Assembly (NCBI RefSeq): GCF_008801575.1
Contig: NZ_VZPL01000025.1
Location: 1-64,000 of the forward strand
Origin: Xanthomonas cissicola
GTDB lineage: Bacteria; Pseudomonadota; Gammaproteobacteria; Xanthomonadales; Xanthomonadaceae
Length of the DNA stretch: 64,000 bases
Direction: 5' to 3'
Positions 1-64,000 of this stretch are shown here, piece after piece (positions within the stretch are counted from its first letter, which is position 1; every line of letters starts with the position of its first letter). Below the pieces are notes generated by a model. It saw nothing but the letters and a program-made list of their open reading frames with translations. It had not been told where the DNA came from and did no database searches. The translations under genes and the position numbers were made by a program.

Positions 1-120
1 AATCACATCGCGTTACTGATGAACACCCGTCCTCGCCAGACACTGGGCTGGAAAACGCCTAGCGAAGCAATGGAAGCGGAAATCGCCGCCTTCAAATCAT
101 CTGTTGCACTTGAATCTTGA
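1..120 (+). CDS. IS30-family transposase, C-terminal end only
   Basis: The frame is open from the first base and ends at TGA 118-120. It contains the TRPRQTLGWKTPSEAM motif typical of the C-terminus of IS30-family DDE transposases. The start lies outside the window, so it cannot be judged whether the upstream part is intact. No IS30 terminal inverted repeat is seen after the stop: IS5-derived sequence begins almost at once, so the right end of this element is probably lost. Confidence 0.8.
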   Translation, partial: NHIALLMNTRPRQTLGWKTPSEAMEAEIAAFKSSVALES

Positions 121-127
121 GACCGCC

Positions 128-639
128 ACGGTCCATCAACAAATGAATCGGCCGCTCCACTGGCCCCAGGTGTTCAAGCAACGCGCGGCCTGCAGGTGCG
201 TCATGCACGTTGCCAGGCGTCAATCCAAAGGTGATGGCTGTTCGAGCATCTGCGGCAACCATATGAATCTTGGTGTTCCATCCACCGCGAGACTTGCCGA
301 CGGCCTGCGGGCCGTTTTTTTTAATGCACCCGTGCCATCGGGATGGACCTTGACGCTGGTGGAGTCCAGCGAGACTGCTTCGATCTTGATGCGCACGATC
401 TGGGACTTCTGCAATTGGGCGAACATCCGGTCCAACACACCCGCCTTGGCCCAACGGTTCATGCGTGTGTAGACCGTATGCCAGTTGCCAAAGCGCTTGG
501 GTAGGCCGCGCCATTTGCAGCCATGCTCGGCAACGTAAAGGATGGCGTTGACCACTTGCAGGTTGGTCATGCTGACATTGCCGCGCTGCGCCGGCAGGCA
601 GTGTTCGATCAGAGAAAATTGTGCTGGCGTGATCTCCAT
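128..639 (-). pseudogene. IS5-family transposase, two frames, 3' truncated
   Basis: The first frame (start MEITPAQF at 639) carries the N-terminal DUF4096-type part with NWHTVYTRMNRW and the first catalytic Asp in AVSLDSTS. The second frame continues with KKNGPQAVGKSRGGWNTKIH, the hallmark of IS5/IS427 transposases. The two join by a -1 shift over a run of eight A. The protein is cut off after HLLMDR, before the second catalytic Asp/Glu region, so no active enzyme can be made. Confidence 0.8.
315..322 (-). other. A8 slippery site for -1 transposase frameshift
   Basis: Eight T on the plus strand read as A8 in the minus-strand transposase mRNA (Leu-Lys-Lys codons). Re-reading one A moves the ribosome from the first frame (ALKKTARR) into the second (ALKKNGPQ), which restores the family consensus. 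Programmed slippage at A runs is known for the IS427 group of IS5 elements, so this is probably original and not a mutation. Confidence 0.7.
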
Positions 640-698
640 GCCCAATAGTTTAATCGCTCGGGCCATTAGTGTTAACAGGCCCTAATACACGTGTTGTC

Positions 699-726
699 AC
701 AACGGCCTCCTTCGGGAGGCCGTTGT
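699..726. other. 12-bp perfect hairpin with TTCG loop
   Basis: ACAACGGCCTCC and its exact complement flank a TTCG tetraloop. The stem is very stable and symmetric but neither side has a T tract, so it is at best a factor-assisted or bidirectional terminator just outside the IS5 end. Confidence 0.5.
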
Positions 727-859
727 CTGTGTGGCACGGCTAACACGCAATCGGGCGACTGGCACACGGCAGGGCGAAGGCGACATGCACAGACATTTCC
801 ACGGCACATCGCACCGCTAGCCTGCAGTCACTACAACAAGAAACCTGCTCTCTCTCCCT

Positions 860-885
860 GCCGCCGATCTTCGGCGGCTTTTTTT
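860..885 (+). terminator. Rho-independent terminator with no gene upstream
   Basis: GCCGCCGA/TCGGCGGC stem (860-878) followed by seven T. It is oriented for plus-strand transcription, yet no plus-strand gene lies between the IS fragments and this site, and the neighbouring receptor gene is on the minus strand. It either ends transcripts of a gene lost to the IS insertion or is the 3' end of a small RNA. Confidence 0.7.
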
Positions 886-929
886 GTCCGGGTTGACGCA
901 CAGCAGCCAGGCCCCCGGCCGGGTAACCA

Positions 930-2768
930 TCACTCCAGCGTATAACCCACCCGCAAGCCGCCCCAGTGCTTGCCGCCGACGAAGATCGGCGTGGACAGGT
1001 CGAACATGATCTGACCGGTATCGCGACGATAGACCTGCAGGCGGTAAGGGTCGGTATGCGCGCCCACGCTGCGCCCAACACGGTCGGTGAACTTGCGCTT
1101 GGTGCGGTTGCCGACCAGATCGCGCTTGGCATCGCCGGTCAACGGCTGGGTGAAGCGCAGATTGTGCGTGGGCACATAACCGTCGGGATTGGCGCAGATC
1201 GCGAAGACGATCCACGGGTGCGCCTCCAGCAGCGGCTCTTGCAAAGCGGGCAGCAGCTGGTCGCAGAGCGCATCGAAGTCGGTACTGAACTTGGGCGGCT
1301 CCACGCCGGCGATCGGCGTATAGGTGCGCGCAAACAATGCGGCTTGCCCGATCTGCCCGCGCGCGATGGCCTGCGCCAGGGCACTGCCGATCTTGCCGGA
1401 CGTGGCAACGGCCAGCTGCTTGACCAGCGCGTGCCTGGGCACTTGCAGTGGGTCCGGCGGCAACCGGAACAAGCCCACGCAATCGCGCAGGGTTTCGGTG
1501 CCGCGCTCCAGCGCTTCGCTGCGTTCGGCCACGTGCGCGGCGTGCTGCAGATTGCTGCGGCCCAACGCCACCACGCCATCTACCGCACGCTCGATCCCGC
1601 GAATTTCGCCGTCCTGCGCGTGGATGCGCCCGGCCACCGTGGTCATCGCGCTGCTGGCCTGCCCGAGCACGCGAGTGATGCCATCGAGTACCGCTTCGGT
1701 GCCACGTGCAGAGGCTGCGCCCTCCCCCACTGCAGCGCTGGTTTCGGCCAGGATCGCGCGCACGTCGCGTGCGGCAGCGGCGGCGCGCTCGGCCAGCCGC
1801 CGGATCTCGGTAGCCACCACCGCAAACCCGCGTCCGGCATCGCCGGCATGCGCGGCTTCGATGCTGGCGTTGATCGACAGGATATTGGTCTGGAACGCCA
1901 CCGAGTCGATGACTTCGATGACTTCGCCCGCGCGTGCCGCGCGACGTTCCACTTCATGCATGGCCTGGCCCAGCGCATGTGCCGCAGCGACACCTTGCCG
2001 CGCGCTGTCATCGGCGCTGGCGGCCAACGCGATGACCTGCGCCAGTTCGGCATTGACGTCCTGCAGGCTCGACGACAGCCGCTCCACCGCGGCGCGCGCG
2101 CCGTCCAGCGCCTCGTTCTGGGCTTGCGACTGGCGCACCATTTCATCGTTTTCGGCCACCAGCGGTGGCACTCCGGCGGCGATCTGCACCGACAAGGCCA
2201 CTGCCTGGCGGATGGCCTCGGCCAGATTGCCGAACCCGGCTTGCAGCCGCCGGCCCATCTCGGTTTCTGCCAGTCCCGGCGGCAACAGGAGTTCGAGTTC
2301 GCAACCGGCCAACGCCTGGGCAGTGCGCTCGAGCACCGTGCGGTCTTCGTGCTCGGCTTGCAGGCGCGCAACCAGCGGCTGCAGCAAGGGCGAGATCGGC
2401 ACCGGCCGGCTGCCGTCGGCCAGACGCGTGGCCTCGCGCAGCAGGATCGCGGTTTCCACATGCGGCAGCGACAGCATCCAGCCGCCATGTTCGCGATCGC
2501 GTACATAGCGCACGCGCTGCGCCGGGTCGTCGCCCGGGGCAGCCCAGACGCCGTCTTCGCCAACCAGGTCGGCGGCGCTCAACCCCCACACCACTGAGGC
2601 CGGCGCCCCCTGCAGCTCGACCGCCGTTTTGCCCAGCACATCCAGGCCGACGCGGTTGCAGGCCACCACACACGCCTCCGCAGACAACCGCAGCAAGGCG
2701 ACCGGCGCATCCGGGAGCACGGCCATCTGGGCCTGCGACGGCGGATCGGGCTGTTGCATCGAATTCAT
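930..2768 (-). CDS. Soluble methyl-accepting chemotaxis-type receptor
   Basis: A 612-residue cytoplasmic receptor without any membrane segment. The N-terminal ~120 residues resemble a PAS domain. The MCP signalling hairpin follows, with the conserved tip [18 protein letters not shown] and [18 protein letters not shown]. The last ~150 residues ([36 protein letters not shown]) look like a Cache-type sensor domain placed C-terminally. The ATG at 2768 is preferred over one at 2786 because a GCAGGAG ribosome site lies six bases upstream. No C-terminal methyltransferase-binding pentapeptide is seen. It probably passes an internal chemical signal to CheA; the ligand is unknown. Confidence 0.85.
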
Positions 2769-2845
2769 GAGGGGCTCCTGCTCCATCCGGTGATTATCGG
2801 CGCGCTGCGCGGGGAATTGAGGCGCGGGCCGGCGCGCCGGCGCGC

Positions 2846-4555
2846 TCAGTATCCGGCCGCCTGGCCGTCCTTGCGGCTTTCCGAAGCACCGTAGTAAACG
2901 CCGCTGACCGGGTCGCGGGCGATGGCCTGATACCCACCGTACGGGCCGTCGGCAAAGATCACCCGATGGCCTTTGCGCATCAGCGCGCGGATGGTGTCGT
3001 AGGAGAAGCCGGTTTCCAGATTCACCTCGCCGCCATCGCTCATCGCGGTGGCCTGCCCGGTCGGTTCGGTGGACCCTTCATGCTGGATGCGCGGCGCGTC
3101 GCCGGCTTCCTGCAGGTTCATGTGGAAGTCCACCAGGTTCATCACGATCTGCACATGCCCCTGCGGCTGCATCGCCCCGCCCATCACGCCGAAGCTAAGC
3201 CAGGGCTTGCCGTCCTTGGTGACGAAGGCCGGGATGATGGTCTGAAACGGCCGCTTGCCCGGCGCATAGCCGTTGGGATGATCCTTCTTCAGCACGAACA
3301 TCTCGCCGCGGTCCTGCAGGATGAAACCCAGCCCCGGCGGCGCCATGCCACTGCCCATGCCGCGATAGTTGGACTGGATCAGCGAGACCATCATGCCGTC
3401 GGCATCGGCCACGGTCATGTAGATGGTGTCGCCTTCTTCCAGCTGCTTGGGTGTCCCCGGCTGTACTTCCTTGAGTGCCTTGTCCATCGAAATCAGCGCG
3501 CGCCGCCGGTTGGCGTAGTCCTTGGAGATCAACTTGGCCAGCGGTGCCGGCTGAAACGCCGGGTCGGCGTAGAAGCGCGCGCGGTCGGCGAACGCCAGCT
3601 TCTTGGCCTCGGTGAACAAGTGCACGTGCTCAGCCGAGCCGAACGGAATCTTGGAGAAGTCGTAGCCTTCGAGGATGTTGAGCATCTGCAACGCGGCGAT
3701 GCCCTGGCTGTTGGGCGGCAGCTCCCATACGTCGTAGCCGCGATAGTTGGTGCTGACCGGCTCGACCCACTCACCCTGGTGGCTGGCCATGTCGTCGTAA
3801 CTCAGATACCCGCCATTGGCCTTGAAGTAGGCACCGATGGTACGGGCGATGTCGCCCTTGTAGAACGCATCGCGACCGCCGTCGGCAATCTGCTGCAGCG
3901 TGTTGGCCAGGTTCGGGTTCTTCCACAGCTCGCCCTTGCGCGGGGCGTGGCCGTCGATGGTGAATTGCTCCTTGAAACCGGGGTATTGCGACAGGCGCGG
4001 CACCGAACGGTCCCAGTAATAGGCGATGGTCTCGGCGACCGGATGGCCTTCGCGCGCGTAGCGGATCGCTGGCGCCAGGTTCTGTGCCATCGGCTTGCGC
4101 CCGAAGCGCGCGTGCAGCGCGAACCAGCCGTCCACTGCACCCGGCACCGACACCGGCAACGGGCCGGTCGGCGGAATGTCCTTCAAGCCACGGCGCTGGA
4201 ACTCGGCCAGGGTCAGCGATTTGGGCGAGCGGCCGGAGCCGTTGTAGCCGTAGAGCTTGTGGGTCTTAGGGTCCCAGACGATCGCAAACAGGTCCCCTCC
4301 CACGCCATTGCCGGTCGGCTCCATCAGGCCCAGCGCCGCATTGGCCGCGATCGCTGCATCCACCGCCGAGCCACCGTCCTTCATCACATCCAGCGCGATC
4401 TGGGTGGCCAGCGGTTGCGAAGTCGCGGCCATGGCATGCGGCGCAATGACTTCCGAGCGGGTGGCAAACGGCTGCCCGGTGACGCGGTCGGCAGCGCCGA
4501 GAGGCGGCGCGAGCAGCGCCAGAGCAGACACCAACAACACAGGTACGCGACGCAT
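2846..4555 (-). CDS. ggt: Gamma-glutamyltranspeptidase
   Basis: Periplasmic Ntn-hydrolase that cleaves gamma-glutamyl bonds of glutathione and glutamine. The precursor has a signal peptide (about residues 1-22, cleaved after GAA). It then matures by self-cleavage before a Thr, here Thr378 in [10 protein letters not shown] (numbering from a GTG at 4558, which precedes the ATG by one codon). The large-subunit core motifs [11 protein letters not shown] and TGNGVGGD are present, and length (about 570) is normal. The glycine pair of the oxyanion region appears as GSGMAPPG. The gene stands alone; a 14-bp tandem duplication lies directly in front of its start. Confidence 0.92.
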
Positions 4556-4559
4556 CACC

Positions 4560-4587
4560 GATGGCCCCTAAGAGATGGCCCCTAAGA
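4560..4587 (-). repeat. 14-bp exact tandem duplication at the ggt ribosome site
   Basis: GATGGCCCCTAAGA occurs twice in direct contact (4560-4573 and 4574-4587). On the minus strand each copy carries TAGGGG, a weak Shine-Dalgarno-like sequence, so ggt has two potential ribosome sites, the nearer 6-9 bases before its start. Confidence 0.85.
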
Positions 4588-4829
4588 CACTGAGAATGAG
4601 GTGCCAACCATACCAGCGGGCTGTGCCCTGCCGTCCAATCGACACTTGCCAGCGCGCTCAATACCGCGCAGATGGTGATCTTCGTCAGCGCTTCTTGTGC
4701 TGTATCGATCATGTTTCATCAGTAACCATGCAGCTGCCATGGGGCTTTGCAGGCGACTCGGCACATCGATGCGGATGTTTCATGCGCAAGGGTTGACACC
4801 CTGGTTGCCGCGGTGGTTATCTCAGGCCC

Positions 4830-4952
4830 ATGCCGCACCACTCCACGACCTCGAACGCCCCCATGTCCGCGCCCTCCGGCGCGTTGGCTGCGTCGCTTCT
4901 CGTGCTCGTACTTATTACCTCGCCAACCGGTGCGGGACGAGACTTCGTGTAG
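4830..4952 (+). CDS. Branched-chain amino-acid leader peptide
   Basis: A 40-codon frame (ATG 4830, TAG 4950-4952; an internal ATG at 4863 would give 29 residues) whose centre reads LLVLVLI, encoded at 4896-4916. The codons include CTT, GTA and ATT, which look unusual in this GC-rich sequence. The frame ends 28 bases before a terminator hairpin and is followed by ilvC. This is the hallmark of a ribosome-mediated attenuation leader: when charged tRNA-Leu, -Val or -Ile is scarce, the ribosome stalls in this run. The upstream ATG has an AGG three bases before it; the internal ATG has no ribosome site. The peptide itself probably has no function. Confidence 0.8.
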   Translation: MPHHSTTSNAPMSAPSGALAASLLVLVLITSPTGAGRDFV

Positions 4953-5007
4953 GCAACAGACACACAAGGCTTCGATCAGACCCCGCACCGGCAACGGCGC
5001 GGGGTTT
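4927..5007 (+). promoter_or_regulatory. ilv operon attenuator (antiterminator/terminator)
   Basis: Terminator: CCCCGC (4981-4986) pairs with GCGGGG (4999-5004), with an inner CCG-GCAA-CGG stem-loop and then TTTCGCGTTT. Antiterminator: CCGGTGCGGG (4927-4936), which overlaps the end of the leader frame, is perfectly complementary over 10 bases to CCCGCACCGG (4982-4991), the 5' arm of the terminator. The two folds exclude each other. A pausing hairpin could form between GTTGGC (4883-4888) and GCCAAC (4922-4927), or between TCTCGT (4898-4903, in the Leu codons) and ACGAGA (4937-4942). The mechanism is inferred from well-known ilv and leu attenuators. Confidence 0.8.
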
Positions 5008-5142
5008 CGCGTTTCAGGGATCACCAAAAGTTTCGAATGACATGAACGACATCGCTGCCACATCCGCAACATCGCCATGCGCCCAGCCGCGCATGGGCGC
5101 CTGTGGTTGCCTGCGCAGTGCCATCGCTCGTCCCCGCTTTGC

Positions 5143-5173
5143 TCAGCCGGCCAGTGCACGCACTGCCGGCTGA
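5143..5173 (+). other. Stable hairpin in the ilvC 5' region
   Basis: TCAGCCGGC-C-AGTG pairs with CACT-GCCGGCTGA (13 pairs, one bulged C, 4-base loop). It ends about 49 bases before the ilvC ATG and lacks a clear T tract. It may stabilise or be a processing point of the ilv mRNA downstream of the attenuator. The rest of 5008-5221 shows only the ilvC ribosome site (AAGGA). Confidence 0.45.
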
Positions 5174-5221
5174 TCCATTTATCCACTGCCCATCTCCACT
5201 GCCAACCCGCAAGGACATTCC

Positions 5222-6223
5222 ATGAGCAACGACACCCAACCGAAAATCGCGATCATCGGCTACGGCAGCCAGGGCCGCGCACATGCGCTGAACCTGCGCG
5301 ATTCCGGCTTCGACGTCACCGTCGGCCTGCGTCCCGGTGGCCCGACCGAGGCCAAGGCGCAGGCCGATGGCTTCACCGTCGTGGCGCCGTCCGAGGCGGT
5401 CAAGAGTGCTGACCTGGTCGCCATCCTGACCCCGGACATGGTGCAGAAGAAGCTCTACGAAGAGGTCATCGCCCCGAACATGAAGCAGGGCGCCTGCCTG
5501 CTGTTCGCGCATGGCCTGAACGTGCATTTCGACATGATCACCCCGCGCGCCGATCTGGACGTGGTACTGGTCGCGCCCAAGGGCCCGGGCGCATTGGTAC
5601 GTCGCGAATATGAAATCGGCCGCGGCGTGCCGTGCATCTATGCGGTCTACCAGGACACCAGCGGCAAGGCCGAGCAGTTCGCGTTGACCTATGCCGGCGG
5701 CCTGGGCGGCGCGCGCGCCAACATCATCAAGACCACGTTCAAGGAAGAAACCGAAACCGATCTGTTCGGCGAGCAGGCCGTGCTATGCGGCGGCGCCTCC
5801 TCGCTGGTGCAGGCCGGTTTCGAAGTGCTGGTCGAGGCCGGCTATCAGCCGGAAATCGCATACTACGAAGTGCTGCACGAATTGAAGTTGATCGTGGACC
5901 TGTTCTACGAAGGCGGCATCACCCGTATGCTGGAATTCGTTTCCGAAACCGCGCAATACGGCGATTATGTCAGCGGCCCGCGCGTGATCGATGCCGGCAC
6001 CAAGGCGCGCATGAAGGATGTGCTGACCGACATCCAGAACGGCACCTTCACCAAGAACTGGGTGGCCGAGTACGACGCCGGCCTGCCGAACTACAACAAG
6101 TTCAAGCAGGCCGATCTGGAGCACCCGATCGAGGAAGTGGGCAAGAAGCTGCGCGCCAAGATGGTGTGGCTCAACGGGCAACAGCAAGCCGCTGCCGCAC
6201 CTGCGAATCAACAGGCGGCATAA
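5222..6223 (+). CDS. ilvC: Ketol-acid reductoisomerase, class I
   Basis: Catalyses the second common step of valine and isoleucine synthesis: Mg-dependent alkyl migration and NADPH reduction of acetolactate or acetohydroxybutyrate. At 333 residues it is the short class I form. The Rossmann motif is GYGSQG (13-18). The knotted C-terminal domain holds the metal and catalytic residues His97, Asp180, Glu184, Glu216 and Glu220 ([26 protein letters not shown]). The C-terminus is an Ala/Gln-rich tail. AAGGA lies 7 bases before the ATG. It is the first structural gene behind the attenuator, so the whole operon should respond to branched-chain amino-acid supply. Confidence 0.97.
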
Positions 6224-6263
6224 CGCCGCCTCCCCCACCGCTTAAACCGAAGGTCCGCAACGC

Positions 6264-7985
6264 ATGAACACCTCCGCACACAGCACGCCCCGCAATGGCG
6301 CGCGCTGGCTGACGCAGGCCCTGGAAGCCGAAGGCGTGGAAACGCTGTTCGGCTATCCGGGCGGCACCATCATGCCGTTCTACGACGCCCTGGTGGATTC
6401 CAGGCTCAAGCACATCCTGGTTCGTCACGAACAGGGCGCTGCACTGGCTGCCAACGGCTATGCCCGTGCCAGCGGCCGGGTCGGCGTGTGCGTGGCCACC
6501 TCCGGCCCGGGCGCATCCAACCTGGTCACCGGCATCGCCGATGCGATGCTGGACTCGGTGCCGATGATCTGCCTGACCGGCCAGGTCGCCACGCCGCTGC
6601 TGGGCACCGACGCATTCCAGGAGCTGGACGTGTTCGGCATGACCATGCCGATCGTCAAGCACAGCTTCCTGGTGCGGCGTGTGGAGGAGCTTCCGGAGAT
6701 GGTGCGCGAGGCGTTTCGCATTGCGCGCGAAGGACGTCCTGGGCCGGTGCTGATCGACCTGCCCAAGGACGTGCAGGTGGCCGACGCCTCGCATCTGCCC
6801 CTGCATGTTCCGGCAGCGGTGTCGCCGCCGCCGGCGCCGGCGGACGCGAAACTGGCCGACGCGTTGGCAGCAATCGCCAGCGCCGAACGCCCGGTGGTGT
6901 ACGGCGGGGGCGGGATCGCGCTGGCCGGCGCGGTGGAAGCCTTCCGGCATTTCGTCGAGGCCACCGGCATCCCGACCGCGCTGACCTTGCGCGGCCTGGG
7001 GGCATTACCGCATGCGCATCCGGACTATCTGGGCATGTTGGGCATGCACGGCACCCGTGCGGCCAATATGGCCATCCAGGAATGCGATCTGCTGGTGGTG
7101 GTCGGTGCGCGTTTCGACGACCGTGCCACCGGCAAACTGAGCGAGTTCGCACCGTTCGCACGCGTCATCCATCTGGATGCCGACGCATATGAGATCTCCA
7201 AGCTGCGCACCGCCGATATCGCGGTGCCCGGCGACGTGGCAGTGAGTCTGAAAGCCTTGAGTGCGGCGCGCGGCAACTGCCAGGCCTGGCGCACGCGCTG
7301 TTTCGCCAACCGCGAAAAGTTCGGCGCGCGTTACGACGCGCCCGGCACCGACATCTACGCACCGGCGCTATTGAAGCGCCTGAGCGAAGTGGCTCCGGCC
7401 GACACCATCATCGCCTGCGATGTGGGTCAGCATCAGATGTGGGTGGCGCAGCATTGCCGCTTCAACGACCCGCGCAATCACCTCACCAGCGGCGCGCTGG
7501 GCACCATGGGCTTCGGCCTGCCGGCCGCGATGGGCGCACAGTTCGCCTGCCCTGACCGCACCGTGGTGCTGGTCTCCGGCGACGGCAGTTTCATGATGAA
7601 CGTGCAGGAGCTGGTGACGATTGCACGCTGCAAGCTGCCGGTGAAGATCGTGCTGCTGGACAACAGCTCGCTGGGCATGGTGCGGCAGTGGCAGGAACTG
7701 TTCTTCGCCGAGCGTTACAGCGAAATCGACCTGTCCGACAACCCGGATTTTGCGGCGTTGGCGCACGTGTTCGGCATTCCGGCCAAGCGCATCATCGCCC
7801 GCGGCGATGTGGACGCGGCACTGGCCGACTTGCTGGCGCAGCCCGGTCCCGGCCTGCTGCATGTCGCGATCGACGCGCGTGCCAATGTGTGGCCGCTGGT
7901 GCCGCCCAACAACGCCAACAGCACCATGCTGGACAGCAATCCCGCACATGCGGCCAAGGAGACATCGCATGCGTTACCGGCTTGA
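6264..7985 (+). CDS. ilvG: Acetolactate synthase, large (catalytic) subunit
   Basis: Thiamine-diphosphate enzyme joining two pyruvates, or pyruvate and 2-oxobutyrate, in the first step of valine and isoleucine synthesis. At 573 residues it has normal length. Visible features are the activating Glu56 in RHEQGAALAANGYA, the FAD/central domain, and the ThDP-Mg motif GDGSF...LLDNSS near residues 440-470. It starts 41 bases after ilvC and overlaps the small-subunit gene by 17 bases, so the two subunits are probably translated in step. Confidence 0.95.
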   Translation: MNTSAHSTPRNGARWLTQALEAEGVETLFGYPGGTIMPFYDALVDSRLKHILVRHEQGAALAANGYARASGRVGVCVATSGPGASNLVTGIADAMLDSVPMICLTGQVATPLLGTDAFQELDVFGMTMPIVKHSFLVRRVEELPEMVREAFRIAREGRPGPVLIDLPKDVQVADASHLPLHVPAAVSPPPAPADAKLADALAAIASAERPVVYGGGGIALAGAVEAFRHFVEATGIPTALTLRGLGALPHAHPDYLGMLGMHGTRAANMAIQECDLLVVVGARFDDRATGKLSEFAPFARVIHLDADAYEISKLRTADIAVPGDVAVSLKALSAARGNCQAWRTRCFANREKFGARYDAPGTDIYAPALLKRLSEVAPADTIIACDVGQHQMWVAQHCRFNDPRNHLTSGALGTMGFGLPAAMGAQFACPDRTVVLVSGDGSFMMNVQELVTIARCKLPVKIVLLDNSSLGMVRQWQELFFAERYSEIDLSDNPDFAALAHVFGIPAKRIIARGDVDAALADLLAQPGPGLLHVAIDARANVWPLVPPNNANSTMLDSNPAHAAKETSHALPA

Positions 7986-8226
7986 TCTGGTGCTGAAGCC
8001 GGCAGAAGGCGCATTGGTGCGGGTGATCGGCATGACCGAACGCCGCGGCTTCCGCCCATGCGCGATCCAGGGCGCAGCAGCGCCAGACGATGCCGGACGC
8101 TGGCATCTGCTGCTGGATGTGGACAGCAACCGTCCGCCGGAAACGCTGCGTCTGCAGCTGGAAAAGGTCTACGACTGCGAATCGGTGGTGATCACCGCAC
8201 TGGAATCGGTCGAGGCTGCGGCATGA
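7969..8226 (+). CDS. ilvM: Acetolactate synthase small subunit, ACT domain
   Basis: An 85-residue single ACT-domain protein, the size of enteric IlvM and about half of IlvN/IlvH. It starts MRYRLDLVLKPAEGALVRV and has the hydrophobic pattern of an ACT fold. AAGGAG lies seven bases before the ATG, inside the ilvG end. It is expected to bind the catalytic subunit and stabilise or tune it; IlvM-type subunits in enterics do not confer valine inhibition. The gene ends in an ATGA overlap with a tiny downstream frame. Confidence 0.85.
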   Translation: MRYRLDLVLKPAEGALVRVIGMTERRGFRPCAIQGAAAPDDAGRWHLLLDVDSNRPPETLRLQLEKVYDCESVVITALESVEAAA

Positions 8227-8301
8227 GCATGCAGACCTCGCGCGACCATCAGACTGCTGTCCGGAGGTGTCTTCTTCCGGATCGCCCGCGCGCGTGCCGC
8301 A

Positions 8302-9420
8302 ATGCCTGATTCCGGCCGCCCTTCCGCACAGGAGCCAGAGGTAGGCGACGTGGCCGTGAGCGTGGCCGACGTGCTGGCCGCACAGGCGCGCCTGCGCAAG
8401 TACCTGTCGCCCACGCCGCTGCACTACGCCGAACGCTTCGGTGTGTGGTTGAAGCTGGAGAATTTGCAGCGCACCGGCTCCTACAAGGTGCGCGGCGCAT
8501 TGAATGCGTTGCTGGCCGGGCTGGAACGCGGCGATGAGCGCCCGGTGATCTGCGCCTCGGCCGGCAACCACGCGCAAGGTGTGGCGTGGTCGGCGTACCG
8601 GCTGGGTGTGCAGGCCATCACGGTAATGCCCTATGGCGCGCCGCAGACCAAGATTGCCGGTGTCGCGCATTGGGGTGCCACGGTGCGCCAACATGGCAAC
8701 AGCTACGACGAAGCGTTCGCGTTTGCGCGCGAGCTGGCCGACCAGAACGGCTATCGCTTCCTGTCCGCCTTCGACGACCCGGACGTGATCGCCGGCCAGG
8801 GCACGGTGGGCATCGAGCTGGCGGCGCATGCGCCGGACGTGGTGATCGTGCCGATCGGCGGCGGTGGCCTGGCCTCCGGCGTGGCGCTGGCATTGAAGTC
8901 GCAAGGCGTGCGCGTGGTCGGGGCGCAGGTGGAAGGCGTGGATTCGATGGCGCGCGCCGTCCGCGGCGATCTGCGCGAAATCGCTCCGGTCCCAACGCTG
9001 GCCGATGGCGTGAAGGTCAAGATTCCAGGCCTGCTCACGCGCCGCCTGTGCTCGAGCTTGCTCGATGATGTCGTGATCGTGCGCGAGGCCGAATTGCGCG
9101 AAACATTGGTGCGCCTGGCACTGGAAGAACACGTCATTGCCGAGGGCGCTGGCGCCCTCGCGCTGGCCGCCGGTCGCCGCGTTTCCGGCAAACGCAAATG
9201 TGCGGTGGTCTCTGGCGGTAATATCGACGCAACCGTGCTGGCCACACTCTTGTCCGAGGTGCGGCCGCGTCCGCCACGCAAGCCGCGCCGCCGCAATACC
9301 GAGCGACTCCGCAACGAACGCAGCGCCAATCCGCCACCCGCCACACACGTTCTTTCCCGCCCATCCGCAGTCGCTTCAACGCCTGTCACCGCCATCGCCG
9401 TAGAGGAGTCTTCCTGGTGA
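8302..9420 (+). CDS. Threonine dehydratase, short form without ACT domain
   Basis: PLP enzyme deaminating threonine to 2-oxobutyrate, the precursor that commits carbon to isoleucine. Lys62 in TGSYKVRGA forms the Schiff base; [13 protein letters not shown] and the phosphate loop GGGGL are intact. At 372 residues it has only the catalytic domain and resembles TdcB more than IlvA, which carries about 180 extra regulatory residues. The last ~50 residues are an Arg/Pro-rich tail ([12 protein letters not shown]). A GGAGG lies 34 bases before the ATG, too far for this start, so the exact start is uncertain. The stop overlaps the leuA GTG by four bases. Confidence 0.9.
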
Positions 9421-10979
9421 ACACGACCGTATCCAACCAGACCCCGCGTATCCGAATTTTCGACACCACCCTGCGCGACGGCGAGCAATCCCCCGGCTGC
9501 AGCATGACGCCCCAGCAGAAGCTGGTCATGGCGCGCGCGCTGGACGAACTCGGCGTGGACATCATCGAAACCGGTTTTCCTGCCAGCTCGCATTCGGACC
9601 GCGAAGCGGTGGCGATGATGGGCCGCGAACTGCGCCGCCCCACCCTGGCGGTGTTGTCGCGCTGCCTGCAGGCCGATATCGAAACCTCGGCCAAGGCGCT
9701 GGAGACAGCCGCAAACCCGCGCCTGCATGTGTTCCTGTCCACCAGCCCGCTGCACCGCGAGCACAAGCTGCGCATGAGCCGTGAGCAGGTGCTGGAATCG
9801 GTGCACCGGCACGTGACGCTGGCGCGCGGCTATGTCGACGATGTGGAATTTTCTGCCGAGGATGCAACCCGCACCGAAGAAGACTTCCTGGCCGAGGTCA
9901 CCCGCGTGGCGATCGCCGCAGGCGCCACCACGATCAATTTGCCCGACACGGTCGGCTTCACCACGCCGGAAGAAATCCGTGGCATGTTCTCGCGCCTGAT
10001 CGCCAGCGTGGAAGGTGCCGACAAGGTCATCTTCAGCGCGCACTGCCACAACGATCTGGGCCTGGCGGTGGCCAACTCGCTGGCAGCCATCGAAGGCGGT
10101 GCGCGCCAGGTGGAATGCACCATCAATGGCATCGGTGAGCGTGCGGGCAATTGCGCGCTGGAAGAAATCACCATGGCGCTGAAGGTGCGCGGTGCCTTCT
10201 ACAACATCGATTCGGCGATCAATACGCCGCGTATCGTGTCCACCTCGCAATTGTTGCAACGCCTGGTCGGCATGCCGGTGCAGCGCAACAAGGCAGTCGT
10301 GGGCGGCAACGCCTTCGCGCACGAATCGGGCATTCATCAGCACGGCATGCTGCGCCATCGCGGCACCTACGAAATCATGCGCCCGGAAGATGTGGGCTGG
10401 GAATACTCGCAAATGGTACTGGGCCGCCACAGCGGCCGCGCCGCGGTCGAGCAGCGGCTGCGCGCGCTGGGTTATCTGCTGGAGGAGGAAGAGGTCAAGC
10501 TGGTGTTCGAACAGTTCAAGGCGCTGTGCGAGAAGCAGCGCGTGGTGACCGATGCCGATCTGCAGGCATTGATGCAGGACGCCACGGTGCAGGAAGGCTA
10601 TCGCCTGGCGTCGATGACCATCAGCGACGTGGGCAGCCGCGCCAACGCGTTGGTGGAGTTGTCCGACCCGGAAGGCAATCGCGTGGCCGAAACCGCGCAG
10701 GGCAACGGGCCGGTGGATGCGCTCTTCGGCGCACTGGCCTCGGCCACCGGCGTGAAGCTGGAGCTGGACAGCTACCAGGTGCACAGCGTGGGCATCGGTG
10801 CGGACGCGCGCGGCGAAGCCAGCCTGAGCGTGCGCCACGACGGCGTGGAATACGAAGGCACCGGCACCAGCAAGGACATCATCGAAGCCAGCGCGCTTGC
10901 GTGGCTGGATGTGGCCAACCGCTTGTTGCGTCAGCGCGAGCGTGGCGTGGTCGCCGGCAAGACGGCTGCGGTGGCGTAA
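9417..10979 (+). CDS. leuA: 2-isopropylmalate synthase
   Basis: First enzyme of leucine synthesis, condensing 2-oxoisovalerate with acetyl-CoA. The TIM-barrel domain shows [13 protein letters not shown] near residue 15 (metal Asp and Arg) and [13 protein letters not shown] (metal His pair). The C-terminal LeuA regulatory domain (about 390-510, [20 protein letters not shown]) should bind leucine for feedback inhibition. It starts with GTG, overlapping the threonine dehydratase TGA by four bases; AGAGGAG lies eight bases upstream, indicating coupled translation. It is the last gene of the operon and is followed by a terminator. Confidence 0.96.
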
Positions 10980-11010
10980 CGCTGCTCATTGGGCAGATGA
11001 TGCAAGCCTC

Positions 11011-11048
11011 ACGGCCAGCAGCGTGATCTGCTGGCCGTTCCGGTTTTT
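11011..11048 (+). terminator. Terminator of the ilvC-leuA operon
   Basis: An 11-bp perfect stem ACGGCCAGCAG/CTGCTGGCCGT (11011-11021 with 11028-11038), a 6-base loop, then TCCGGTTTTT, 31 bases after the leuA stop. Confidence 0.85.
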
Positions 11049-11324
11049 GCGTGCGAACTTTTTTACAAGTGTGTCGGTTAGATGCTTACGCGCTTGCCGA
11101 CGTGGCAAAGCTCCGGCCTACTGCAGGCACTTGCACGCATACCGGCCTGGGACACGCCGCGAGTACGTCCATGTAGGCTCTGGCGCGGCATCCATGCCGC
11201 TCAAGGTGCCACACCGGTCCGCGAGCAAGTACCACCGGCTGCTGTCGGCAGCTGAGGACACGGATGCGCTATCGCGCTAGCGACCGTTCCTGCGCACTAC
11301 AACGCTTCGGGACTGCGAGCGCTT
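11049..11324. other. Intergenic region between convergent leuA and leuB
   Basis: No credible gene or RNA. It contains small palindromic units such as TACGTCCATGTA (11163-11174) and GGCATCCATGCC, which resemble short Xanthomonadaceae intergenic repeats but were not matched to a named family. No minus-strand terminator for leuB is obvious. Confidence 0.4.
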
Positions 11325-12398
11325 TTACAGCGCGGCCACCACCGCATCGCCCATCGCCACGGTACCGACCTTGGTAGTGCCTTCCGACCAGATGTCGGCA
11401 GTGCGCAGGCCTTGATCGAGCACCTTGCCAACCGCATGTTCGATGGCATCTGCTGCAGTGGCCTGCGCGAAGGTGTAGCGCAACATCATCGCCACCGACA
11501 GGATCGTGGCCAATGGATTGGCGATGCCCTTGCCGGCGATATCCGGTGCCGAGCCATGGCAGGGTTCGTACATACCCTTGCTGTTGGCATCCAGCGAGGC
11601 CGAAGGCAGCATGCCGATGGAACCGGTGAGCATGGATGCCTGGTCGGACAGGATGTCGCCGAACATGTTGTCGGTCACGATCACGTCGAACTGCTTGGGA
11701 GCACGCACCAACTGCATCGCTGCGTTGTCCACGTACATATGCGACAGCGCGATATCCGGGTAGTCCTTGGCCACTTCTTCGACTACTGCACGCCATAGCT
11801 GGCTCGATGCCAGCACGTTGGCCTTGTCGACCGAACACAGCTTCTTGCCGCGCAGGCGTGCCATGTCGAAGCCGGCCTTGGCGATGCGACGAATCTCGCT
11901 CTCGCTATATGGCAAGGTGTCGTACGCCTGGCGTTCGCCGTTGTCCAAGGTGCGGTTACCACGCGGCTGGCCGAAATAGATGCCGCCAGTGAGTTCGCGC
12001 AGGATCAGCAGATCCAGCCCGGCCACGACCTCCGGCCTGAGCGTGGACGCATCGGCCAGCTGCGGATACAGCAATGCCGGCCGCAGGTTGGCGAACAAGC
12101 CCAGCTGCGAGCGGATCTTGAGCAACCCACGCTCCGGCCGCAGCGCCGGGTCGATGGTGTCCCACTGCGGGCCACCCACCGCACCCAGCAGCACCGCATC
12201 GGCGCCACGCGCGCGCTCCAGTGTTTCATCGGCCAATGGGCTGCCGTATTTGTCGTACGCAGCGCCGCCCAGCTCGTCATACACCAGCTGAAAACCCAGA
12301 CCGTGTTGCGCGTCAATGCGCTTCAACACCTTGACCGCTTCGGCCATGATCTCCGGCCCGATCCCGTCGCCGGGAAGAATCAGAATCTGCTTGCTCAT
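11325..12398 (-). CDS. leuB: 3-isopropylmalate dehydrogenase
   Basis: NAD- and metal-dependent oxidative decarboxylation of 3-isopropylmalate in leucine synthesis. 357 residues. Visible signatures are [16 protein letters not shown] at the N-terminus, the substrate Arg region [16 protein letters not shown], the catalytic Tyr in the IYFGQPRG segment, [14 protein letters not shown] (catalytic Lys), and the metal-binding Asp in [15 protein letters not shown]. It is the last gene of leuC-leuD-leuB on the minus strand, 93 bases after leuD. Confidence 0.96.
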
Positions 12399-12491
12399 GC
12401 CACCCTCGTGAAGTGACGCCGCAGCGTCATTGACATCAATCCAATGCAGTCCGCACGCAGCGCGGTGAGCGCGCGCATCTGCGGCTCGACA

Positions 12492-13139
12492 TTACTGCAA
12501 CGCGCCAAACAACCACGGTTGGCGCGCGCGATGGCCTTGCTCGAAGCGCCCGATGGCATCGGCGTCCTGCAAGGTGAGGCCGATATCGTCCAGGCCATTG
12601 AGCAGGCAGTGTTTGCGGAAGGCATCGATGTCGAAGCCGTACTCCACGCCATCGGGGCGGCGTACGCGTTGCGCGGCCAGATCTACGGTGAGCCGGTAGC
12701 CCTCGGTCGTCAGGCATTGTTCGAACAATGCATCGACCTGCGCTTCGTCCAGCACGATCGGCAGCAGGCCGTTCTTGAAACTGTTGTTGTAGAAAATGTC
12801 GGCAAAGCTCGGCGCGATCACGGTGCGAAAGCCGTATTCGTCCAGCGCCCACGGCGCATGCTCGCGCGAGGAACCACAGCCGAAGTTTTCCCGGGCCAGC
12901 AAGACGCTGGCGCCCTGATAGCGCGGGAAATTGAGCACGAATTCCGGATTGAGCGGGCGCGTGCTGTTGTCGCGACCAGGCTCGCCGATATCCAGATAGC
13001 GCCACTCGTCGAACAGGTTCGGACCGAAACCGGTGCGCTTGATCGACTTGAGGAACTGCTTGGGAATGATCTGGTCGGTATCGACATTGGCGCGATCCAG
13101 CGGCGCGACCAGTCCGGTGTGTTGGGTGAAAGGAGTCAT
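12492..13139 (-). CDS. leuD: 3-isopropylmalate dehydratase, small subunit
   Basis: The swivelling domain of isopropylmalate isomerase, partner of LeuC. 215 residues, with the family start [20 protein letters not shown] and substrate-contact motif [15 protein letters not shown]. Homologous proteins start at the same place, but no ribosome site precedes this ATG: the upstream bases belong to the GGGAATC-type repeat that separates it from leuC. Translation may depend on coupling or on the mRNA fold. The reaction is stereospecific isomerisation of 2- to 3-isopropylmalate. Confidence 0.95.
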
Positions 13140-13240
13140 TGGAATGCCGGGAATTGGAAGTGGAGAATGGGGAATTGGCAGGGCGGAGAAGGGACGGACG
13201 TTGCCATTCTCTATTCCCGACTCTCGATTCCCTGCAGTTC
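13140..13240. repeat. GGGAATC-type inverted repeat between leuC and leuD
   Basis: Left half 13147-13180 (GGGAATTGG, GAGAATGGGGAATTGGCA) and right half 13203-13233 (complement of GGGAATCGAGAGTCGGGAATAG) form an imperfect inverted repeat. It overlaps the 3' end of leuC: codons for the final GIESRE and the stop TAG are repeat sequence. It is the most diverged of four copies here (others at 49.7, 52.7 and 54.9 kb). Confidence 0.75.
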
Positions 13241-14650
13241 ACGTACATCGACAAAATGACCGCTCACCGCCGCAGCCGCCGCCATCGCCGGGCTGACCAG
13301 ATGCGTGCGGCCGCCGGCGCCTTGGCGGCCTTCGAAGTTGCGGTTGGAGGTCGAAGCGCAATGTTCGCCGCTGCCCAGCTTGTCCGGGTTCATGGCCAGA
13401 CACATCGAGCAGCCTGGCTCGCGCCATTCGAAGCCGGCATCCAGAAACACCTTGTCCAGGCCTTCGGCTTCGGCCTGCGCCTTCACCAGCCCAGAGCCCG
13501 GCACCACCAAGGCCTGCTTGATGGTGGAGGCGACCTTGCGGCCCTTGGCCACTGCGGCAGCGGCACGCAGGTCTTCGATGCGCGAATTGGTGCACGAGCC
13601 GATGAACACGCGATCCAGGCGGATGGCGGTGATCGGCTGGTTGGCCTTCAGCCCCATGTATTTCAGCGCGCGCTCGATCGAATCGCGCTTGGTCGGGTCC
13701 TGCTCGATGGCCGGATCGGGCACGTGCTGATCGATGGCCAGCACCATTTCCGGCGAAGTGCCCCAGCTGACCTGCGGCTTGATGTCTTCGGCACGCAACT
13801 CCACCACGGTGTCGAAGTGCGCGTCCGGGTCGGAGACCAGCGTGCTCCAGAGCGCCACCGCCGCATCCCAGTGGGCGCCCTTGGGGGCGAACGGGCGCCC
13901 TTTGACGTAGGCAATGGTCTTCTCGTCCACCGCCACCATGCCCACGCGGGCACCGGCTTCGATGGCCATGTTGCAGATGGTCATGCGGCCTTCCATCGAC
14001 AGAGTCCGAATGGCGCTGCCGGCAAATTCCAGCGCATGTCCGTTGCCGCCGGCGGTGCCGATCTTGCCGATCACCGCCAGCACGATGTCCTTGGCGGTCA
14101 CCCCGAACGGCAGCGTGCCTTCCACACGCACCTGCATGTTCTTCATTTTCTTGGCGATCAGGCATTGGGTGGCCAGCACGTGCTCGACCTCGGAGGTGCC
14201 GATGCCGTGCGCCAGCGCGCCGAACGCGCCATGCGTGGAGGTATGCGAATCGCCGCAGACCACGGTCATGCCCGGCAAGGTGGCGCCCTGCTCCGGGCCG
14301 ACCACATGCACGATGCCCTGCCGCGCATCGTTCATCTTGAACTCGAGGATGCCGAAGTCGTCGCAGTTTTCGTCCAGCGTCTGCACCTGCAGGCGCGAGA
14401 CCTCGTCGGAAATCGACTCCAGCCCGCCCTGGCGTTCGGCGCGCGTGGTCGGCACGTTGTGATCGGGCGTGGCGATATTGGCGTCGATGCGCCACGGCTT
14501 GCGCCCGGCCAGGCGCAGGCCTTCGAAGGCCTGCGGCGAGGTCACTTCGTGCAGGATGTGGCGGTCGATGTAGATCAGCGACGAGCCATCGTCACGGCGT
14601 GTGACCTCGTGCAGTTCCCACAGCTTGTCGTACAGGGTCTTGGCAGTCAT
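13211..14650 (-). CDS. leuC: 3-isopropylmalate dehydratase, large subunit
   Basis: Aconitase-type subunit carrying the [4Fe-4S] cluster. The cluster cysteines are seen in [13 protein letters not shown] and in [13 protein letters not shown]. 479 residues; the N-terminus [16 protein letters not shown] is typical. The last residues (GIESRE) come from the intergenic repeat and not from the family consensus, so the natural end was extended or replaced. First gene of the leuCDB operon. A divergent LysR gene lies 120 bases upstream and a palindromic site sits between them. Confidence 0.96.
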
Positions 14651-14727
14651 CGCGGCAATCCGAGTGGCGGATGGTGGGTGCGCCCACCTGGCTGAGATCG
14701 ATGCTAGGAGCTTGCCTTGGATTACGC

Positions 14728-14759
14728 AAATTCATATTGTTTATTCAAGAAATGAATTT
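14728..14759. promoter_or_regulatory. Palindromic site between leuC and the LysR gene
   Basis: AAATTCAT (14728-14735) and its exact complement ATGAATTT (14752-14759) are separated by 16 bases in a strikingly AT-rich stretch, 12 bases before the LysR start and about 78 before leuC. Position and symmetry fit a LysR-type operator controlling both genes. The link is inferred. Confidence 0.5.
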
Positions 14760-14770
14760 TAGGAATAGCA

Positions 14771-15655
14771 ATGGACCTGGCGAGCCTCAATGCCTTCGTG
14801 GCGATCGCCGAGAGCGGCAGCTTTTCGGCAGCCGGCGAGGCCTTGCACCTGACCCAGCCAGCGGTGAGCAAACGCATCGCCCTCCTGGAAGCGCAATTGT
14901 CGGCGCGGCTGTTCGATCGCCTGGGCCGGCAGGTGGTGCTGACCGAAGCCGGACAGGCGTTGCTGCCGCGCGCGCAACGCATCCTGGCCGAGCTGCAGGA
15001 CACCCGCCGCGTGCTGGAGCATTTGGGCGCAGCCGTTGGCGGCCGCTTGAGTCTGGCCACCAGCCACCATGTGGGTCTGCACCGCCTGCCGGCCTTGTTG
15101 CGCGGTTTTGCCACGCGACATCCGCAGGCGGCGTTGGACATCCAGTTCCTGGATTCGGAGTTGGCGTACGCCGCTGTGCTGCGCGGGGAGGTGGAACTGG
15201 CAGTGACAACCCTGGCACCGGACACGCGCGCTCCGCTGCGCGCGCAGCCGATCTGGCATGACCGCTTGCAGTTCGTGGTTGCACCCGACCACCCGTTGGC
15301 AGCACTGCCTGCGGTGTCGCTGGACGATGTGGTGACGCACCCGGCGGTATTGCCCGATCCGGGCACCTTCACCCATCGCATCGTTGCCAATCTGTTCGCC
15401 GAGCGCGGTCTGGTGCCGAGTCTGCGCATGACCACCAATTACCTGGAAACGATCAAGATGCTGGTGTCGGTGGGCCTGGCGTGGAGCGTGCTGCCCGAGC
15501 GCATGATCGACCATCAGATCGTGGCGCTGCCGCTGGCCGATGTCGCGTTATCCCGCGAGCTGGGTTGCGTCACCCATGGCGGGCGCACCTTGTCGCGTGC
15601 TGCGCAGGCATTTGTGGCGTTGTTGCACGGGCAGGCGGATCTGGCGCAGGCGTAG
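14771..15655 (+). CDS. LysR-family regulator, probably of leuCDB
   Basis: 294 residues. The N-terminal winged helix-turn-helix covers residues 1-60 (FVAIAESGSFSAAGEALHLT, QPAVSKRIALLE). The effector-binding domain, about 90-290, has the usual two-lobe periplasmic-binding-protein fold pattern. It is transcribed divergently from leuC, the standard arrangement for a LysR activator and its target. The effector might be 2-isopropylmalate or another leucine-pathway intermediate, as for other leu regulators of this family; this is inference. Confidence 0.85.
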   Translation: MDLASLNAFVAIAESGSFSAAGEALHLTQPAVSKRIALLEAQLSARLFDRLGRQVVLTEAGQALLPRAQRILAELQDTRRVLEHLGAAVGGRLSLATSHHVGLHRLPALLRGFATRHPQAALDIQFLDSELAYAAVLRGEVELAVTTLAPDTRAPLRAQPIWHDRLQFVVAPDHPLAALPAVSLDDVVTHPAVLPDPGTFTHRIVANLFAERGLVPSLRMTTNYLETIKMLVSVGLAWSVLPERMIDHQIVALPLADVALSRELGCVTHGGRTLSRAAQAFVALLHGQADLAQA

Positions 15656-15886
15656 GCTGCGGGCGATATGTCTGCAGCGTGCCGCACGCGTCGGCGAAAG
15701 ATGACGTCAGCCGGTCGATCTCGGCACGACCGCATGGGAAGTGCGATGCGTCATGCATACGCGGCTTGCTGACTCGGCGATGCCGCGGCCCGGCCGGCAA
15801 TGCCGCGATTGTTCTTCGCCACACACCCCCCGTGCGCCGTAACAACACGTGTGCTGCATCGATCCAGCATCCAGCAGTTCACGGGC

Positions 15887-18800
15887 CTAAACAACGTCTT
15901 CCGGCCCGATCAAGCGATCCCGCCCCTGCCGCTTGGCTTCGTACAGACGACGGTCGGCCAACGCCAGCAATTCGCGCCGGCTGGGCGCCTCCTCGCTCAT
16001 CGCCATGCCCATGCTGGCGGTACAACGCACCGTCATGCCTTGCGCATCGACTTCGATGTCGGCCAGTCGCTGTCGCATGCGCTCGAACAGCGCGCGCGCC
16101 TGTACCGCATCCAGCCCGGTGGCCGCCAGCAGGAACTCTTCGCCGCCGTGACGCGCGGCGAAGCAGTGCGCCTGATCCTGCTCGCTCAACACCTCGCCGA
16201 TGGCAGACAGCACCGCATCGCCGACCTCATGGCCGTAGTCGTCGTTGATGCGCTTGAAGTGATCGATATCCATCAACGCCAGCGCCAACGCCGCGCCACC
16301 GGCGTGCGCCTCGTCGAACCATTGCTGCAACACGCGCTCGGCTTCGCGCCGGTTCGGCAGCGCGGTCAGCACATCGTGGCTGGCGCGGTATTCGAGCTGG
16401 CGCATCAACGCTTCGCGCTCCTGGCTGGCCTGCTGCAGCGCCAGGTTCTTGTCGCTCAGTTCGCGCGTGCGCCGGTCGATGACGGTATTGAGCTGGCGCT
16501 GACGCAGGCGATAGCTGGCGGTACGCCATAGGTAGAACCCGTAGATCACGCTGGCCAGGGCGAGGATGCCCAGGCCGATCACTTCGCCCCGGCGCCACCA
16601 CGGCGGCGCCAGTTCGATGACCAGGCTGGCTTCGCCCAGCAGGTCGTTTTGCCGCCAGTCCACCGGTAGCGACATCGCTTGCACGCGGAAGCGGAAACGG
16701 CCCGGCGGCAAATTGGTGTAGACCGCTTCGCTGGCATTGTCGGCATCCACCCAGTCCGGGTCGAAGCCTTCCAGCCGATAGCGATACCGCACCTTGTCCG
16801 GGCCGCGGAAATTCAGCCCGGCGTACGCGATCGCGATACGCCGCGTCTCGGCACCGAGCCGGTGCGGGCCACTGAGCGGCTGCACCATGCCATCGACCAG
16901 CAGACGCTCGAAGACGATCGGCACCCGATGGCCTTGCAAGGTGCCCACGCGGGCCGGGTCGATCACGCCCAGGCCCGCAGCGGTGGGGAACAGCAACTGC
17001 CCGGACCGGGTCAGCCAGCCGGCCGGCGCGCTGCTGCCGTTGCCCTGGTTACTGGGCATGCCGTCGCTGCGGTCGACCACTTCCACGCTCAATTGCTCGC
17101 GCGTGCCCGCATCGAGCTGGTCGAAGTTATCGCGTGCGATGCGGAACACCCCGTGGTTGCTGGACAACCAGAAATAGCCACGGCCGTCGTCGATCACCCG
17201 AAACACCTTGTCGCGCGGTAGCCCCACCCGGTGGTCGTAGACGCGGAAGCTGTCGCCGCGCAACCGCAGCAGGCCGCGATCGCTGGCGATCCACACATCG
17301 CCAGCGGCATCGCGCAGGAAATCGAAGGCGTTCTGCCCCGGGAAATCCTGCTCGCCCAGCCAGGCGCGGGTGCTGCCGTCCGGCGACAGCGCGGTCACAC
17401 CGCGATCGGTGCCGATCCAGACGATGCCCTGCGCATCGCGGTACAACACCTGCACCGAGCCATCGGGTACGCCATCGGCTGCGGTGTAGCGACGCGCCTT
17501 GCCATTGCGCCAGCGCACCAACCCGGCGGTGGTGCCGATCCACAGATCGTCGCCGTCCGACAACACCGCACGCACCGACATGGAGGGCAGGCCATCGGCC
17601 GCGCCGATGCGCACCAGCACGTGGCCTTGCGCGTCCAGACGCACCACGCCCTCGCTATAGGTACCGGCCCAGACGCCGCCATCGCCAGCATCGGCCAGCG
17701 CCAGCACCGATTGCTCCAGCACGCGCCCACCTTCGCTGGGCGACAGCGACACGCGGCTGATGGTGCCGTCGCGCCAACGATCCAGGCCGACGGCGTTACC
17801 CACCCATACCGTGCCCTGGCCGGTCTGCAGCACGCAGCGCACGTAGTCCGAACTCAGGCCTTCGTCGTGGGTGACACCATGCGCGGCGCCCTCGGCAATA
17901 CGGAACAGCCCGTGGGTGCTGCCGACCCAGATCAGGCCTTCGGCGTCTTCCAGCAGCGCCGGGCTGGCGACGCCGGAGATGGCGATCTGCTCGTCCGGGT
18001 CGTTCTGGCCGCTGTGCACCACCAGCATTCCCGAAGACAGGCTCATCCACAGGTGCCCACGGCGGTCCAGCAACACCGAATCGACGCGTTGGCCCTGGCG
18101 GAAACGCTGCAGGCCACCGCCGCGGCTCCACCACCACACGCCGTCGTTGCCAGCGACCAACAGGCCCCCCTGCCGGTCGCTGGCCAACCGCCGCACCGGC
18201 GCATCGCGCATCCCGTGCACCCTGCCCCAGGCCGCAGCCTGGCCGCCATCGCGCGGCAGGCGATACAGGCCGACCTCGGTGCCACCCCACAGGTCGCCGC
18301 TTTCGTCTGCAGACAGGGCCGTGACGCGCGCACGCGGCAAGCCGGTCTGGCGGCCGACGTCGACCACCCGCCCGTCGCCCTCGATGCGGTACAGCGTCTG
18401 CGGCGTGCCCACCCACAGCGCGCCATCGGCACGCCGCAGCAGGGCACTGACCGCAAGATGCCGCGCCGACGCATCGCCGAGCTGCTGCCAGTGACCATCC
18501 TGATAGTGGTAGACACCGTCGAACGCAGTACCGAACAGCATGCCGCCCGTGCTGTCGCGAACCACCACGAATACCCCGCCCAGCTCGACGCCGGGAGTGT
18601 TCTGGCGGTCGTATACGGTGAAGTCGCGCCCATTGAAGCGCGCCACGCCTTCCCAGGTACCCAGCCAGATCAGCCCGTCTTCGCCCTGGGCCACCGCGTG
18701 CACCAGGTTGTGCGGCAGGCCGTCGTCCATGTTCCAGCGCGTGACGGTGTGGTACGCGGTGTGTTTGAGCACCTGAGCGCCGGCCGGCCAGGCGTTGAGC

Positions 18801-18901
18801 ACTGCGCAGCACCACAGCAGCCACAGCCACGCCTGCCCGATCCGCCGCACGCACGTGCTGCGAACGCAGCTTGTGTGCGCCTGCGTACCGCCCCTTCCCA
18901 C
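15887..18901 (-). CDS. Membrane diguanylate cyclase with periplasmic propeller
   Basis: A 1004-residue protein: N-terminal signal/anchor (AWLWLLWCCAVL), many repeats of the two-component-regulator propeller type (EDGLIWLGTWEGVARF, GDLWGGTEVGLYRL, QGIVWIGTDRGVTAL) up to about residue 650, a Y_Y_Y domain, one membrane helix near 765-788, a short coiled coil, then GGDEF. The active-site motif is intact as RHGGEEF and makes cyclic di-GMP from GTP. The RxxD inhibitory site that normally precedes it is not present (Gln and Cys at the Arg and Asp positions). The periplasmic part resembles sensors of sugar-sensing hybrid kinases; the ligand is unknown. The GTG/ATG choice at the start is uncertain. 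Confidence 0.9.
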   Translation of the reverse strand: MGRGGTQAHTSCVRSTCVRRIGQAWLWLLWCCAVLNAWPAGAQVLKHTAYHTVTRWNMDDGLPHNLVHAVAQGEDGLIWLGTWEGVARFNGRDFTVYDRQNTPGVELGGVFVVVRDSTGGMLFGTAFDGVYHYQDGHWQQLGDASARHLAVSALLRRADGALWVGTPQTLYRIEGDGRVVDVGRQTGLPRARVTALSADESGDLWGGTEVGLYRLPRDGGQAAAWGRVHGMRDAPVRRLASDRQGGLLVAGNDGVWWWSRGGGLQRFRQGQRVDSVLLDRRGHLWMSLSSGMLVVHSGQNDPDEQIAISGVASPALLEDAEGLIWVGSTHGLFRIAEGAAHGVTHDEGLSSDYVRCVLQTGQGTVWVGNAVGLDRWRDGTISRVSLSPSEGGRVLEQSVLALADAGDGGVWAGTYSEGVVRLDAQGHVLVRIGAADGLPSMSVRAVLSDGDDLWIGTTAGLVRWRNGKARRYTAADGVPDGSVQVLYRDAQGIVWIGTDRGVTALSPDGSTRAWLGEQDFPGQNAFDFLRDAAGDVWIASDRGLLRLRGDSFRVYDHRVGLPRDKVFRVIDDGRGYFWLSSNHGVFRIARDNFDQLDAGTREQLSVEVVDRSDGMPSNQGNGSSAPAGWLTRSGQLLFPTAAGLGVIDPARVGTLQGHRVPIVFERLLVDGMVQPLSGPHRLGAETRRIAIAYAGLNFRGPDKVRYRYRLEGFDPDWVDADNASEAVYTNLPPGRFRFRVQAMSLPVDWRQNDLLGEASLVIELAPPWWRRGEVIGLGILALASVIYGFYLWRTASYRLRQRQLNTVIDRRTRELSDKNLALQQASQEREALMRQLEYRASHDVLTALPNRREAERVLQQWFDEAHAGGAALALALMDIDHFKRINDDYGHEVGDAVLSAIGEVLSEQDQAHCFAARHGGEEFLLAATGLDAVQARALFERMRQRLADIEVDAQGMTVRCTASMGMAMSEEAPSRRELLALADRRLYEAKRQGRDRLIGPEDVV

Positions 18902-19117
18902 GCTCCCGGTCCCCTCGTCCGTGCCTGCTGGAGATACCTGCCGTATGCACCGGCAGGCCTACGGCAAATTTATCACCGGGGTTTTTGCGCTGCCTTCGGT
19001 GGATCCCTGACAGCTGCCGGGAGCGGCACGACACCGGGAACCGGGCAGACGGAACCGTTAACGTACCGGTTCGGCGCCGAGTATAAATATAGAACCCGAT
19101 GGTCTAGTATTGACGGC

Positions 19118-19771
19118 ATGTCCAGCTCGTCCCCTCTCAATTCCAAGACCAAGAGCAACGGCCCTGGTCGTCCCAAGGATCTTGGAAAGCGTGCCGCCAT
19201 CCTCGGTGCCGCCCGCACCATGTTCATGGAGCAGGGCTATGCAGGGGTCAGCATGGATGGGATCGCCGCACAGGCCGGCGTCTCTAAACTGACCGTGTAC
19301 AGCCACTTCGGCGACAAGGAGAGCCTGTTTTCCGAGGCGATCCGCGCACAGTGCCAGCACATGATGCCGGACGACCTGTTCGATCACGCGCCCAAGGGCG
19401 CATTGCGCGACCAGCTCACCGAGATCGCCCATGCGTTCTTCGCCATGGTCAGCACCGAATCGGCCATCTCCACCCACCGCATGATGATGGCGCCGGGGAC
19501 CGGCGACGTGCATATCCGCGAGATGTTCTGGGATGCAGGCCCCAAGCGCACGCAGCGGGCGCTGGCGGATTTCCTGTCTGCACGGGTGGCCGACGGCCAG
19601 CTGGAGATCCCGGACGTCGCACGCGCCGCCTCGCAATTCTTCTGCCTGCTCAAGGGCGAGCTCTACGCCTTGATGATGTGCGGCCTGCACGGCCAGCCCA
19701 CCCGCGCCCAGGTCAATGAGCACATCGACACCAGCGTGGACTTCTTTTTGAGGGCCTATGCGCCGCGCTGA
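19118..19771 (+). CDS. TetR-family transcriptional regulator
   Basis: 217 residues starting MSSSSPLNSKTK. The helix-turn-helix lies at about 25-70 (GVSMDGIAAQAGVSKLTVYSHF). The C-terminal ligand domain looks like the AefR-type family (MMMAPGTGDVHIREMFWDAG). The frame stays open far upstream only as an antisense shadow of the cyclase gene; the ATG at 19118 begins the conserved protein. An imperfect palindrome around TAGAACCCGATGGTCTA (19089-19105) just before the start could be its own operator. Downstream pcm and tolC are candidate targets, since TetR repressors often control export genes. Confidence 0.85.
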   Translation: MSSSSPLNSKTKSNGPGRPKDLGKRAAILGAARTMFMEQGYAGVSMDGIAAQAGVSKLTVYSHFGDKESLFSEAIRAQCQHMMPDDLFDHAPKGALRDQLTEIAHAFFAMVSTESAISTHRMMMAPGTGDVHIREMFWDAGPKRTQRALADFLSARVADGQLEIPDVARAASQFFCLLKGELYALMMCGLHGQPTRAQVNEHIDTSVDFFLRAYAPR

Positions 19772-19899
19772 GCGCCCCCGGCCTTTGGTGGCGATGACTT
19801 CCGGCACTGCGCCGGATGCCAGCGCGCGGCGATGCTAGATGCGCCAGGTGCCTCGCGCACCGGTAAAATGTTCGCCCCACCGCGTTGGATACCCGCACC

Positions 19900-20556
19900 A
19901 TGACGATCGATTTCACCCAGGCCCGCGAAAAGATGGTCGAGCAGCAGATCCGGCCGTGGGACGTGCTGGACCTGCGCGTACTCGACGTGCTGGCGCGCAT
20001 GCCGCGCGAAGCCTTCGTGCCGGAGGCGTACAGGACGCTAGCCTATGTCGACGTGGAAATTCCGCTGTCGGCCGGCCACAAGATGATGAAGCCGGTGGTC
20101 GAAGGCCGCATGTTGCAGGCACTGGATCTGCAACCAGGCGAGGACGTCCTGGAAGTCGGCACCGGCAGCGGCTTTGCCACCGCCTGCCTGGCCGCACTGG
20201 CACGCGAAGTCCTCAGCCTGGAGATCGACCCGGCGCTGGCCGCGGCCGCACGCGCCAATCTGGACCGCACCGGCCTGGGCAGCAACGTCCGCATCGAAAC
20301 CGCCGACGTCTTCGGCTGGCAGAGCGAGCGTCGCTTCGACGCCATCTGCGTGACCGGTGCGGTCGACACGCTGCCCGTCCAGTGGCTGCAGTGGTTGCGC
20401 CCGAACGGCCGGCTGTTCGTCGTGCGCGGTCACGATCCGGTGATGGAAGCGGTCCTGCTCCGTGGCGACGTCAACGCCCCGCGCATCGAATCGTTGTTCG
20501 AAACCGACCTCGCCTATCTCCAGGGCGCCGCACCGACGCCCCGATTCCAATTCTGA
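19900..20556 (+). CDS. pcm: Protein-L-isoaspartate O-methyltransferase family
   Basis: 218 residues. SAM-dependent methyltransferase that repairs isoaspartyl residues. Motif I is EVGTGSGFATACL, followed by the acidic EIDPALAAAARAN strand; the family segment PLSAGHKMMKPVVEGRML holds the substrate-binding loop. The sequence belongs to the proteobacterial branch often found directly before tolC, where a repair role is not proven. ATG 19900 is preferred to an upstream TTG at 19885. tolC starts 20 bases after it, so they are likely co-transcribed. Confidence 0.85.
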   Translation: MTIDFTQAREKMVEQQIRPWDVLDLRVLDVLARMPREAFVPEAYRTLAYVDVEIPLSAGHKMMKPVVEGRMLQALDLQPGEDVLEVGTGSGFATACLAALAREVLSLEIDPALAAAARANLDRTGLGSNVRIETADVFGWQSERRFDAICVTGAVDTLPVQWLQWLRPNGRLFVVRGHDPVMEAVLLRGDVNAPRIESLFETDLAYLQGAAPTPRFQF

Positions 20557-20576
20557 TTCCCAAGGAAGCTTCCCTG

Positions 20577-21959
20577 ATGATCCGCCGATCCCTCGTTCTG
20601 GCCCTGGCCGCCGCCCTGTCCCCCATGGCTGCGCACGCCACCGACCTGCTGCAGGTCTACGAAATGGCCCGCAACGGCGATCCGCAGCTGGCCGTGGCAG
20701 AGTCCACGCGTCTGGTCAATCGGGAAGGTCAGGTGCAGGCGCGTGCGGCGTTGTTGCCGCAGCTGGACGGTAGCGCCGGCTACACCCAGTCGCATCGCGA
20801 GCTGGAGGGCGTCGATGGCCGCTCCACGACCAAGCAGCGCCAGTACGCGATTCAAGGCAGCCAGACCATCTTCAACTGGGCGCAGTTTTCCAACCTGCGT
20901 GCGCAGCGCGAAGTGGCCAAGGCTGCGGATTTCACCCTGGCATCGGCCAACAACGACCTGATCACCCGCACCTCGGCGGCGTATTTCCAGGTACTGGTGG
21001 GGATCGAGTCGCTGGCGGCAGCCGAGACCAACGAAGCGGCCGCAAAGAAGCAGTTCGACTACGCCGACAAGCGTCTGGAAGTGGGTCTTGCGCCGATCAC
21101 CGACGTGCACGAAGCCCGCGCCCAGTACGACCAGGCGCGTGCAGACACCATCACCGCGCGCAATACGCTCAAGGACTACTACCAGGCGCTGACCGAGCTG
21201 ACCGGCCAGCCCGTGGTCGGCTTGCGCGCATTGCCGGATGAGTTCCGCCCCGAAGTACCGGCCGCCTACAGCAACGTGGATCAGCTGGTTGCCACCGCGA
21301 TCGCCGACAATCCCGCGCTGAAGGCGCAGCAGTTGCAGGTCAGCGCTGCCGAGGCGCAGGTCAGTGCTGCGCGTGCCGGCCATCTGCCCACGCTGAGCCT
21401 GGGTGCCAATGTCGGCCGCAGCAATAGCTGGGGTGGCCAGGGAACGGTCGACGAGGCGGCGGGCAACTTCACCACCGCAGGCCGCAATATCGATACCGAT
21501 TCGGTCGGCATCACGCTGACGATTCCGATCTTTGCCGGCGGTGCGACCCAGTCGGCCGTGCGCCAGGCATTGTCGCAACGCGACATCCAACAGGACACCT
21601 ACGAGCAGCAGAAGCGCGCGCTGGATCGCAACACCCGCAACGCCTACCAGACCGTCGTTGCCGGCATCAGCGAAGTGGAAGCCCGCCGTCTGGCCGTGGT
21701 GTCGGCGCAAGCCGCCTACGACGCCTCGCAGGTGGGCCTGGAAGTCGGCACGCGCACCGTGCTGGACGTGGTGCAGAACCAGCGCACGCTGTTCCAGGCG
21801 CAGCTGAACTACGCACAGTCGCGTTACAACTTCCTGCAGAACCGCCTGCTGCTGGGCCAGGCCATCGGCAAGCTCGACATCACCGACCTGCAGGATGTGA
21901 ATCGCCTGCTATCGCAGGACGCCGAATCCAAGCTGCAGGGCAGTGGTTCGTTGCAGTAA
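20577..21959 (+). CDS. tolC: TolC-type outer-membrane export channel
   Basis: 460 residues with a 21-residue signal peptide (cleaved after AHA). The two internally repeated OEP domains carry the long coiled-coil helices of the periplasmic barrel (EAAAKKQFDYADKRLEVG, QDTYEQQKRALDRNTRNA) and repeat motifs such as GLAPITDV and GTRTVLDV. It forms the trimeric exit duct for drug efflux pumps and type I secretion. It is followed by a strong terminator and shares a probable transcript with pcm. Confidence 0.95.
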   Translation: MIRRSLVLALAAALSPMAAHATDLLQVYEMARNGDPQLAVAESTRLVNREGQVQARAALLPQLDGSAGYTQSHRELEGVDGRSTTKQRQYAIQGSQTIFNWAQFSNLRAQREVAKAADFTLASANNDLITRTSAAYFQVLVGIESLAAAETNEAAAKKQFDYADKRLEVGLAPITDVHEARAQYDQARADTITARNTLKDYYQALTELTGQPVVGLRALPDEFRPEVPAAYSNVDQLVATAIADNPALKAQQLQVSAAEAQVSAARAGHLPTLSLGANVGRSNSWGGQGTVDEAAGNFTTAGRNIDTDSVGITLTIPIFAGGATQSAVRQALSQRDIQQDTYEQQKRALDRNTRNAYQTVVAGISEVEARRLAVVSAQAAYDASQVGLEVGTRTVLDVVQNQRTLFQAQLNYAQSRYNFLQNRLLLGQAIGKLDITDLQDVNRLLSQDAESKLQGSGSLQ

Positions 21960-21963
21960 GACC

Positions 21964-21993
21964 CACGGGATGCACGAGCACGGGATGCACGAG
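21964..21993 (+). repeat. 15-bp exact tandem duplication after tolC
   Basis: CACGGGATGCACGAG occurs twice without a gap between the tolC stop and its terminator. It probably arose by replication slippage and has no clear function. Confidence 0.85.
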
Positions 21994-22019
21994 AAAGCGG
22001 GCCCAGGCCCGCTTTTTTT
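21994..22019 (+). terminator. Rho-independent terminator of tolC
   Basis: Stem GCGGGCC/GGCCCGC with a 2-base loop (extended by AAA/TTT) followed by seven T. Confidence 0.9.
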
Positions 22020-22241
22020 GTGCGCGATGCAACTGCATGCGCACCTGTTGTGAGGTCTGTTGCAGGTGCGGTGAACCGGCAACTCCGGCGTGCAGCATCC
22101 GACCCGAGCGATCCAACCACGCGCGTCTCACCCCCTGGCGCACGCTCTCACCACTGAACGCAACGAAGGCGGCAATCCGGCCGCAGGCCTCGGTGGAATG
22201 CGGCACGTCCATGCACGCAGCCACGCACCGAGCGACAAACC

Positions 22242-23558
22242 TCACGCCGCAACGCCCTCGTTCGCCAGCGGCGGCAGATCGGGAGCGATCCGCACCAATG
22301 TGCGGGTCACGGCGCCCTTGCCATTGGCGACCAGCGCCAGGCCCGCAGCGGCCATCGCCTCGCGTTGTGCGGGGTCGGCGAGCAGGCGCGCCAACGCCTG
22401 GTAGACGCACTCGGCATCCTCGCAGATGGCAACGGCATCGGCTTGGCGCATGCGCCGCGAAATCTCCGAGAAGTTATGCAGATGCGGGCCAGTGATTGCC
22501 GGCGTGCCGACGGCGGCCGGCTCGAGCAGGTTGTGTCCGCCAATTGGCTGCAAGCTGCCACCGACGAAAGCTACCTGCGCGCACGCATAGAAGCTCATCA
22601 GCTCGCCCAGGGTGTCGATGACGAATACCTTGTCGCCTGCCTGCGGCCATTGCTGGGTCTTGCGCGTGGCAACGCGCCAACCGCGCTCGCGTGCCAATGT
22701 CTCGACCTTGGGAAAGCGCTCGGGATGGCGCGGCGCCCACAACAGCAGCAAGTCCGGAAATTGCAGCAGCACACGTGCGTGGATATCGGCGACGGCCGCC
22801 TCTTCGCCTTCGTGCGTGCTGGCGGCGATCCACACCGGGCGCGTGGCCGGCACGTGCATGCGGAACTGCGCGACCAACGCCTGCAATTGCGCCGGCGCGG
22901 CGATATCGAACTTGAGATTGCCCAACGCGATCACCTGATCCGGGCGCGCGCCCAGGGTGACGAACCGCTCGGCATCGTCCTGCGACTGCGCCGCCACGCA
23001 GGTGACGGTGCGCAGCGCACGACTGATCAACGGTGCCAGCAACCGATAGCCGCGCAACGAACGCGCCGACAACCGCGCATTGAGGATGTACACCGGAATC
23101 TGGCGATCGCGGCAGCCGAACAACATGTTCGGCCACAGCTCGGTTTCCAGGATCAACGCAAGGCGCGGGCGGAAGTGTTCGAGAAACCGCCCCACGCTGC
23201 CGGGTACGTCGTAGGGCAGGTACACATGGTCCACCGCATCGCCCCACAGCGCGCGCACGCGCTCGGAGCCGGTAGGGGTGATGGTGGTGATGACCCAACG
23301 GATATCCGGGCGCTGCGCACGTAGCGCGTTGACCAGCGGCGCGGCCGCGTTGACCTCGCCCACCGACACCGCGTGCACCCATACCCGTGGCCGCCCGCAG
23401 GCATGCGTGTAGGACGCATAGCGCTCGTTCCAGCGATTGAAGTATTCGCGCACGCGAAAGCCACGCCATACCAGGTGGTACACCGTGACCGGCAACAACA
23501 AGTAGAGCAGCGCCGAGTACAGCCCGCGCAACAGCCATTCGATCGGATCTTTCCGCAT
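22242..23558 (-). CDS. waaA: 3-deoxy-D-manno-octulosonic acid transferase
   Basis: GT30 enzyme adding Kdo to lipid IVA, the first step of LPS core assembly, at the inner membrane. 438 residues from ATG 23558 (MRKDPIEWLLRGLYS, then a membrane anchor at about 12-30). The catalytic base is Glu68 in VHAVSVGEVNAA. The C-terminal donor-binding domain carries ASTHEGEE and GGSLQPIGGHNLLEPAA. No strong ribosome site is seen before the ATG. It is divergent from an lpxL-type gene, with a MITE-like element between them. Confidence 0.94.
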   Translation of the reverse strand: MRKDPIEWLLRGLYSALLYLLLPVTVYHLVWRGFRVREYFNRWNERYASYTHACGRPRVWVHAVSVGEVNAAAPLVNALRAQRPDIRWVITTITPTGSERVRALWGDAVDHVYLPYDVPGSVGRFLEHFRPRLALILETELWPNMLFGCRDRQIPVYILNARLSARSLRGYRLLAPLISRALRTVTCVAAQSQDDAERFVTLGARPDQVIALGNLKFDIAAPAQLQALVAQFRMHVPATRPVWIAASTHEGEEAAVADIHARVLLQFPDLLLLWAPRHPERFPKVETLARERGWRVATRKTQQWPQAGDKVFVIDTLGELMSFYACAQVAFVGGSLQPIGGHNLLEPAAVGTPAITGPHLHNFSEISRRMRQADAVAICEDAECVYQALARLLADPAQREAMAAAGLALVANGKGAVTRTLVRIAPDLPPLANEGVAA

Positions 23559-23624
23559 CGGTGCAGGATACGGGAGCGTCCGTGCGTGCGCATGTGCACG
23601 CTGCCCGCTGGCTGCAATCCCTGA

Positions 23625-23837
23625 GAGCGTGTTATGTACGTTGAGGTGAGTACGAAGCGCCCTGTGGCGCGTCGAGACGAGGCGTGCGCCTTGCCCAGGC
23701 TGGCCGCCTGGGCAAGGCGCGCAACGCAGTATCGGTGCGCCACAGGGCGCTTCCGGAGGGTTGGCCGTCAGCGGCGCGGAGCGGGCGCCGCGCCACTGGC
23801 GGCCAACGCATCTCATCTCAAAGTGCATAACACGCTC
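23625..23837. mobile_element. MITE-like element, copy 1, between waaA and lpxL
   Basis: 213 bp. Terminal inverted repeats GAGCGTGTTATG...TTGAG. Inside are nested perfect palindromes: a 14-bp arm pair (23657-23670 with 23737-23750) around another 14-bp pair (23686-23699 with 23707-23720), plus GTTGGCCG/CGGCCAAC near the right end. The flanks are GA and TA; copy 2 has TA on both sides. It codes for no protein. The right end lies 12 bases before the lpxL start, so it probably contributes the leader of that mRNA. Confidence 0.8.
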
Positions 23838-23849
23838 TAGAATTGGCGC

Positions 23850-24770
23850 ATGTCCGAGTCCGCCAACGTCGCCGTCCGCCCTTCCCTGCGCAACCCCAAG
23901 CATTGGCCGATGTATCTGGGCCTGGCGGTGATGGTGGTGGCGGGGCGCCTGCCCTGGACGCTGCAACGTGCAATAGGCCGCGGCGTGGGCTGGATTGCGA
24001 TGCGCCTGGCGGGCACACGTCGGCGCGCGGCCGAGGTCAACCTCAAACTGTGTTTCCCCGAGCAGGACGATGCTTGGCGAGCGCGGCTGTTGCGCGACAG
24101 TTTCGACGCGCTCGGCGTGGGCCTGTTCGAGTTCGCGCGCGCCTGGTGGGGCAGCATCGATGCCATTCGACCTGGCGTGCAGATCGAGGGCCTGGAGCAT
24201 CTGCGGCAACTGCAACAGCAAAAGCGCGGCGTGTTGCTGGTGTCCGGCCACTTCATGACGCTGGAAATGTGCGGGCGCCTGCTTTGCGACCACGTGCCGC
24301 TGGCCGGCATGTACCGCCGGCATCGCAACCCGGTGTTCGAGTGGGCGGTCAAGCGTGGGCGCTTGCGCTATGCCACGCACATGTTCGCCAACGAAGACCT
24401 GCGCGCCACCATCAAGCATCTCAAGCGCGGCGGTTTTCTGTGGTATGCGCCCGACCAGGACATGCGCGGCAAGGACACCGTGTTCGTGCCGTTCTTCGGA
24501 CATCCGGCCTCCACCATCACCGCCACCCATCAGCTGGCGCGGTTGACCGGCTGCGCGGTAGTGCCCTACTTCCATCGTCGCGAAGGTGGCCGTTACATCC
24601 TCAAGATCGCACCACCGTTGGCCGACATTCCGTCCGATGACGTCATCGCCGATACCACGCAGGTCAATGCCGCGATCGAAGACATGGTGCGCGAAGCGCC
24701 GGACCAGTACCTGTGGATCCATCGGCGCTTCAAGCGCCAGCCGGGTGGACGTAGCGCGTTCTATCGCTGA
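23850..24770 (+). CDS. lpxL: Lipid A lauroyl/myristoyl-type acyltransferase
   Basis: 306 residues, LpxL/HtrB family. A membrane-anchoring N-terminus precedes the catalytic HX4E motif His134-Glu139 in SGHFMTLEM; further signatures are GMYRRHRNPVFEW and WYAPDQDM. The enzyme transfers a secondary acyl chain to Kdo-lipid A, the step after WaaA, which is encoded next door on the other strand. The start lies 12 bases past a MITE-like repeat, and no ribosome site typical of neighbouring genes is seen, so expression may depend on that element. Which acyl chain it uses cannot be told. Confidence 0.9.
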   Translation: MSESANVAVRPSLRNPKHWPMYLGLAVMVVAGRLPWTLQRAIGRGVGWIAMRLAGTRRRAAEVNLKLCFPEQDDAWRARLLRDSFDALGVGLFEFARAWWGSIDAIRPGVQIEGLEHLRQLQQQKRGVLLVSGHFMTLEMCGRLLCDHVPLAGMYRRHRNPVFEWAVKRGRLRYATHMFANEDLRATIKHLKRGGFLWYAPDQDMRGKDTVFVPFFGHPASTITATHQLARLTGCAVVPYFHRREGGRYILKIAPPLADIPSDDVIADTTQVNAAIEDMVREAPDQYLWIHRRFKRQPGGRSAFYR

Positions 24771-24819
24771 CGCCGGCCCGGCACGCCTGCAAAGCAGGTG
24801 TGGGCATTGCCGCTGCAAG

Positions 24820-24870
24820 CGCCGCAGTAACGCGGTGCCGATCACCCGTACGCACCGCGTTACTGCGGCG
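24820..24870. terminator. 19-bp perfect hairpin between convergent genes
   Basis: Positions 24820-24838 are exactly complementary to 24852-24870 with a 13-base loop. It lies between the ends of lpxL and the O-antigen-ligase gene; the right arm contains that gene's TAA stop. No long T tract. A bidirectional transcript end or mRNA 3' stabiliser is the likely role. Confidence 0.65.
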
Positions 24871-26191
24871 CGCGGTCCGCATCGTCGTTGAGCAAGGCGC
24901 CGGCATACAGCCCGGCCAGCATCAGGCTCAGCCCGCCCCAGAAGCTGGAATAGAACGCCAGATGGGTGTTGAACGGAAAGACCGTGGCCACCAGCGCGAT
25001 CATTGCCGGCCGCGCCTGCTCGCGCGCCACCACGCTTGAGTAGCGCCACGCGCGCCACGCCTGCGCCGCGCCGGTCAGCCACAGCAGCAAGCCGATCACG
25101 CCGGTTTCGGCCAGGATTTCGAGCACGATCTGATGCGCATGAAAGGCCGGCCCGTCGCCCCATGCCGGCGCTTGGCCAGGTGCCGGATTGCAGGCCGGAT
25201 AGGCCTGCCGGAACCCGCGCGCACCCACTCCGTCGAGCGGATGCTTGCGGATCATGCACAGCGCCGCGCCCCAGATCTGGGCGCGCCCGGACAAGGCCTG
25301 GTCCACGCCCTGTTCGCCATTGCCGAACGCCAGCGTGGTGCGCTGGATGCGCTCGCGCGCTTGTGGCGCCACCGCCACCACCGCCACGGCCAACAGTGCG
25401 CCGGCCACCGCCACAGCCAGCAAACGACGCCCGCCCAGCAGCTGCCAACCCGACAGCAGCATGATCACGCCATAGGTGATCCACGACGCGCGCGAACCAG
25501 CCAACACCAACACGATGCCGACCGCCGCCGCACCGACAAGCCAGGCCAAGACATGACGCCGCCCCAACGCCAGCAACAGGAACGGCGACAGGCTGGCCAG
25601 GGTCTGCCCGAACTTCAGATTGCAGGGGCCCAACACGCCGCTCAACCGGTCCACCAACGCCAGCTCCTGGGCCGTGCACAGGCCATGGCCGCTGATTAGC
25701 TGCTTGATCTGATCGATGCCAAAGAACAACGGGCTGGTGCCGAAGGCGGCCTGCAGCAGCGCGTCCAGCGTCCACACTCCACCGATGACCGCCAGCCCGG
25801 TAAAGGTGCGACGCCGACGCTGCGCATTGGCCGCGGCGATGGCGCATAACCACATGAACGGCAGGTAGCGCAGATCGGTGGCCGACTTGCGCAGCGCGCG
25901 GCCGGCATCCACCGCGTCGAACGCCGACAGCATCTGCGGCAACCAGTACGCCAGGAACAACACGCTGGTCAGCGCCCAGGCCGCGCCGCTGAGCAGGCGC
26001 GTGCCGCCGCGAAAACGCGCGTGCAACAGGCGGTATGCCGCGAACAACGCACCCAGCGACAACACCGTTTCGGCCAGGCCGGGCGTAGGCCACAGCGCCA
26101 CGAACACGATCACCCACAGCGGCGCCCAGCGGCCGGCATCGGGCGTCAACACGGGCGCCCGCGGGAGGGCCTCAGCGGCGGAGTTCGTCAT
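24860..26191 (-). CDS. O-antigen ligase/polymerase family membrane protein
   Basis: 443 residues with about ten membrane helices and one large periplasmic loop (about 290-370) holding the Wzy_C family motif AFHAHQIVLEILAETGVIG. Members either ligate O-antigen to lipid A-core (WaaL) or polymerise O-units (Wzy); sequence alone does not decide. Nearness to waaA, lpxL and a GT4 glycosyltransferase favours the ligase or another LPS-core role. It overlaps the upstream glycosyltransferase gene by 20 bases, so the pair is one transcription unit. Confidence 0.85.
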   Translation of the reverse strand: MTNSAAEALPRAPVLTPDAGRWAPLWVIVFVALWPTPGLAETVLSLGALFAAYRLLHARFRGGTRLLSGAAWALTSVLFLAYWLPQMLSAFDAVDAGRALRKSATDLRYLPFMWLCAIAAANAQRRRRTFTGLAVIGGVWTLDALLQAAFGTSPLFFGIDQIKQLISGHGLCTAQELALVDRLSGVLGPCNLKFGQTLASLSPFLLLALGRRHVLAWLVGAAAVGIVLVLAGSRASWITYGVIMLLSGWQLLGGRRLLAVAVAGALLAVAVVAVAPQARERIQRTTLAFGNGEQGVDQALSGRAQIWGAALCMIRKHPLDGVGARGFRQAYPACNPAPGQAPAWGDGPAFHAHQIVLEILAETGVIGLLLWLTGAAQAWRAWRYSSVVAREQARPAMIALVATVFPFNTHLAFYSSFWGGLSLMLAGLYAGALLNDDADRAPQ

Positions 26192-27284
26192 AGACCTTCA
26201 GAGTGGCCGTTTGCATGGCCTGCAATGTGTAGGGGATCACGGCCGGCGCTGCCGGGGCGCGCTGCAGCAACTGCAGCGCCTGCGTGCATAAGGCCTGGGC
26301 ATCGAAGGCGGCAACCGCACCCCCGGGTTGCAACTCGGCCAGCAGTTCGCCCACGCCGCCATGCGCCCAGCCCAGTACCGGACGGCCGACCGACAGCGCC
26401 TCCACCACGGTGCGGCCGAAGGCTTCCGGCTTGCGCGAAAGCTGCAGCACCAGATCGCTGGCCGCATAGGCCTCGGCGATGCGGGCGGTGGGCTCGGTCA
26501 GGGCGACGGCCTCGGCAACGCCCAGCCTGGCAGCTTCTGTCTCCAGCTCCCGCACATACGCCTCGCGCCCGGGCTCGCGTGCGCCTGGCAACCACAGGAA
26601 GGCCGGCACGCCGGCTGCACGGATGTCGGCGAGCAGCTGCAGACCGTCGGCATGCCCCTTCAGGCGCGTGCCGCGGCCCGGCAGCAATAGCAGCGGCGCA
26701 TCGGCCGGCAGACCGGGCAGCAGCGTCTGTGCCCATACACGTGCGCGGCGGTCCGGCTGCAGCCGGCGCGGGAACTGTGCGATATCCACCCCACGCGGGA
26801 TGGTGCGCAGGCGCGCCGGATCGGTCTGTGGGTAGTGCGTGCACACGTACTCGCGCACCGTCTTGGACACGCAGATCACGCGCTCGCCGTAGGTCATCAC
26901 CGCGCTGTAGCGGCTGGGCGAATTAAGCCCGTGCACGGTGGTCACCAGGCGCGGCCGCGCCGCCTCGGGCATCCCACGCAGCGCGTACCAGCCCAGCCAG
27001 GCCGGCAGCCGCGAACGCGCGTGGACGATGTCGGCCCCGAGTTCGGCGAACAGGCGACGCAGGCTGGCCACATGCCGCAGCGTCAGCAGCGATTTGCGGC
27101 CGATCTCCAGCGTGAGATGCTCGCCGCCAGCGTCCAGCAACGGCTGGACCAGGCGACCGCCCGCCGACACGACGACGGCGCGATGACCGGCGCGCACCAG
27201 CGCGGCAGCGATTTCCAGGGTGGAGCGCTCGACGCCGCCGGACTGCAGTGCCGGCAGCAGCTGCACCACGGTCAGGCGGTGCAT
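26172..27284 (-). CDS. Glycosyltransferase family 4, LPS-type
   Basis: 370 residues with the GT-B fold. The N-terminal acceptor domain begins VVQLLPALQSGGVERSTLEIA, and the C-terminal donor domain has the family EX7E motif in EAFGRTVVEALSVGRPVL. No membrane helix, so it acts on the cytoplasmic face. Context (overlapping the O-antigen-ligase-family gene, near waaA) suggests it adds a sugar to LPS core or O-antigen; donor and acceptor are unknown. Confidence 0.88.
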   Translation of the reverse strand: MHRLTVVQLLPALQSGGVERSTLEIAAALVRAGHRAVVVSAGGRLVQPLLDAGGEHLTLEIGRKSLLTLRHVASLRRLFAELGADIVHARSRLPAWLGWYALRGMPEAARPRLVTTVHGLNSPSRYSAVMTYGERVICVSKTVREYVCTHYPQTDPARLRTIPRGVDIAQFPRRLQPDRRARVWAQTLLPGLPADAPLLLLPGRGTRLKGHADGLQLLADIRAAGVPAFLWLPGAREPGREAYVRELETEAARLGVAEAVALTEPTARIAEAYAASDLVLQLSRKPEAFGRTVVEALSVGRPVLGWAHGGVGELLAELQPGGAVAAFDAQALCTQALQLLQRAPAAPAVIPYTLQAMQTATLKVYDELRR

Positions 27285-27294
27285 CCGGCCAGTA

Positions 27295-27492
27295 TCAGTC
27301 GGCGAGAACGAACAGCGCGCCGCAATACGGGCACTTGGCTTCGCCGTTGGGCTCGTCTTCGATCGGCAGGTACACGCGCGGATGCGAGTTCCACAGCGCC
27401 ATCGCAGGGGTCGGGCAGCTCAGCGGCAGGTCGCCGCGGTGCACGGTGTAACGCTTTTCGGCATTGGCGGGCGCGGTGGCGGTCTGGCTCAT
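27295..27492 (-). CDS. Small zf-CHCC zinc-finger protein
   Basis: 65 residues starting MSQTATAPANAEKRY, ending with the PF10276-type zinc finger (CPTPAMALWNSHPRV...CPYCGALF). The family is related to the mitochondrial complex I subunit NDUFS6. Bacterial members are conserved but poorly characterised. The gene ends 10 bases before the glycosyltransferase start and shares its strand, but a functional link with LPS genes is not implied. Confidence 0.85.
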   Translation of the reverse strand: MSQTATAPANAEKRYTVHRGDLPLSCPTPAMALWNSHPRVYLPIEDEPNGEAKCPYCGALFVLAD

Positions 27493-27802
27493 GGCGGTGC
27501 GATCGGAAGGCAAAGGCAGAGCGCGGATTCTAGCAGCCTGCGTGGTGATCGGCCCATCGACCGGGCGGTGCAGGTCCGCGCGGAGTCAATTGCAGGAGTT
27601 GCCAATGCAATCGCCGAGGCCGCTGCGGACGCCGCGATATGCAGCGCATGCCAATGGGCAGCGCTGCGGCGCAACGACACCGCACCGCGCATGCCGCCTA
27701 TCATCGGGAGTCAGCGTTTAGCCAACCGGCGACGTGAACCGTAACGGGCGCAACATCGGCCCAACGTACGTGCCGCTACATGCCCCAAGGAGACACTGCC
27801 CC
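27493..27802. other. Divergent intergenic region before the GH92 gene
   Basis: No gene or strong hairpin seen. The plus side ends in AAGGAG (27787-27792), which fixes the GH92 start at GTG 27803. Confidence 0.4.
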
Positions 27803-30800
27803 GTGACCTTGCCTGTTGTCCTGCTGCATCCGCGTGGTCTGCCGCGCGCCATCGCCATTGCCCTGCTCTGTCTCGCCGCGCTGCCGGCGATGGGCGCCAC
27901 GCACTTCGCAAGCGCGTTCGAGGACGGCGCGCCCTTAGCGATGCCGGCGACCGACACTCCCGTGCAGGTTGCCATCGGCGCCGGCCCGGCAGCGCCGTAC
28001 GCCGCCAAGCCAGACGCCGGCTACAGCGGAGCGCATGCGTTGCATTACGCGAGCAACGGCGCAGGTGGGCGGCGTGCGTTGTTCACCACCGATCTGCTGA
28101 TCCAGACGCAAACCACGTTGTCATGGATGGTCTTGCCGGAAAGTGTCGGCAACGACCATGTGGCATCCACGTATGTCTCGTTGGACCTGGTGCTGGACGA
28201 CGGCACACGCGTTTCTGCCAGCGCAGCGCGCGATCAACACGGCGTGGCATTGGGTGCGCAGGCGCAAGGCGAGTCGAAGACGCTGTACCCGCAGCAGTGG
28301 GCGCGCAAGCAGGTGCGGTTGGGAGATGTGCCCGGGCTGCGTGGGCGGCGGGTGCGTGGGATCGAGCTGGACCTGGCGCCGCCCGCGGGCGCGCGCGCTG
28401 CCGGGTGGATCGACGATATCGCCATTGCCGAGGTGCCGCTGGCAACGCCAGGGCGGCCCTCGGATCGGGTGCTGACCACGCGCGGCACGCAATCCAATGG
28501 CACGTTTTCGCGCGGCAATAATTTTCCTGCGACGGCCGTGCCGCACGGTTTCAACTTCTGGACGCCGGTCACCGATGCGGGAACGCTGACCTGGCTATAT
28601 CGCTGGAACGAACACAACGGTGCAGACAATCGTCCGCGTCTGCAGGCGCTGTCGCTCAGCCATCAACCGAGCCCGTGGATGGGCGACCGGCAGACGTTTC
28701 AGGTGATGCCCTCGCTCACTGCCGGCGTGCCGGACGCCGATCGCAGCAAGCGTGCACTGGGGTTTTCGCATGACGACGAACAGGCCCGCCCCTATCGCTA
28801 CGCCGTGCAACTGGACAACGGCATCCATGCCGAGATCGCGCCGACCGACCACGCGGCGCTGTTTCGTTTTCGCTTCCCGGCGCGGGGCGATGCCAATCTG
28901 CTGTTCGACAACGTGGATGCGCGCGGCGGGCTGAAGCTGGATGCGGCGACCCAGACACTCTCCGGTTACACCGATGTGCGCAGCGGTCTGTCGACGGGCG
29001 CAACCCGCATGTACGTCTATGCCAGCTTCGATAGGCCCTGGCACAGCAGCGGCCTGCTCGACACTGGCCGCCCGACCGGCTGGATCAAGTTCGATGCCGG
29101 CAGCGCGCGACAGGTGCAGATGCGCATTGCCACTTCGCTGATTTCGGTGGAGCAGGCCAAGCACAATGCGGAACTGGAGATTGCCGCAGACGCAAGCTTC
29201 GAGCAGGTCGCCGCGCGCGCGCAGGATGCCTGGGATGCATTGCTGGGGCGCTTCGACGTGCCCGATGCCACTGCCGACCAGACAACCACGCTGTATTCCA
29301 GCCTGTACCGGTTGTACCTGTATCCGAACTCGGCGCATGAAAACGTGGGCACTGCGACTGCGCCGGATTGGCGCTACGCCAGCCAGAACAGCTGGTCGGA
29401 CGACAATATCGACGGCAGCGCGGTGCGCAGCTTCGCACCGATCCGCGACGGCCGGGTGTACGTCAACAACGGGCTATGGGATACGTTTCGCACGGCGTGG
29501 CCTGCGTATGCGCTCTTTGCGCCCGATGATGCCGGCGTCCTGGTGCAGGGGTTTGTCGAGCAATCGCGGGCCGGCGGCTGGATCGCGCGCTGGTCGTCGC
29601 CCGGCTATGCAGACCTGATGGTGGGCACCAGCTCGGATGTGGCGTTTGCTGATGCATGGCGAAAAGGCGTGCAAGGCTTCGACCCGGCCGAGGCCTACGC
29701 CGCTGCACTGAAAAACGCCACGGTCGTTGCGCCGGACCGGCATGTCGGTCGCAAGGGCATGGCGCGTTCGACCTTCCGCGGCTACACCGATACCGACACG
29801 CACGAAAGCATGTCGTGGTCGATGGAGGGCGCCCTCAACGACTTCGGCATCGCCAACATGGCCGATGCATTGTCCCGCCAGGCCAGCACCGCGCAAGCGC
29901 GTGAGCGCTATGCGACCGAGGCGCTGTATTTTCGTCGCCGCGCAGCCGGGTATGCGGCATTGTTCGATCCGGCGGTCAGCTTCTTCCAGGGGCGCAAACC
30001 CGACGGCACGTGGCGCGTGGATGCGGCGCAGTACGACCCACGCGTGTGGGGCAACGATTACACCGAATCCAGCGGCTGGACGTTTGCATTCACCGCGCCG
30101 CACGATGGCGAAGGCCTGGCTGCGCTCTACGGTGGCCGCGCGGCATTGGCCGCCAAGCTGGACATGTTTTTCTCCACGCCCGAGACTGCCCAAACGCAGT
30201 TTGCAGGCTCGTATGGCAACACCATTCACGAGATGACCGAAGCGCGCGATGTGCGCATGGGCATGTACGCGCACAGCAACCAGACCGCGCACCACATCCC
30301 ATGGATGTATCTGTATGCCGGACAGCCGTGGAAAACACAGCGCATTACCCGCGAGATCCTGGCGCGCCTGTACCTGGGTAGCGAGATCGGCCAGGGTTAC
30401 GCTGGCGACGAAGACAATGGCGAGATGTCGGCGTGGTATCTGTTCGCCGCGCTGGGGTTGTATCCGTTGCGGATGGGAGCGCCGGAGTATGTGATCGGCT
30501 CGCCGCTGTTCAAGCAGGCGCGCGTGCGCTTGCCGGGCGGCGGGACGCTGATGGTCAATGCGCCGCAGAATTCGCCGGAAAATGTGTATGTGCAATCGCT
30601 CAGGCTCAACGGCAAGCCGTGGCGCAAGACGTGGTTGCCGCATGCGGCGATCGCCAAGGGTGCGACGCTGGACTTCGAGATGGGGCCCACGCCCTCGCGC
30701 TGGGGGAGCGCATCGGACGATGCGCCGCCGTCGTTGACCGCGCCAGGCAAGCGCCCTGCCCCGTTGGTCGATCTGCTGGGCACCGATGCGCACGTTGCGT

Positions 30801-31150
30801 TGGCCGACGGTGGCGAGGCGACCGCATTGCACGACGACGATGCGGGCACGGTGGTAGCGGTGTCGCGTGCGCCCACCATCACCTTAAGTGGACTGCAGCG
30901 CGGCACGCCGATGCTGTACACCTTGACCAGCGGCAATGCGGCAATCGGCGCCAGTGCGTGGACGCTGGAAGGGCGCAAGACAGGCGGTGCATGGAAGATC
31001 GTCGATCAACGCAGCGACGAGCGGTTTGCCTGGCCGCTGCAGACACGTCCGTTTCGGATGACGACGCCCGGTGCATATGCGGAATATCGGCTGCGGCTGA
31101 AGATGCCTGCCCGCGCCGAACTGGCGGAAATCGAGTTGCTGGGGGATTGA
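27803..31150 (+). CDS. Secreted GH92 alpha-mannosidase
   Basis: 1115 residues from GTG 27803. Signal peptide MTLPVVLLHPRGLPRAIAIA to about residue 31 (PAMGA). Residues about 32-210 form a carbohydrate-binding-like beta domain; the GH92 catalytic part follows with GRVYVNNGLWDTFRTAWP, MSWSMEGALNDFGIA, the acid Glu in IHEMTEARDVRMG and the base Asp in GYAGDEDNGEMSAWYLF. GH92 enzymes are calcium-dependent, inverting and trim alpha-mannose from N-glycans or fungal mannan. The C-terminal ~150 residues form an extra domain. It stands alone here, not in an N-glycan cluster. A plant-glycan substrate is likely but inferred. Confidence 0.92.
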   Translation: MTLPVVLLHPRGLPRAIAIALLCLAALPAMGATHFASAFEDGAPLAMPATDTPVQVAIGAGPAAPYAAKPDAGYSGAHALHYASNGAGGRRALFTTDLLIQTQTTLSWMVLPESVGNDHVASTYVSLDLVLDDGTRVSASAARDQHGVALGAQAQGESKTLYPQQWARKQVRLGDVPGLRGRRVRGIELDLAPPAGARAAGWIDDIAIAEVPLATPGRPSDRVLTTRGTQSNGTFSRGNNFPATAVPHGFNFWTPVTDAGTLTWLYRWNEHNGADNRPRLQALSLSHQPSPWMGDRQTFQVMPSLTAGVPDADRSKRALGFSHDDEQARPYRYAVQLDNGIHAEIAPTDHAALFRFRFPARGDANLLFDNVDARGGLKLDAATQTLSGYTDVRSGLSTGATRMYVYASFDRPWHSSGLLDTGRPTGWIKFDAGSARQVQMRIATSLISVEQAKHNAELEIAADASFEQVAARAQDAWDALLGRFDVPDATADQTTTLYSSLYRLYLYPNSAHENVGTATAPDWRYASQNSWSDDNIDGSAVRSFAPIRDGRVYVNNGLWDTFRTAWPAYALFAPDDAGVLVQGFVEQSRAGGWIARWSSPGYADLMVGTSSDVAFADAWRKGVQGFDPAEAYAAALKNATVVAPDRHVGRKGMARSTFRGYTDTDTHESMSWSMEGALNDFGIANMADALSRQASTAQARERYATEALYFRRRAAGYAALFDPAVSFFQGRKPDGTWRVDAAQYDPRVWGNDYTESSGWTFAFTAPHDGEGLAALYGGRAALAAKLDMFFSTPETAQTQFAGSYGNTIHEMTEARDVRMGMYAHSNQTAHHIPWMYLYAGQPWKTQRITREILARLYLGSEIGQGYAGDEDNGEMSAWYLFAALGLYPLRMGAPEYVIGSPLFKQARVRLPGGGTLMVNAPQNSPENVYVQSLRLNGKPWRKTWLPHAAIAKGATLDFEMGPTPSRWGSASDDAPPSLTAPGKRPAPLVDLLGTDAHVALADGGEATALHDDDAGTVVAVSRAPTITLSGLQRGTPMLYTLTSGNAAIGASAWTLEGRKTGGAWKIVDQRSDERFAWPLQTRPFRMTTPGAYAEYRLRLKMPARAELAEIELLGD

Positions 31151-31488
31151 GCGCAGACGCAATGAAGTTGGACGTCGTCGGCGCGAGTGGTGTTGGTGAA
31201 ATTAGAAGCGGCACGCGTTTTTTACTCGCGCCTGGATTGGGGTTTCGGCGTTCGAGGTCGATTTGGTGCCGAGGGCAGGCCTTACCCTCACCCCAACTCC
31301 CGCTCCACGCCCCGGCCCGCGCTAGGCGCGGGCGCCCCAATGCACGCGCGCCATTGGCGCGCAAGCCGTACCTTCTTGCCCCAGGGGAGAGGGGCCTTCA
31401 AGCGCCGTCGTACGGCGCTCAGTGCTGCGATCGCGACTAACGGCTTGGAGGCGCGTCAGTCATCGGCTGCTTCCGGCAACCAGCGACC
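31151..31488. repeat. Intergenic repeat between GH92 and maeB
   Basis: No gene. Contains CCCTCACCCCAACTCC (31285-31300) facing CCAGGGGAGAGGGG (31381-31394), GC-rich palindromes CCCGCGCTAGGCGCGGG (31316-31332) and the 17-base palindrome GCGCGCCATTGGCGCGC (31346-31362). The architecture fits the palindromic intergenic repeats common in xanthomonads. It may end transcription of both convergent genes. Confidence 0.55.
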
Positions 31489-33798
31489 TCAGTCGTTGCC
31501 CTTGTCGGCAGCCGCTTTTTCCGCATCGCGCTGTCTGCGGATCTGTGCGTCCACCGCGGCGATGGCGGTCATGTTCATCACCCGGCGCGAGGTGGCGCTG
31601 GTGGTGAGGATATGCACCGGCTTGGAGATACCCATCAGGATCGGGCCGATCGCCACGCCGTCGGTGAACACGCGCACCAGGTTATAGGCGATGTTGGCCG
31701 CTTCCAGGTTCGGCAACACGAACAGGTTGGCACGGCCCTTCAAGGTGCTGTTGGGCATGATCTGCTTGCGTAGCGCTTCGTCCCAGGCGGTGTCGCCCTG
31801 CATTTCGCCGTCGATGTTGAGCTCGGGCTTGCGCTTGAGCAGCGCTCCGCGCACCTGGCGCATCTTCAGCGCGTCACGCGAGTCGTGGCTGCCGAAGTTG
31901 GAATGCGACAACAAGGCGATATTCGGCTCGATGCCGAACAGCTTGAGGCGATACGCCGCCTGCAACGTCGCTTCCACCACCTGCTCGACGGTGGGGTCTT
32001 CCTGCACATGGGTATCCAGGAAGAAGAACACGCCAAGCTGGTTGATCACACCGGTCATCGCCGAGGTGGAGCTCACGCGCGGTTCCAGCGGGATCACGCT
32101 GCGCGCATAACCGAGCTTCTTGTGGAAGCGGCCGACCACGCCGGACAGCATCGCGTCGGCTTCGCCGCGCGCCACCATCACCGCCGCGATCAAGGTCGGG
32201 CGCGAGCGCATCAGCTCCTTGGCCGCGGTGACGGTCACGCCACGACGCTCGGTGAGTGCGTGGTAGTACTGCCAGTAATCGTTGAAGCGAGGGTCGTCGA
32301 GGATGTTGGTGATTTCGAAATCCACGCCGGCGGTCAGGCGCAGGCCCATGCGTTCGATACGCGCTTCGATCACGTCCGGGCGGCCGATCAGGATCGGGAA
32401 GGCCAGGCCTTCGTCGACCACGTTCTGCACCGCGCGTAGCACCACTTCTTCTTCGCCCTCGGCATACACCACGCGCTGCTTGTCGGCACGCGCGCGGTCG
32501 TAGACCGGCTTCATCATCAGGCTGGTGCGGTAGACGAACTGGCCGAGCTTGTCGCGGTAGGCCTCCATGTCGGTGATCGGGCGCGTGGCCACGCCCGAAT
32601 CCATGGCCGCCTGCGCAACCGCAGACGACAGCTCCACCAGCAGGCGCGGGTCCAGCGGACGCGGAATCAGATATTCGGGGCCGAAGCTCGGGGTCTCGCC
32701 GCCATAGGCCGCACCCAGGTCGGAGGCCTCGCGCCGCGCCATTGCCGCGATCGCCTTGACGCAGGCGATCTTCATTTCTTCGTTGATGCCAGTGGCGCCC
32801 ACGTCCAACGCGCCGCGGAACAGGTAAGGAAAGCACAGCACGTTGTTGATCTGGTTCGGATAGTCCGACCGACCGGTGCCGATGATGCAATCCGGGCGCA
32901 CGGCCTTGGCCACTTCCGGGGTGATTTCCGGATTGGGGTTGGCCAGCGCGAAGATCACCGGCTGGCGCGCCATGCTGGCGACCATCTCCGGCTTGAGGAT
33001 GCCGGCGGCCGACAGGCCGAGGAAAATATCCGCGCCTTCGACGATTTCGGCCAGGGTGCGCTTGTCGGTATCGCGGGCGTAGCGCTGCTTGTCCGGATCC
33101 AGATCGGTGCGGCCGGTGTGGATCACGCCATCGCGGTCCAGCGCCAGGATGTTCTCCGGCTTCAGGCCCAGCGACACCAGCATGTTGACGCAGGAAATAC
33201 CGGCCGCGCCCATGCCGGTGGTGGCCAGCTTGACCTCTTCGATCTTCTTGCCGGTCACCACCAGCGCGTTGAGCACGGCGGCGCCGACGATGATCGCGGT
33301 GCCGTGCTGGTCGTCATGGAAAACCGGGATGTTCATGCGCTCGCGCAGCTTGCGCTCGACGATGAAGCATTCCGGCGCCTTGATGTCTTCCAGGTTGATG
33401 CCGCCGAAGGTGGGCTCCAGGCTGGCGATGATGTCCACCAGCTTGTCCGGGTCGTTCTCGTTGATTTCGATATCGAACACGTCGATGCCGGCGAACTTCT
33501 GGAACAACACGCCCTTGCCTTCCATCACCGGCTTGGAGGCCAGCGGGCCGATGTTGCCCAGGCCCAGCACCGCCGTGCCATTGGTGATGACCGCCACCAG
33601 ATTGCCGCGCGCGGTGAGCTCGCTGGCCTGGGTGGCATCTTCGACGATGGCCTCGCAGGCGAACGCCACGCCCGGCGAATACGCCAGCGACAGATCGCGC
33701 TGGGTCAGCATCGGCTTGGTCGCGGTGACCTTGATCTTGCCGGCCGGCTGCTGGCGGTGGTAGTCGAGGGCGGCCTGTTTGAAGTCGTCGGTGGACAT
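31489..33798 (-). CDS. maeB: NADP-dependent malic enzyme with PTA-like domain
   Basis: 769 residues from ATG 33798 ([20 protein letters not shown]). The N-terminal ~430 residues are malic enzyme, with the catalytic Tyr in [27 protein letters not shown] and a nucleotide loop [11 protein letters not shown]. The C-terminal ~330 residues are a phosphotransacetylase-like domain, which in MaeB is regulatory and binds acetyl-CoA. It decarboxylates malate to pyruvate with NADPH. It lies next to dctA, so C4-dicarboxylate uptake and malate breakdown are encoded side by side on the minus strand. Confidence 0.94.
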
Positions 33799-33940
33799 CG
33801 GTGGTGTGGTTCTCGAAGGCGCAGGAGGCTGAATTCTACCCTCCTGCCTGAACAAGGGCCTGTCGCGCAGCTGTCAGCGCGGCAGGGAAATCACGGATGC
33901 GGCGTGGCGGGCGGCGCAGCCGGCGTGGCGGCCAAACAAG

Positions 33941-33985
33941 AACGGCCCTGCATCCCGTCGTTAACACCGACAGAAGACAGGGCCG
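33941..33985 (-). terminator. Candidate terminator of dctA
   Basis: ACGGCCCTG/CAGGGCCGT, a 9-bp perfect stem with a 27-base loop, just after the dctA stop. On the minus strand it is followed by TCTTGTTTGG, a weak T-rich tail. Confidence 0.55.
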
Positions 33986-33994
33986 TAGGAAGCA

Positions 33995-35368
33995 TCAACG
34001 CAGGCTGGCAGGTGCCACGCCGGGTTGGCCGACCGGGGCCAGCAGCGGTGGTTCGCCGCCGTCCAGCACCAGCTTGAGCCGGTCGCGGTCCAGGGCGTTT
34101 TCCCAGCGCGAGACCACCACGGTGGCCACCGCGTTGCCGATGAAGTTGGTCAGCGAGCGGCATTCGCTCATGAAACGGTCCACGCCCAGAATCAGCGCCA
34201 TGCCGGCCACCGGCACTTCGGGTACCACCGCCAGCGTGGCGGCCAGGGTGATGAAGCCGGCACCGGTGACGCCGGCCGCGCCCTTGGAGCTGAGCATCGC
34301 CACGGCCAGCAGTGCGATCTGGTGGCCCAGGGTCAGTTCGGTATTGGTGGCCTGGGCGATGAACAGCGCCGCCAGGGTCATGTAGATGTTGGTGCCGTCC
34401 AGATTGAACGAGTACCCGGTCGGCACCACCAGGCCCACCACCGACTTCTCGCAACCGGCTTTTTCCATCTTCTCCATCAGCGACGGCAACGCCGACTCCG
34501 ACGAGGACGTGCCCAGCACCAGCAGCAGCTCGGCCTTCAGGTAGCGGATCAGCTTGAGTACCGAAAACCCGCATAGCCGGCTCACCAGCCCCAGAATCAC
34601 CAGCACGAACAACAGGGATGTCAGATAAAACGAGCCCACCAGCCAGGCCAGGTTGACCAGCGACTCCACGCCGTACTTGCCGATGGTGAAGGCGATGGCG
34701 CCGAAGGCACCGATCGGGGCGGCACGCATCAGGATGTGCACCAGCTTGAACACCGGCGCGATCAGCGCTTCCAGCAGGTTCAGCACCGGCTTGCCGCGCT
34801 CGCCCACCAACGCCAGCGACACCCCGAACAGCACCGCCACGAACAGCACCTGCAGGATGTTCGGCCCGGTCAGCTTGCCGTTGACGACCTGATCGCCGGT
34901 GAATGCGCCGATCAGCGAGTTGGGGATGATGTCCATCAGGAAGCCGACCAGGGTCAGGTCATGCGACTTCTCGACATAGCTCTTGACCGCACTCTGGTCC
35001 AGATCGGCCGGATTGATGTTCATGCCGGCGCCGGGCTGCACCACGTGGGCAACGACCAGACCGACCACCAGGGCCAACGTGGAAAAGAACAGGAAGTAGG
35101 CCATCGCCTTGCCGAACACCCGGCCCACCGTCTTGAGATGGGTCATGCCGGCGATGCCGGTGACGATGGTCAGGAAGATCACCGGGGCGATGATCATCTT
35201 CACCAGCTTGATGAAGGCGTCGCCCAGCGGCTTGAGGCTTTCGGCGAAGGCGGGCTCGAAATGGCCCAGCAGGGCACCGAGGACGATCGCCACCACCACC
35301 TGAAAATACAGTTGGCGATAGAAGGGGACGGACGCCGGCAGGGGGCCGGCAGGCTTGCTGATGTGCAT
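33995..35368 (-). CDS. dctA: C4-dicarboxylate:cation symporter DctA
   Basis: 457 residues, from ATG 35368 with GGAG seven bases upstream. Typical DAACS-family transporter of succinate, fumarate and malate: helices at the N-terminus ([20 protein letters not shown]), the serine-rich re-entrant loop [16 protein letters not shown], the TM7 motif [20 protein letters not shown], and the second hairpin [14 protein letters not shown] with [18 protein letters not shown]. It is divergent from an OprO/P-type porin and close to a kinase with a DctB-like sensor. Confidence 0.95.
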
Positions 35369-35477
35369 GACACCACTCCGAGAGACGAGAGAGGGTGCCG
35401 AGCAGGCACCCGTTGCACGCATTCTGGCCGCACGTCACAGCCCCGGCCGATAGCCCATTGGTACTACCCCATGTCCA

Positions 35478-35508
35478 GCGGCTGAACGTGGGCTTACACT
35501 TCAGCCGC
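35478..35508. promoter_or_regulatory. Inverted repeat between dctA and the porin gene
   Basis: GCGGCTGAA (35478-35486) and TTCAGCCGC (35500-35508) are exact complements separated by 13 bases, roughly midway in the 283-base divergent region. It could be an operator shared by both genes or part of a transcript hairpin. No regulator can be assigned. Confidence 0.4.
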
Positions 35509-35651
35509 GCCGCCGCCGGCCGTTAATTCCGTTTAACGCAGACACGGTTTCTGTGCTGCCGTCGTCCGGATCCTGCGCGCTTGCTGAAGACATTCATTGC
35601 GACCGCCATGGCAGGACGCCCGGCCCCTTCTCATTGCCGAAGACCATACCT

Positions 35652-36824
35652 ATGCGCCTCAATCTGCTTGTCCTGGCGTTGGCTGCTGCCATCGTCCCCG
35701 CCGCTGCCAATGCAGCCACCTCGATCGAAAACTGGCCGACCAAGTACACCTTCGGTGACGGCACCGAGCTGGGCCTGACCGGCAACTACGCCTACGACGA
35801 CAACAACTTCTCCGGCGACGACCGCCTGGAAGACCGCAACGATTTCCGCCGCAAGGAATTCGGCGCCACCATCAAGAAGAAGGGCGTCTACGACGCCATG
35901 GTGTACTACGACTTCGAGTCCAAGCTGTGGCTGGACGTGTTCTACCGGTTCGAGACCAAGGCCCTGTTCGGCCAGGATTACGGCCGCGTGCGCCTGGGCT
36001 ACATGAAGGTGCCGGTGGGCCTGGAAGCGGTGCAGAGCTCGCGTGCGGGCAGCTTCATGGAACTGGGCCTGCCGATCCAGGCGGTGTTCCAGGGGCGCCG
36101 TACCGGCGCGGAATGGACGCTGGAACGTCAGCAGTACCTGCTGCAGGCCGGCGCTTACGGCGGCAAGGATCTGCAGGGTGACAACCCGGGCACCACCCAG
36201 GCCGTGCACGCGGCATGGACCCCGTTGAAGGCCGAAGGCGACGTGCTGCACCTGGGCATCGCCGGCTCGATCGAAAACCCGCGCGGTTACAGCGACGGCC
36301 GCGGCGTGTCGTTCAGCCCGCGTGTGCGCCTGCGTGCGCGCCCGGAAGCCGGCCTGACCGATGTGCGCCTGATCGACACCGGCACCATCCTCGATGTGGA
36401 CCATGTGATCCGCACCGGCCTGGAAGCGGTCTGGATCCATGGCCCGTTCTCGCTGCAGAGCGAAGCCCTGCGCGCCGAAGTGGCACGCAACGCGAACCAG
36501 CCGCACTTCATCGCCCAGGGCCAGTACGTCTACGGCACCTGGACGCTGACAGGCGAATCGCGCAGCTATGCCGGCGGCGTGCCGGGCAACATCAAGCCGT
36601 CGCACGACTACGGCGCGGTCGAGCTGACCGCCCGCTACAGCCGCCTGAACCTGGAAGACAACAATGTGCATGGCGGCCGCCAGCACGACACCACCATCGG
36701 CGCCAACTGGTACCTCACCAGCCACTTCAAGTTCCAGGCCAACTACAGCTGGGTGGATTCCTCGCGCAATGGCGTGCATGAAACCCCGCACGTGATGGAA
36801 CTGCGTGCGCAGGTGCAGTTCTAA
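35652..36824 (+). CDS. OprO/OprP-type outer-membrane porin
   Basis: 390 residues from ATG 35652; signal peptide cleaved after ANA (residue 21). The mature protein shows alternating beta strands (FRRKEFGATIKKKGVYDAM, VRLGYMKVPVGLEAV) and ends VQF, a canonical outer-membrane barrel terminus. Family proteins are often called phosphate-selective porins, but the arginine-ladder specificity cannot be checked here. Divergent dctA suggests that this one admits dicarboxylates. A hairpin follows the gene. Confidence 0.88.
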   Translation: MRLNLLVLALAAAIVPAAANAATSIENWPTKYTFGDGTELGLTGNYAYDDNNFSGDDRLEDRNDFRRKEFGATIKKKGVYDAMVYYDFESKLWLDVFYRFETKALFGQDYGRVRLGYMKVPVGLEAVQSSRAGSFMELGLPIQAVFQGRRTGAEWTLERQQYLLQAGAYGGKDLQGDNPGTTQAVHAAWTPLKAEGDVLHLGIAGSIENPRGYSDGRGVSFSPRVRLRARPEAGLTDVRLIDTGTILDVDHVIRTGLEAVWIHGPFSLQSEALRAEVARNANQPHFIAQGQYVYGTWTLTGESRSYAGGVPGNIKPSHDYGAVELTARYSRLNLEDNNVHGGRQHDTTIGANWYLTSHFKFQANYSWVDSSRNGVHETPHVMELRAQVQF

Positions 36825-36840
36825 GCCGCGCTGAGCAAGG

Positions 36841-36873
36841 GCAGCGCGCCGGCGATTCGCTCCGGCGCGCTGC
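36841..36873 (+). terminator. 12-bp perfect hairpin after the porin gene
   Basis: GCAGCGCGCCGG pairs with CCGGCGCGCTGC (9-base loop), 17 bases after the stop. There is no T tract, so termination may need Rho or the hairpin may protect the mRNA end. Confidence 0.6.
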
Positions 36874-37193
36874 CGCGCGTCATGGCCACGCGCCGGTTCG
36901 CCGACGCGCCGCCGGCATCGCGTCGCAACAGGCATTCGACACGGCCGCATCCACCACGGGTGCGGCCGTTGTCGTATTCGGCGCTTGCACAGCGTGCGAT
37001 GAGAGCGGCTGACACATGCCGCGAACGGTCGCCGGGCAAATGCGGGCGGAGCGCCCGGAACCGTCGCTGCGCGTGGCACACGCGATGGCACCGTCTGCCG
37101 GCCGCGCCCATCTGGCGATGAGCGCAACCGGTTTTGTCAGCCATTGCAGGCTGATGGCTGCGCGATCCGGCGACAGACCGCCATACTTGCGCC
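36874..37193. other. Intergenic region before the hybrid kinase
   Basis: No credible coding frame, RNA gene or repeat seen. Presumably holds the kinase promoter; none could be singled out. Confidence 0.35.
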
Positions 37194-39839
37194 ATGTATG
37201 CATCGCAACGCCGCCGCCTGCTGCTCACCTTGTTCATCGTGCTGGGCGGGATGGTGGTGGCCATGGTCGCGGCCGGGCACTTCGTCGAACAGAGCGCCCT
37301 GCACGATGAAAGCGCCACCGTGCGCCGCCAGCTGCGGCTCTACGCGCAGGCGCTGCAGCAGCGCGTGGACCGCTATCGCACCTTGCCGCAGATTCTGGCG
37401 CTGGACCCGGAACTGCGCGCGGCCGTGTCCGGCCCGCTGTCGCCGGCCCAGGTGGATGCGCTCAACCGCAAGCTCGAACGCGCCAACAATGTCACCCAGT
37501 CGTCCACGCTGACGTTGATCAGCCGCGACGGCGTGGCACTGGCCGCCAGCAACTGGCGGGCGCCACGTAGCAACGTGGGCGTGGATTACGCCTTCCGTCC
37601 GTATTACCAGCAGGCGCTGGCCACCGGCAGCGGCAGCTTCTACGGCATCGGCATGACCACCAGCGAGCCGGGCTATTTCCTGTCGCAGGCCATTGTCGAT
37701 GGCGCCGGCCAGGTGCAGGGCGTGGTGGTGATCAAGATCGCCCTGGCTGCACTGGAGCGTGAGTGGCTGCAGACCCCGGATATCGTGCTGGCGTCGGACG
37801 CGCACGAGGTGGTGTTTCTGGCCAGCCAGCCGGAATGGCGCTACCGCGTGCTGGCCCCGCTCAGCGACCGCGACCGCCGCGAACTGCAGAGCACCCGCCA
37901 GTACGCCGACCAGGAATTGCTGCCGCTGCGGCGCCGGCTGATCGAGCAGACCGGGTACGGCGGCGTGCTGGCCGACGTGCGCGACCCGCCGCTCGGCGCG
38001 CAGGTGCTGTGGCAGACCCTGGAAGTGCCCGAAAGCGGCTGGCGCCTGCATCTGCTGCATGACACCCGCGCCAGTGCCGCTGCCGGCCGCGCCGCGGCGA
38101 TTGCCGCCGCCGGCGCGTGGCTGGCCTTGGCCCTGCTGTGGTTGTTCGTACAGCAACGGCGGCGGCTGTCGGCGTTGCGCCAGCGCAGCCGGCACGAACT
38201 GGAAACCTTGCTGCAGCAACACGCCGAAGAACTGCGCACCGCACAGGACGGCGTGGTCACCGCCGCGCAGCAGGCCAATGCCGGCCTGAGCCGCAGCCTG
38301 GAACATCTGCCGCAAGGCGTGGTGGTGATCGACGAGGCGCTCAATCTGGTGGCGTGGAATTCGCGCTATGTGGAGCTGTTCCGGTTTCCGCCGGAACTGC
38401 TCAAGATCGGCCGCCCGATCGAAGACCTGTTTCGGTTCAATGCACGCCGCGGCCTGCTGGGGCCAGGGCCGATCGAGGCGGCGATCGAGCGGCGCCTGAA
38501 CCACTTGCGCAGCGGCAAGCCGCATATGCGCGAGAGCGAAAAAGAAGACGGCACCGTGCTGGAAATCCGCGGCAACCCGCTACCCGATGGCGGCTTTGTC
38601 ACCAGTTACGCCGACATCACCAGCTACAAGAACGCCGCACGCGAACTGCGCTCGCTGGCCGACGCGCTGGAACACCGCGTGGCCGAGCGCACCCGCGACC
38701 TGGCAGCGGCCAAGCGCGAAGCCGAAAGCGCCAACCGCTACAAGACCCGCTTCGTCGCCTCGGCGGTGCACGACCTGCTGCAGCCGCTCAACGCCGCACG
38801 CATGTTCGTCTCGGTGTTGCGTGGGCAAGTACGCGAGGCTGGCAGCGCGCGCGTGGTCGACAACATCGACGGTGCGCTGGCTGCGCAGGACGCCATCCTC
38901 AACAGCCTGCTCGACATATCGCGCCTGGAAGCCGGCAGCCTGAAGACCCAGGTGCGCGACTTTGCGCTTGCGCCCTTGCTGGACACCCTGGCGCGCGACT
39001 TCGGCATCCTGGCCGAAGACCGCGGGCTGGTGCTGGAATCGGTGCCGACCTCGGCGGTGGTGTTGAGCGATGAAAACCTGCTGCGCCGCATCCTGCAGAA
39101 CTTTCTCTCCAACGCCATCCGCTACACGCCGCGCGGACGCGTGCTGATCGGCTGCCGTCGCCGCGGCGGCTGGCTGCGTATCGAAGTGCACGACCAGGGC
39201 CCCGGCATTCCCGAAGCCCTGCAACACGAAATCTTCGAAGAATTCCGCCGCCTGGACGACGGTGTGGCCAACGATCGCGGCGCAGGCCTGGGCCTGGCCA
39301 TCGTCGAGCGCATCGGCCGTCTGCTCGGCCATCGCATCGGGCTGCGTTCCAGCCTGGGCGCCGGCAGCGTGTTTTCGGTGACTGTCCCGCTGGGCGATCG
39401 CACCGCCATCGCGCGGCGACCGCCAGCGCCGGCCAACACTGCCGAACACGGCAACGACCCCATCCTGCATGGCTGCCGGGTGTGGTGCGTGGACGATGAG
39501 CCATTGGTGTGCGAGGCCACCCGCACGCTGCTGGAGCGCTGGGAATGCCGCGTGGATTTCGCCGGCGGCCCGGATGAGGCATTGAGCGCTGCCAATGCCG
39601 AGGAGGTGCCAGAATTGCTGCTGCTGGATGTGCGCATGGGCGCGTACCGTGGCCCCATGCTGCTGTCGCAGTTGGTGGAACGTTGGCAACGCGAGCCACG
39701 GGTGATCCTGGTCACCGCAGAACCCGACCCTGTCCTGCGCGAGCATGCGCTGGATCTGGGCTGGGGATTTTTGTCCAAGCCGGTCCGCCCGCCTGCCCTG
39801 CGCGCGCTAGTGACGCAGATGTTGATGCGGCGCGGGTAG
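37194..39839 (+). CDS. DctB-like hybrid sensor histidine kinase
   Basis: 881 residues. TM1 at about 9-28, a periplasmic Cache domain of DctB type (35-295, with DYAFRPYYQQALATGSG and GYFLSQAI), TM2 at 301-318, coiled coil, a PAS domain of the PAS_7 type (365-480), dimerisation helix with phospho-His526 in SAVHDLLQPLNAARMF, ATPase domain (NFLSNAIRYTPRG, DQGPGIP, GAGLGLAIV) and a C-terminal receiver (WCVDDEP, Asp in LLLLDVRMG, Lys in SKPV). The HDLxQPLNA box is that of kinases that usually work with NarL-type regulators. Neighbouring dctA suggests it senses a C4-dicarboxylate. No partner regulator is adjacent. Confidence 0.9.
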   Translation: MYASQRRRLLLTLFIVLGGMVVAMVAAGHFVEQSALHDESATVRRQLRLYAQALQQRVDRYRTLPQILALDPELRAAVSGPLSPAQVDALNRKLERANNVTQSSTLTLISRDGVALAASNWRAPRSNVGVDYAFRPYYQQALATGSGSFYGIGMTTSEPGYFLSQAIVDGAGQVQGVVVIKIALAALEREWLQTPDIVLASDAHEVVFLASQPEWRYRVLAPLSDRDRRELQSTRQYADQELLPLRRRLIEQTGYGGVLADVRDPPLGAQVLWQTLEVPESGWRLHLLHDTRASAAAGRAAAIAAAGAWLALALLWLFVQQRRRLSALRQRSRHELETLLQQHAEELRTAQDGVVTAAQQANAGLSRSLEHLPQGVVVIDEALNLVAWNSRYVELFRFPPELLKIGRPIEDLFRFNARRGLLGPGPIEAAIERRLNHLRSGKPHMRESEKEDGTVLEIRGNPLPDGGFVTSYADITSYKNAARELRSLADALEHRVAERTRDLAAAKREAESANRYKTRFVASAVHDLLQPLNAARMFVSVLRGQVREAGSARVVDNIDGALAAQDAILNSLLDISRLEAGSLKTQVRDFALAPLLDTLARDFGILAEDRGLVLESVPTSAVVLSDENLLRRILQNFLSNAIRYTPRGRVLIGCRRRGGWLRIEVHDQGPGIPEALQHEIFEEFRRLDDGVANDRGAGLGLAIVERIGRLLGHRIGLRSSLGAGSVFSVTVPLGDRTAIARRPPAPANTAEHGNDPILHGCRVWCVDDEPLVCEATRTLLERWECRVDFAGGPDEALSAANAEEVPELLLLDVRMGAYRGPMLLSQLVERWQREPRVILVTAEPDPVLREHALDLGWGFLSKPVRPPALRALVTQMLMRRG

Positions 39840-40158
39840 CGCGCTGCCAGCGTCCTCTCGCGTGCTCACCGGCAGCGCACGCACCGATCCGATCGGCGCA
39901 TCGGCAGGCCACTAGAGCACTGCGGCGACGGCATAGACGGATCGACTCACGCCAGGCGGCCATGCCAGCCGCCGTTGGCGAATGCGGCGTGCGCGTCGTG
40001 GCGAGGTCACTGCGCGTCGCGCACTGCAGCCGCGCGGACCGATGTTCAACGCGCATCAATCGATGAGAAAGCAGCAATTATCAACGTCGACCATCTCGAC
40101 CAGAATCGAGTGCCTCAGATGTCATACGTCCATGCATACCTATCGTGGAGGGCGATTT
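39840..40158. other. Intergenic region before the MFS transporter
   Basis: No gene, repeat or terminator recognised apart from GTGGAGGG (40145-40152), the ribosome site of the following gene. Confidence 0.35.
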
Positions 40159-41481
40159 ATGCAGAGTTCCAGCAGTGAGGCAACGCGCCAGTCGAAACTC
40201 GGGATGGTGCTGAGGGTGACCTCGGGCAACTTCCTCGAGCAGTTCGACTTCTTCCTGTTCGGCTTTTACGCAACGCAGATCGCCGCGACCTTCTTCCCTG
40301 CGAGCAACGAATTCGCGTCCCTGATGATGACCTTCGCCGTGTTTGGCGCGGGCTTTCTGATGCGGCCGCTGGGTGCGGTGATCCTGGGTGCCTACATCGA
40401 CGATGTCGGGCGCCGCAAGGGCTTGATCGTCACCTTGGCGATCATGGCCAGCGGTACGGTGCTGATCGTGCTGGTGCCAGGCTACGCCAGCATCGGCTTG
40501 TGGGCACCGGCCCTGGTGCTGCTTGGCCGCCTGCTGCAGGGCTTTTCGGCCGGCGCCGAAATGGGCGGCGTGTCGGTGTATCTGGCCGAGATGGCCACAC
40601 CCGGTCGGCGCGGCTTCTACGCCAGTTGGCAATCGGCCAGCCAGCAGCTTGCCATCGTCGCTGCGGCCGCAATCGGGTATGCGCTCAACCAGCTGATGGC
40701 GCCGCAGGACCTGGCGCAGTGGGGCTGGCGAATTCCGTTCGGCATCGGCTGCGTCATCATTCCTTTCATCTTCTTGCTGCGGCGAAGCCTGGAAGAGACT
40801 GCAGAATTTGCCCAGCGCCGGCAGCCGGTCACGATGAAGCAAGTGATGCGCGGGCTTGCGAACAATGCCGGCATCGTGATCGCCGGCGGCTTGATGGTCG
40901 CGCTGACGACGACCGCGTTCTATCTGATCACCGTCTACGCCCCCACCTTCGGCAAGAGCGTACTCAAACTCAGCACCGGCGATGCGTTGATCGTCACGCT
41001 GTTGGTAGGCGTCTCCAATTTCATCTGGCTGCCGATCGGTGGCGCGCTCAGCGACCGCTTCGGCCGCAAGCCGCTGCTGGTGAGCATGGCGGTGGTATGC
41101 ATGGTAACGGCCTATCCGGTGCTTGCGTTTCTCGCGGCCGCACCGAGCTTTACGCATATGTTGCAGGCGCTGCTGTGGCTGTCCTTCATCTACGGCCTCT
41201 ACAACGGCGCCATGATTCCGGCGCTCACCGAACTCATGCCGGCACATGTGCGGGTCGCCGGATTCTCGCTTGCCTACAGCCTGGCGACCGCGGTGTTTGG
41301 CGGCTTTACGCCGGTGATGTCCACCTGGCTGATCCATGTCACCGGCGACAAGGCCGCGCCTGGCTACTGGCTGGTCTTCGCGTCGGTGTGCGCGCTGGGG
41401 GCCACGCTGTTTCTGTATCGCCGCCAGAGCAATCCCGCGACGGCGACCGGCCTGGATACCGCGGCAGGAGCGACGAAATGA
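40159..41481 (+). CDS. MFS carboxylate (citrate-type) proton symporter
   Basis: 440 residues, twelve predicted helices. The metabolite:H+ symporter signatures are [20 protein letters not shown], the helix 2-3 loop [13 protein letters not shown] and [21 protein letters not shown], as in citrate transporter CitA and the tricarballylate and shikimate relatives. ATG 40159 is chosen because GGAGGG lies six bases upstream. It overlaps the following binding-protein gene by four bases (ATGA), so the two are made together, an unusual pairing for an MFS carrier. The substrate is inferred to be a tri- or dicarboxylate. Confidence 0.88.
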
Positions 41482-42257
41482 TGCGGACCATGTGGAAAAA
41501 GTGGCTGGGTGCGATCGTTGCAACGGCTCTGCTGTCGACAGCGGCAGGCGCGCAGGAATTGACCGTGATGACCTCCGGCGGTTTCACGGCCGCCTTCGAT
41601 CGCCTGGCCCCGCGATACACCAAGCAGAGCGGGGTGAAGGTCACCACCCTGCTTGGCCCTTCCATGGGCGAAACGCCACAAGCCATTCCCAACCGGCTCG
41701 CACGCGGCGAGCATGCCGATGTGGTGATCATGGTCGGTAGCGCGCTGCAGAAGCTGGTCGACGCCGGCGTGGTCGACCCGGCATCGCGGGTGGAGCTGGC
41801 CGATTCCAGGATCGGCATGGTGGTGCGCAGCGGTGCACCCAAACCCAAGATCGACAGCGTCGAGCACTTCAAACAGACGCTGCTGCACGCCGATTCGGTG
41901 GCCTATTCGGACAGCGCCAGCGGCGTCTATATCGAGACCACGCTGTTCAAGCAGTTGCAGATCCAGGGCCCGATGATGGCAAAGAGCAAGAAGATTCCGC
42001 GTCTCCCGGTGGGCACGGTGGTGGCCGATGGCAGCTATCAGCTCGGCTTTCAGCAGGTGGCCGAGCTGCTTCCGGTGGCAGGCGTGGCGTTTGTCGGCAA
42101 GATCCCCGAACCGTTGCAGTCGATCACGCGCTACGCCGCCGGTGTTCCGGTCAACGCGCAGCACCCCGAAGCGGCCAGGCGCCTGCTTACGTACCTGCAG
42201 TCGGGCGAGGCGCAGGCGGTTGCACGCGTGACCGGCCTGGATCCGGTGTCACCTTGA
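41478..42257 (+). CDS. Periplasmic binding protein (ModA-like, type II)
   Basis: 259 residues. Signal peptide to about residue 25 (AGAQE). The two-lobe type II binding fold resembles molybdate-binding ModA ([57 protein letters not shown]). There is no ABC permease or ATPase nearby. Its gene overlaps the MFS transporter by ATGA, with GGCAGGAG seven bases before the start. It likely delivers or senses the carboxylate carried by the MFS protein; a molybdate role is not supported by context. Its 3' end overlaps the convergent LysR gene by nine bases. Confidence 0.85.
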
Positions 42258-43151
42258 ACGTGCGGGCATCCGTCGCACCAGTTCCGCCAGTTCCAGCGCA
42301 GTCGGTGTCAGCGTGCGTCCGCGACGTTTGAGAAGTCCCACGTTGCGCGATACCTCCGGTTCGACCAGCGGCACCGCCGCCAGCACCGGATGCGGGCCGG
42401 AGGGCATGGCAATGGAAGGCACGGCGGCAATACCGACGCCGGCCTCCACCAACCCCAGCAACGTGGTGACATGGCGGGTTTCGCAGATGCTGGGCTTGTC
42501 CGGCGTGAATGCAGCCAGCGCCCGATCCAGCACCAGCCGGTTGCCCGATGTCTTGTCCAACGTGATGTAGTCGTAACCGTAGGCCTCCTGCCAGCTGACC
42601 TGTGCGCGCCCGGACAGCGGATGGTCCTGGCGGCAGGCAATCACATAGCGCTCCTGCAACAACGGCTCGAACTCCACCTCCGGCGCCAGGTTGCCGCTGA
42701 AGCTGACCCCGAAATCCGCTTCGCCGGAGGCCACTGCCGCACTGACATGACTGGCGCTGCCGTCGAACAGCCGGATGCGGATCTTCGGAAACAGCTGATG
42801 CAGCCCGTGGATCGCCTGCGGCATGAAGTAGTACGCCGCAGACGGCACGCAGGCCACGGTCACCGTGCCCATCCTGCTGGACCCTGCATCGCCGATGTTC
42901 ATCAGCGCCATATCCAGATCGTCGAGCATGCGCTCGACCTGCGGCATGAACGCCTGGCCGACGGTGGTGAGCGCAACCTTGCGCGTGGTGCGCTCGAACA
43001 GCTTGACGTTCAACGCCGACTCGAGCTTGTCGATCCTGCGGCTGAGCGCCGGCTGCGTGATGCGGATGCGTTCGGCAGCGCGGCGAAAGCTGCCGTTCTC
43101 GGCGACGGCACGGAATGCCTGCAGATCGTTGAGGTCGAATTTGATGGTCAC
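42249..43151 (-). CDS. LysR-family transcriptional regulator
   Basis: 300 residues. Helix-turn-helix at about 20-50 (GSFRRAAERIRITQPALSRR), linker helix, then an effector domain (VTVACVPSAAYYFMPQAI, GLVEAGVGIAAVPSIAMP). It converges on the binding-protein gene (nine-base overlap) and diverges from the aldo/keto reductase operon 310 bases away, so either could be its target. By the usual LysR layout the divergent reductase operon is the better candidate. Confidence 0.87.
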   Translation of the reverse strand: MTIKFDLNDLQAFRAVAENGSFRRAAERIRITQPALSRRIDKLESALNVKLFERTTRKVALTTVGQAFMPQVERMLDDLDMALMNIGDAGSSRMGTVTVACVPSAAYYFMPQAIHGLHQLFPKIRIRLFDGSASHVSAAVASGEADFGVSFSGNLAPEVEFEPLLQERYVIACRQDHPLSGRAQVSWQEAYGYDYITLDKTSGNRLVLDRALAAFTPDKPSICETRHVTTLLGLVEAGVGIAAVPSIAMPSGPHPVLAAVPLVEPEVSRNVGLLKRRGRTLTPTALELAELVRRMPARSR

Positions 43152-43461
43152 GGTGCCGCAGCTTCAGTGTGCGATGGCGGTCGCCATAGCATAGACGCTT
43201 GCCTGCGGTGCTGCGTCTGACGCCGAAAAGTCGCTGCATTCGGACGCATTGCCTGCGTTGGAATTGGCAAAAGCCAGCACTGGCATCGAATTCGACGCGA
43301 CGCCACACCACGCCTCACCAGACACTGCCTGTGCGATGGCGCTGCATCGGCCATTCGGACGATCAGGCAAGGATGCCGGATAACCAGGCTCACGCTCGAC
43401 CCCCGCGCCGCGGCACAGTGGCTGGCAACACGCACCACGTCACTCCCGGGAGACATCACGC
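43152..43461. other. Divergent region, LysR gene and aldo/keto reductase
   Basis: No gene seen. Contains ACTGGCATCGAATTCGACG (43278-43296), centred on a TCGAATTCGA palindrome, a possible binding site for the LysR protein. A GGGAG (43447-43451) precedes the reductase start. Confidence 0.4.
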
Positions 43462-44532
43462 ATGCATCAGCCACGCTCACTGGACCACTACCGCCTGCTC
43501 GGCCGCTCCGGCCTGCGCGTCTCGCCATTGTCGCTGGGCACCATGACCTTCGGCGAAGCCTGGGGCTGGGGCGCAGATGCAGGCGAAGCCAAGCGCATTT
43601 TGGACGCCTATGCCGACCGCGGCGGCAACTTCATCGACACCGCGGTGAACTACACCAACGGCGGCTCCGAACGCATCCTCGGCGAGTTGATCAAGGACCG
43701 ACGCGAACGCTTCGTGCTGGCCACCAAATTCACCATGGCACGCGATGCGGACAACATCAATTCCGACGGCAATCATCGCCTGAACCTGATTCGCTCGGTC
43801 GAAACCAGCCTGCGCCAACTTGCCACCGACCGGATCGACCTGCTGTACCTGCACGCCTGGGATTTCACCACCGCGCCGGACGAAGTGATGCGCGGGCTGG
43901 AGCATCTGGTGCAATCGGGCAAGGTGCTCTATCTGGGCATCTGCAATACGCCGGCCTGGCGCGTGGCGCAACTGCAGACCCTGGCCGACCTGCGCGGCTG
44001 GTCGCCGTTGGTGGCGTTGCAGATCGAGTACAGCCTGGTCGAACGCAGCGTCGAACATGAGCTGCTGCCAATGGCGCGCGAACTCGGCCTGGGCGTGTTG
44101 CCGTGGTCGCCGCTGGGCGGTGGCATCCTCACCGGCAAATACAGCCGCGCCGATCTGACCGACGACAATGCTGCAGAAGTCTCGAGCAGCCGTAAGGGGG
44201 TGATCGCCTCGACAGGGCATCTCAATGCGCGCTCGCTGGAGATTGCGGATGTGGTCGGTGCGGTCGCCGATGAACTGGGCGCATCGCGCTCGCAGGTGGC
44301 GCTGGCCTGGACCTTGCGCAACCCGGCCGTCGTGTCGCCGGTGATGGGCGCACGTAACTTGCAGCAGGCCGAAGACAACTTCGGCGCGCTGGAGATCGTG
44401 CTTGCCGACGAGCAACTCGCGCGCCTGGACGCGGTCAGCGCAGTGCCGCCGATCTTCCCCGAACGCTTCATCGGCAGGCCGATGGCGCAGCAGTTGATCT
44501 ACGGCAGCCATCACGTGCAGCTGCGCACCTGA
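43462..44532 (+). CDS. Aldo/keto reductase
   Basis: 356 residues, NADPH-dependent TIM-barrel oxidoreductase. The catalytic tetrad is complete: Asp59 and Tyr64 in IDTAVNY, Lys89 in ATKF, His131 in YLHAWD. The NADP-binding end reads SRSQVALAWTLRNPAVVSPVMGARN. It belongs to the YajO/YghZ-like group and the substrate cannot be deduced. First gene of a three-gene unit with two small secreted proteins; the second starts 16 bases later. Confidence 0.9.
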   Translation: MHQPRSLDHYRLLGRSGLRVSPLSLGTMTFGEAWGWGADAGEAKRILDAYADRGGNFIDTAVNYTNGGSERILGELIKDRRERFVLATKFTMARDADNINSDGNHRLNLIRSVETSLRQLATDRIDLLYLHAWDFTTAPDEVMRGLEHLVQSGKVLYLGICNTPAWRVAQLQTLADLRGWSPLVALQIEYSLVERSVEHELLPMARELGLGVLPWSPLGGGILTGKYSRADLTDDNAAEVSSSRKGVIASTGHLNARSLEIADVVGAVADELGASRSQVALAWTLRNPAVVSPVMGARNLQQAEDNFGALEIVLADEQLARLDAVSAVPPIFPERFIGRPMAQQLIYGSHHVQLRT

Positions 44533-44548
44533 TCACCACGGAGCAGCC

Positions 44549-45094
44549 ATGACCCGACCCTCCACCCTCGCGGCGGCAGCGCTGCTCGTCGCCGCAGCGT
44601 TCGCAGGCAACGCCGGCGCCACATCCAAGGACGCTGCATCCACAGACACCTGTGCAGAGCAACCGGTGCCCGCCTGCAACAAGCGTATCGTCGAAGCGGC
44701 CTTTGCGCAGTGGCAAAACGGGGGTAGCGGCATCTTCGAGACGCTGCTGTCGCCCGAGGTGGTGTGGACCATCGAAGGCTCCGGCCCGAGCGCCGGCATC
44801 TTGCGTGGTCGCGAGGTGTTGGTCGAGGCCGCGGTGCGCCCGCTGAGCGAGCGTCTGGCCTCGCCGCTGCGGCCGGCGCAGCAACGCATCTGGGCCGATG
44901 GCGAGCACGTCATCGTGCATTGGGAAGGCGTGGCCACGCTGCGTGATGGCGGAAGCTATCGCAATCGCTACGCATGGATCATGCGGATGGCCGATGGCAA
45001 AGCGGTCGAGGTCAACGCCTTTCTCGACCTGCCCGCCTACGACGCGGTGCTGCAGCGCGGCCATCGCCAACTGCAACGCAGGGCCAGCCCATGA
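44549..45094 (+). CDS. Secreted SnoaL/NTF2-like protein
   Basis: 181 residues with a signal peptide (about 1-24, GNAGAT). The mature part has the NTF2-like fold pattern: IVEAAFAQWQNGGSGIFETL, a central strand ending VVWTIEGSGP, then VIVHWEGVATLRDGGSYRN and the strand YAWIMRMADGKAVEVNAFLD. Members are isomerases, cyclases or pocket-only proteins, so no reaction can be named. A pair of Cys near the N-terminus (CAEQPVPAC) may form a disulphide. Overlaps the next gene by four bases (ATGA). Confidence 0.8.
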   Translation: MTRPSTLAAAALLVAAAFAGNAGATSKDAASTDTCAEQPVPACNKRIVEAAFAQWQNGGSGIFETLLSPEVVWTIEGSGPSAGILRGREVLVEAAVRPLSERLASPLRPAQQRIWADGEHVIVHWEGVATLRDGGSYRNRYAWIMRMADGKAVEVNAFLDLPAYDAVLQRGHRQLQRRASP

Positions 45095-45474
45095 GCGACA
45101 GACCGATGAAGGCCGCCATTGCGGTGGCGCTGGGCGCCGGCTCGGCGCTCGCCTGCCCGTTCGCGGCAGCTGCGCAACCGCCCACCGCGCCCACCGCTAC
45201 CGCGACCCAACAACCAGGACATCCGATGCAAGCACACCCCTATCTCGGCATGTGGGTCACCGGCGACGGACGGATCCGGCAGCAACTCCTGCCGAACGGC
45301 CGCTACGACGAGGCTCGCGACACACGCCAGAGCGCCTACCAGGGCCGCTACGAAATCACCGGCAATCACATCGACTACTGGGACGACACCGGCTTCACTG
45401 CCGATGGGCGTTTCGTCAACGACGATGAGCTGCATTATGGCGGCATGGTGTTCCATCGGCAGCCGCCAGCCTAG
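45091..45474 (+). CDS. Secreted Atu4866-domain protein
   Basis: 127 residues. A signal peptide (about 1-28, AAAAQ) and a Pro/Thr-rich linker lead to an Atu4866-type beta domain (HPYLGMWVTGDGRIRQQL, RYDEARDTRQSAYQGRYEIT, DYWDDTGFTADGRF). The family is small, lipocalin-like in appearance and without known function; it often sits with aldo/keto reductases and LysR regulators, as here. Last gene of the three-gene unit. Confidence 0.75.
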   Translation: MSDRPMKAAIAVALGAGSALACPFAAAAQPPTAPTATATQQPGHPMQAHPYLGMWVTGDGRIRQQLLPNGRYDEARDTRQSAYQGRYEITGNHIDYWDDTGFTADGRFVNDDELHYGGMVFHRQPPA

Positions 45475-45601
45475 AGCGACTGAAAAAAGGACTGCTCGCC
45501 ATGCTTGATCGCCGGGCCTCGCGCGGCCGCACTGGCTGGCTCCGCGACGCGTTGCGCGTGCTGCAGACCGCAATACGCAGCAACCCATGCCGCACGCGGG
45601 A

Positions 45602-46240
45602 TCAGCCCTCGCCTTCCGGCTCCAGCGCCTTGACCAACACCGCGGCCTGGGTGCGGCTGTAGCAGTCGAGTTTTTTCAGGATCGCGGTGACGTGCACCTT
45701 GACGGTGTTCTCGGCCAGGCCCAGTTCGTGCGCGATCTGCTTGTTGAGCAGGCCATCGGCCAGGCTCAGCAGCACACGGAACTGTTGCGGCGTGAGCTGG
45801 GCGAGTTTGGAGGCCAGTTGTGCGTCGGCCTCCGAGCGCTCGGCCGTCATCGGCGGGAACCAGGTGCCGCCTTCCAGCACGCTGGCCACCGCGGTGCCGA
45901 TCGATTCGGCCGGCGTGGATTTGGGAATGAACCCGGCCGCGCCGAACTGCTGTGCACGCCGGATCACACGCGGATGATCGTTGGAGGAGATCACCACCAC
46001 CGGAATGTCCGGGTGCTCGCCACGCACATGCAATAGCGCCGAAAAACCGCGTGCACCGGGCATGGCCAGATCCAGCAGCACCAGCTCGGCCTGCGGATGC
46101 GAACGCAGCATGGCACTCAAGGTGGCGGCGCTGGAGGCTTCCACCACGTTGGCCTGCGGCAGGGTCTGCTGGAGCACGTGGATGACGGCGGCGCGGAACA
46201 GCGGGTGGTCGTCGGCGACGAGAATAGTGAGATCGGCCAT
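45602..46240 (-). CDS. NarL/FixJ-type response regulator
   Basis: 212 residues. Receiver domain with Asp57 in LVLLDLAMPG and acidic pair Asp10-Asp11; LuxR-type helix-turn-helix at about 145-205 (LTPQQFRVLLSLADGLLNKQ, NTVKVHVTAILKKL). No kinase is adjacent on the same strand. A plausible partner is the hybrid kinase 6 kb away, which has the HDLxQPL box associated with NarL-type partners; this is inference. A MITE-like element lies just upstream of its start. Confidence 0.9.
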   Translation of the reverse strand: MADLTILVADDHPLFRAAVIHVLQQTLPQANVVEASSAATLSAMLRSHPQAELVLLDLAMPGARGFSALLHVRGEHPDIPVVVISSNDHPRVIRRAQQFGAAGFIPKSTPAESIGTAVASVLEGGTWFPPMTAERSEADAQLASKLAQLTPQQFRVLLSLADGLLNKQIAHELGLAENTVKVHVTAILKKLDCYSRTQAAVLVKALEPEGEG

Positions 46241-46284
46241 GGCGCCAAGTCTGGCACAGGGCCGCCGCCGATGCCTTTGCCCTA

Positions 46285-46550
46285 GAGCGTGTCATGTGCT
46301 TTGAGGTGAGTGCGAAGGGTCCTGTGGCGCGCCCAGACAAGGCGTGCGCCGCGGCCCAGGCTGGCCGCCTGGGCAAGGTGCGCAACGCGGTCTCGGCGCG
46401 CCACAGGGCGCTTCCCGGAGGGTTGGCCGTCAGCGGCACGGCGCGGGCGCCGCGCGGCTTGCCTTGGCGCCAGCCACGCCGGCGCCACGCAGCACCCGCG
46501 CCGCACCGCTGACGGCCAACGCATCTCATCTCAACGTGCATAACACGCTC
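46285..46550. mobile_element. MITE-like element, copy 2, next to the tct operon
   Basis: 266 bp with the same terminal repeats (GAGCGTG.CATG...TTGAG) as copy 1, the same inner GCCTGGGC/CCACAGGGCG palindromes and about 53 extra bases near the right end. It is flanked on both sides by TA within CTAG, fitting a TA target duplication. The right end meets the binding-protein gene: the stop codon TAG at 46550-46552 is TA of the target plus the first G of the element. Confidence 0.8.
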
Positions 46551-47599
46551 TAGCGCGGCGGCTGCGTGCTCGCCCGCCAGGCATCCAGAAACTGGCGGCG
46601 TTTGAGCTTGTCCAGGTATACCAGCAGGCCGGGGCCGAGCGGGATCGGGCGGAATGGTGGCTGCGCCGAACCGCCGCGACCGCCGGCGGCCGGCAGGATC
46701 GGCATCAGCCGCGCCTCGCGCGACAGCACCTGCTGACCGCGCGGCGAGAGCAGATAGTCGAGAAACCGGCGCGCCTCCGGCGCATGCGGCGCCGTCTTGG
46801 GGATCACTGCCGTGCGCAACGCCACCAGCGTGTAGTCCTGCGGCTGCACGATGCCCAGCGGCGCCCCCGCATCGATGCGGGCCTGTGCGTAGGAGCCAAG
46901 CACGTTGTAGGCCAACAACAGCTCGCCACGGCTGACGCGGTCGAGCAAGCTGCCGGTGCGCTCTTCCAACACCACCCGGTTGGCCCCCAGCGCAGCGAGC
47001 AGCGCACCGGCGATACTGCCCACCTGGCCGTCCTGGGTAGCGAACAGATACCCCACGCCGCTGCGTTCGACATCGTAGGTGCCGACCTTGCCGCGCAGCG
47101 GTGCATCGGGCATGCGCAACAACGCCAGCAATTGCCGGCGCGTGCGCGGCACGCGGGCGGCATCCAGCTTGCGCGTGTTGTAGACGATGGCCACCGGCTC
47201 GTAACTGATGCCGAACACTTCATGGCGCCATTGCGCCCATGCCGGCAAGGCTTCGGTCTGTGCGGAGCGATGCGTCAACGCGTGGCCGTCGTTCACCAGT
47301 TTGGTCTGCAGATCCATGCTGGCGCTGATCAGCATGTCTGCAGCAGGTGCGCCATGGCATGGGTGCAGATAACGGTCATAGATGTCCCAGGCGATCACGT
47401 CTTCGTAGATCACCTCGGTGCCCGGATGCAACCGTTGGTAGTCCCGGATGACTGCACCGAACACTTCTAGGTCGGTGGAGCCCTGCACGCGCAGCTGCAC
47501 ACGCACCGGGCCCTGTACGGGAAAGCGACGCACATCGCCTGGCGCCGCGCAGGCGATGCCATGGACCAGCAGCAACACCAGCATCCACATCGGCCGCAT
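46550..47599 (-). CDS. Periplasmic solute-binding protein of the tct operon
   Basis: 349 residues with a signal peptide (about 1-16, HGIACAA). Type II binding fold of the iron/spermidine-like group (VFGAVIRDYQRLHPGTEVIY, PAADMLISASMDLQTKLVND, RFLDYLLSPRGQQVLSREAR). It starts in a TGATG overlap with the tctE stop, so it is the third gene of tctD-tctE-X. No transporter genes follow. It may hand a carboxylate to the TctE sensor, as BctC is thought to do for a related kinase, though it belongs to a different binding-protein family. Its C-terminus ends at a MITE. Confidence 0.85.
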   Translation of the reverse strand: MRPMWMLVLLLVHGIACAAPGDVRRFPVQGPVRVQLRVQGSTDLEVFGAVIRDYQRLHPGTEVIYEDVIAWDIYDRYLHPCHGAPAADMLISASMDLQTKLVNDGHALTHRSAQTEALPAWAQWRHEVFGISYEPVAIVYNTRKLDAARVPRTRRQLLALLRMPDAPLRGKVGTYDVERSGVGYLFATQDGQVGSIAGALLAALGANRVVLEERTGSLLDRVSRGELLLAYNVLGSYAQARIDAGAPLGIVQPQDYTLVALRTAVIPKTAPHAPEARRFLDYLLSPRGQQVLSREARLMPILPAAGGRGGSAQPPFRPIPLGPGLLVYLDKLKRRQFLDAWRASTQPPR

Positions 47600-48984
47600 C
47601 ACGCCCCTCCTCCCGGAAAATGCATCGAGGCGATCAAGCCGCCACCGATGCGGTTGGCCAGATCGATGCGCCCGCCATGCGCTTCCACCACGCGCTTGAC
47701 GATGGCCAACCCCAGACCGGCGCCGCCGACCGGCGCATCCGCCCCACGTACGAAACGCTCGAACACACGCTCGGCTTCGGCTGCCGGAATGCCGGGGCCA
47801 TGATCGGCAATGGTCAGTACGTGATGGTTGCCGTCGCTGGTGAGCGCCACCTGCAGCGAGGCACCGGCACCGTATTTGCATGCGTTGTCGATCAGGTTTT
47901 TCAGCGCCTCGCGTAGCAGCAAGGCATCGCCACGCAGCAGCGCCGATTGCGGGTCGATCGCCAGCTGCACGCGCGGTGCGCCTGGGCTGCGCGGCAGCGC
48001 TTCGTGCAAGGCCTGATGCAACACCTCGGCCAGATCCACGGTGGCAAAGCGCTGCAGGTTGGCACGATGGATCACGCTGGCATCGCTGAGCAACTGATTG
48101 AGCAACCGGCTCATGTGGCTGGCGTTGCGCTCGATCGCCACCAGGCTGCGTTGCATCTCGCGCGGGTCGTCGTCGTCCATCGCCAGCTGCGCCTGCGCGC
48201 GCAAGGCCGCCAGCGGCGTGCGCATCTGGTGCGCGGCCTCGGCCATGAAGGCGCGCAAGGTTTCGTTGCTGGACGAAAGCCGCGCCATGAACCGGTTGAG
48301 CGCGGTCACCATCAACTGCATTTCCTGCGGCGCCGGCACGTTCAGCGGCTTGAGGTCGGAGGGCTCGCGCCGCGACAGATCGCCCTCGATGCGCTGCAGC
48401 GGCCGCAACGCGCGATAGACGCCCAGCCACACCAGGCCCAGCGCCAGCAGCGACAGCACGCCGATCGCGACCAAGGCGTTGAGCACCACATCGCGCGCCA
48501 CCGCATCGCGTGCGCGCCGGGTCTGGCCCACCTGTACGCGCACCTCGCCCTGCCCAGACGCCGACGCCACCCGATGCATCACCACCGCAAAGCGCACCGG
48601 CTCGCCGCTGTACTGCGCATCGAACAACAGCGGCCGCTCGTCGCGCGGCGCACGCGGCGGCAGCGGCAGCGTGTCTTCGCCAGTGATGGTGCGGCCCTGC
48701 GCATCGAACACGCGATAGAACACGCGGTCCTCCGGCGCCATGCCGAGCAGATCCAGCGAGGCGTACGGCAGATCCACCTGCCAGTCGCCGCCGACCAACG
48801 CCACGCTGTCGATGATCGACAGGGCCGAGGACACCAGCAGGTGATCGTAGGACCGATTGGCCGCACGCTGACCGTAATCGCGTGCAGCAAAGAACAGCAC
48901 CACCGCACCCAGCAGCGACAGGCTGCCCAGATACAGCAGCAAGGTGCGCCGGATCGACGGTGCCACCGTCAGCGGCTCAGCCAT
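47599..48984 (-). CDS. tctE: TctE-type sensor histidine kinase
   Basis: 461 residues from ATG 48984. TM1 at about 12-34, a periplasmic 2CSK_N-type sensor region (35-165), TM2 at 168-190, HAMP-like linker, phospho-His252 in AEAAHQMRTPLAAL, and ATPase motifs NLIDNACKYG, DHGPGIP and GAGLGLAIV. The family senses tricarboxylates such as citrate. It overlaps tctD by eight bases and the binding-protein gene by one, a tight operon. In a Xanthomonas plant pathogen TctDE is reported to control citrate uptake genes, matching the citrate transporter found here. Confidence 0.9.
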   Translation of the reverse strand: MAEPLTVAPSIRRTLLLYLGSLSLLGAVVLFFAARDYGQRAANRSYDHLLVSSALSIIDSVALVGGDWQVDLPYASLDLLGMAPEDRVFYRVFDAQGRTITGEDTLPLPPRAPRDERPLLFDAQYSGEPVRFAVVMHRVASASGQGEVRVQVGQTRRARDAVARDVVLNALVAIGVLSLLALGLVWLGVYRALRPLQRIEGDLSRREPSDLKPLNVPAPQEMQLMVTALNRFMARLSSSNETLRAFMAEAAHQMRTPLAALRAQAQLAMDDDDPREMQRSLVAIERNASHMSRLLNQLLSDASVIHRANLQRFATVDLAEVLHQALHEALPRSPGAPRVQLAIDPQSALLRGDALLLREALKNLIDNACKYGAGASLQVALTSDGNHHVLTIADHGPGIPAAEAERVFERFVRGADAPVGGAGLGLAIVKRVVEAHGGRIDLANRIGGGLIASMHFPGGGA

Positions 48985-49678
48985 CGACGCCCGGCTCCAT
49001 CGGCGCATGCGGGTCGGCTTCCTCGAGTTTGTAACCGGCACCGCGCACGGTGACGATACGCAACGGCGCGGCGGCCAGTTTGCGCCGCAGCCGGCCGACA
49101 TACAGCTCGATCGCGTTGGGCCCGGCGTCGTCGTCGAAGCCGAACAACCCGTTGCCGATCTCGTCCTTGCCAACCACCTGCCCGAGCCGTCCGATCAGGA
49201 TTTCGAACAGGCGATATTCGCGATTGGGCAACTCGATCGGCACGCCATCCAGCAGCAGCGTGTGCGCGGCATTGTCGAAGACGAATCCACCGATCTGCAC
49301 CACCTCGCTGGCCTGGCCCCGATTACGCCGCAGCAATACGCGGCAACGCGCTTCGAACTCCCGGAAGTCGAACGGCTTGCCCAGGTAATCGTCCGCACCG
49401 ACATCCAACGCCTGCACGCGGTCTTCGATGCCATCGCGCGCGGTCAGCATCAGCACCGGCGTGGCATCGCCCCGCTCGCGCATGCCGGCCAGCACCCGCA
49501 GTCCATCGAGTTTGGGCAAACCGATATCCAGCACCACCAGATCGAAGCTCTGATACCGCAACACACTCGCCGCCGCCAACCCATCGGCCTGCCAATCCAC
49601 CGCATGCCCGCTACGGCGCATGCGCCGCACGATGGCATCGGCGAGGTCGGCATTGTCTTCGACTAGCAGAAGGCGCAT
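48977..49678 (-). CDS. tctD: TctD-type response regulator (OmpR family)
   Basis: 233 residues from ATG 49678 (MRLLLVEDNADLADAIV). Receiver with Asp51 in LVVLDIGLPKLDG and Lys in DDYLGKPF; winged-helix DNA-binding domain at about 125-225 (LPNREYRLFEILIGR, AIELYVGRLRRKL). It should activate the divergent porin and citrate transporter genes. Its start is immediately followed upstream by a GGGAATC-type repeat, so the regulatory DNA between tctD and the porin contains this repeat. Confidence 0.92.
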   Translation of the reverse strand: MRLLLVEDNADLADAIVRRMRRSGHAVDWQADGLAAASVLRYQSFDLVVLDIGLPKLDGLRVLAGMRERGDATPVLMLTARDGIEDRVQALDVGADDYLGKPFDFREFEARCRVLLRRNRGQASEVVQIGGFVFDNAAHTLLLDGVPIELPNREYRLFEILIGRLGQVVGKDEIGNGLFGFDDDAGPNAIELYVGRLRRKLAAAPLRIVTVRGAGYKLEEADPHAPMEPGVDG

Positions 49679-49680
49679 CG

Positions 49681-49817
49681 GGTGGGGAATCGTGAATAGG
49701 GAATGGGGAATCGCAACGACGCTGGGCCGCGGCCGGAAGGTAACAGGCCCAGAGAACAAAAGCTTCTACACCTCGGCACCCGCTGTCGCGATCCCGCTGT
49801 TGCGATTCCCCATTCCC
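49681..49817. repeat. GGGAATC-type inverted repeat between tctD and porin
   Basis: Two arms of 19 exact complementary bases (49699-49717 and 49799-49817; GGGAATGGGGAATCGCAAC) flank about 80 bases. Further GGGAATC-like units extend the left arm. It occupies most of the divergent regulatory region. Confidence 0.85.
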
Positions 49818-49928
49818 ACGCACTGACAGGTCCATGACAGCTTCGCCGGACTAGGCTGCTGCCAACGCGCCGCGGCGGTTGTGCGGTGCATCGTCAAACG
49901 TGATTCACACATGTACCTGGGAGGGTCT

Positions 49929-51122
49929 GTGAGCAACGACACTTTGCGTTTGCGTGCCTTCGGCGCCTGCGCGGCGATCTGCCTGGCACCGGCGGCACAT
50001 GCAGCCGACGAGGCCGGCCCGGTCACTGCCGAACTGGGCGGACGCGTGCATTGGGACTTCACCGTGTTCGACAACGACGACCGTGGTGCACGCGAGCACA
50101 ACGACACCCAGTTCCGCCGCGTGTGGCTGGATGTGTCCGGCAAGTTCTACGGGTTCAATTACAAGGCCGAGGCGGATTTCGCCGGCCTGCAATACGAGGC
50201 AGGCAGCCACGGCATCCTGGCGCGCGATGTCTATATCGCCAAGAAGTTTTCGGCCGGTACGTTGACCGTCGGCCAGTTCAAGCAGTACTTCTCGCTCGAC
50301 GATCGCACCGGCTCCAACTACGGCCCGTTCCTGGAACGCGGCTATGCCTCGACCACGCTGGCACCGATCTACCGCAAGGCCATTTCCTGGCAGACCAATC
50401 GCCCGGATGCGACTTGGTCCACGTCTGCCTACAGCCTGGAAAGCATCGATAATTCTTCGACCAAGGGCGGTGCGCTCGGCACGCGCCTGACCTACGCGCC
50501 GGAGATGGGCGAGGCACGCCTGCGCCACCTGGGTATCTCGCTGGCGCACGAGCGCTATTCGCATCCGGGCAGTGGTGGCGCTTCGTCGCTGCTGATCCGC
50601 CCACGTCCGGAAAACGATCTGGCCAACAATAGCCGCATCACCCTGGCGCGCTTTGCCGATGGGCGCGATACCGATTTCGATAAATGGTCGCTGGAATATG
50701 CCGAAGTGCTCGGGCCGTGGTCGTGGCAGAGCGAATTCAGCGGCGGCCTGCTCGACGATGGCGCGCAGCACGCCGAGGTGTTGGCCAGCTATGGGCTGAT
50801 CAGCTGGTTCGTCACCGGCGAATCGCGCGGGTACGACCGCAAGACCGGCCGCTTCAGCCGCATCGCCACGCCCAACCGCCCCTCCGGTGCGTTCGAGCTG
50901 GCATTGCGCTACGACTACATGCGTGGCGACCAGCATCTGGACGGGCAACCTGACTTCATCAATGCCAGCACGCAGTCGTGGACGCTGGGCGGCAACTGGT
51001 ATTTCAAGCCGAACCTGCGCGTGATGCTCAACGTGATCGATAGCCGCAACCGCAACCGCATCGCCAACGCAGTGGTCGACCACACGCTGGCGGTGACCGG
51101 CCGCTTTCAGTACGACTTCTGA
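49929..51122 (+). CDS. OprO/OprP-type porin of the citrate locus
   Basis: 397 residues from GTG 49929, chosen because GGGAGGG sits directly before it. Signal peptide cleaved after AHA. Beta-strand pattern (VTAELGGRVHWDFTVFDN, VYIAKKFSAGTLTVGQFKQY) and C-terminal YDF are those of an outer-membrane barrel. Named after phosphate porins, but the neighbours (tctDE, CitMHS transporter) imply entry of citrate or metal-citrate. Likely activated by TctD. The citrate transporter gene follows after 226 bases without an obvious terminator. Confidence 0.88.
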   Translation: MSNDTLRLRAFGACAAICLAPAAHAADEAGPVTAELGGRVHWDFTVFDNDDRGAREHNDTQFRRVWLDVSGKFYGFNYKAEADFAGLQYEAGSHGILARDVYIAKKFSAGTLTVGQFKQYFSLDDRTGSNYGPFLERGYASTTLAPIYRKAISWQTNRPDATWSTSAYSLESIDNSSTKGGALGTRLTYAPEMGEARLRHLGISLAHERYSHPGSGGASSLLIRPRPENDLANNSRITLARFADGRDTDFDKWSLEYAEVLGPWSWQSEFSGGLLDDGAQHAEVLASYGLISWFVTGESRGYDRKTGRFSRIATPNRPSGAFELALRYDYMRGDQHLDGQPDFINASTQSWTLGGNWYFKPNLRVMLNVIDSRNRNRIANAVVDHTLAVTGRFQYDF

Positions 51123-51348
51123 TGCGCAACTGCATCGTGTCGGCAATCGGAAAGACCGACGTGCGCACGCTATTCGCGCATATCTGCGCAACCCGCCGCT
51201 ACGTCGGTACGCCCGCGTGCAACGCCGCGCTTGCGCCACCCCGCGTGCGTCCAGCCGCAACCGCGCACCTGCATCGTCGGCGCTGCGCACCTTGCGCAAC
51301 GCTGAGCTCCACTCTCCCCCTGCTGTACGCCTCAAAGGATTCGCCCGC

Positions 51349-52677
51349 ATGCTGACCGCGCTCGGTTTCGGAATGGTGATCACCTTCATGTACCTGATCA
51401 TGAGCAAGCGGCTATCGCCGTTGGTGGCTCTGATCACGGTACCGATCGTGTTCGCGTTGCTGGGCGGCTTCGGCACCGGCATCAACGAGATGATGCTCGA
51501 AGGCATCAAGAAGATCGCGCCCACCGGCGTGATGCTGATGTTCGCCATCCTGTATTTCGGGGTGATGATCGATGCCGGGCTGTTCGACCCTCTGGTCGGC
51601 CGCATCCTGCGCCTGGTCAAGGGCGACCCGCTGAAGATCGTGATGGGCACGGCGATCCTGGCGATGCTGATCTCGCTCGACGGCGACGGTTCCACCACCT
51701 ACATGATCACCGTCTCGGCCATGTTGCCGCTGTACCAGCGCCTGGGCATGAACGCGCTCAACCTCACCTGCGTCACCATCCTTGCCAGCGGCGTGATGAA
51801 CCTGACTCCGTGGGGCGGCCCCACCGCGCGTGCGGCCACCGCGCTGCATGTGGAACCGGGCGATGTGTTCGTGCCGCTGGTGCCGGCCATGCTGCTGGCG
51901 ATCGCCGGCATCCTTGCGCTGGCGTGGTATCTGGGCATGCGCGAACGCCGCCGCCTGGGCGTGGTGCGCCTGCCGGCGGACGGCAACTGGCTGGACACCA
52001 GCATCCCCGAAGACAACGACGCCCTGCCGCGCGTGGAAGACACCGAGGACATGAAGCGGCCCAAGCTGCTGTGGGTGAATCTGCTGTTGACGTTGGTCTT
52101 GATGGGCGCGCTGGTGAAGGGCGTGCTGCCGATGCCGGTGCTGTTCATGATCGGCTTCGCGCTGGCGCTGATGATCAACTACCCCAATCTGGCCGAACAG
52201 CGCCGCCGCCTGGTCAACCACGCCGGCAACGTGCTGTCGGTGGTGTCGCTGATTTTCGCTGCCGGCATCTTCACCGGCATCCTGTCCAACACCGGCATGG
52301 TCGAAGCGATGTCGCGCAGTTTTCTGGCCGTCATTCCCGATAGCTGGGGTCCGTACCTGGCGGTGATCACCGCCATCGTCAGCATGCCGTTTACGTTCTT
52401 CATGTCCAACGACGCGTTCTATTTCGGCGTGCTGCCGATCCTGTCGGAAGCCGCAGGCCATTACGGCATCACCCCGGTGGAAATGGCCCGCGCTTCGCTC
52501 GCCGGCCAGCCGGTGCACCTGCTCAGCCCCCTGGTGCCATCGACCTATCTTTTGGTCGGGTTGGCCAAGGTCGACTTCGCCGACCATCAACGCTTCACGC
52601 TCAAGTGGGCGGTGTTGATTTCGCTGTTGATGCTGGGCGGCGGGTTGTTGTTTGGTCTCTTTCCACTCGCGCGTTGA
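51349..52677 (+). CDS. citM: CitMHS-family metal-citrate transporter
   Basis: 442 residues, about twelve membrane helices. Family features: GLFDPLVGRILRLVKGDPLK, the first re-entrant motif SLDGDGSTTYMITVSAMLPL, TPWGGPTARAATAL, and the second PFTFFMSNDAFYFGVLPIL. CitMHS carriers move citrate complexed with Mg, Ca or other divalent ions with protons. AAAGGA lies about ten bases before the ATG. In Xanthomonas the homologue reported as citrate transporter CitH is under TctDE control. The gene is followed by a large inverted repeat, which may act as transcript end. Confidence 0.93.
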   Translation: MLTALGFGMVITFMYLIMSKRLSPLVALITVPIVFALLGGFGTGINEMMLEGIKKIAPTGVMLMFAILYFGVMIDAGLFDPLVGRILRLVKGDPLKIVMGTAILAMLISLDGDGSTTYMITVSAMLPLYQRLGMNALNLTCVTILASGVMNLTPWGGPTARAATALHVEPGDVFVPLVPAMLLAIAGILALAWYLGMRERRRLGVVRLPADGNWLDTSIPEDNDALPRVEDTEDMKRPKLLWVNLLLTLVLMGALVKGVLPMPVLFMIGFALALMINYPNLAEQRRRLVNHAGNVLSVVSLIFAAGIFTGILSNTGMVEAMSRSFLAVIPDSWGPYLAVITAIVSMPFTFFMSNDAFYFGVLPILSEAAGHYGITPVEMARASLAGQPVHLLSPLVPSTYLLVGLAKVDFADHQRFTLKWAVLISLLMLGGGLLFGLFPLAR

Positions 52678-52685
52678 CTGCCGCC

Positions 52686-52824
52686 GGGAATGGGGAATCG
52701 GGAGTGGGGAATCGGTAGGGCGGCGCTATGCAGTCGTTTCGATTCCTGACTTCCAAATACGAAAACAGATACCGAAAAGCGGCTCTTGTCTCTACCGATT
52801 CCCCAGTCCCGATTCCCCATTCCC
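52686..52824. repeat. GGGAATC-type inverted repeat after citM
   Basis: The best-preserved copy. Arms of 33 bases (52686-52718 and 52792-52824) are complementary at 32 positions and made of GGGAAT/GGGGAATCGGGA units; the spacer is 73 bases. In RNA this would be a very long stem between citM and the SDR gene. Confidence 0.9.
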
Positions 52825-52847
52825 AACTCCGAAGGAGTTAAACACCA

Positions 52848-53588
52848 ATGACTCTCCGCATCGCATACGTCACCAGTGGCATGGGTAGTGTCGGTACCGC
52901 GATCTGCCAGAAGCTGGCACGCAGCGGGCATACCGTGGTTGCCGGTTGCGGGCCTAATTCGCCACGCAAGGCGTCGTGGTTGCGCGAGCAGCGCGAGTTG
53001 GGCTTCGATTTCGTGGCATCCGAAGGCAATGCCGCCGATTGGGAGTCCACCGTGGCTGCGTTCGCCAAGGTCAAGGCCGAAGTCGGCGAGATCGATGTGC
53101 TGGTCAACAATGCCGGCGGCAGCCGCGACACCTTGTTCCGGCAGATGACGCGCGACGACTGGAATGCGGTGATCGCCAGCAACCTGCATTCGCTGTTCAA
53201 CATCACCAAGCAGGTGGTCGACGGCATGACCTCGCGCGGCTGGGGGCGCATCGTCAACATCGGCTCGGTCAGCGCACACAAGGGCCAGATCGGGCAGATC
53301 AATTTCGCCACTGCCAAGGCGGCAATGCATGGCTTCAGTCGCGCGTTGGCGCAAGAGGTCGCCTCGCGCGGGATCACCGTCAACACCATCTCGCCCGGCT
53401 ATATCGCCAGCGCCTCGATCAGCAGCTTTTCACCGGATGTGCTCGATCGCCTGGCCACCTCGGTGCCGGTGCGCCGGCTCGGCAAACCGGCCGAAGTTGC
53501 CGGACTGTGCGCCTGGCTCGCCTCCGATGAGGCCGCCTATGTCACCGGTGCCGATTACGCGGTGAATGGCGGGCTCTACATGGGCTAA
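52848..53588 (+). CDS. Acetoacetyl-CoA-reductase-like SDR, catalytic Tyr lost
   Basis: 246 residues, closest in appearance to PhaB/PhbB, which reduce acetoacetyl-CoA with NADPH for polyhydroxybutyrate. Kept: NNAG motif (87-90), Asn112, Ser140 in NIGSVSAHKG and Lys157. Changed: the YxxxK tyrosine is Phe153 (NFATAK, codon TTC), and the cofactor motif is TSGMGSVG where PhaB has TGGMGGIG. The frame is otherwise intact, with GAAGGAG before the ATG, so it is expressed or recently active. Classical reduction is doubtful; a second PhbB elsewhere would be needed for that job. Confidence 0.88.
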   Translation: MTLRIAYVTSGMGSVGTAICQKLARSGHTVVAGCGPNSPRKASWLREQRELGFDFVASEGNAADWESTVAAFAKVKAEVGEIDVLVNNAGGSRDTLFRQMTRDDWNAVIASNLHSLFNITKQVVDGMTSRGWGRIVNIGSVSAHKGQIGQINFATAKAAMHGFSRALAQEVASRGITVNTISPGYIASASISSFSPDVLDRLATSVPVRRLGKPAEVAGLCAWLASDEAAYVTGADYAVNGGLYMG

Positions 53589-53828
53589 GCGAGCGCACAA
53601 CCGACGGCCGTTGCGCTGTACGCACAACACGCTCTCGCCGCGCACCTCTGCATGTCCCGCTGCCCACCTGCCCCGCACGTCCGCCGCCCGATCTGCGGGA
53701 GCGCCCACCAGGCCAGCAGATCCGTGTGCGTGTGCGCCCCGCCCGCGTGCACAAGCAGCCGCCACCGTGCGGACGACCCGCCTCTAGTGCGAACTGATTA
53801 CACTCTGGCTTTTCCGCAGCGCGCTGCC

Positions 53829-54860
53829 ATGGCCAAACCTTCAGACCGCACAACGCCCACTGCCCGTCCGCAGATGGCCGACATCGCGCGCATGGCGGGC
53901 GTGTCCGAATCCACTGTGTCGCGTGCCCTGGCCGGCAGCCCGGTCGTGGCCGAACGCACCCGCGCCTACATCAAGCAGATTGCGGCCGATGCCGGCTACC
54001 AGGTCGACCCGGTGGCACGCAGCCTGCGCGCCAAACGCTCCAACACCGTGAGCGTGGCAGTGCCGATGATGCATGCGCTGGATCAGCCGCTCTCGGACCC
54101 GTTCCTGATGACCATGCTGGCGCTGCTGGCCGAAGAGCTCACCGGACGCGGTTACAGCATGCTGCTCTCCAAACTGGACCGGCATCAGGATGGCTGGGTG
54201 GAACAACTTGCGCGCGGCAGCCGCTCCGACGGCGTCATCGTGCTGGGGCAAAGTTCCGAACACGCCGCGCTGGATGCAGCCGCACGCGACGGCCTGCCGA
54301 TGGCGGTCTGGGGCAGCCGCATCGATGGGCAGTCGTACATCAGCGTGGGCAGCGACAATTTCCAGGGCGGCGTACTCGCCACCGAACATCTCATCGCCAG
54401 CGGCCGCCAACGCATCGCCTTCTTGGGCGATGACCAATTACCAGAGGTGGCGCCGCGATTTGCCGGCTATCGCCACACGCTGGAACGGCACGGGCTGGAA
54501 TTCGATACGCGGCTGCACGCGCGCAGCCATTTCGTCAGCGAAGATGCTTACCGCCTCACCCGCGCGATGCTCAAGAAAACCGACCCACCCGATGGCTTGT
54601 TCGCCGCTTCCGATGTGATCGCCGTGGGCGCAATCCGCGCCCTGGTCGAGGCCGGCCACCGCGTGCCGCAAGACATCTCGCTGGTGGGCTTCGACGATAT
54701 CCCGCTAGCTGCCTATAGCCAACCGCCGTTGACCACCGTGCAGCAGGATCTGGGCTTGGCAGCGCGGCTGTTGGTCGATCGGCTGCTGGCGTTGATTGCA
54801 GGCGAGCAAGTGCAATCGGTTGAAATGCCGGTGAAGCTGGTGGTGCGCGAGTCGGCGTGA
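53829..54860 (+). CDS. suxR: LacI-family regulator of sucrose uptake
   Basis: 343 residues from ATG 53829. N-terminal helix-turn-helix ADIARMAGVSESTVSRALAG, hinge helix DPVARSLRAKRSNTV, and a sugar-binding core (SDPFLMTMLALLAEELTGRG, LVGFDDIPLAAYSQPPLTTV). Position beside suxC-suxA-suxB identifies it as SuxR, the repressor of the Xanthomonas sucrose locus. Its likely operators are two near-identical 16-base palindromes between suxC and suxA. The gene is followed by a half copy of the GGGAATC repeat. Confidence 0.88.
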   Translation: MAKPSDRTTPTARPQMADIARMAGVSESTVSRALAGSPVVAERTRAYIKQIAADAGYQVDPVARSLRAKRSNTVSVAVPMMHALDQPLSDPFLMTMLALLAEELTGRGYSMLLSKLDRHQDGWVEQLARGSRSDGVIVLGQSSEHAALDAAARDGLPMAVWGSRIDGQSYISVGSDNFQGGVLATEHLIASGRQRIAFLGDDQLPEVAPRFAGYRHTLERHGLEFDTRLHARSHFVSEDAYRLTRAMLKKTDPPDGLFAASDVIAVGAIRALVEAGHRVPQDISLVGFDDIPLAAYSQPPLTTVQQDLGLAARLLVDRLLALIAGEQVQSVEMPVKLVVRESA

Positions 54861-54864
54861 GGCC

Positions 54865-54892
54865 GGGAATCGGGAATCGGGAATCGGGAATC
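54865..54892 (+). repeat. Four tandem GGGAATC units after suxR
   Basis: GGGAATC repeated four times exactly, five bases after the suxR stop. It looks like one arm of the inverted repeat seen at 52.7 kb; no matching opposite arm was found. Confidence 0.85.
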
Positions 54893-54985
54893 GCAAGAGC
54901 GTGCTTGACCGCGAGCCGAGCGCAACTGCGCGTGGTCGCTAGGGCATCGAACGGCGGCCGTTATGCAGCAACGCAGGCGGGGTGA

Positions 54986-56305
54986 CTACGCCGCCACCGC
55001 CTTCGGCTTACGCAAGCGCACGCACAGCATCGCCGCTGCCGCTGCCAGCATCAGCGCGCCGGCCAGGCGGACCACGTTGCGCGGGTCGCCGTGCAGCACA
55101 TGCTCGTAATACAGCGGCAAGGTGACGATCTGGATCAGCATCGGCAGCACGATGAACAGGTTGAACAAGCCCATGTACACACCGGTGCGCTCGGGCGGGA
55201 TGCTGTCGGCCAGCATCAGATACGGGTTGCCCATCATGCTGGCCCAAGCCAGGCCAATGCCGATCATCGGCAGCAACATCAGCCAGCGATTTTCGATGCC
55301 AGGCAGTAGCCACATGCCGATACCGGCGGCGACCAGGCAGGCCGCATGCGTGTACTTGGGACCGAAGCGACGCACCACCGGCACCATCGCGAACGCCGCC
55401 AGAAACGCGACGAAATTGTAAAACCCGCCAATCTGCCCATTGACCAGGCCGGCCTCGCGGAAACCATGCGAGGTGGGGTCGGTGGTGCCGAACAACGTGG
55501 TCGACAGCGACAGCACGATGTATTGCCAGTAGCAAAAGATCGCGTACCACTGAAACAGCATGACCGGCGCCAACTGGCGCATGGTGGGCGGCATCTCGCG
55601 CAGCGCGCTGCCGATTTCGCGCACGGTCGCCCCCAGCCCGGCGCCGCTCTGGCGGATGCGTGCGATCTCTGCCGGCGCGATCGCCGGTTCGCGCACGCTG
55701 CGTGCCGTGAGCAGGATCGAGCCCGCTGAAAAGCCCGCGCCGATCACGAACGCAGCGATGGTGACGTAAGGGATGTGGTGTGCGTTGGCAGCGTCCTGGT
55801 TCATGCCCATCCCCACCAGCAACGGCGGCGTGAGATAGGCCAGCGTCTGCGCAAGGCCGGTAAATGCGCTCTGGGTGAGATACCCCAGCGGTCGCTGGGG
55901 CGGCGTCAGTACGTCGCTCACCAGCGCACGGTAAGGCTCCATTGCCACGTTGTTGGCCGCATCCAGCACCCACAGCAGGCACACCGCCATCCACAGCGCG
56001 GTACTGAATGGCATCGCCAGCAAGCACAGGCTGCACACCAACGCCCCCAGCACCATGTACGGCATGCGCCGGCCCCACCGCGTCACCGAGCGGTCGCTCC
56101 AGGCCCCTACGAACGGCTGCAGCACCAGGCCGGTGATCGGCCCGGCCAGCCACAGGTACGGCAGGTTGGCGTGGTCGGCGCCCAGATAGTTGTAGATCGG
56201 ACTCATGTTGCTCTGCTGCAGCCCGAAGCTGTATTGCACGCCAAAAAAACCGGCGTTGAGCGCCAGGATGCGCGCGAAGGAGAGCGGAGGAACGGTCGAC
56301 GACAT
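54986..56305 (-). CDS. suxC: Sucrose/sugar:proton symporter (MFS)
   Basis: 439 residues, twelve helices, of the glycoside-pentoside-hexuronide/sucrose symporter type. The helix 2-3 loop is GAWSDRSVTRWGRRMPYM, and helix 1 begins ARILALNAGFFGVQYSFGLQQ. It carries sucrose across the inner membrane after entry through SuxA. Start at ATG 56305 (MSSTVPPLSF). Divergent from suxA; one LacI-type operator lies 61 bases upstream of its start, fitting repression by SuxR. Confidence 0.9.
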   Translation of the reverse strand: MSSTVPPLSFARILALNAGFFGVQYSFGLQQSNMSPIYNYLGADHANLPYLWLAGPITGLVLQPFVGAWSDRSVTRWGRRMPYMVLGALVCSLCLLAMPFSTALWMAVCLLWVLDAANNVAMEPYRALVSDVLTPPQRPLGYLTQSAFTGLAQTLAYLTPPLLVGMGMNQDAANAHHIPYVTIAAFVIGAGFSAGSILLTARSVREPAIAPAEIARIRQSGAGLGATVREIGSALREMPPTMRQLAPVMLFQWYAIFCYWQYIVLSLSTTLFGTTDPTSHGFREAGLVNGQIGGFYNFVAFLAAFAMVPVVRRFGPKYTHAACLVAAGIGMWLLPGIENRWLMLLPMIGIGLAWASMMGNPYLMLADSIPPERTGVYMGLFNLFIVLPMLIQIVTLPLYYEHVLHGDPRNVVRLAGALMLAAAAAMLCVRLRKPKAVAA

Positions 56306-56365
56306 GCAAAGCCCTGGGCATCGGTGCGGCTCCCAGCGGCCGCAGCGCACTGTACCTTGCCGCCT

Positions 56366-56381
56366 TTGCAATCGATTGTAA
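56366..56381. promoter_or_regulatory. LacI-type operator near suxC
   Basis: TTGCAATCGATTGTAA, a near-perfect palindrome centred on CG as is usual for LacI-family sites. Same core as the second site 88 bases away. Confidence 0.8.
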
Positions 56382-56453
56382 CGCTGCGTCGCAGCACGTT
56401 TTCCTGCCCGGAATAAGGCAGATTTAACTTGGAATTTATGTTGCGCCGCAAGA

Positions 56454-56469
56454 TTGCAATCGATTGTAT
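56454..56469. promoter_or_regulatory. LacI-type operator near suxA
   Basis: TTGCAATCGATTGTAT differs from the first operator in only the last base. It lies about 100 bases before the suxA start. Centre-to-centre spacing to the other site is 88 bases. Confidence 0.8.
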
Positions 56470-56571
56470 TGCGGCGTATTACTGCGCTCGCACTGCAGGC
56501 CACATGGCCGCTCCCTGGGAGGGGACGATGCAGGCGTCGGCACACCACCATCTGTGAGAGAGAGAATCGCA

Positions 56572-59028
56572 ATGTCCACCTTGCACACCATGCGCCTGCA
56601 CGCCCTGGCCTGCGCGGTCGTGTCCTGCCTGTGCGCGCCCGCTGCGCTGGCCCAGGACACCGCCGCTGCTGCGCCGGCCACGCCGCCGGCTGCCGACAGC
56701 GCCGCGGTCAATCTGGATTCGGTGTTCGTCACCGGTACGTCCACCGCCACCACCAAACTCAAATCCAGCGTCTCGGTCAGCACCGTCGGTGCCGAGGCCA
56801 TCGAACAATCGGCGCCGCGCAGCACCGCAGAAATCTTCCGCAATATCCCCGGCATCCGCTCCGAATCCAGCGGCGGCGAAGGCAATGCCAACATCGCCGT
56901 GCGTGGGTTGCCGGTGGCCTCCGGCGGCGCGAAATTCCTGCAGCTGCAGGAAGACGGCCTGCCAGTGATGGAGTTCGGCGATATCGCCTTCGGCAACTCG
57001 GACATCTTCCTGCGTTCGGATTTCACCCTGGACCGCATCGAAGCCATCCGCGGCGGTTCGGCGTCGACCTTCACCAGCAACGCGCCCGGCGGCATCATCA
57101 ACTTCATCAGCAAGACCGGCGACACCGCCGGCGGCAGCGTCGGCGGCAGCCGCGGCCTGGACTACGACAACACCCGCATCGATTTCAATTACGGCGCACC
57201 GTTCGCCGAGCAGTGGCAGTTCAACATCGGCGGTTTCTTCCGACAGGGCGATGGGGTGCGCGATGCCGGTTACACCACCGACAAGGGTGGCCAACTCAAG
57301 GCCAACCTCACCCGCCTGTTCGACAATGGCTATGTGCGCGTGTATGGCAAATACCTCAACGACCGCGCCGCCGGCTACCTGCCGGTGCCCACCTCGGTGC
57401 GCGGCCGCGATGGCTCGCCAGACCTGGGCGGCTTTCCCGGTTTCGATCCCGGCAACGACACCTTGTACAGCCGCAACTTCCGCACCGACGTGGGCCTGGA
57501 CGGCAACAACCAGCCGCGCCGCACCGATCTGGGCGACGGCATGCACCCCATCTCGCGCACCATCGGTGCCGAGGCCTGGTTCGACCTGGGCAATGGCTGG
57601 AACCTGAGCGAGAAGTTCCGCGTCGCCGACAACAGCGGCCGCTTCGTCAGCCCGTTCCCGGTCGAAGTCACCGACGCCGCGTCGCTGGCCGCGTCCATCG
57701 GCGGTGCCGGTGCGCAGCTGGTGCAGGCCAGCGGCCCCGACGCCGGCCAGGCCTATACCGGTAACGCAATCCGCACCCACCTGTTCAACGTGGCCATCAA
57801 CGACCTGGGCAACGTCACCAACGACCTCAGCGTCTCGCGCGAGTTCGGCGGCGACGGGCGTACGCTGAACCTGCGCATGGGCTATTACAGCTCGCGCCAG
57901 ACCATCGACATGGACTGGACCTGGAATTCCTACGTGCAGAGCCTGGGCCGCAATTCGCGCTTGCTCAACGTGGTGGACGCGGCCGGCGTCTCACACTCGC
58001 AGAACGGCCTGTACGCATACGGCACGCCGTTCTGGGGCGACTGCTGCGTCACCCGCAGCTACGATGTGCGTTACGACGTCAACGCGCCCTACGTTGCGCT
58101 GACCTTCGACAGCGGCAAGTTCAGCATCGATGGCAGCCTGCGCTACGACATGGGCGATGCGCGCGGCAGCTACAACGGCACCGCCATCGCACAGAACCTG
58201 GACGTCAACGGCGATGGCGTGATCCAACCGGTGGAACAGCGCGTGGCCACGGTGGACACCGCCAATTCGCGGCCGGTGGACTACGATTGGAATTACCTGT
58301 CGTACTCGCTGGGCGGCAACTATCTGATCACCGACGACCTGGGCGCGTTTGCGCGCATCAGCCGCGGCGCACGCGCCAACGCAGACCGGTTGTTGTTCGG
58401 CGTCGTGCGCGACGACGGCTCGGTGTCTTCCGAGGAAGGCGTCAATGTGGTGCGCCAGGCCGAAGCCGGCCTGAAGTGGCGCCGCGACGGGCTGAGCCTG
58501 TTCGCCACCGCGTTCTCTGCGCGTACCCAGGAGCAGAACTTCGAAATCACCAGCCAGCGCTTCTTCAATCGCAGCTATGAAGCGCACGGCGTGGAACTGG
58601 AAGCCAGCTACCGCTATGAAGGGTTTACCCTCAACGGCGGCCTGACCTGGACCGATGCAGAAATCTCGCGCGATCAGATCACCCCGGAAAATGCCGGCAA
58701 CGTGCCGCGCCGCCAGGCCGATGTGGTGTGGCAGCTCACGCCCAGCTACCGCGGCGACAACTACCAGTTCGGCGTGAACCTGATCGGCACTACCGACGCC
58801 TATACGCAGGACGCCAATCAGTTGAAGATGCCCGGCTACACGCAGGTGAACCTGTTCGGCGACTACCGCGTCACCGATGCGCTCACCGTGGCGCTCAACG
58901 TCAACAACCTGTTCAACACCTTCGGCCTGACCGAAGCCGAAGAGGCGACCATCCCGGCCAATGGCATCATTCGCGCGCGTTCGATTGCCGGCCGTACCAC
59001 CAGCATCAGCCTGCGTTACGACTTTTAA
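56572..59028 (+). CDS. suxA: TonB-dependent sucrose receptor
   Basis: 818 residues from ATG 56572. Signal peptide cleaved after ALA (about 27). TonB-box-like segment near LDSVFVTGT (48-56), plug domain (RSTAEIFRNIPGIRSES, IEAIRGGSASTFTSNAPGGI) to about residue 200, then a 22-stranded barrel ending SLRYDF. It actively imports sucrose across the outer membrane with TonB-ExbBD energy; the family member is known as SuxA in X. campestris. It begins the rightward suxA-suxB unit and lies opposite suxC behind shared operators. Confidence 0.93.
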   Translation: MSTLHTMRLHALACAVVSCLCAPAALAQDTAAAAPATPPAADSAAVNLDSVFVTGTSTATTKLKSSVSVSTVGAEAIEQSAPRSTAEIFRNIPGIRSESSGGEGNANIAVRGLPVASGGAKFLQLQEDGLPVMEFGDIAFGNSDIFLRSDFTLDRIEAIRGGSASTFTSNAPGGIINFISKTGDTAGGSVGGSRGLDYDNTRIDFNYGAPFAEQWQFNIGGFFRQGDGVRDAGYTTDKGGQLKANLTRLFDNGYVRVYGKYLNDRAAGYLPVPTSVRGRDGSPDLGGFPGFDPGNDTLYSRNFRTDVGLDGNNQPRRTDLGDGMHPISRTIGAEAWFDLGNGWNLSEKFRVADNSGRFVSPFPVEVTDAASLAASIGGAGAQLVQASGPDAGQAYTGNAIRTHLFNVAINDLGNVTNDLSVSREFGGDGRTLNLRMGYYSSRQTIDMDWTWNSYVQSLGRNSRLLNVVDAAGVSHSQNGLYAYGTPFWGDCCVTRSYDVRYDVNAPYVALTFDSGKFSIDGSLRYDMGDARGSYNGTAIAQNLDVNGDGVIQPVEQRVATVDTANSRPVDYDWNYLSYSLGGNYLITDDLGAFARISRGARANADRLLFGVVRDDGSVSSEEGVNVVRQAEAGLKWRRDGLSLFATAFSARTQEQNFEITSQRFFNRSYEAHGVELEASYRYEGFTLNGGLTWTDAEISRDQITPENAGNVPRRQADVVWQLTPSYRGDNYQFGVNLIGTTDAYTQDANQLKMPGYTQVNLFGDYRVTDALTVALNVNNLFNTFGLTEAEEATIPANGIIRARSIAGRTTSISLRYDF

Positions 59029-59062
59029 GGACCCCGCGCCGGGTCCTGCCCGGCGGCTTCCA

Positions 59063-60997
59063 ATGAGCACCTGCCCGATCGATTCCCCCGCACTGCGCGC
59101 GGCTTTTGCCGCGCCGCTGGACCCGCAACACGCCGAGGTGCTGTTGTCGCGCTACGACCAGCACGCGTCGCGTTTGCTGGATGCCTTGCATGCGCTCTAC
59201 GGCCAGCGTGCCGACTATGCGTCGTGGTTGGCGCAATGGCTGGGCGAGGTGGGCGACATTGCCCGGCAACGTCCGCAAGTCTTGCAAACGCTAGACAGCA
59301 CGCGGCACGCCGGCTGGTTCGGCCAACAGCACATGCTCGGCTACAGCGCCTACGCAGACCGCTTTGCCGGCACGCTGCAAGGCGTGGCCGAGCGCGTGCC
59401 GTATCTGCAGGAACTGGGCGTGCGCTACCTGCACCTGCTGCCATTCCTGCGCGCACGCGCCGGCGACAACGACGGCGGCTTTGCGGTCAGCGATTACGGC
59501 CAGGTGGAACCCAGCCTGGGCAGCAATGACGACTTGGTCGCGCTTACCAGCCGCCTGCGCAAAGCCGGCATCAGCCTGTGCGCTGACTTCGTGCTCAATC
59601 ACACCGCCGACGATCACGCCTGGGCACAGGCGGCCCGCGCCGGCGATGCACGTTATCTCGACTACTACCATCACTTTGCCGACCGCACCCTGCCCGACCG
59701 GTACGAAGCCACGCTGGGGCAGGTGTTTCCGCATACAGCGCCCGGCAACTTCACCTGGGTGGACGACACCGCGCAGTGGATGTGGACCACGTTCTATCCG
59801 TATCAATGGGATTTGAACTGGAGCAACCCGGCCGTGTTCGGCGACATGGCCCTGGCGATGCTGCGGCTGGCCAACCTGGGCGTGGAAGCATTCCGCCTGG
59901 ATTCCACGGCCTATCTGTGGAAACGCATCGGCACCGATTGCATGAATCAACCCGAGGCGCACACCCTGCTGGTGGCGCTGCGCGCGGTCACCGATATCGT
60001 GGCGCCGGCGGTGGTGATGAAGGCCGAAGCCATCGTGCCGATGACGCAACTGCCGCCGTACTTCGGCAGCGGCGTGGATGAGGGCCACGAATGTCATCTG
60101 GCCTACCACAGCACGCTGATGGCAGCCGGCTGGTCGGCACTGGCGTTGCAACGCGGCGACATCCTGCACAACGTGATCGCGCACAGCCCACCATTGCCGC
60201 GCCACTGTGCATGGTTGAGCTATGTGCGTTGCCATGACGATATCGGCTGGAATGTGCTGCAGCACGAAGCCTGCGGCAATGCCGCGCAACCGCCGTTTTC
60301 GCTCCGCGATGTGGCGCGCTTCTATGCCAACGCGGTACCGGGCAGTTACGCACGCGGCGAGAGTTTCCAGAGCAGCGGCGACGGCGTGCATGGCACCAAC
60401 GGCATGGCTGCTGCACTTGCGGGCATCCAGGCCGCGCAGGAGGCAGGCGATGCGGCGGCGTTGGCGGTTGCAGTGGACCGGCTGGTGTTGCTGTATGCCA
60501 TTGCGCTTGCCATGCCGGGCGTTCCGCTGATCTACATGGGCGACGAATTGGCGATGGTCAATGACCCCGGCTATCGCGATGACCCGCACCGCCAGCATGA
60601 AGGCCGTTGGCTGCATCGGCCGGCGATGGATTGGCAGCTTGCCGCGCAGCGTCACGATGCCAAGAGCCTGAGTGGCACGGTGTACCGACGCTTGCGTGGA
60701 TTGATCCGGCAACGTGCCGCGTTAGGCGCGTTGGCAGCAGATCAAGCACTGGCAAGCATTGCGCTGAATGATCCTCGCGTGTTCGCGCTGACGCGTGGCG
60801 ACAGTTTCATCGCCTTGCATAACTTCAGCGACCAGCCGCTCGACGTGGAGCTTGCAGCGATCGGCGTCGATGGATGGACGCTGCTTGCCATCGATGACGC
60901 GATTGGTGGAGCCGCCGCAAGGGGCGATGGATCGATCGTGCTTCCGCCTTACGGCGTGCGTTGGCTGCAGCGTGGGACTGAGCATGCGCCTGAATGA
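59063..60997 (+). CDS. suxB: Amylosucrase (GH13_4)
   Basis: 644 residues. Splits sucrose and polymerises the glucose into alpha-1,4-glucan, or hydrolyses it. Catalytic residues fit the family: nucleophile Asp280 in AFRLDSTAYLW, acid/base Glu322 in VVMKAEAIVP, and Asp392 in YVRCHDDIGW; the region I motif is DFVLNHTADDH. N-terminal helical domain and C-terminal beta domain (DSFIALHNFSDQPL) are present. No signal peptide, so it acts in the cytoplasm on sucrose imported by SuxA and SuxC. Starts 34 bases after suxA and shares its transcript. Confidence 0.93.
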   Translation: MSTCPIDSPALRAAFAAPLDPQHAEVLLSRYDQHASRLLDALHALYGQRADYASWLAQWLGEVGDIARQRPQVLQTLDSTRHAGWFGQQHMLGYSAYADRFAGTLQGVAERVPYLQELGVRYLHLLPFLRARAGDNDGGFAVSDYGQVEPSLGSNDDLVALTSRLRKAGISLCADFVLNHTADDHAWAQAARAGDARYLDYYHHFADRTLPDRYEATLGQVFPHTAPGNFTWVDDTAQWMWTTFYPYQWDLNWSNPAVFGDMALAMLRLANLGVEAFRLDSTAYLWKRIGTDCMNQPEAHTLLVALRAVTDIVAPAVVMKAEAIVPMTQLPPYFGSGVDEGHECHLAYHSTLMAAGWSALALQRGDILHNVIAHSPPLPRHCAWLSYVRCHDDIGWNVLQHEACGNAAQPPFSLRDVARFYANAVPGSYARGESFQSSGDGVHGTNGMAAALAGIQAAQEAGDAAALAVAVDRLVLLYAIALAMPGVPLIYMGDELAMVNDPGYRDDPHRQHEGRWLHRPAMDWQLAAQRHDAKSLSGTVYRRLRGLIRQRAALGALAADQALASIALNDPRVFALTRGDSFIALHNFSDQPLDVELAAIGVDGWTLLAIDDAIGGAAARGDGSIVLPPYGVRWLQRGTEHAPE

Positions 60998-61084
60998 GCG
61001 TGAGTAGTGATGTGCCGCGCGTTTAGTGAGCCGCACCTTCGTCTGCGCCCCGCTCCGCGTACCCACTTAGCTAGTGCAAGCACA

Positions 61085-61148
61085 GCATGGCCCGCGCACC
61101 AGGAGCGCGCGGGCCATGCCTTGAGTCCCGAAGGGAACGGGGCTTTTT
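61085..61148 (+). terminator. Double-hairpin terminator after suxB
   Basis: A 13-bp perfect stem (61085-61097 with 61107-61119) is followed by a second hairpin GTCCCG/CGGGGC (61125-61143) ending in five T. It closes the suxA-suxB transcript and may also stop the convergent gene. Confidence 0.8.
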
Positions 61149-61170
61149 CAAGACCCGTCGATTGCAAAGA

Positions 61171-61851
61171 TCAGCGCTTTGCCAGCGCCAGCAGCGTTTC
61201 TGCGGTTTTCTCCGAAGACGCCGGGTTCTGACCGGTGACCAGGGTGCCGTCGGTGACCACGTAAACGCTCCAATCGGCGCCCTTCTCGTATTTGCCGCCG
61301 AGTTCGGTCAGCACGTCTTCGACCAGGAACGGCACGATCTTGGTCAGGCCCACGCCCTCTTCTTCGCTATTGGTGAAGCCGGTGACGCGGCGGCCATTGA
61401 TCAGCGGCGTGCCGTCGCTGCCCTTGACCCGACGCAGCGCGCCTGGTGCGTGGCACACAAGACCGTGCGGCTTGTCGGCCTCGGCAAACGCTTCGATCAG
61501 CGCGATCGAATCGGCGTCTTCGGCCAGATCCCAGAGCGGACCGTGGCCGCCCGGGTAGAACAGCACATCGAAGTCCTCGGCCTTGACGTCGGCCAGACGG
61601 TGCGTGCTTGCCAGGGCTTGTTACGCCTCGGGATCCTGCTTGAAGCGCTTGGTGGCGTCGGTTTGTGCGTCGGGCTCGTCGCTCTTGGGATCCAGCGGCG
61701 GCTGGCCACCCTTGGGCGAAACCAGGGTGATGTCCGCGCCTGCATCCTTGAACACGTAATACGGCGCGGCGAATTCTTCCAGCCAAAACCCGGTTTTCTT
61801 GCCGGTGTCGCCGAGCTGGTCGTGGGACGTCAGCACCATCAAAACTTTCAT
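61171..61851 (-). pseudogene. DJ-1/PfpI-family gene with in-frame stop
   Basis: Codons 1-76 (MKVLMVLTSHDQLGDTGKKT...) and the remainder (FYPGGHGPLWDLAE, nucleophile Cys in LVCHAPGALR) are in one frame but separated by TAA at 61621-61623, where a glutamine codon would be expected (DPEA-stop-QALASTHRLAD). Everything else looks intact, so this is a recent nonsense mutation. Intact homologues of about 226 residues are type 1 glutamine-amidotransferase-like chaperones or glyoxalase III (Hsp31-like). Readthrough or restart at the internal ATG 61566 would lack half the fold. Confidence 0.88.
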
Positions 61852-62143
61852 CGCATCGCCTCATGTCATGGCCCAACTGGGCAAGGCGGCCAGTGTGCAG
61901 TTCAGCCCGTTGCAGCCTCGTGTAGAGCGCGTGGTACCCGCTGCATGTTCATAGATGTAGCGATTGCGTCCAACAGACCAATGCGGCCGACAGGAGCGCG
62001 GGGCGGGGCTCGGAACGCCGCATGTGCACTTGATCGACACCGGGCTCCTGCGCGCCATCCACGCCCACCCAACAATTTCTCGCCAGCTGTGTTAGCAACT
62101 GTCGAGCGCCGCGATGCGCCGCAACTTCAGCGAACGCCTTGCC

Positions 62144-63406
62144 TCACACATTCATTGCCGGCGGCTGCAGCTGATCCATGCGGATGCGGTTGGCGAACAA
62201 CGAGAACGCCAACATGCCAGCCAGCCCGCTGACACGGCTCACCCACGGCGGCAGCCAACGTGGGGCGACCAGTACGCCGCTTTCGAACAACGGCGCAAAG
62301 CGCGCTACATCGCCCAACGCCATCTTGCCGGCGAACAGGCAACGGCACAGCTGCAGCTGGTCGCGCTGCAACGAATGGCGGAAGAAAGTGTGCACCGCGA
62401 CCAACCCACGCAGATACACGGTGTCCTTGGTGAATGCCCCACCGCCACTGGTGGGCACGCCACGGAACACGCGCTGGGCCGACGAAAAACTTTCTGCAGC
62501 GCTCTGGCCGCCTGCGGTGAAATAGCGAAATACCTCGATGAAATCCGCACCCGAGCGCGCCATCGCAATCGCTTCGATGCGCAGACTGATGCGCTTCATG
62601 CGTTCGATATCGATGCTGCCGGTGATCTGCTCGGCAAACGTGGCCAAGCCTTCCTGCGTTGCAGTCGTGCGCGGGGAAGAAATGCCCAGGCTGGGCAAAT
62701 GCACCTGCGCGCGCCCGTTGAGCGCCGTCAGCGAATGCACCAGCGCCTCGTGATGGAACAGCTGCGCGCGGTCGTAATCGCTGAACGTGGCACCGGTACG
62801 CAAGCGAATGCGATGCGCGCCGGCAGCCGCCTTGGCGAGCAGATCCGGATCGAGCGTGACGGTGATGATGCGCCCCTCGAAAAACCCATCCAGATCGTTC
62901 TGCAACTGCATGCGCAACGCCGTCGCCGAGACCGGTACTTGCTCTTCCGGCGCCATCAGCTCGCGATCCAGTTCCTGCGCGATCTGGATGAAATGCTGCG
63001 CCGCTTCGCGGGTGCTCGGCCCGTTGCCCGGCATCGGGTCCTCCGGCACGCCGAACAATTGCGCCGAGTAATCGCTCACCGCCGCGGTGCCCAACGACTC
63101 CAGCAACCCTGCGGCAAGACTCCAGCTATGCGCCGAATCGATGAGGTATTCGCCCAGCGGATGATGCGGGTCGGCGTCCTTGGCGATGGCGGCCAGTTCG
63201 CGCCGTGTATCGCCGAAATCCAGCGTTGGATACTCGACCTGCGGCAATTCCGGCTGCCCGCGCGCCACGCTCTGCAGAAACGGCTCCTGCAGCGAGCGCG
63301 GCCAGCTGGCCAAGGCCAGCAGACGCACACCGCGCACGGCCTTGACCAGGCGCGCATCCAATGCCGCGTGATGGACGATGTCCGGCGGCCGCTTGCGCGA
63401 TGGCAT
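62144..63406 (-). CDS. QEGLA-motif (DUF1704) metallopeptidase-like protein
   Basis: 420 residues from ATG 63406, in a TGATG overlap with rsgA. It shows HExxxH (His219, Glu220, His224 in FHHEALVHSL) and, 27 residues later, the family motif TQEGLATFAE whose Glu252 is a likely third zinc ligand. Bacterial members are annotated as flavohemoglobin expression-modulating QEGLA proteins. The same DUF1704 domain is found in the eukaryotic MATCAP tubulin carboxypeptidases, so a zinc carboxypeptidase activity is plausible. The C-terminal ~50 residues include hydrophobic segments. The substrate is unknown. Confidence 0.85.
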   Translation of the reverse strand: MPSRKRPPDIVHHAALDARLVKAVRGVRLLALASWPRSLQEPFLQSVARGQPELPQVEYPTLDFGDTRRELAAIAKDADPHHPLGEYLIDSAHSWSLAAGLLESLGTAAVSDYSAQLFGVPEDPMPGNGPSTREAAQHFIQIAQELDRELMAPEEQVPVSATALRMQLQNDLDGFFEGRIITVTLDPDLLAKAAAGAHRIRLRTGATFSDYDRAQLFHHEALVHSLTALNGRAQVHLPSLGISSPRTTATQEGLATFAEQITGSIDIERMKRISLRIEAIAMARSGADFIEVFRYFTAGGQSAAESFSSAQRVFRGVPTSGGGAFTKDTVYLRGLVAVHTFFRHSLQRDQLQLCRCLFAGKMALGDVARFAPLFESGVLVAPRWLPPWVSRVSGLAGMLAFSLFANRIRMDQLQPPAMNV

Positions 63407-64000
63407 CAGCGCCGTCCGGGACGATCGACGCTGGCCGGCCGCTTGCCCGAGCCCTTGCCGCGATTGTTCTGCGCAACACGGGTGGCCAGCTTTTCGGCCG
63501 CGCTGGCCACTTCCATGCGCAGCTTCATGTAGTTGGCAACGCGCTCCGGGTCCAGCTCGCCGGCGTCGATCGCCGCACGCACCGCACAGCCCGGCTCGGC
63601 GATGTGCGCGCAATCGTTGAAGCGGCACTGCGCCGCCAGCGCCTCCACGTCCGAAAAACCACCTTCGGCCAGATCCTCTTCGCCGGTCGGCTTGAGCTCG
63701 CGCATGCCGGGCGTGTCGATCAGACACGCCCCGGACGGCAACGGAATCAACGCACGGTGCGTGGTGGTATGCCGGCCGCGCGAATCGTTTTCGCGCACGG
63801 CATTGGTCTTCATCTTCTGCGTGCCGAGCAGCGTATTGGTCAGGGTCGATTTGCCCGCACCGGACGAGCCCACCAGCACCGCGGTGCGGCCATCGCCCAG
63901 CCACGGCCGCAACGCGGCCACGCTATCCGGATCCTTGGCATTGACCGCGCGCAACGGAATGTTCTGCGCCTCCAGCTCTTCCAGCACCGCCAACGCGTCT
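63406..64000 (-). CDS. rsgA: Ribosome small-subunit GTPase RsgA, C-terminal part
   Basis: The frame runs off the window; 198 C-terminal residues are present. It is a circularly permuted GTPase: the Walker A loop GSSGAGKST comes after the NAKD specificity motif (VNAKDPDS), followed by the switch region SRGRHTTTHR and DTPG. A zinc-binding cluster follows (CRFNDCAHIAEPGC). The basic tail is KLATRVAQNNRGKGSGKRPA. RsgA tests late 30S assembly and needs the ribosome for GTP hydrolysis. Co-transcribed with the QEGLA gene. Confidence 0.94.
   Translation of the reverse strand, partial: DALAVLEELEAQNIPLRAVNAKDPDSVAALRPWLGDGRTAVLVGSSGAGKSTLTNTLLGTQKMKTNAVRENDSRGRHTTTHRALIPLPSGACLIDTPGMRELKPTGEEDLAEGGFSDVEALAAQCRFNDCAHIAEPGCAVRAAIDAGELDPERVANYMKLRMEVASAAEKLATRVAQNNRGKGSGKRPASVDRPGRR

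Follow-up and report, generated by a model that had tools for sequence, protein, structure and literature searches.

Gene content of the locus

The window analysed here, a 64,000-nt stretch of Xanthomonas cissicola DNA, is one contig of a 5.35 Mb genome and encodes on its forward strand a set of genes for branched-chain amino acid synthesis behind a short leader ORF. Family models identified ilvC (5222–6223; NF004017, 517 bits, cut-off 336), ilvG (6264–7985; NF006524, 940 bits, cut-off 738), a threonine dehydratase gene (8302–9420; NF006455, 796 bits, cut-off 489), and leuA (9417–10979; NF002086, 760 bits, cut-off 532). An 85-aa frame at 7969–8226 matched the ilvM model NF008362 with 35.2 bits, under the cut-off of 68. 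The order ilvC-ilvG-ilvM-threonine dehydratase-leuA that the earlier note had given agrees with these models, with ilvM assigned below its cut-off. Successive genes are joined by a gap of 40 bases (ilvC-ilvG), a 17-base overlap, a 75-base gap, and a 4-base overlap. The last three values match the five-gene cluster of X. campestris, which according to excerpts of the published study has an ilvC-ilvG gap of 45 bases and is one operon by RT-PCR (PMC12575087). The closest named match of the window's IlvC is from X. euvesicatoria (99%, locus L002).

The leader ORF extends from 4830 to 4952 on the forward strand (40 codons; translation MPHHSTTSNAPMSAPSGALAASLLVLVLITSPTGAGRDFV) and ends with a TAG stop codon at 4950–4952. 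In its centre are the codons CTT CTC GTG CTC GTA CTT ATT (4896–4916), the LLVLVLI run that had been noticed earlier in a short frame at this site. Searches of three leader peptides against Pfam and NCBIfam gave a best E value of 0.12; the leader is a conserved short ORF, three members of which found no model in either collection. Rfam models searched over 4000–12500 had no match at the leader, and the two matches with E values up to 1 lie elsewhere and were dismissed as chance matches. A gamma-glutamyltransferase gene (2846–4558, minus strand; TIGR00066, above cut-off) diverges from the leader, and the promoter described below sits in the gap between the two.

Terminator and competing antiterminator

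Behind the leader ORF, a hairpin at 4978–5007 (forward strand) has 12 pairs and one A·C mismatch, with a folding energy of –22.9 kcal/mol that none of 200 shuffled sequences reached. The earlier note had placed a terminator at 4981–5004; there is a hairpin at this site, and its extent is wider. Its 5′ arm holds region 3 (4982–4991, CCCGCACCGG), which is the exact reverse complement of region 2 (CCGGTGCGGG, 4927–4936) in the tail of the leader ORF. The perfect 10-base complementarity that had been described between 4927–4936 and the terminator 5′ arm is therefore an exact match to 4982–4991. Between the leader tail (4917–4960) and this arm, ten matched bases were found in none of 5000 letter shuffles (maximum nine, in four shuffles). 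Folding bore out both structures: the terminator is present in the fold of the whole leader, and once the 3′ arm is excluded (4915–4996), folding at minimum energy yields the antiterminator (–29 kcal/mol; 0/200 shuffles as stable).

The hairpin is followed by an interrupted T tract (TTTCGCGTTT; TTTCGCGTTTC at 5005–5015, forward strand) with four T in its first eight bases; the commonest value in the alignment described below is six of eight, in 32 of 73 rows. The interruption is found in the window and its Xanthomonas relatives, and most other rows have six to seven T in eight. With so poor a tract, the Xanthomonas hairpin might terminate weakly or be assisted by a factor such as NusA. Neither a sigma-70 promoter nor a terminator was listed at the site by generic scans.

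Recovery of the leader in relatives

We compiled 94 sequences, consisting of the window, 24 loci (L002–L025; chosen from 80 loci as being in or near the order), and 69 loci from 149 genomes of the window's family (29 plus 40, the latter chosen because their DNA matched). In 80 of the 94, window included, we recovered a leader frame that contains a branched-chain run and is followed, past its stop codon, by a hairpin. These 80 leaders comprise 77 distinct leader ORFs, and two pairs of loci (L005/L147 and L006/L106) are probably duplicate records. No leader was recovered in the remaining 14 (L007, L012–L017, L019–L022, L024, L025, and L149); for L007 just 106 nt of upstream sequence were examined, and for the L0xx loci among them absence is not implied because only a stricter pattern was applied there. 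Relatives close to the window's type have the leader in front of ilvC. At L009 it stands before a dihydroxy-acid dehydratase ORF that is followed by ilvC; this ORF scored 722 bits with a subfamily model (cut-off 644) and 601 bits with the ilvD equivalog, just under its cut-off of 618.

Loss of the LLVLVLI run or of terminator/antiterminator pairing in close relatives, which the earlier note had named as evidence against an attenuator, was not seen; codon run and pairing are both retained in the aligned relatives (73 distinct rows, some trimmed at the 5′ end). Compensatory changes, for which alignment of relatives had been suggested, are present in the terminator and, more narrowly, in the antiterminator. 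In the terminator, 91.8% of cells are paired and seven of 13 pairs changed on both sides; none of 500 shuffles was as high on four of five measures, and six were on the fifth. For the antiterminator the paired fraction is 86.2% of cells, with a change on both sides in 28. No shuffle of 500 was as high in cells paired, cells changed, or covariation score; the number of pairs changed (436/500 shuffles as high) and of pair types (127/500) are not above the shuffles. Sliding the antiterminator partner by one to three columns left 29–49% paired, a control that favours any structure taken from one aligned row, as the antiterminator was. A single column pair accounts for 24 of the 28 both-side changes (U-A 42, C-G 23, U-G 3, A-U 1, other 3, gap 1), and pairing at the three outer positions frequently fails. 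The antiterminator signal is therefore real but narrow, and the general antiterminator is nearer seven to eight pairs than ten.

An alignment-free swap of strands among 68 distinct sequences showed that cognate strands pair better than swapped ones, with none of 2000 permutations as low for pairings 2:3 and 3:4, and at most one of 1000 for either pairing within two sub-groups. Some influence of shared ancestry persists in the swap tests: pairing of the 5′ end with region 3, which nobody proposes, gave 9/1000 and 70/1000 in the sub-groups. Because this unproposed pairing also scored low, pairing of the 5′ end (first 36 nt) with region 2 (0/2000 overall; 12/1000 and 1/1000 within sub-groups) is taken as a lead only. 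The classic scheme also has a protector stem, in which the control-codon region pairs with region 2. This stem occurs in the minimum-energy fold and gave 704/1000 and 2/1000 in the sub-group swap tests; over all rows it shows no covariation (316/500 shuffles as high on cells paired) and so lacks general support. Elements, conservation, and covariation as given up to this point are direct observations. Terminator and antiterminator share the strand 4982–4991 and both pairings are conserved with compensatory change, in keeping with the earlier proposal that termination and antitermination are competing folds.

Distribution across the order

Model R1 found matches at E ≤ 0.1 in 204 genomes out of 250 from the order; this count overstates the spread because R1 also picks up partial and terminator-only matches. 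From these matches we drew 60 further loci, mostly the strongest and some for family spread, and read them singly. They span nine families (f1, f3, f4, f5, f7, f9, f10, f11, and f12); 58 are from eight families other than the window's (35 from f12) and two from the window's own. Families f2, f6, and f8 had weak R1 matches only. Among 20 of the loci (L182–L201), again from nine families, the downstream gene is ilvD in ten, leuA in eight, and ilvG in one, and L195 was left without an assignment. The leader device thus stands before ilvC, ilvD, ilvG, or leuA, and the recurrence of one leader design before different genes indicates that the device has been kept through changes of the downstream gene.

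A second R1 match in the window's own genome was discarded as a plain hairpin that by eye has no branched-chain leader. Outside the order, many R1 matches were partial or limited to the terminator, with E values down to about 3e-6; of four full-length matches there that were inspected, one is near a Val/Ile-rich frame and three have none by the scan used.

Codon choice in the control run

The control run prefers codons that are rare in window genes. In the nine-codon run of the 77 distinct leaders, Leu is encoded by CTT or CTC in 266 of 272 cases, Ile by ATT in 111 of 113, and Val by GTA in 88 of 188. The corresponding values for the rest of the leaders, which hold a few extra codons because the ATG used for L009 was too far away, are 80/203, 11/67, and 1/143. 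In a reference set of 35 ORFs of the window, selected by a GC rule and totalling 16,944 codons, CTT makes up 2.4% and CTC 12.4% of Leu codons (together 14.9%; CTG 65.3%), ATT 11.9% of Ile codons, and GTA 5.8% of Val codons. Fifty-nine of the further loci, scored with a ten-codon run window that sometimes missed the last run codons, have CTT/CTC for Leu in 270/297 cases within and 92/198 outside the run, GTA for Val in 105/123 and 6/106, and ATT for Ile in 55/61 and 54/107. The distance from the Ile codon to the stop is 11 codons in 67 of the 77 distinct leaders.

CTT and CTC are read by the same tRNA-Leu(GAG), and ATT and ATC have one tRNA in common. Because of this common tRNA, selective charging of isoacceptors does not explain the preference for ATT over ATC. 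Such charging is known as the cause of biased codons in attenuation leaders of E. coli, and the leu operon, described in excerpts of the same work as the paradigm for rare codons in a control run, resembles the Xanthomonas leader in its unusual Leu codons (PMC1183508).

These data also bear on a reading in which the hairpin terminates part of the transcripts constitutively, the short ORF encodes a small protein or is a chance frame, and a DNA-binding protein regulates the operon. We regard it as very improbable, since codon run, codon choice, in-frame antiterminator strand, and distance to the stop have been kept as a set, and strands pair better with their own partners than with exchanged ones. 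It would accommodate the repression of the X. campestris operon by indole-3-acetic acid, a response whose route is unexplained in excerpts of that study (PMC12575087).

Predicted promoter and transcription start

Upstream of the leader ORF, on the same strand, lie a –35 element TTGACA (4793–4798), present in 80 of 80 family leaders, and an extended –10-like element TGGTTATCT (4814–4822), which is visible in the sequence and the family profile and consists of TG at 4814–4815 and TTATCT at 4817–4822, weak compared with TATAAT. In all 80 family leaders TTGACA is found 35–39 nt before an in-frame ATG (36 or 37 nt in 71 of 80; none lacks such a pair), as read with leader starts that were picked by their distance to TTGACA where 30 of the 80 leaders have several in-frame ATGs before the run. 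The distance from this ATG to the run varies from 24 to 52 codons. Alignment of 78 distinct sequences on TTGACA revealed T and G at offsets 21–22 (63 and 65 sequences) and T at offsets 24, 25, and 29 (75, 61, and 65), i.e., the extended –10-like consensus TGnTTnTCT. TGnTTnn[CA]T is present in 61/80 family leaders and TAnnnT in 5/80. Canonical spacing puts +1 at offset 36, which is the A of the ATG or the preceding base; from the spacing of the elements, the transcription start in the window is predicted at 4829–4830 on the forward strand, at the leader ATG or one base before it.

Shine-Dalgarno-like words (AGGA, GGAG, or GAGG at –18 to –4) are present in none of the 78 distinct family sequences. 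The first 30 nt fold weakly, with a mean of –2.3 kcal/mol vs –6.4 kcal/mol for other 30-nt windows of the frames. Among the 60 further loci, TTGAC lies 35–39 nt before the ATG in 59, with L193 the sole exception, as against four of 1173 upstream control points. In those 59, TAnnnT precedes the ATG by 6–8 nt in 45 (control points, 7/1180) and Shine-Dalgarno-like words were found in three. Within the window, the TTGACA-ATG pattern by itself is no rarer than expected by chance (one found, 1.59 expected), and the argument for the start therefore rests on conservation. The fixed TTGAC(A)-ATG distance together with the –10-like element points to a transcript start at the ATG, and spacing and the absence of Shine-Dalgarno words fit such a predicted 5′ end. 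With a polymerase start no more than about two bases away from the ATG at 4830, the leader mRNA would probably be translated as a leaderless mRNA.

The same attenuator could instead be carried by an ordinary leadered mRNA from a promoter further upstream, with TTGACA conserved for another role, e.g., as a protein binding site. The weak –10 element of Xanthomonas, the lack of a promoter scan hit, and the choice of starts by TTGACA distance in leaders with more than one in-frame ATG before the run speak for such an arrangement. We nevertheless judge it unlikely, given that the 35–39 nt distance holds across both sets of loci despite varying leader length, that a –10-like element lies in between, and that a Shine-Dalgarno-like word is absent from every distinct family sequence. 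A start at the leader ATG is thus retained as the preferred reading.

The codons directly after the leader ATG (window 4830–4846 and family leaders; ATG NYG CAN CGC MAC) are conserved beyond most of the peptide before the run. This conservation may reflect initiation on leaderless mRNA or pairing with the antiterminator strand.

Proposed attenuation mechanism

Compensatory change accompanies the conservation of codon run, terminator, and competing antiterminator, and branched-chain genes lie behind them, which upholds the original suggestion of a leucine/valine/isoleucine attenuator before ilvC. We consider it highly likely that the leader acts as a ribosome-mediated transcription attenuator that senses the charging of Leu, Val, and Ile tRNAs and controls ilvC-ilvG-ilvM-threonine dehydratase-leuA, with the leader probably leaderless. 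From the observed elements we infer the start site, stalling, termination, and readthrough as follows. RNA polymerase would begin no more than about two bases from the leader ATG (4830), and the 40-codon leader would be translated from a leaderless mRNA. When branched-chain aminoacyl-tRNAs are scarce, the ribosome would stall on 4896–4916 and leave 4927–4936 free to capture 4982–4991, so that hairpin 4978–5007 would be blocked and transcription would continue into ilvC. When they are plentiful, the ribosome would reach the stop codon at 4950–4952 and cover part of 4927–4936; hairpin 4978–5007 would then form and transcription would end before ilvC. A stalled ribosome covers roughly a dozen bases downstream. 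The conserved 11 codons from the Ile codon to the stop fit this predicted geometry of stall and release.

The scheme spells out how the main operon for branched-chain amino acids may be regulated in a group to which plant pathogens belong. Should the leaderless start prove true, the leaders would provide many natural variants in which to study leaderless initiation combined with attenuation, and the codon tuning of a sensor.

Excerpts of the X. campestris study treat about 500 bp before ilvC as the promoter region, and indole-3-acetic acid represses a reporter that carries about this much of the DNA upstream of ilvC (PMC12575087). Judged by distances in relatives, this segment (cf. window 4330–5221) should include the leader, and the indole-3-acetic acid effect could accordingly act at the attenuator. 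A wider scenario can be offered tentatively, and we think it rather doubtful as a whole: an attenuator inherited across most of the order on leaderless mRNA, with its promoter locked to the start codon and ribosomes loading on the bare 5′ end, in which the first codons and a possible pairing of the 5′ end with the antiterminator might tie initiation to termination, which would have been moved or re-used among ilvC, ilvD, ilvG, and leuA, and through which repression by indole-3-acetic acid could pass.

Comparison with known attenuators

Attenuators of branched-chain amino acid operons are textbook systems. In enterobacteria, ilvGMEDA (ilvL) and leuABCD (leuL) are preceded by a Leu/Val/Ile-rich leader peptide, a competing antiterminator, and an intrinsic terminator, a design that the Xanthomonas leader has in common with them. 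The ilvL and leuL leaders are translated from leadered mRNA with a Shine-Dalgarno site, whereas the ATG of the Xanthomonas leader is apparently at the 5′ end.

Among the matches listed by our literature searches, none described this attenuator from Xanthomonas or elsewhere in the order; the comparative study of proteobacterial attenuators by Vitreschak et al. (2004) may list one. A search with the letters of the leader peptide returned no paper. The words promoter, operon, attenuation, and leader are all absent from PMC5733099, and the word attenuation is absent from the main text of PMC12575087. Beyond the earlier note, our comparison adds the fixed promoter-to-ATG distance, the codon choice, and the presence of the leader before other operons.

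The predicted leaderless start is the most interesting feature of the Xanthomonas leader, and leaderless attenuator leaders are already known from Sinorhizobium meliloti and Corynebacterium glutamicum. As described in excerpts of the respective reports, the 5′ end of the S. meliloti trpL attenuator RNA (rnTrpL/peTrpL) is the ATG of the leader ORF, as predicted here; this system differs in that it responds to tryptophan, belongs to Alphaproteobacteria, and encodes a 14-residue peptide with functions in trans (PMC7298713). In Caulobacter crescentus, the ilvBN operon is preceded by Ile and Val codons in tandem and by a Rho-independent terminator, which resembles the Xanthomonas arrangement in another operon and another lineage (PMC4117421, in part). 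Transcription of C. glutamicum ilvBNC starts one nucleotide from the start codon of the IlvL leader, with CUU and GUA as control codons. It is thus like the Xanthomonas leader in its start next to the ATG, its control codons, and its branched-chain operon, and differs in belonging to Actinobacteria and in its 15-residue peptide MTIIRLVVVTARRLP (PMC11857589, in part). An H1 hairpin over the start region has been proposed for C. glutamicum in the same excerpts, to which the 5′ end pairing in the Xanthomonas family corresponds as a weak lead only.
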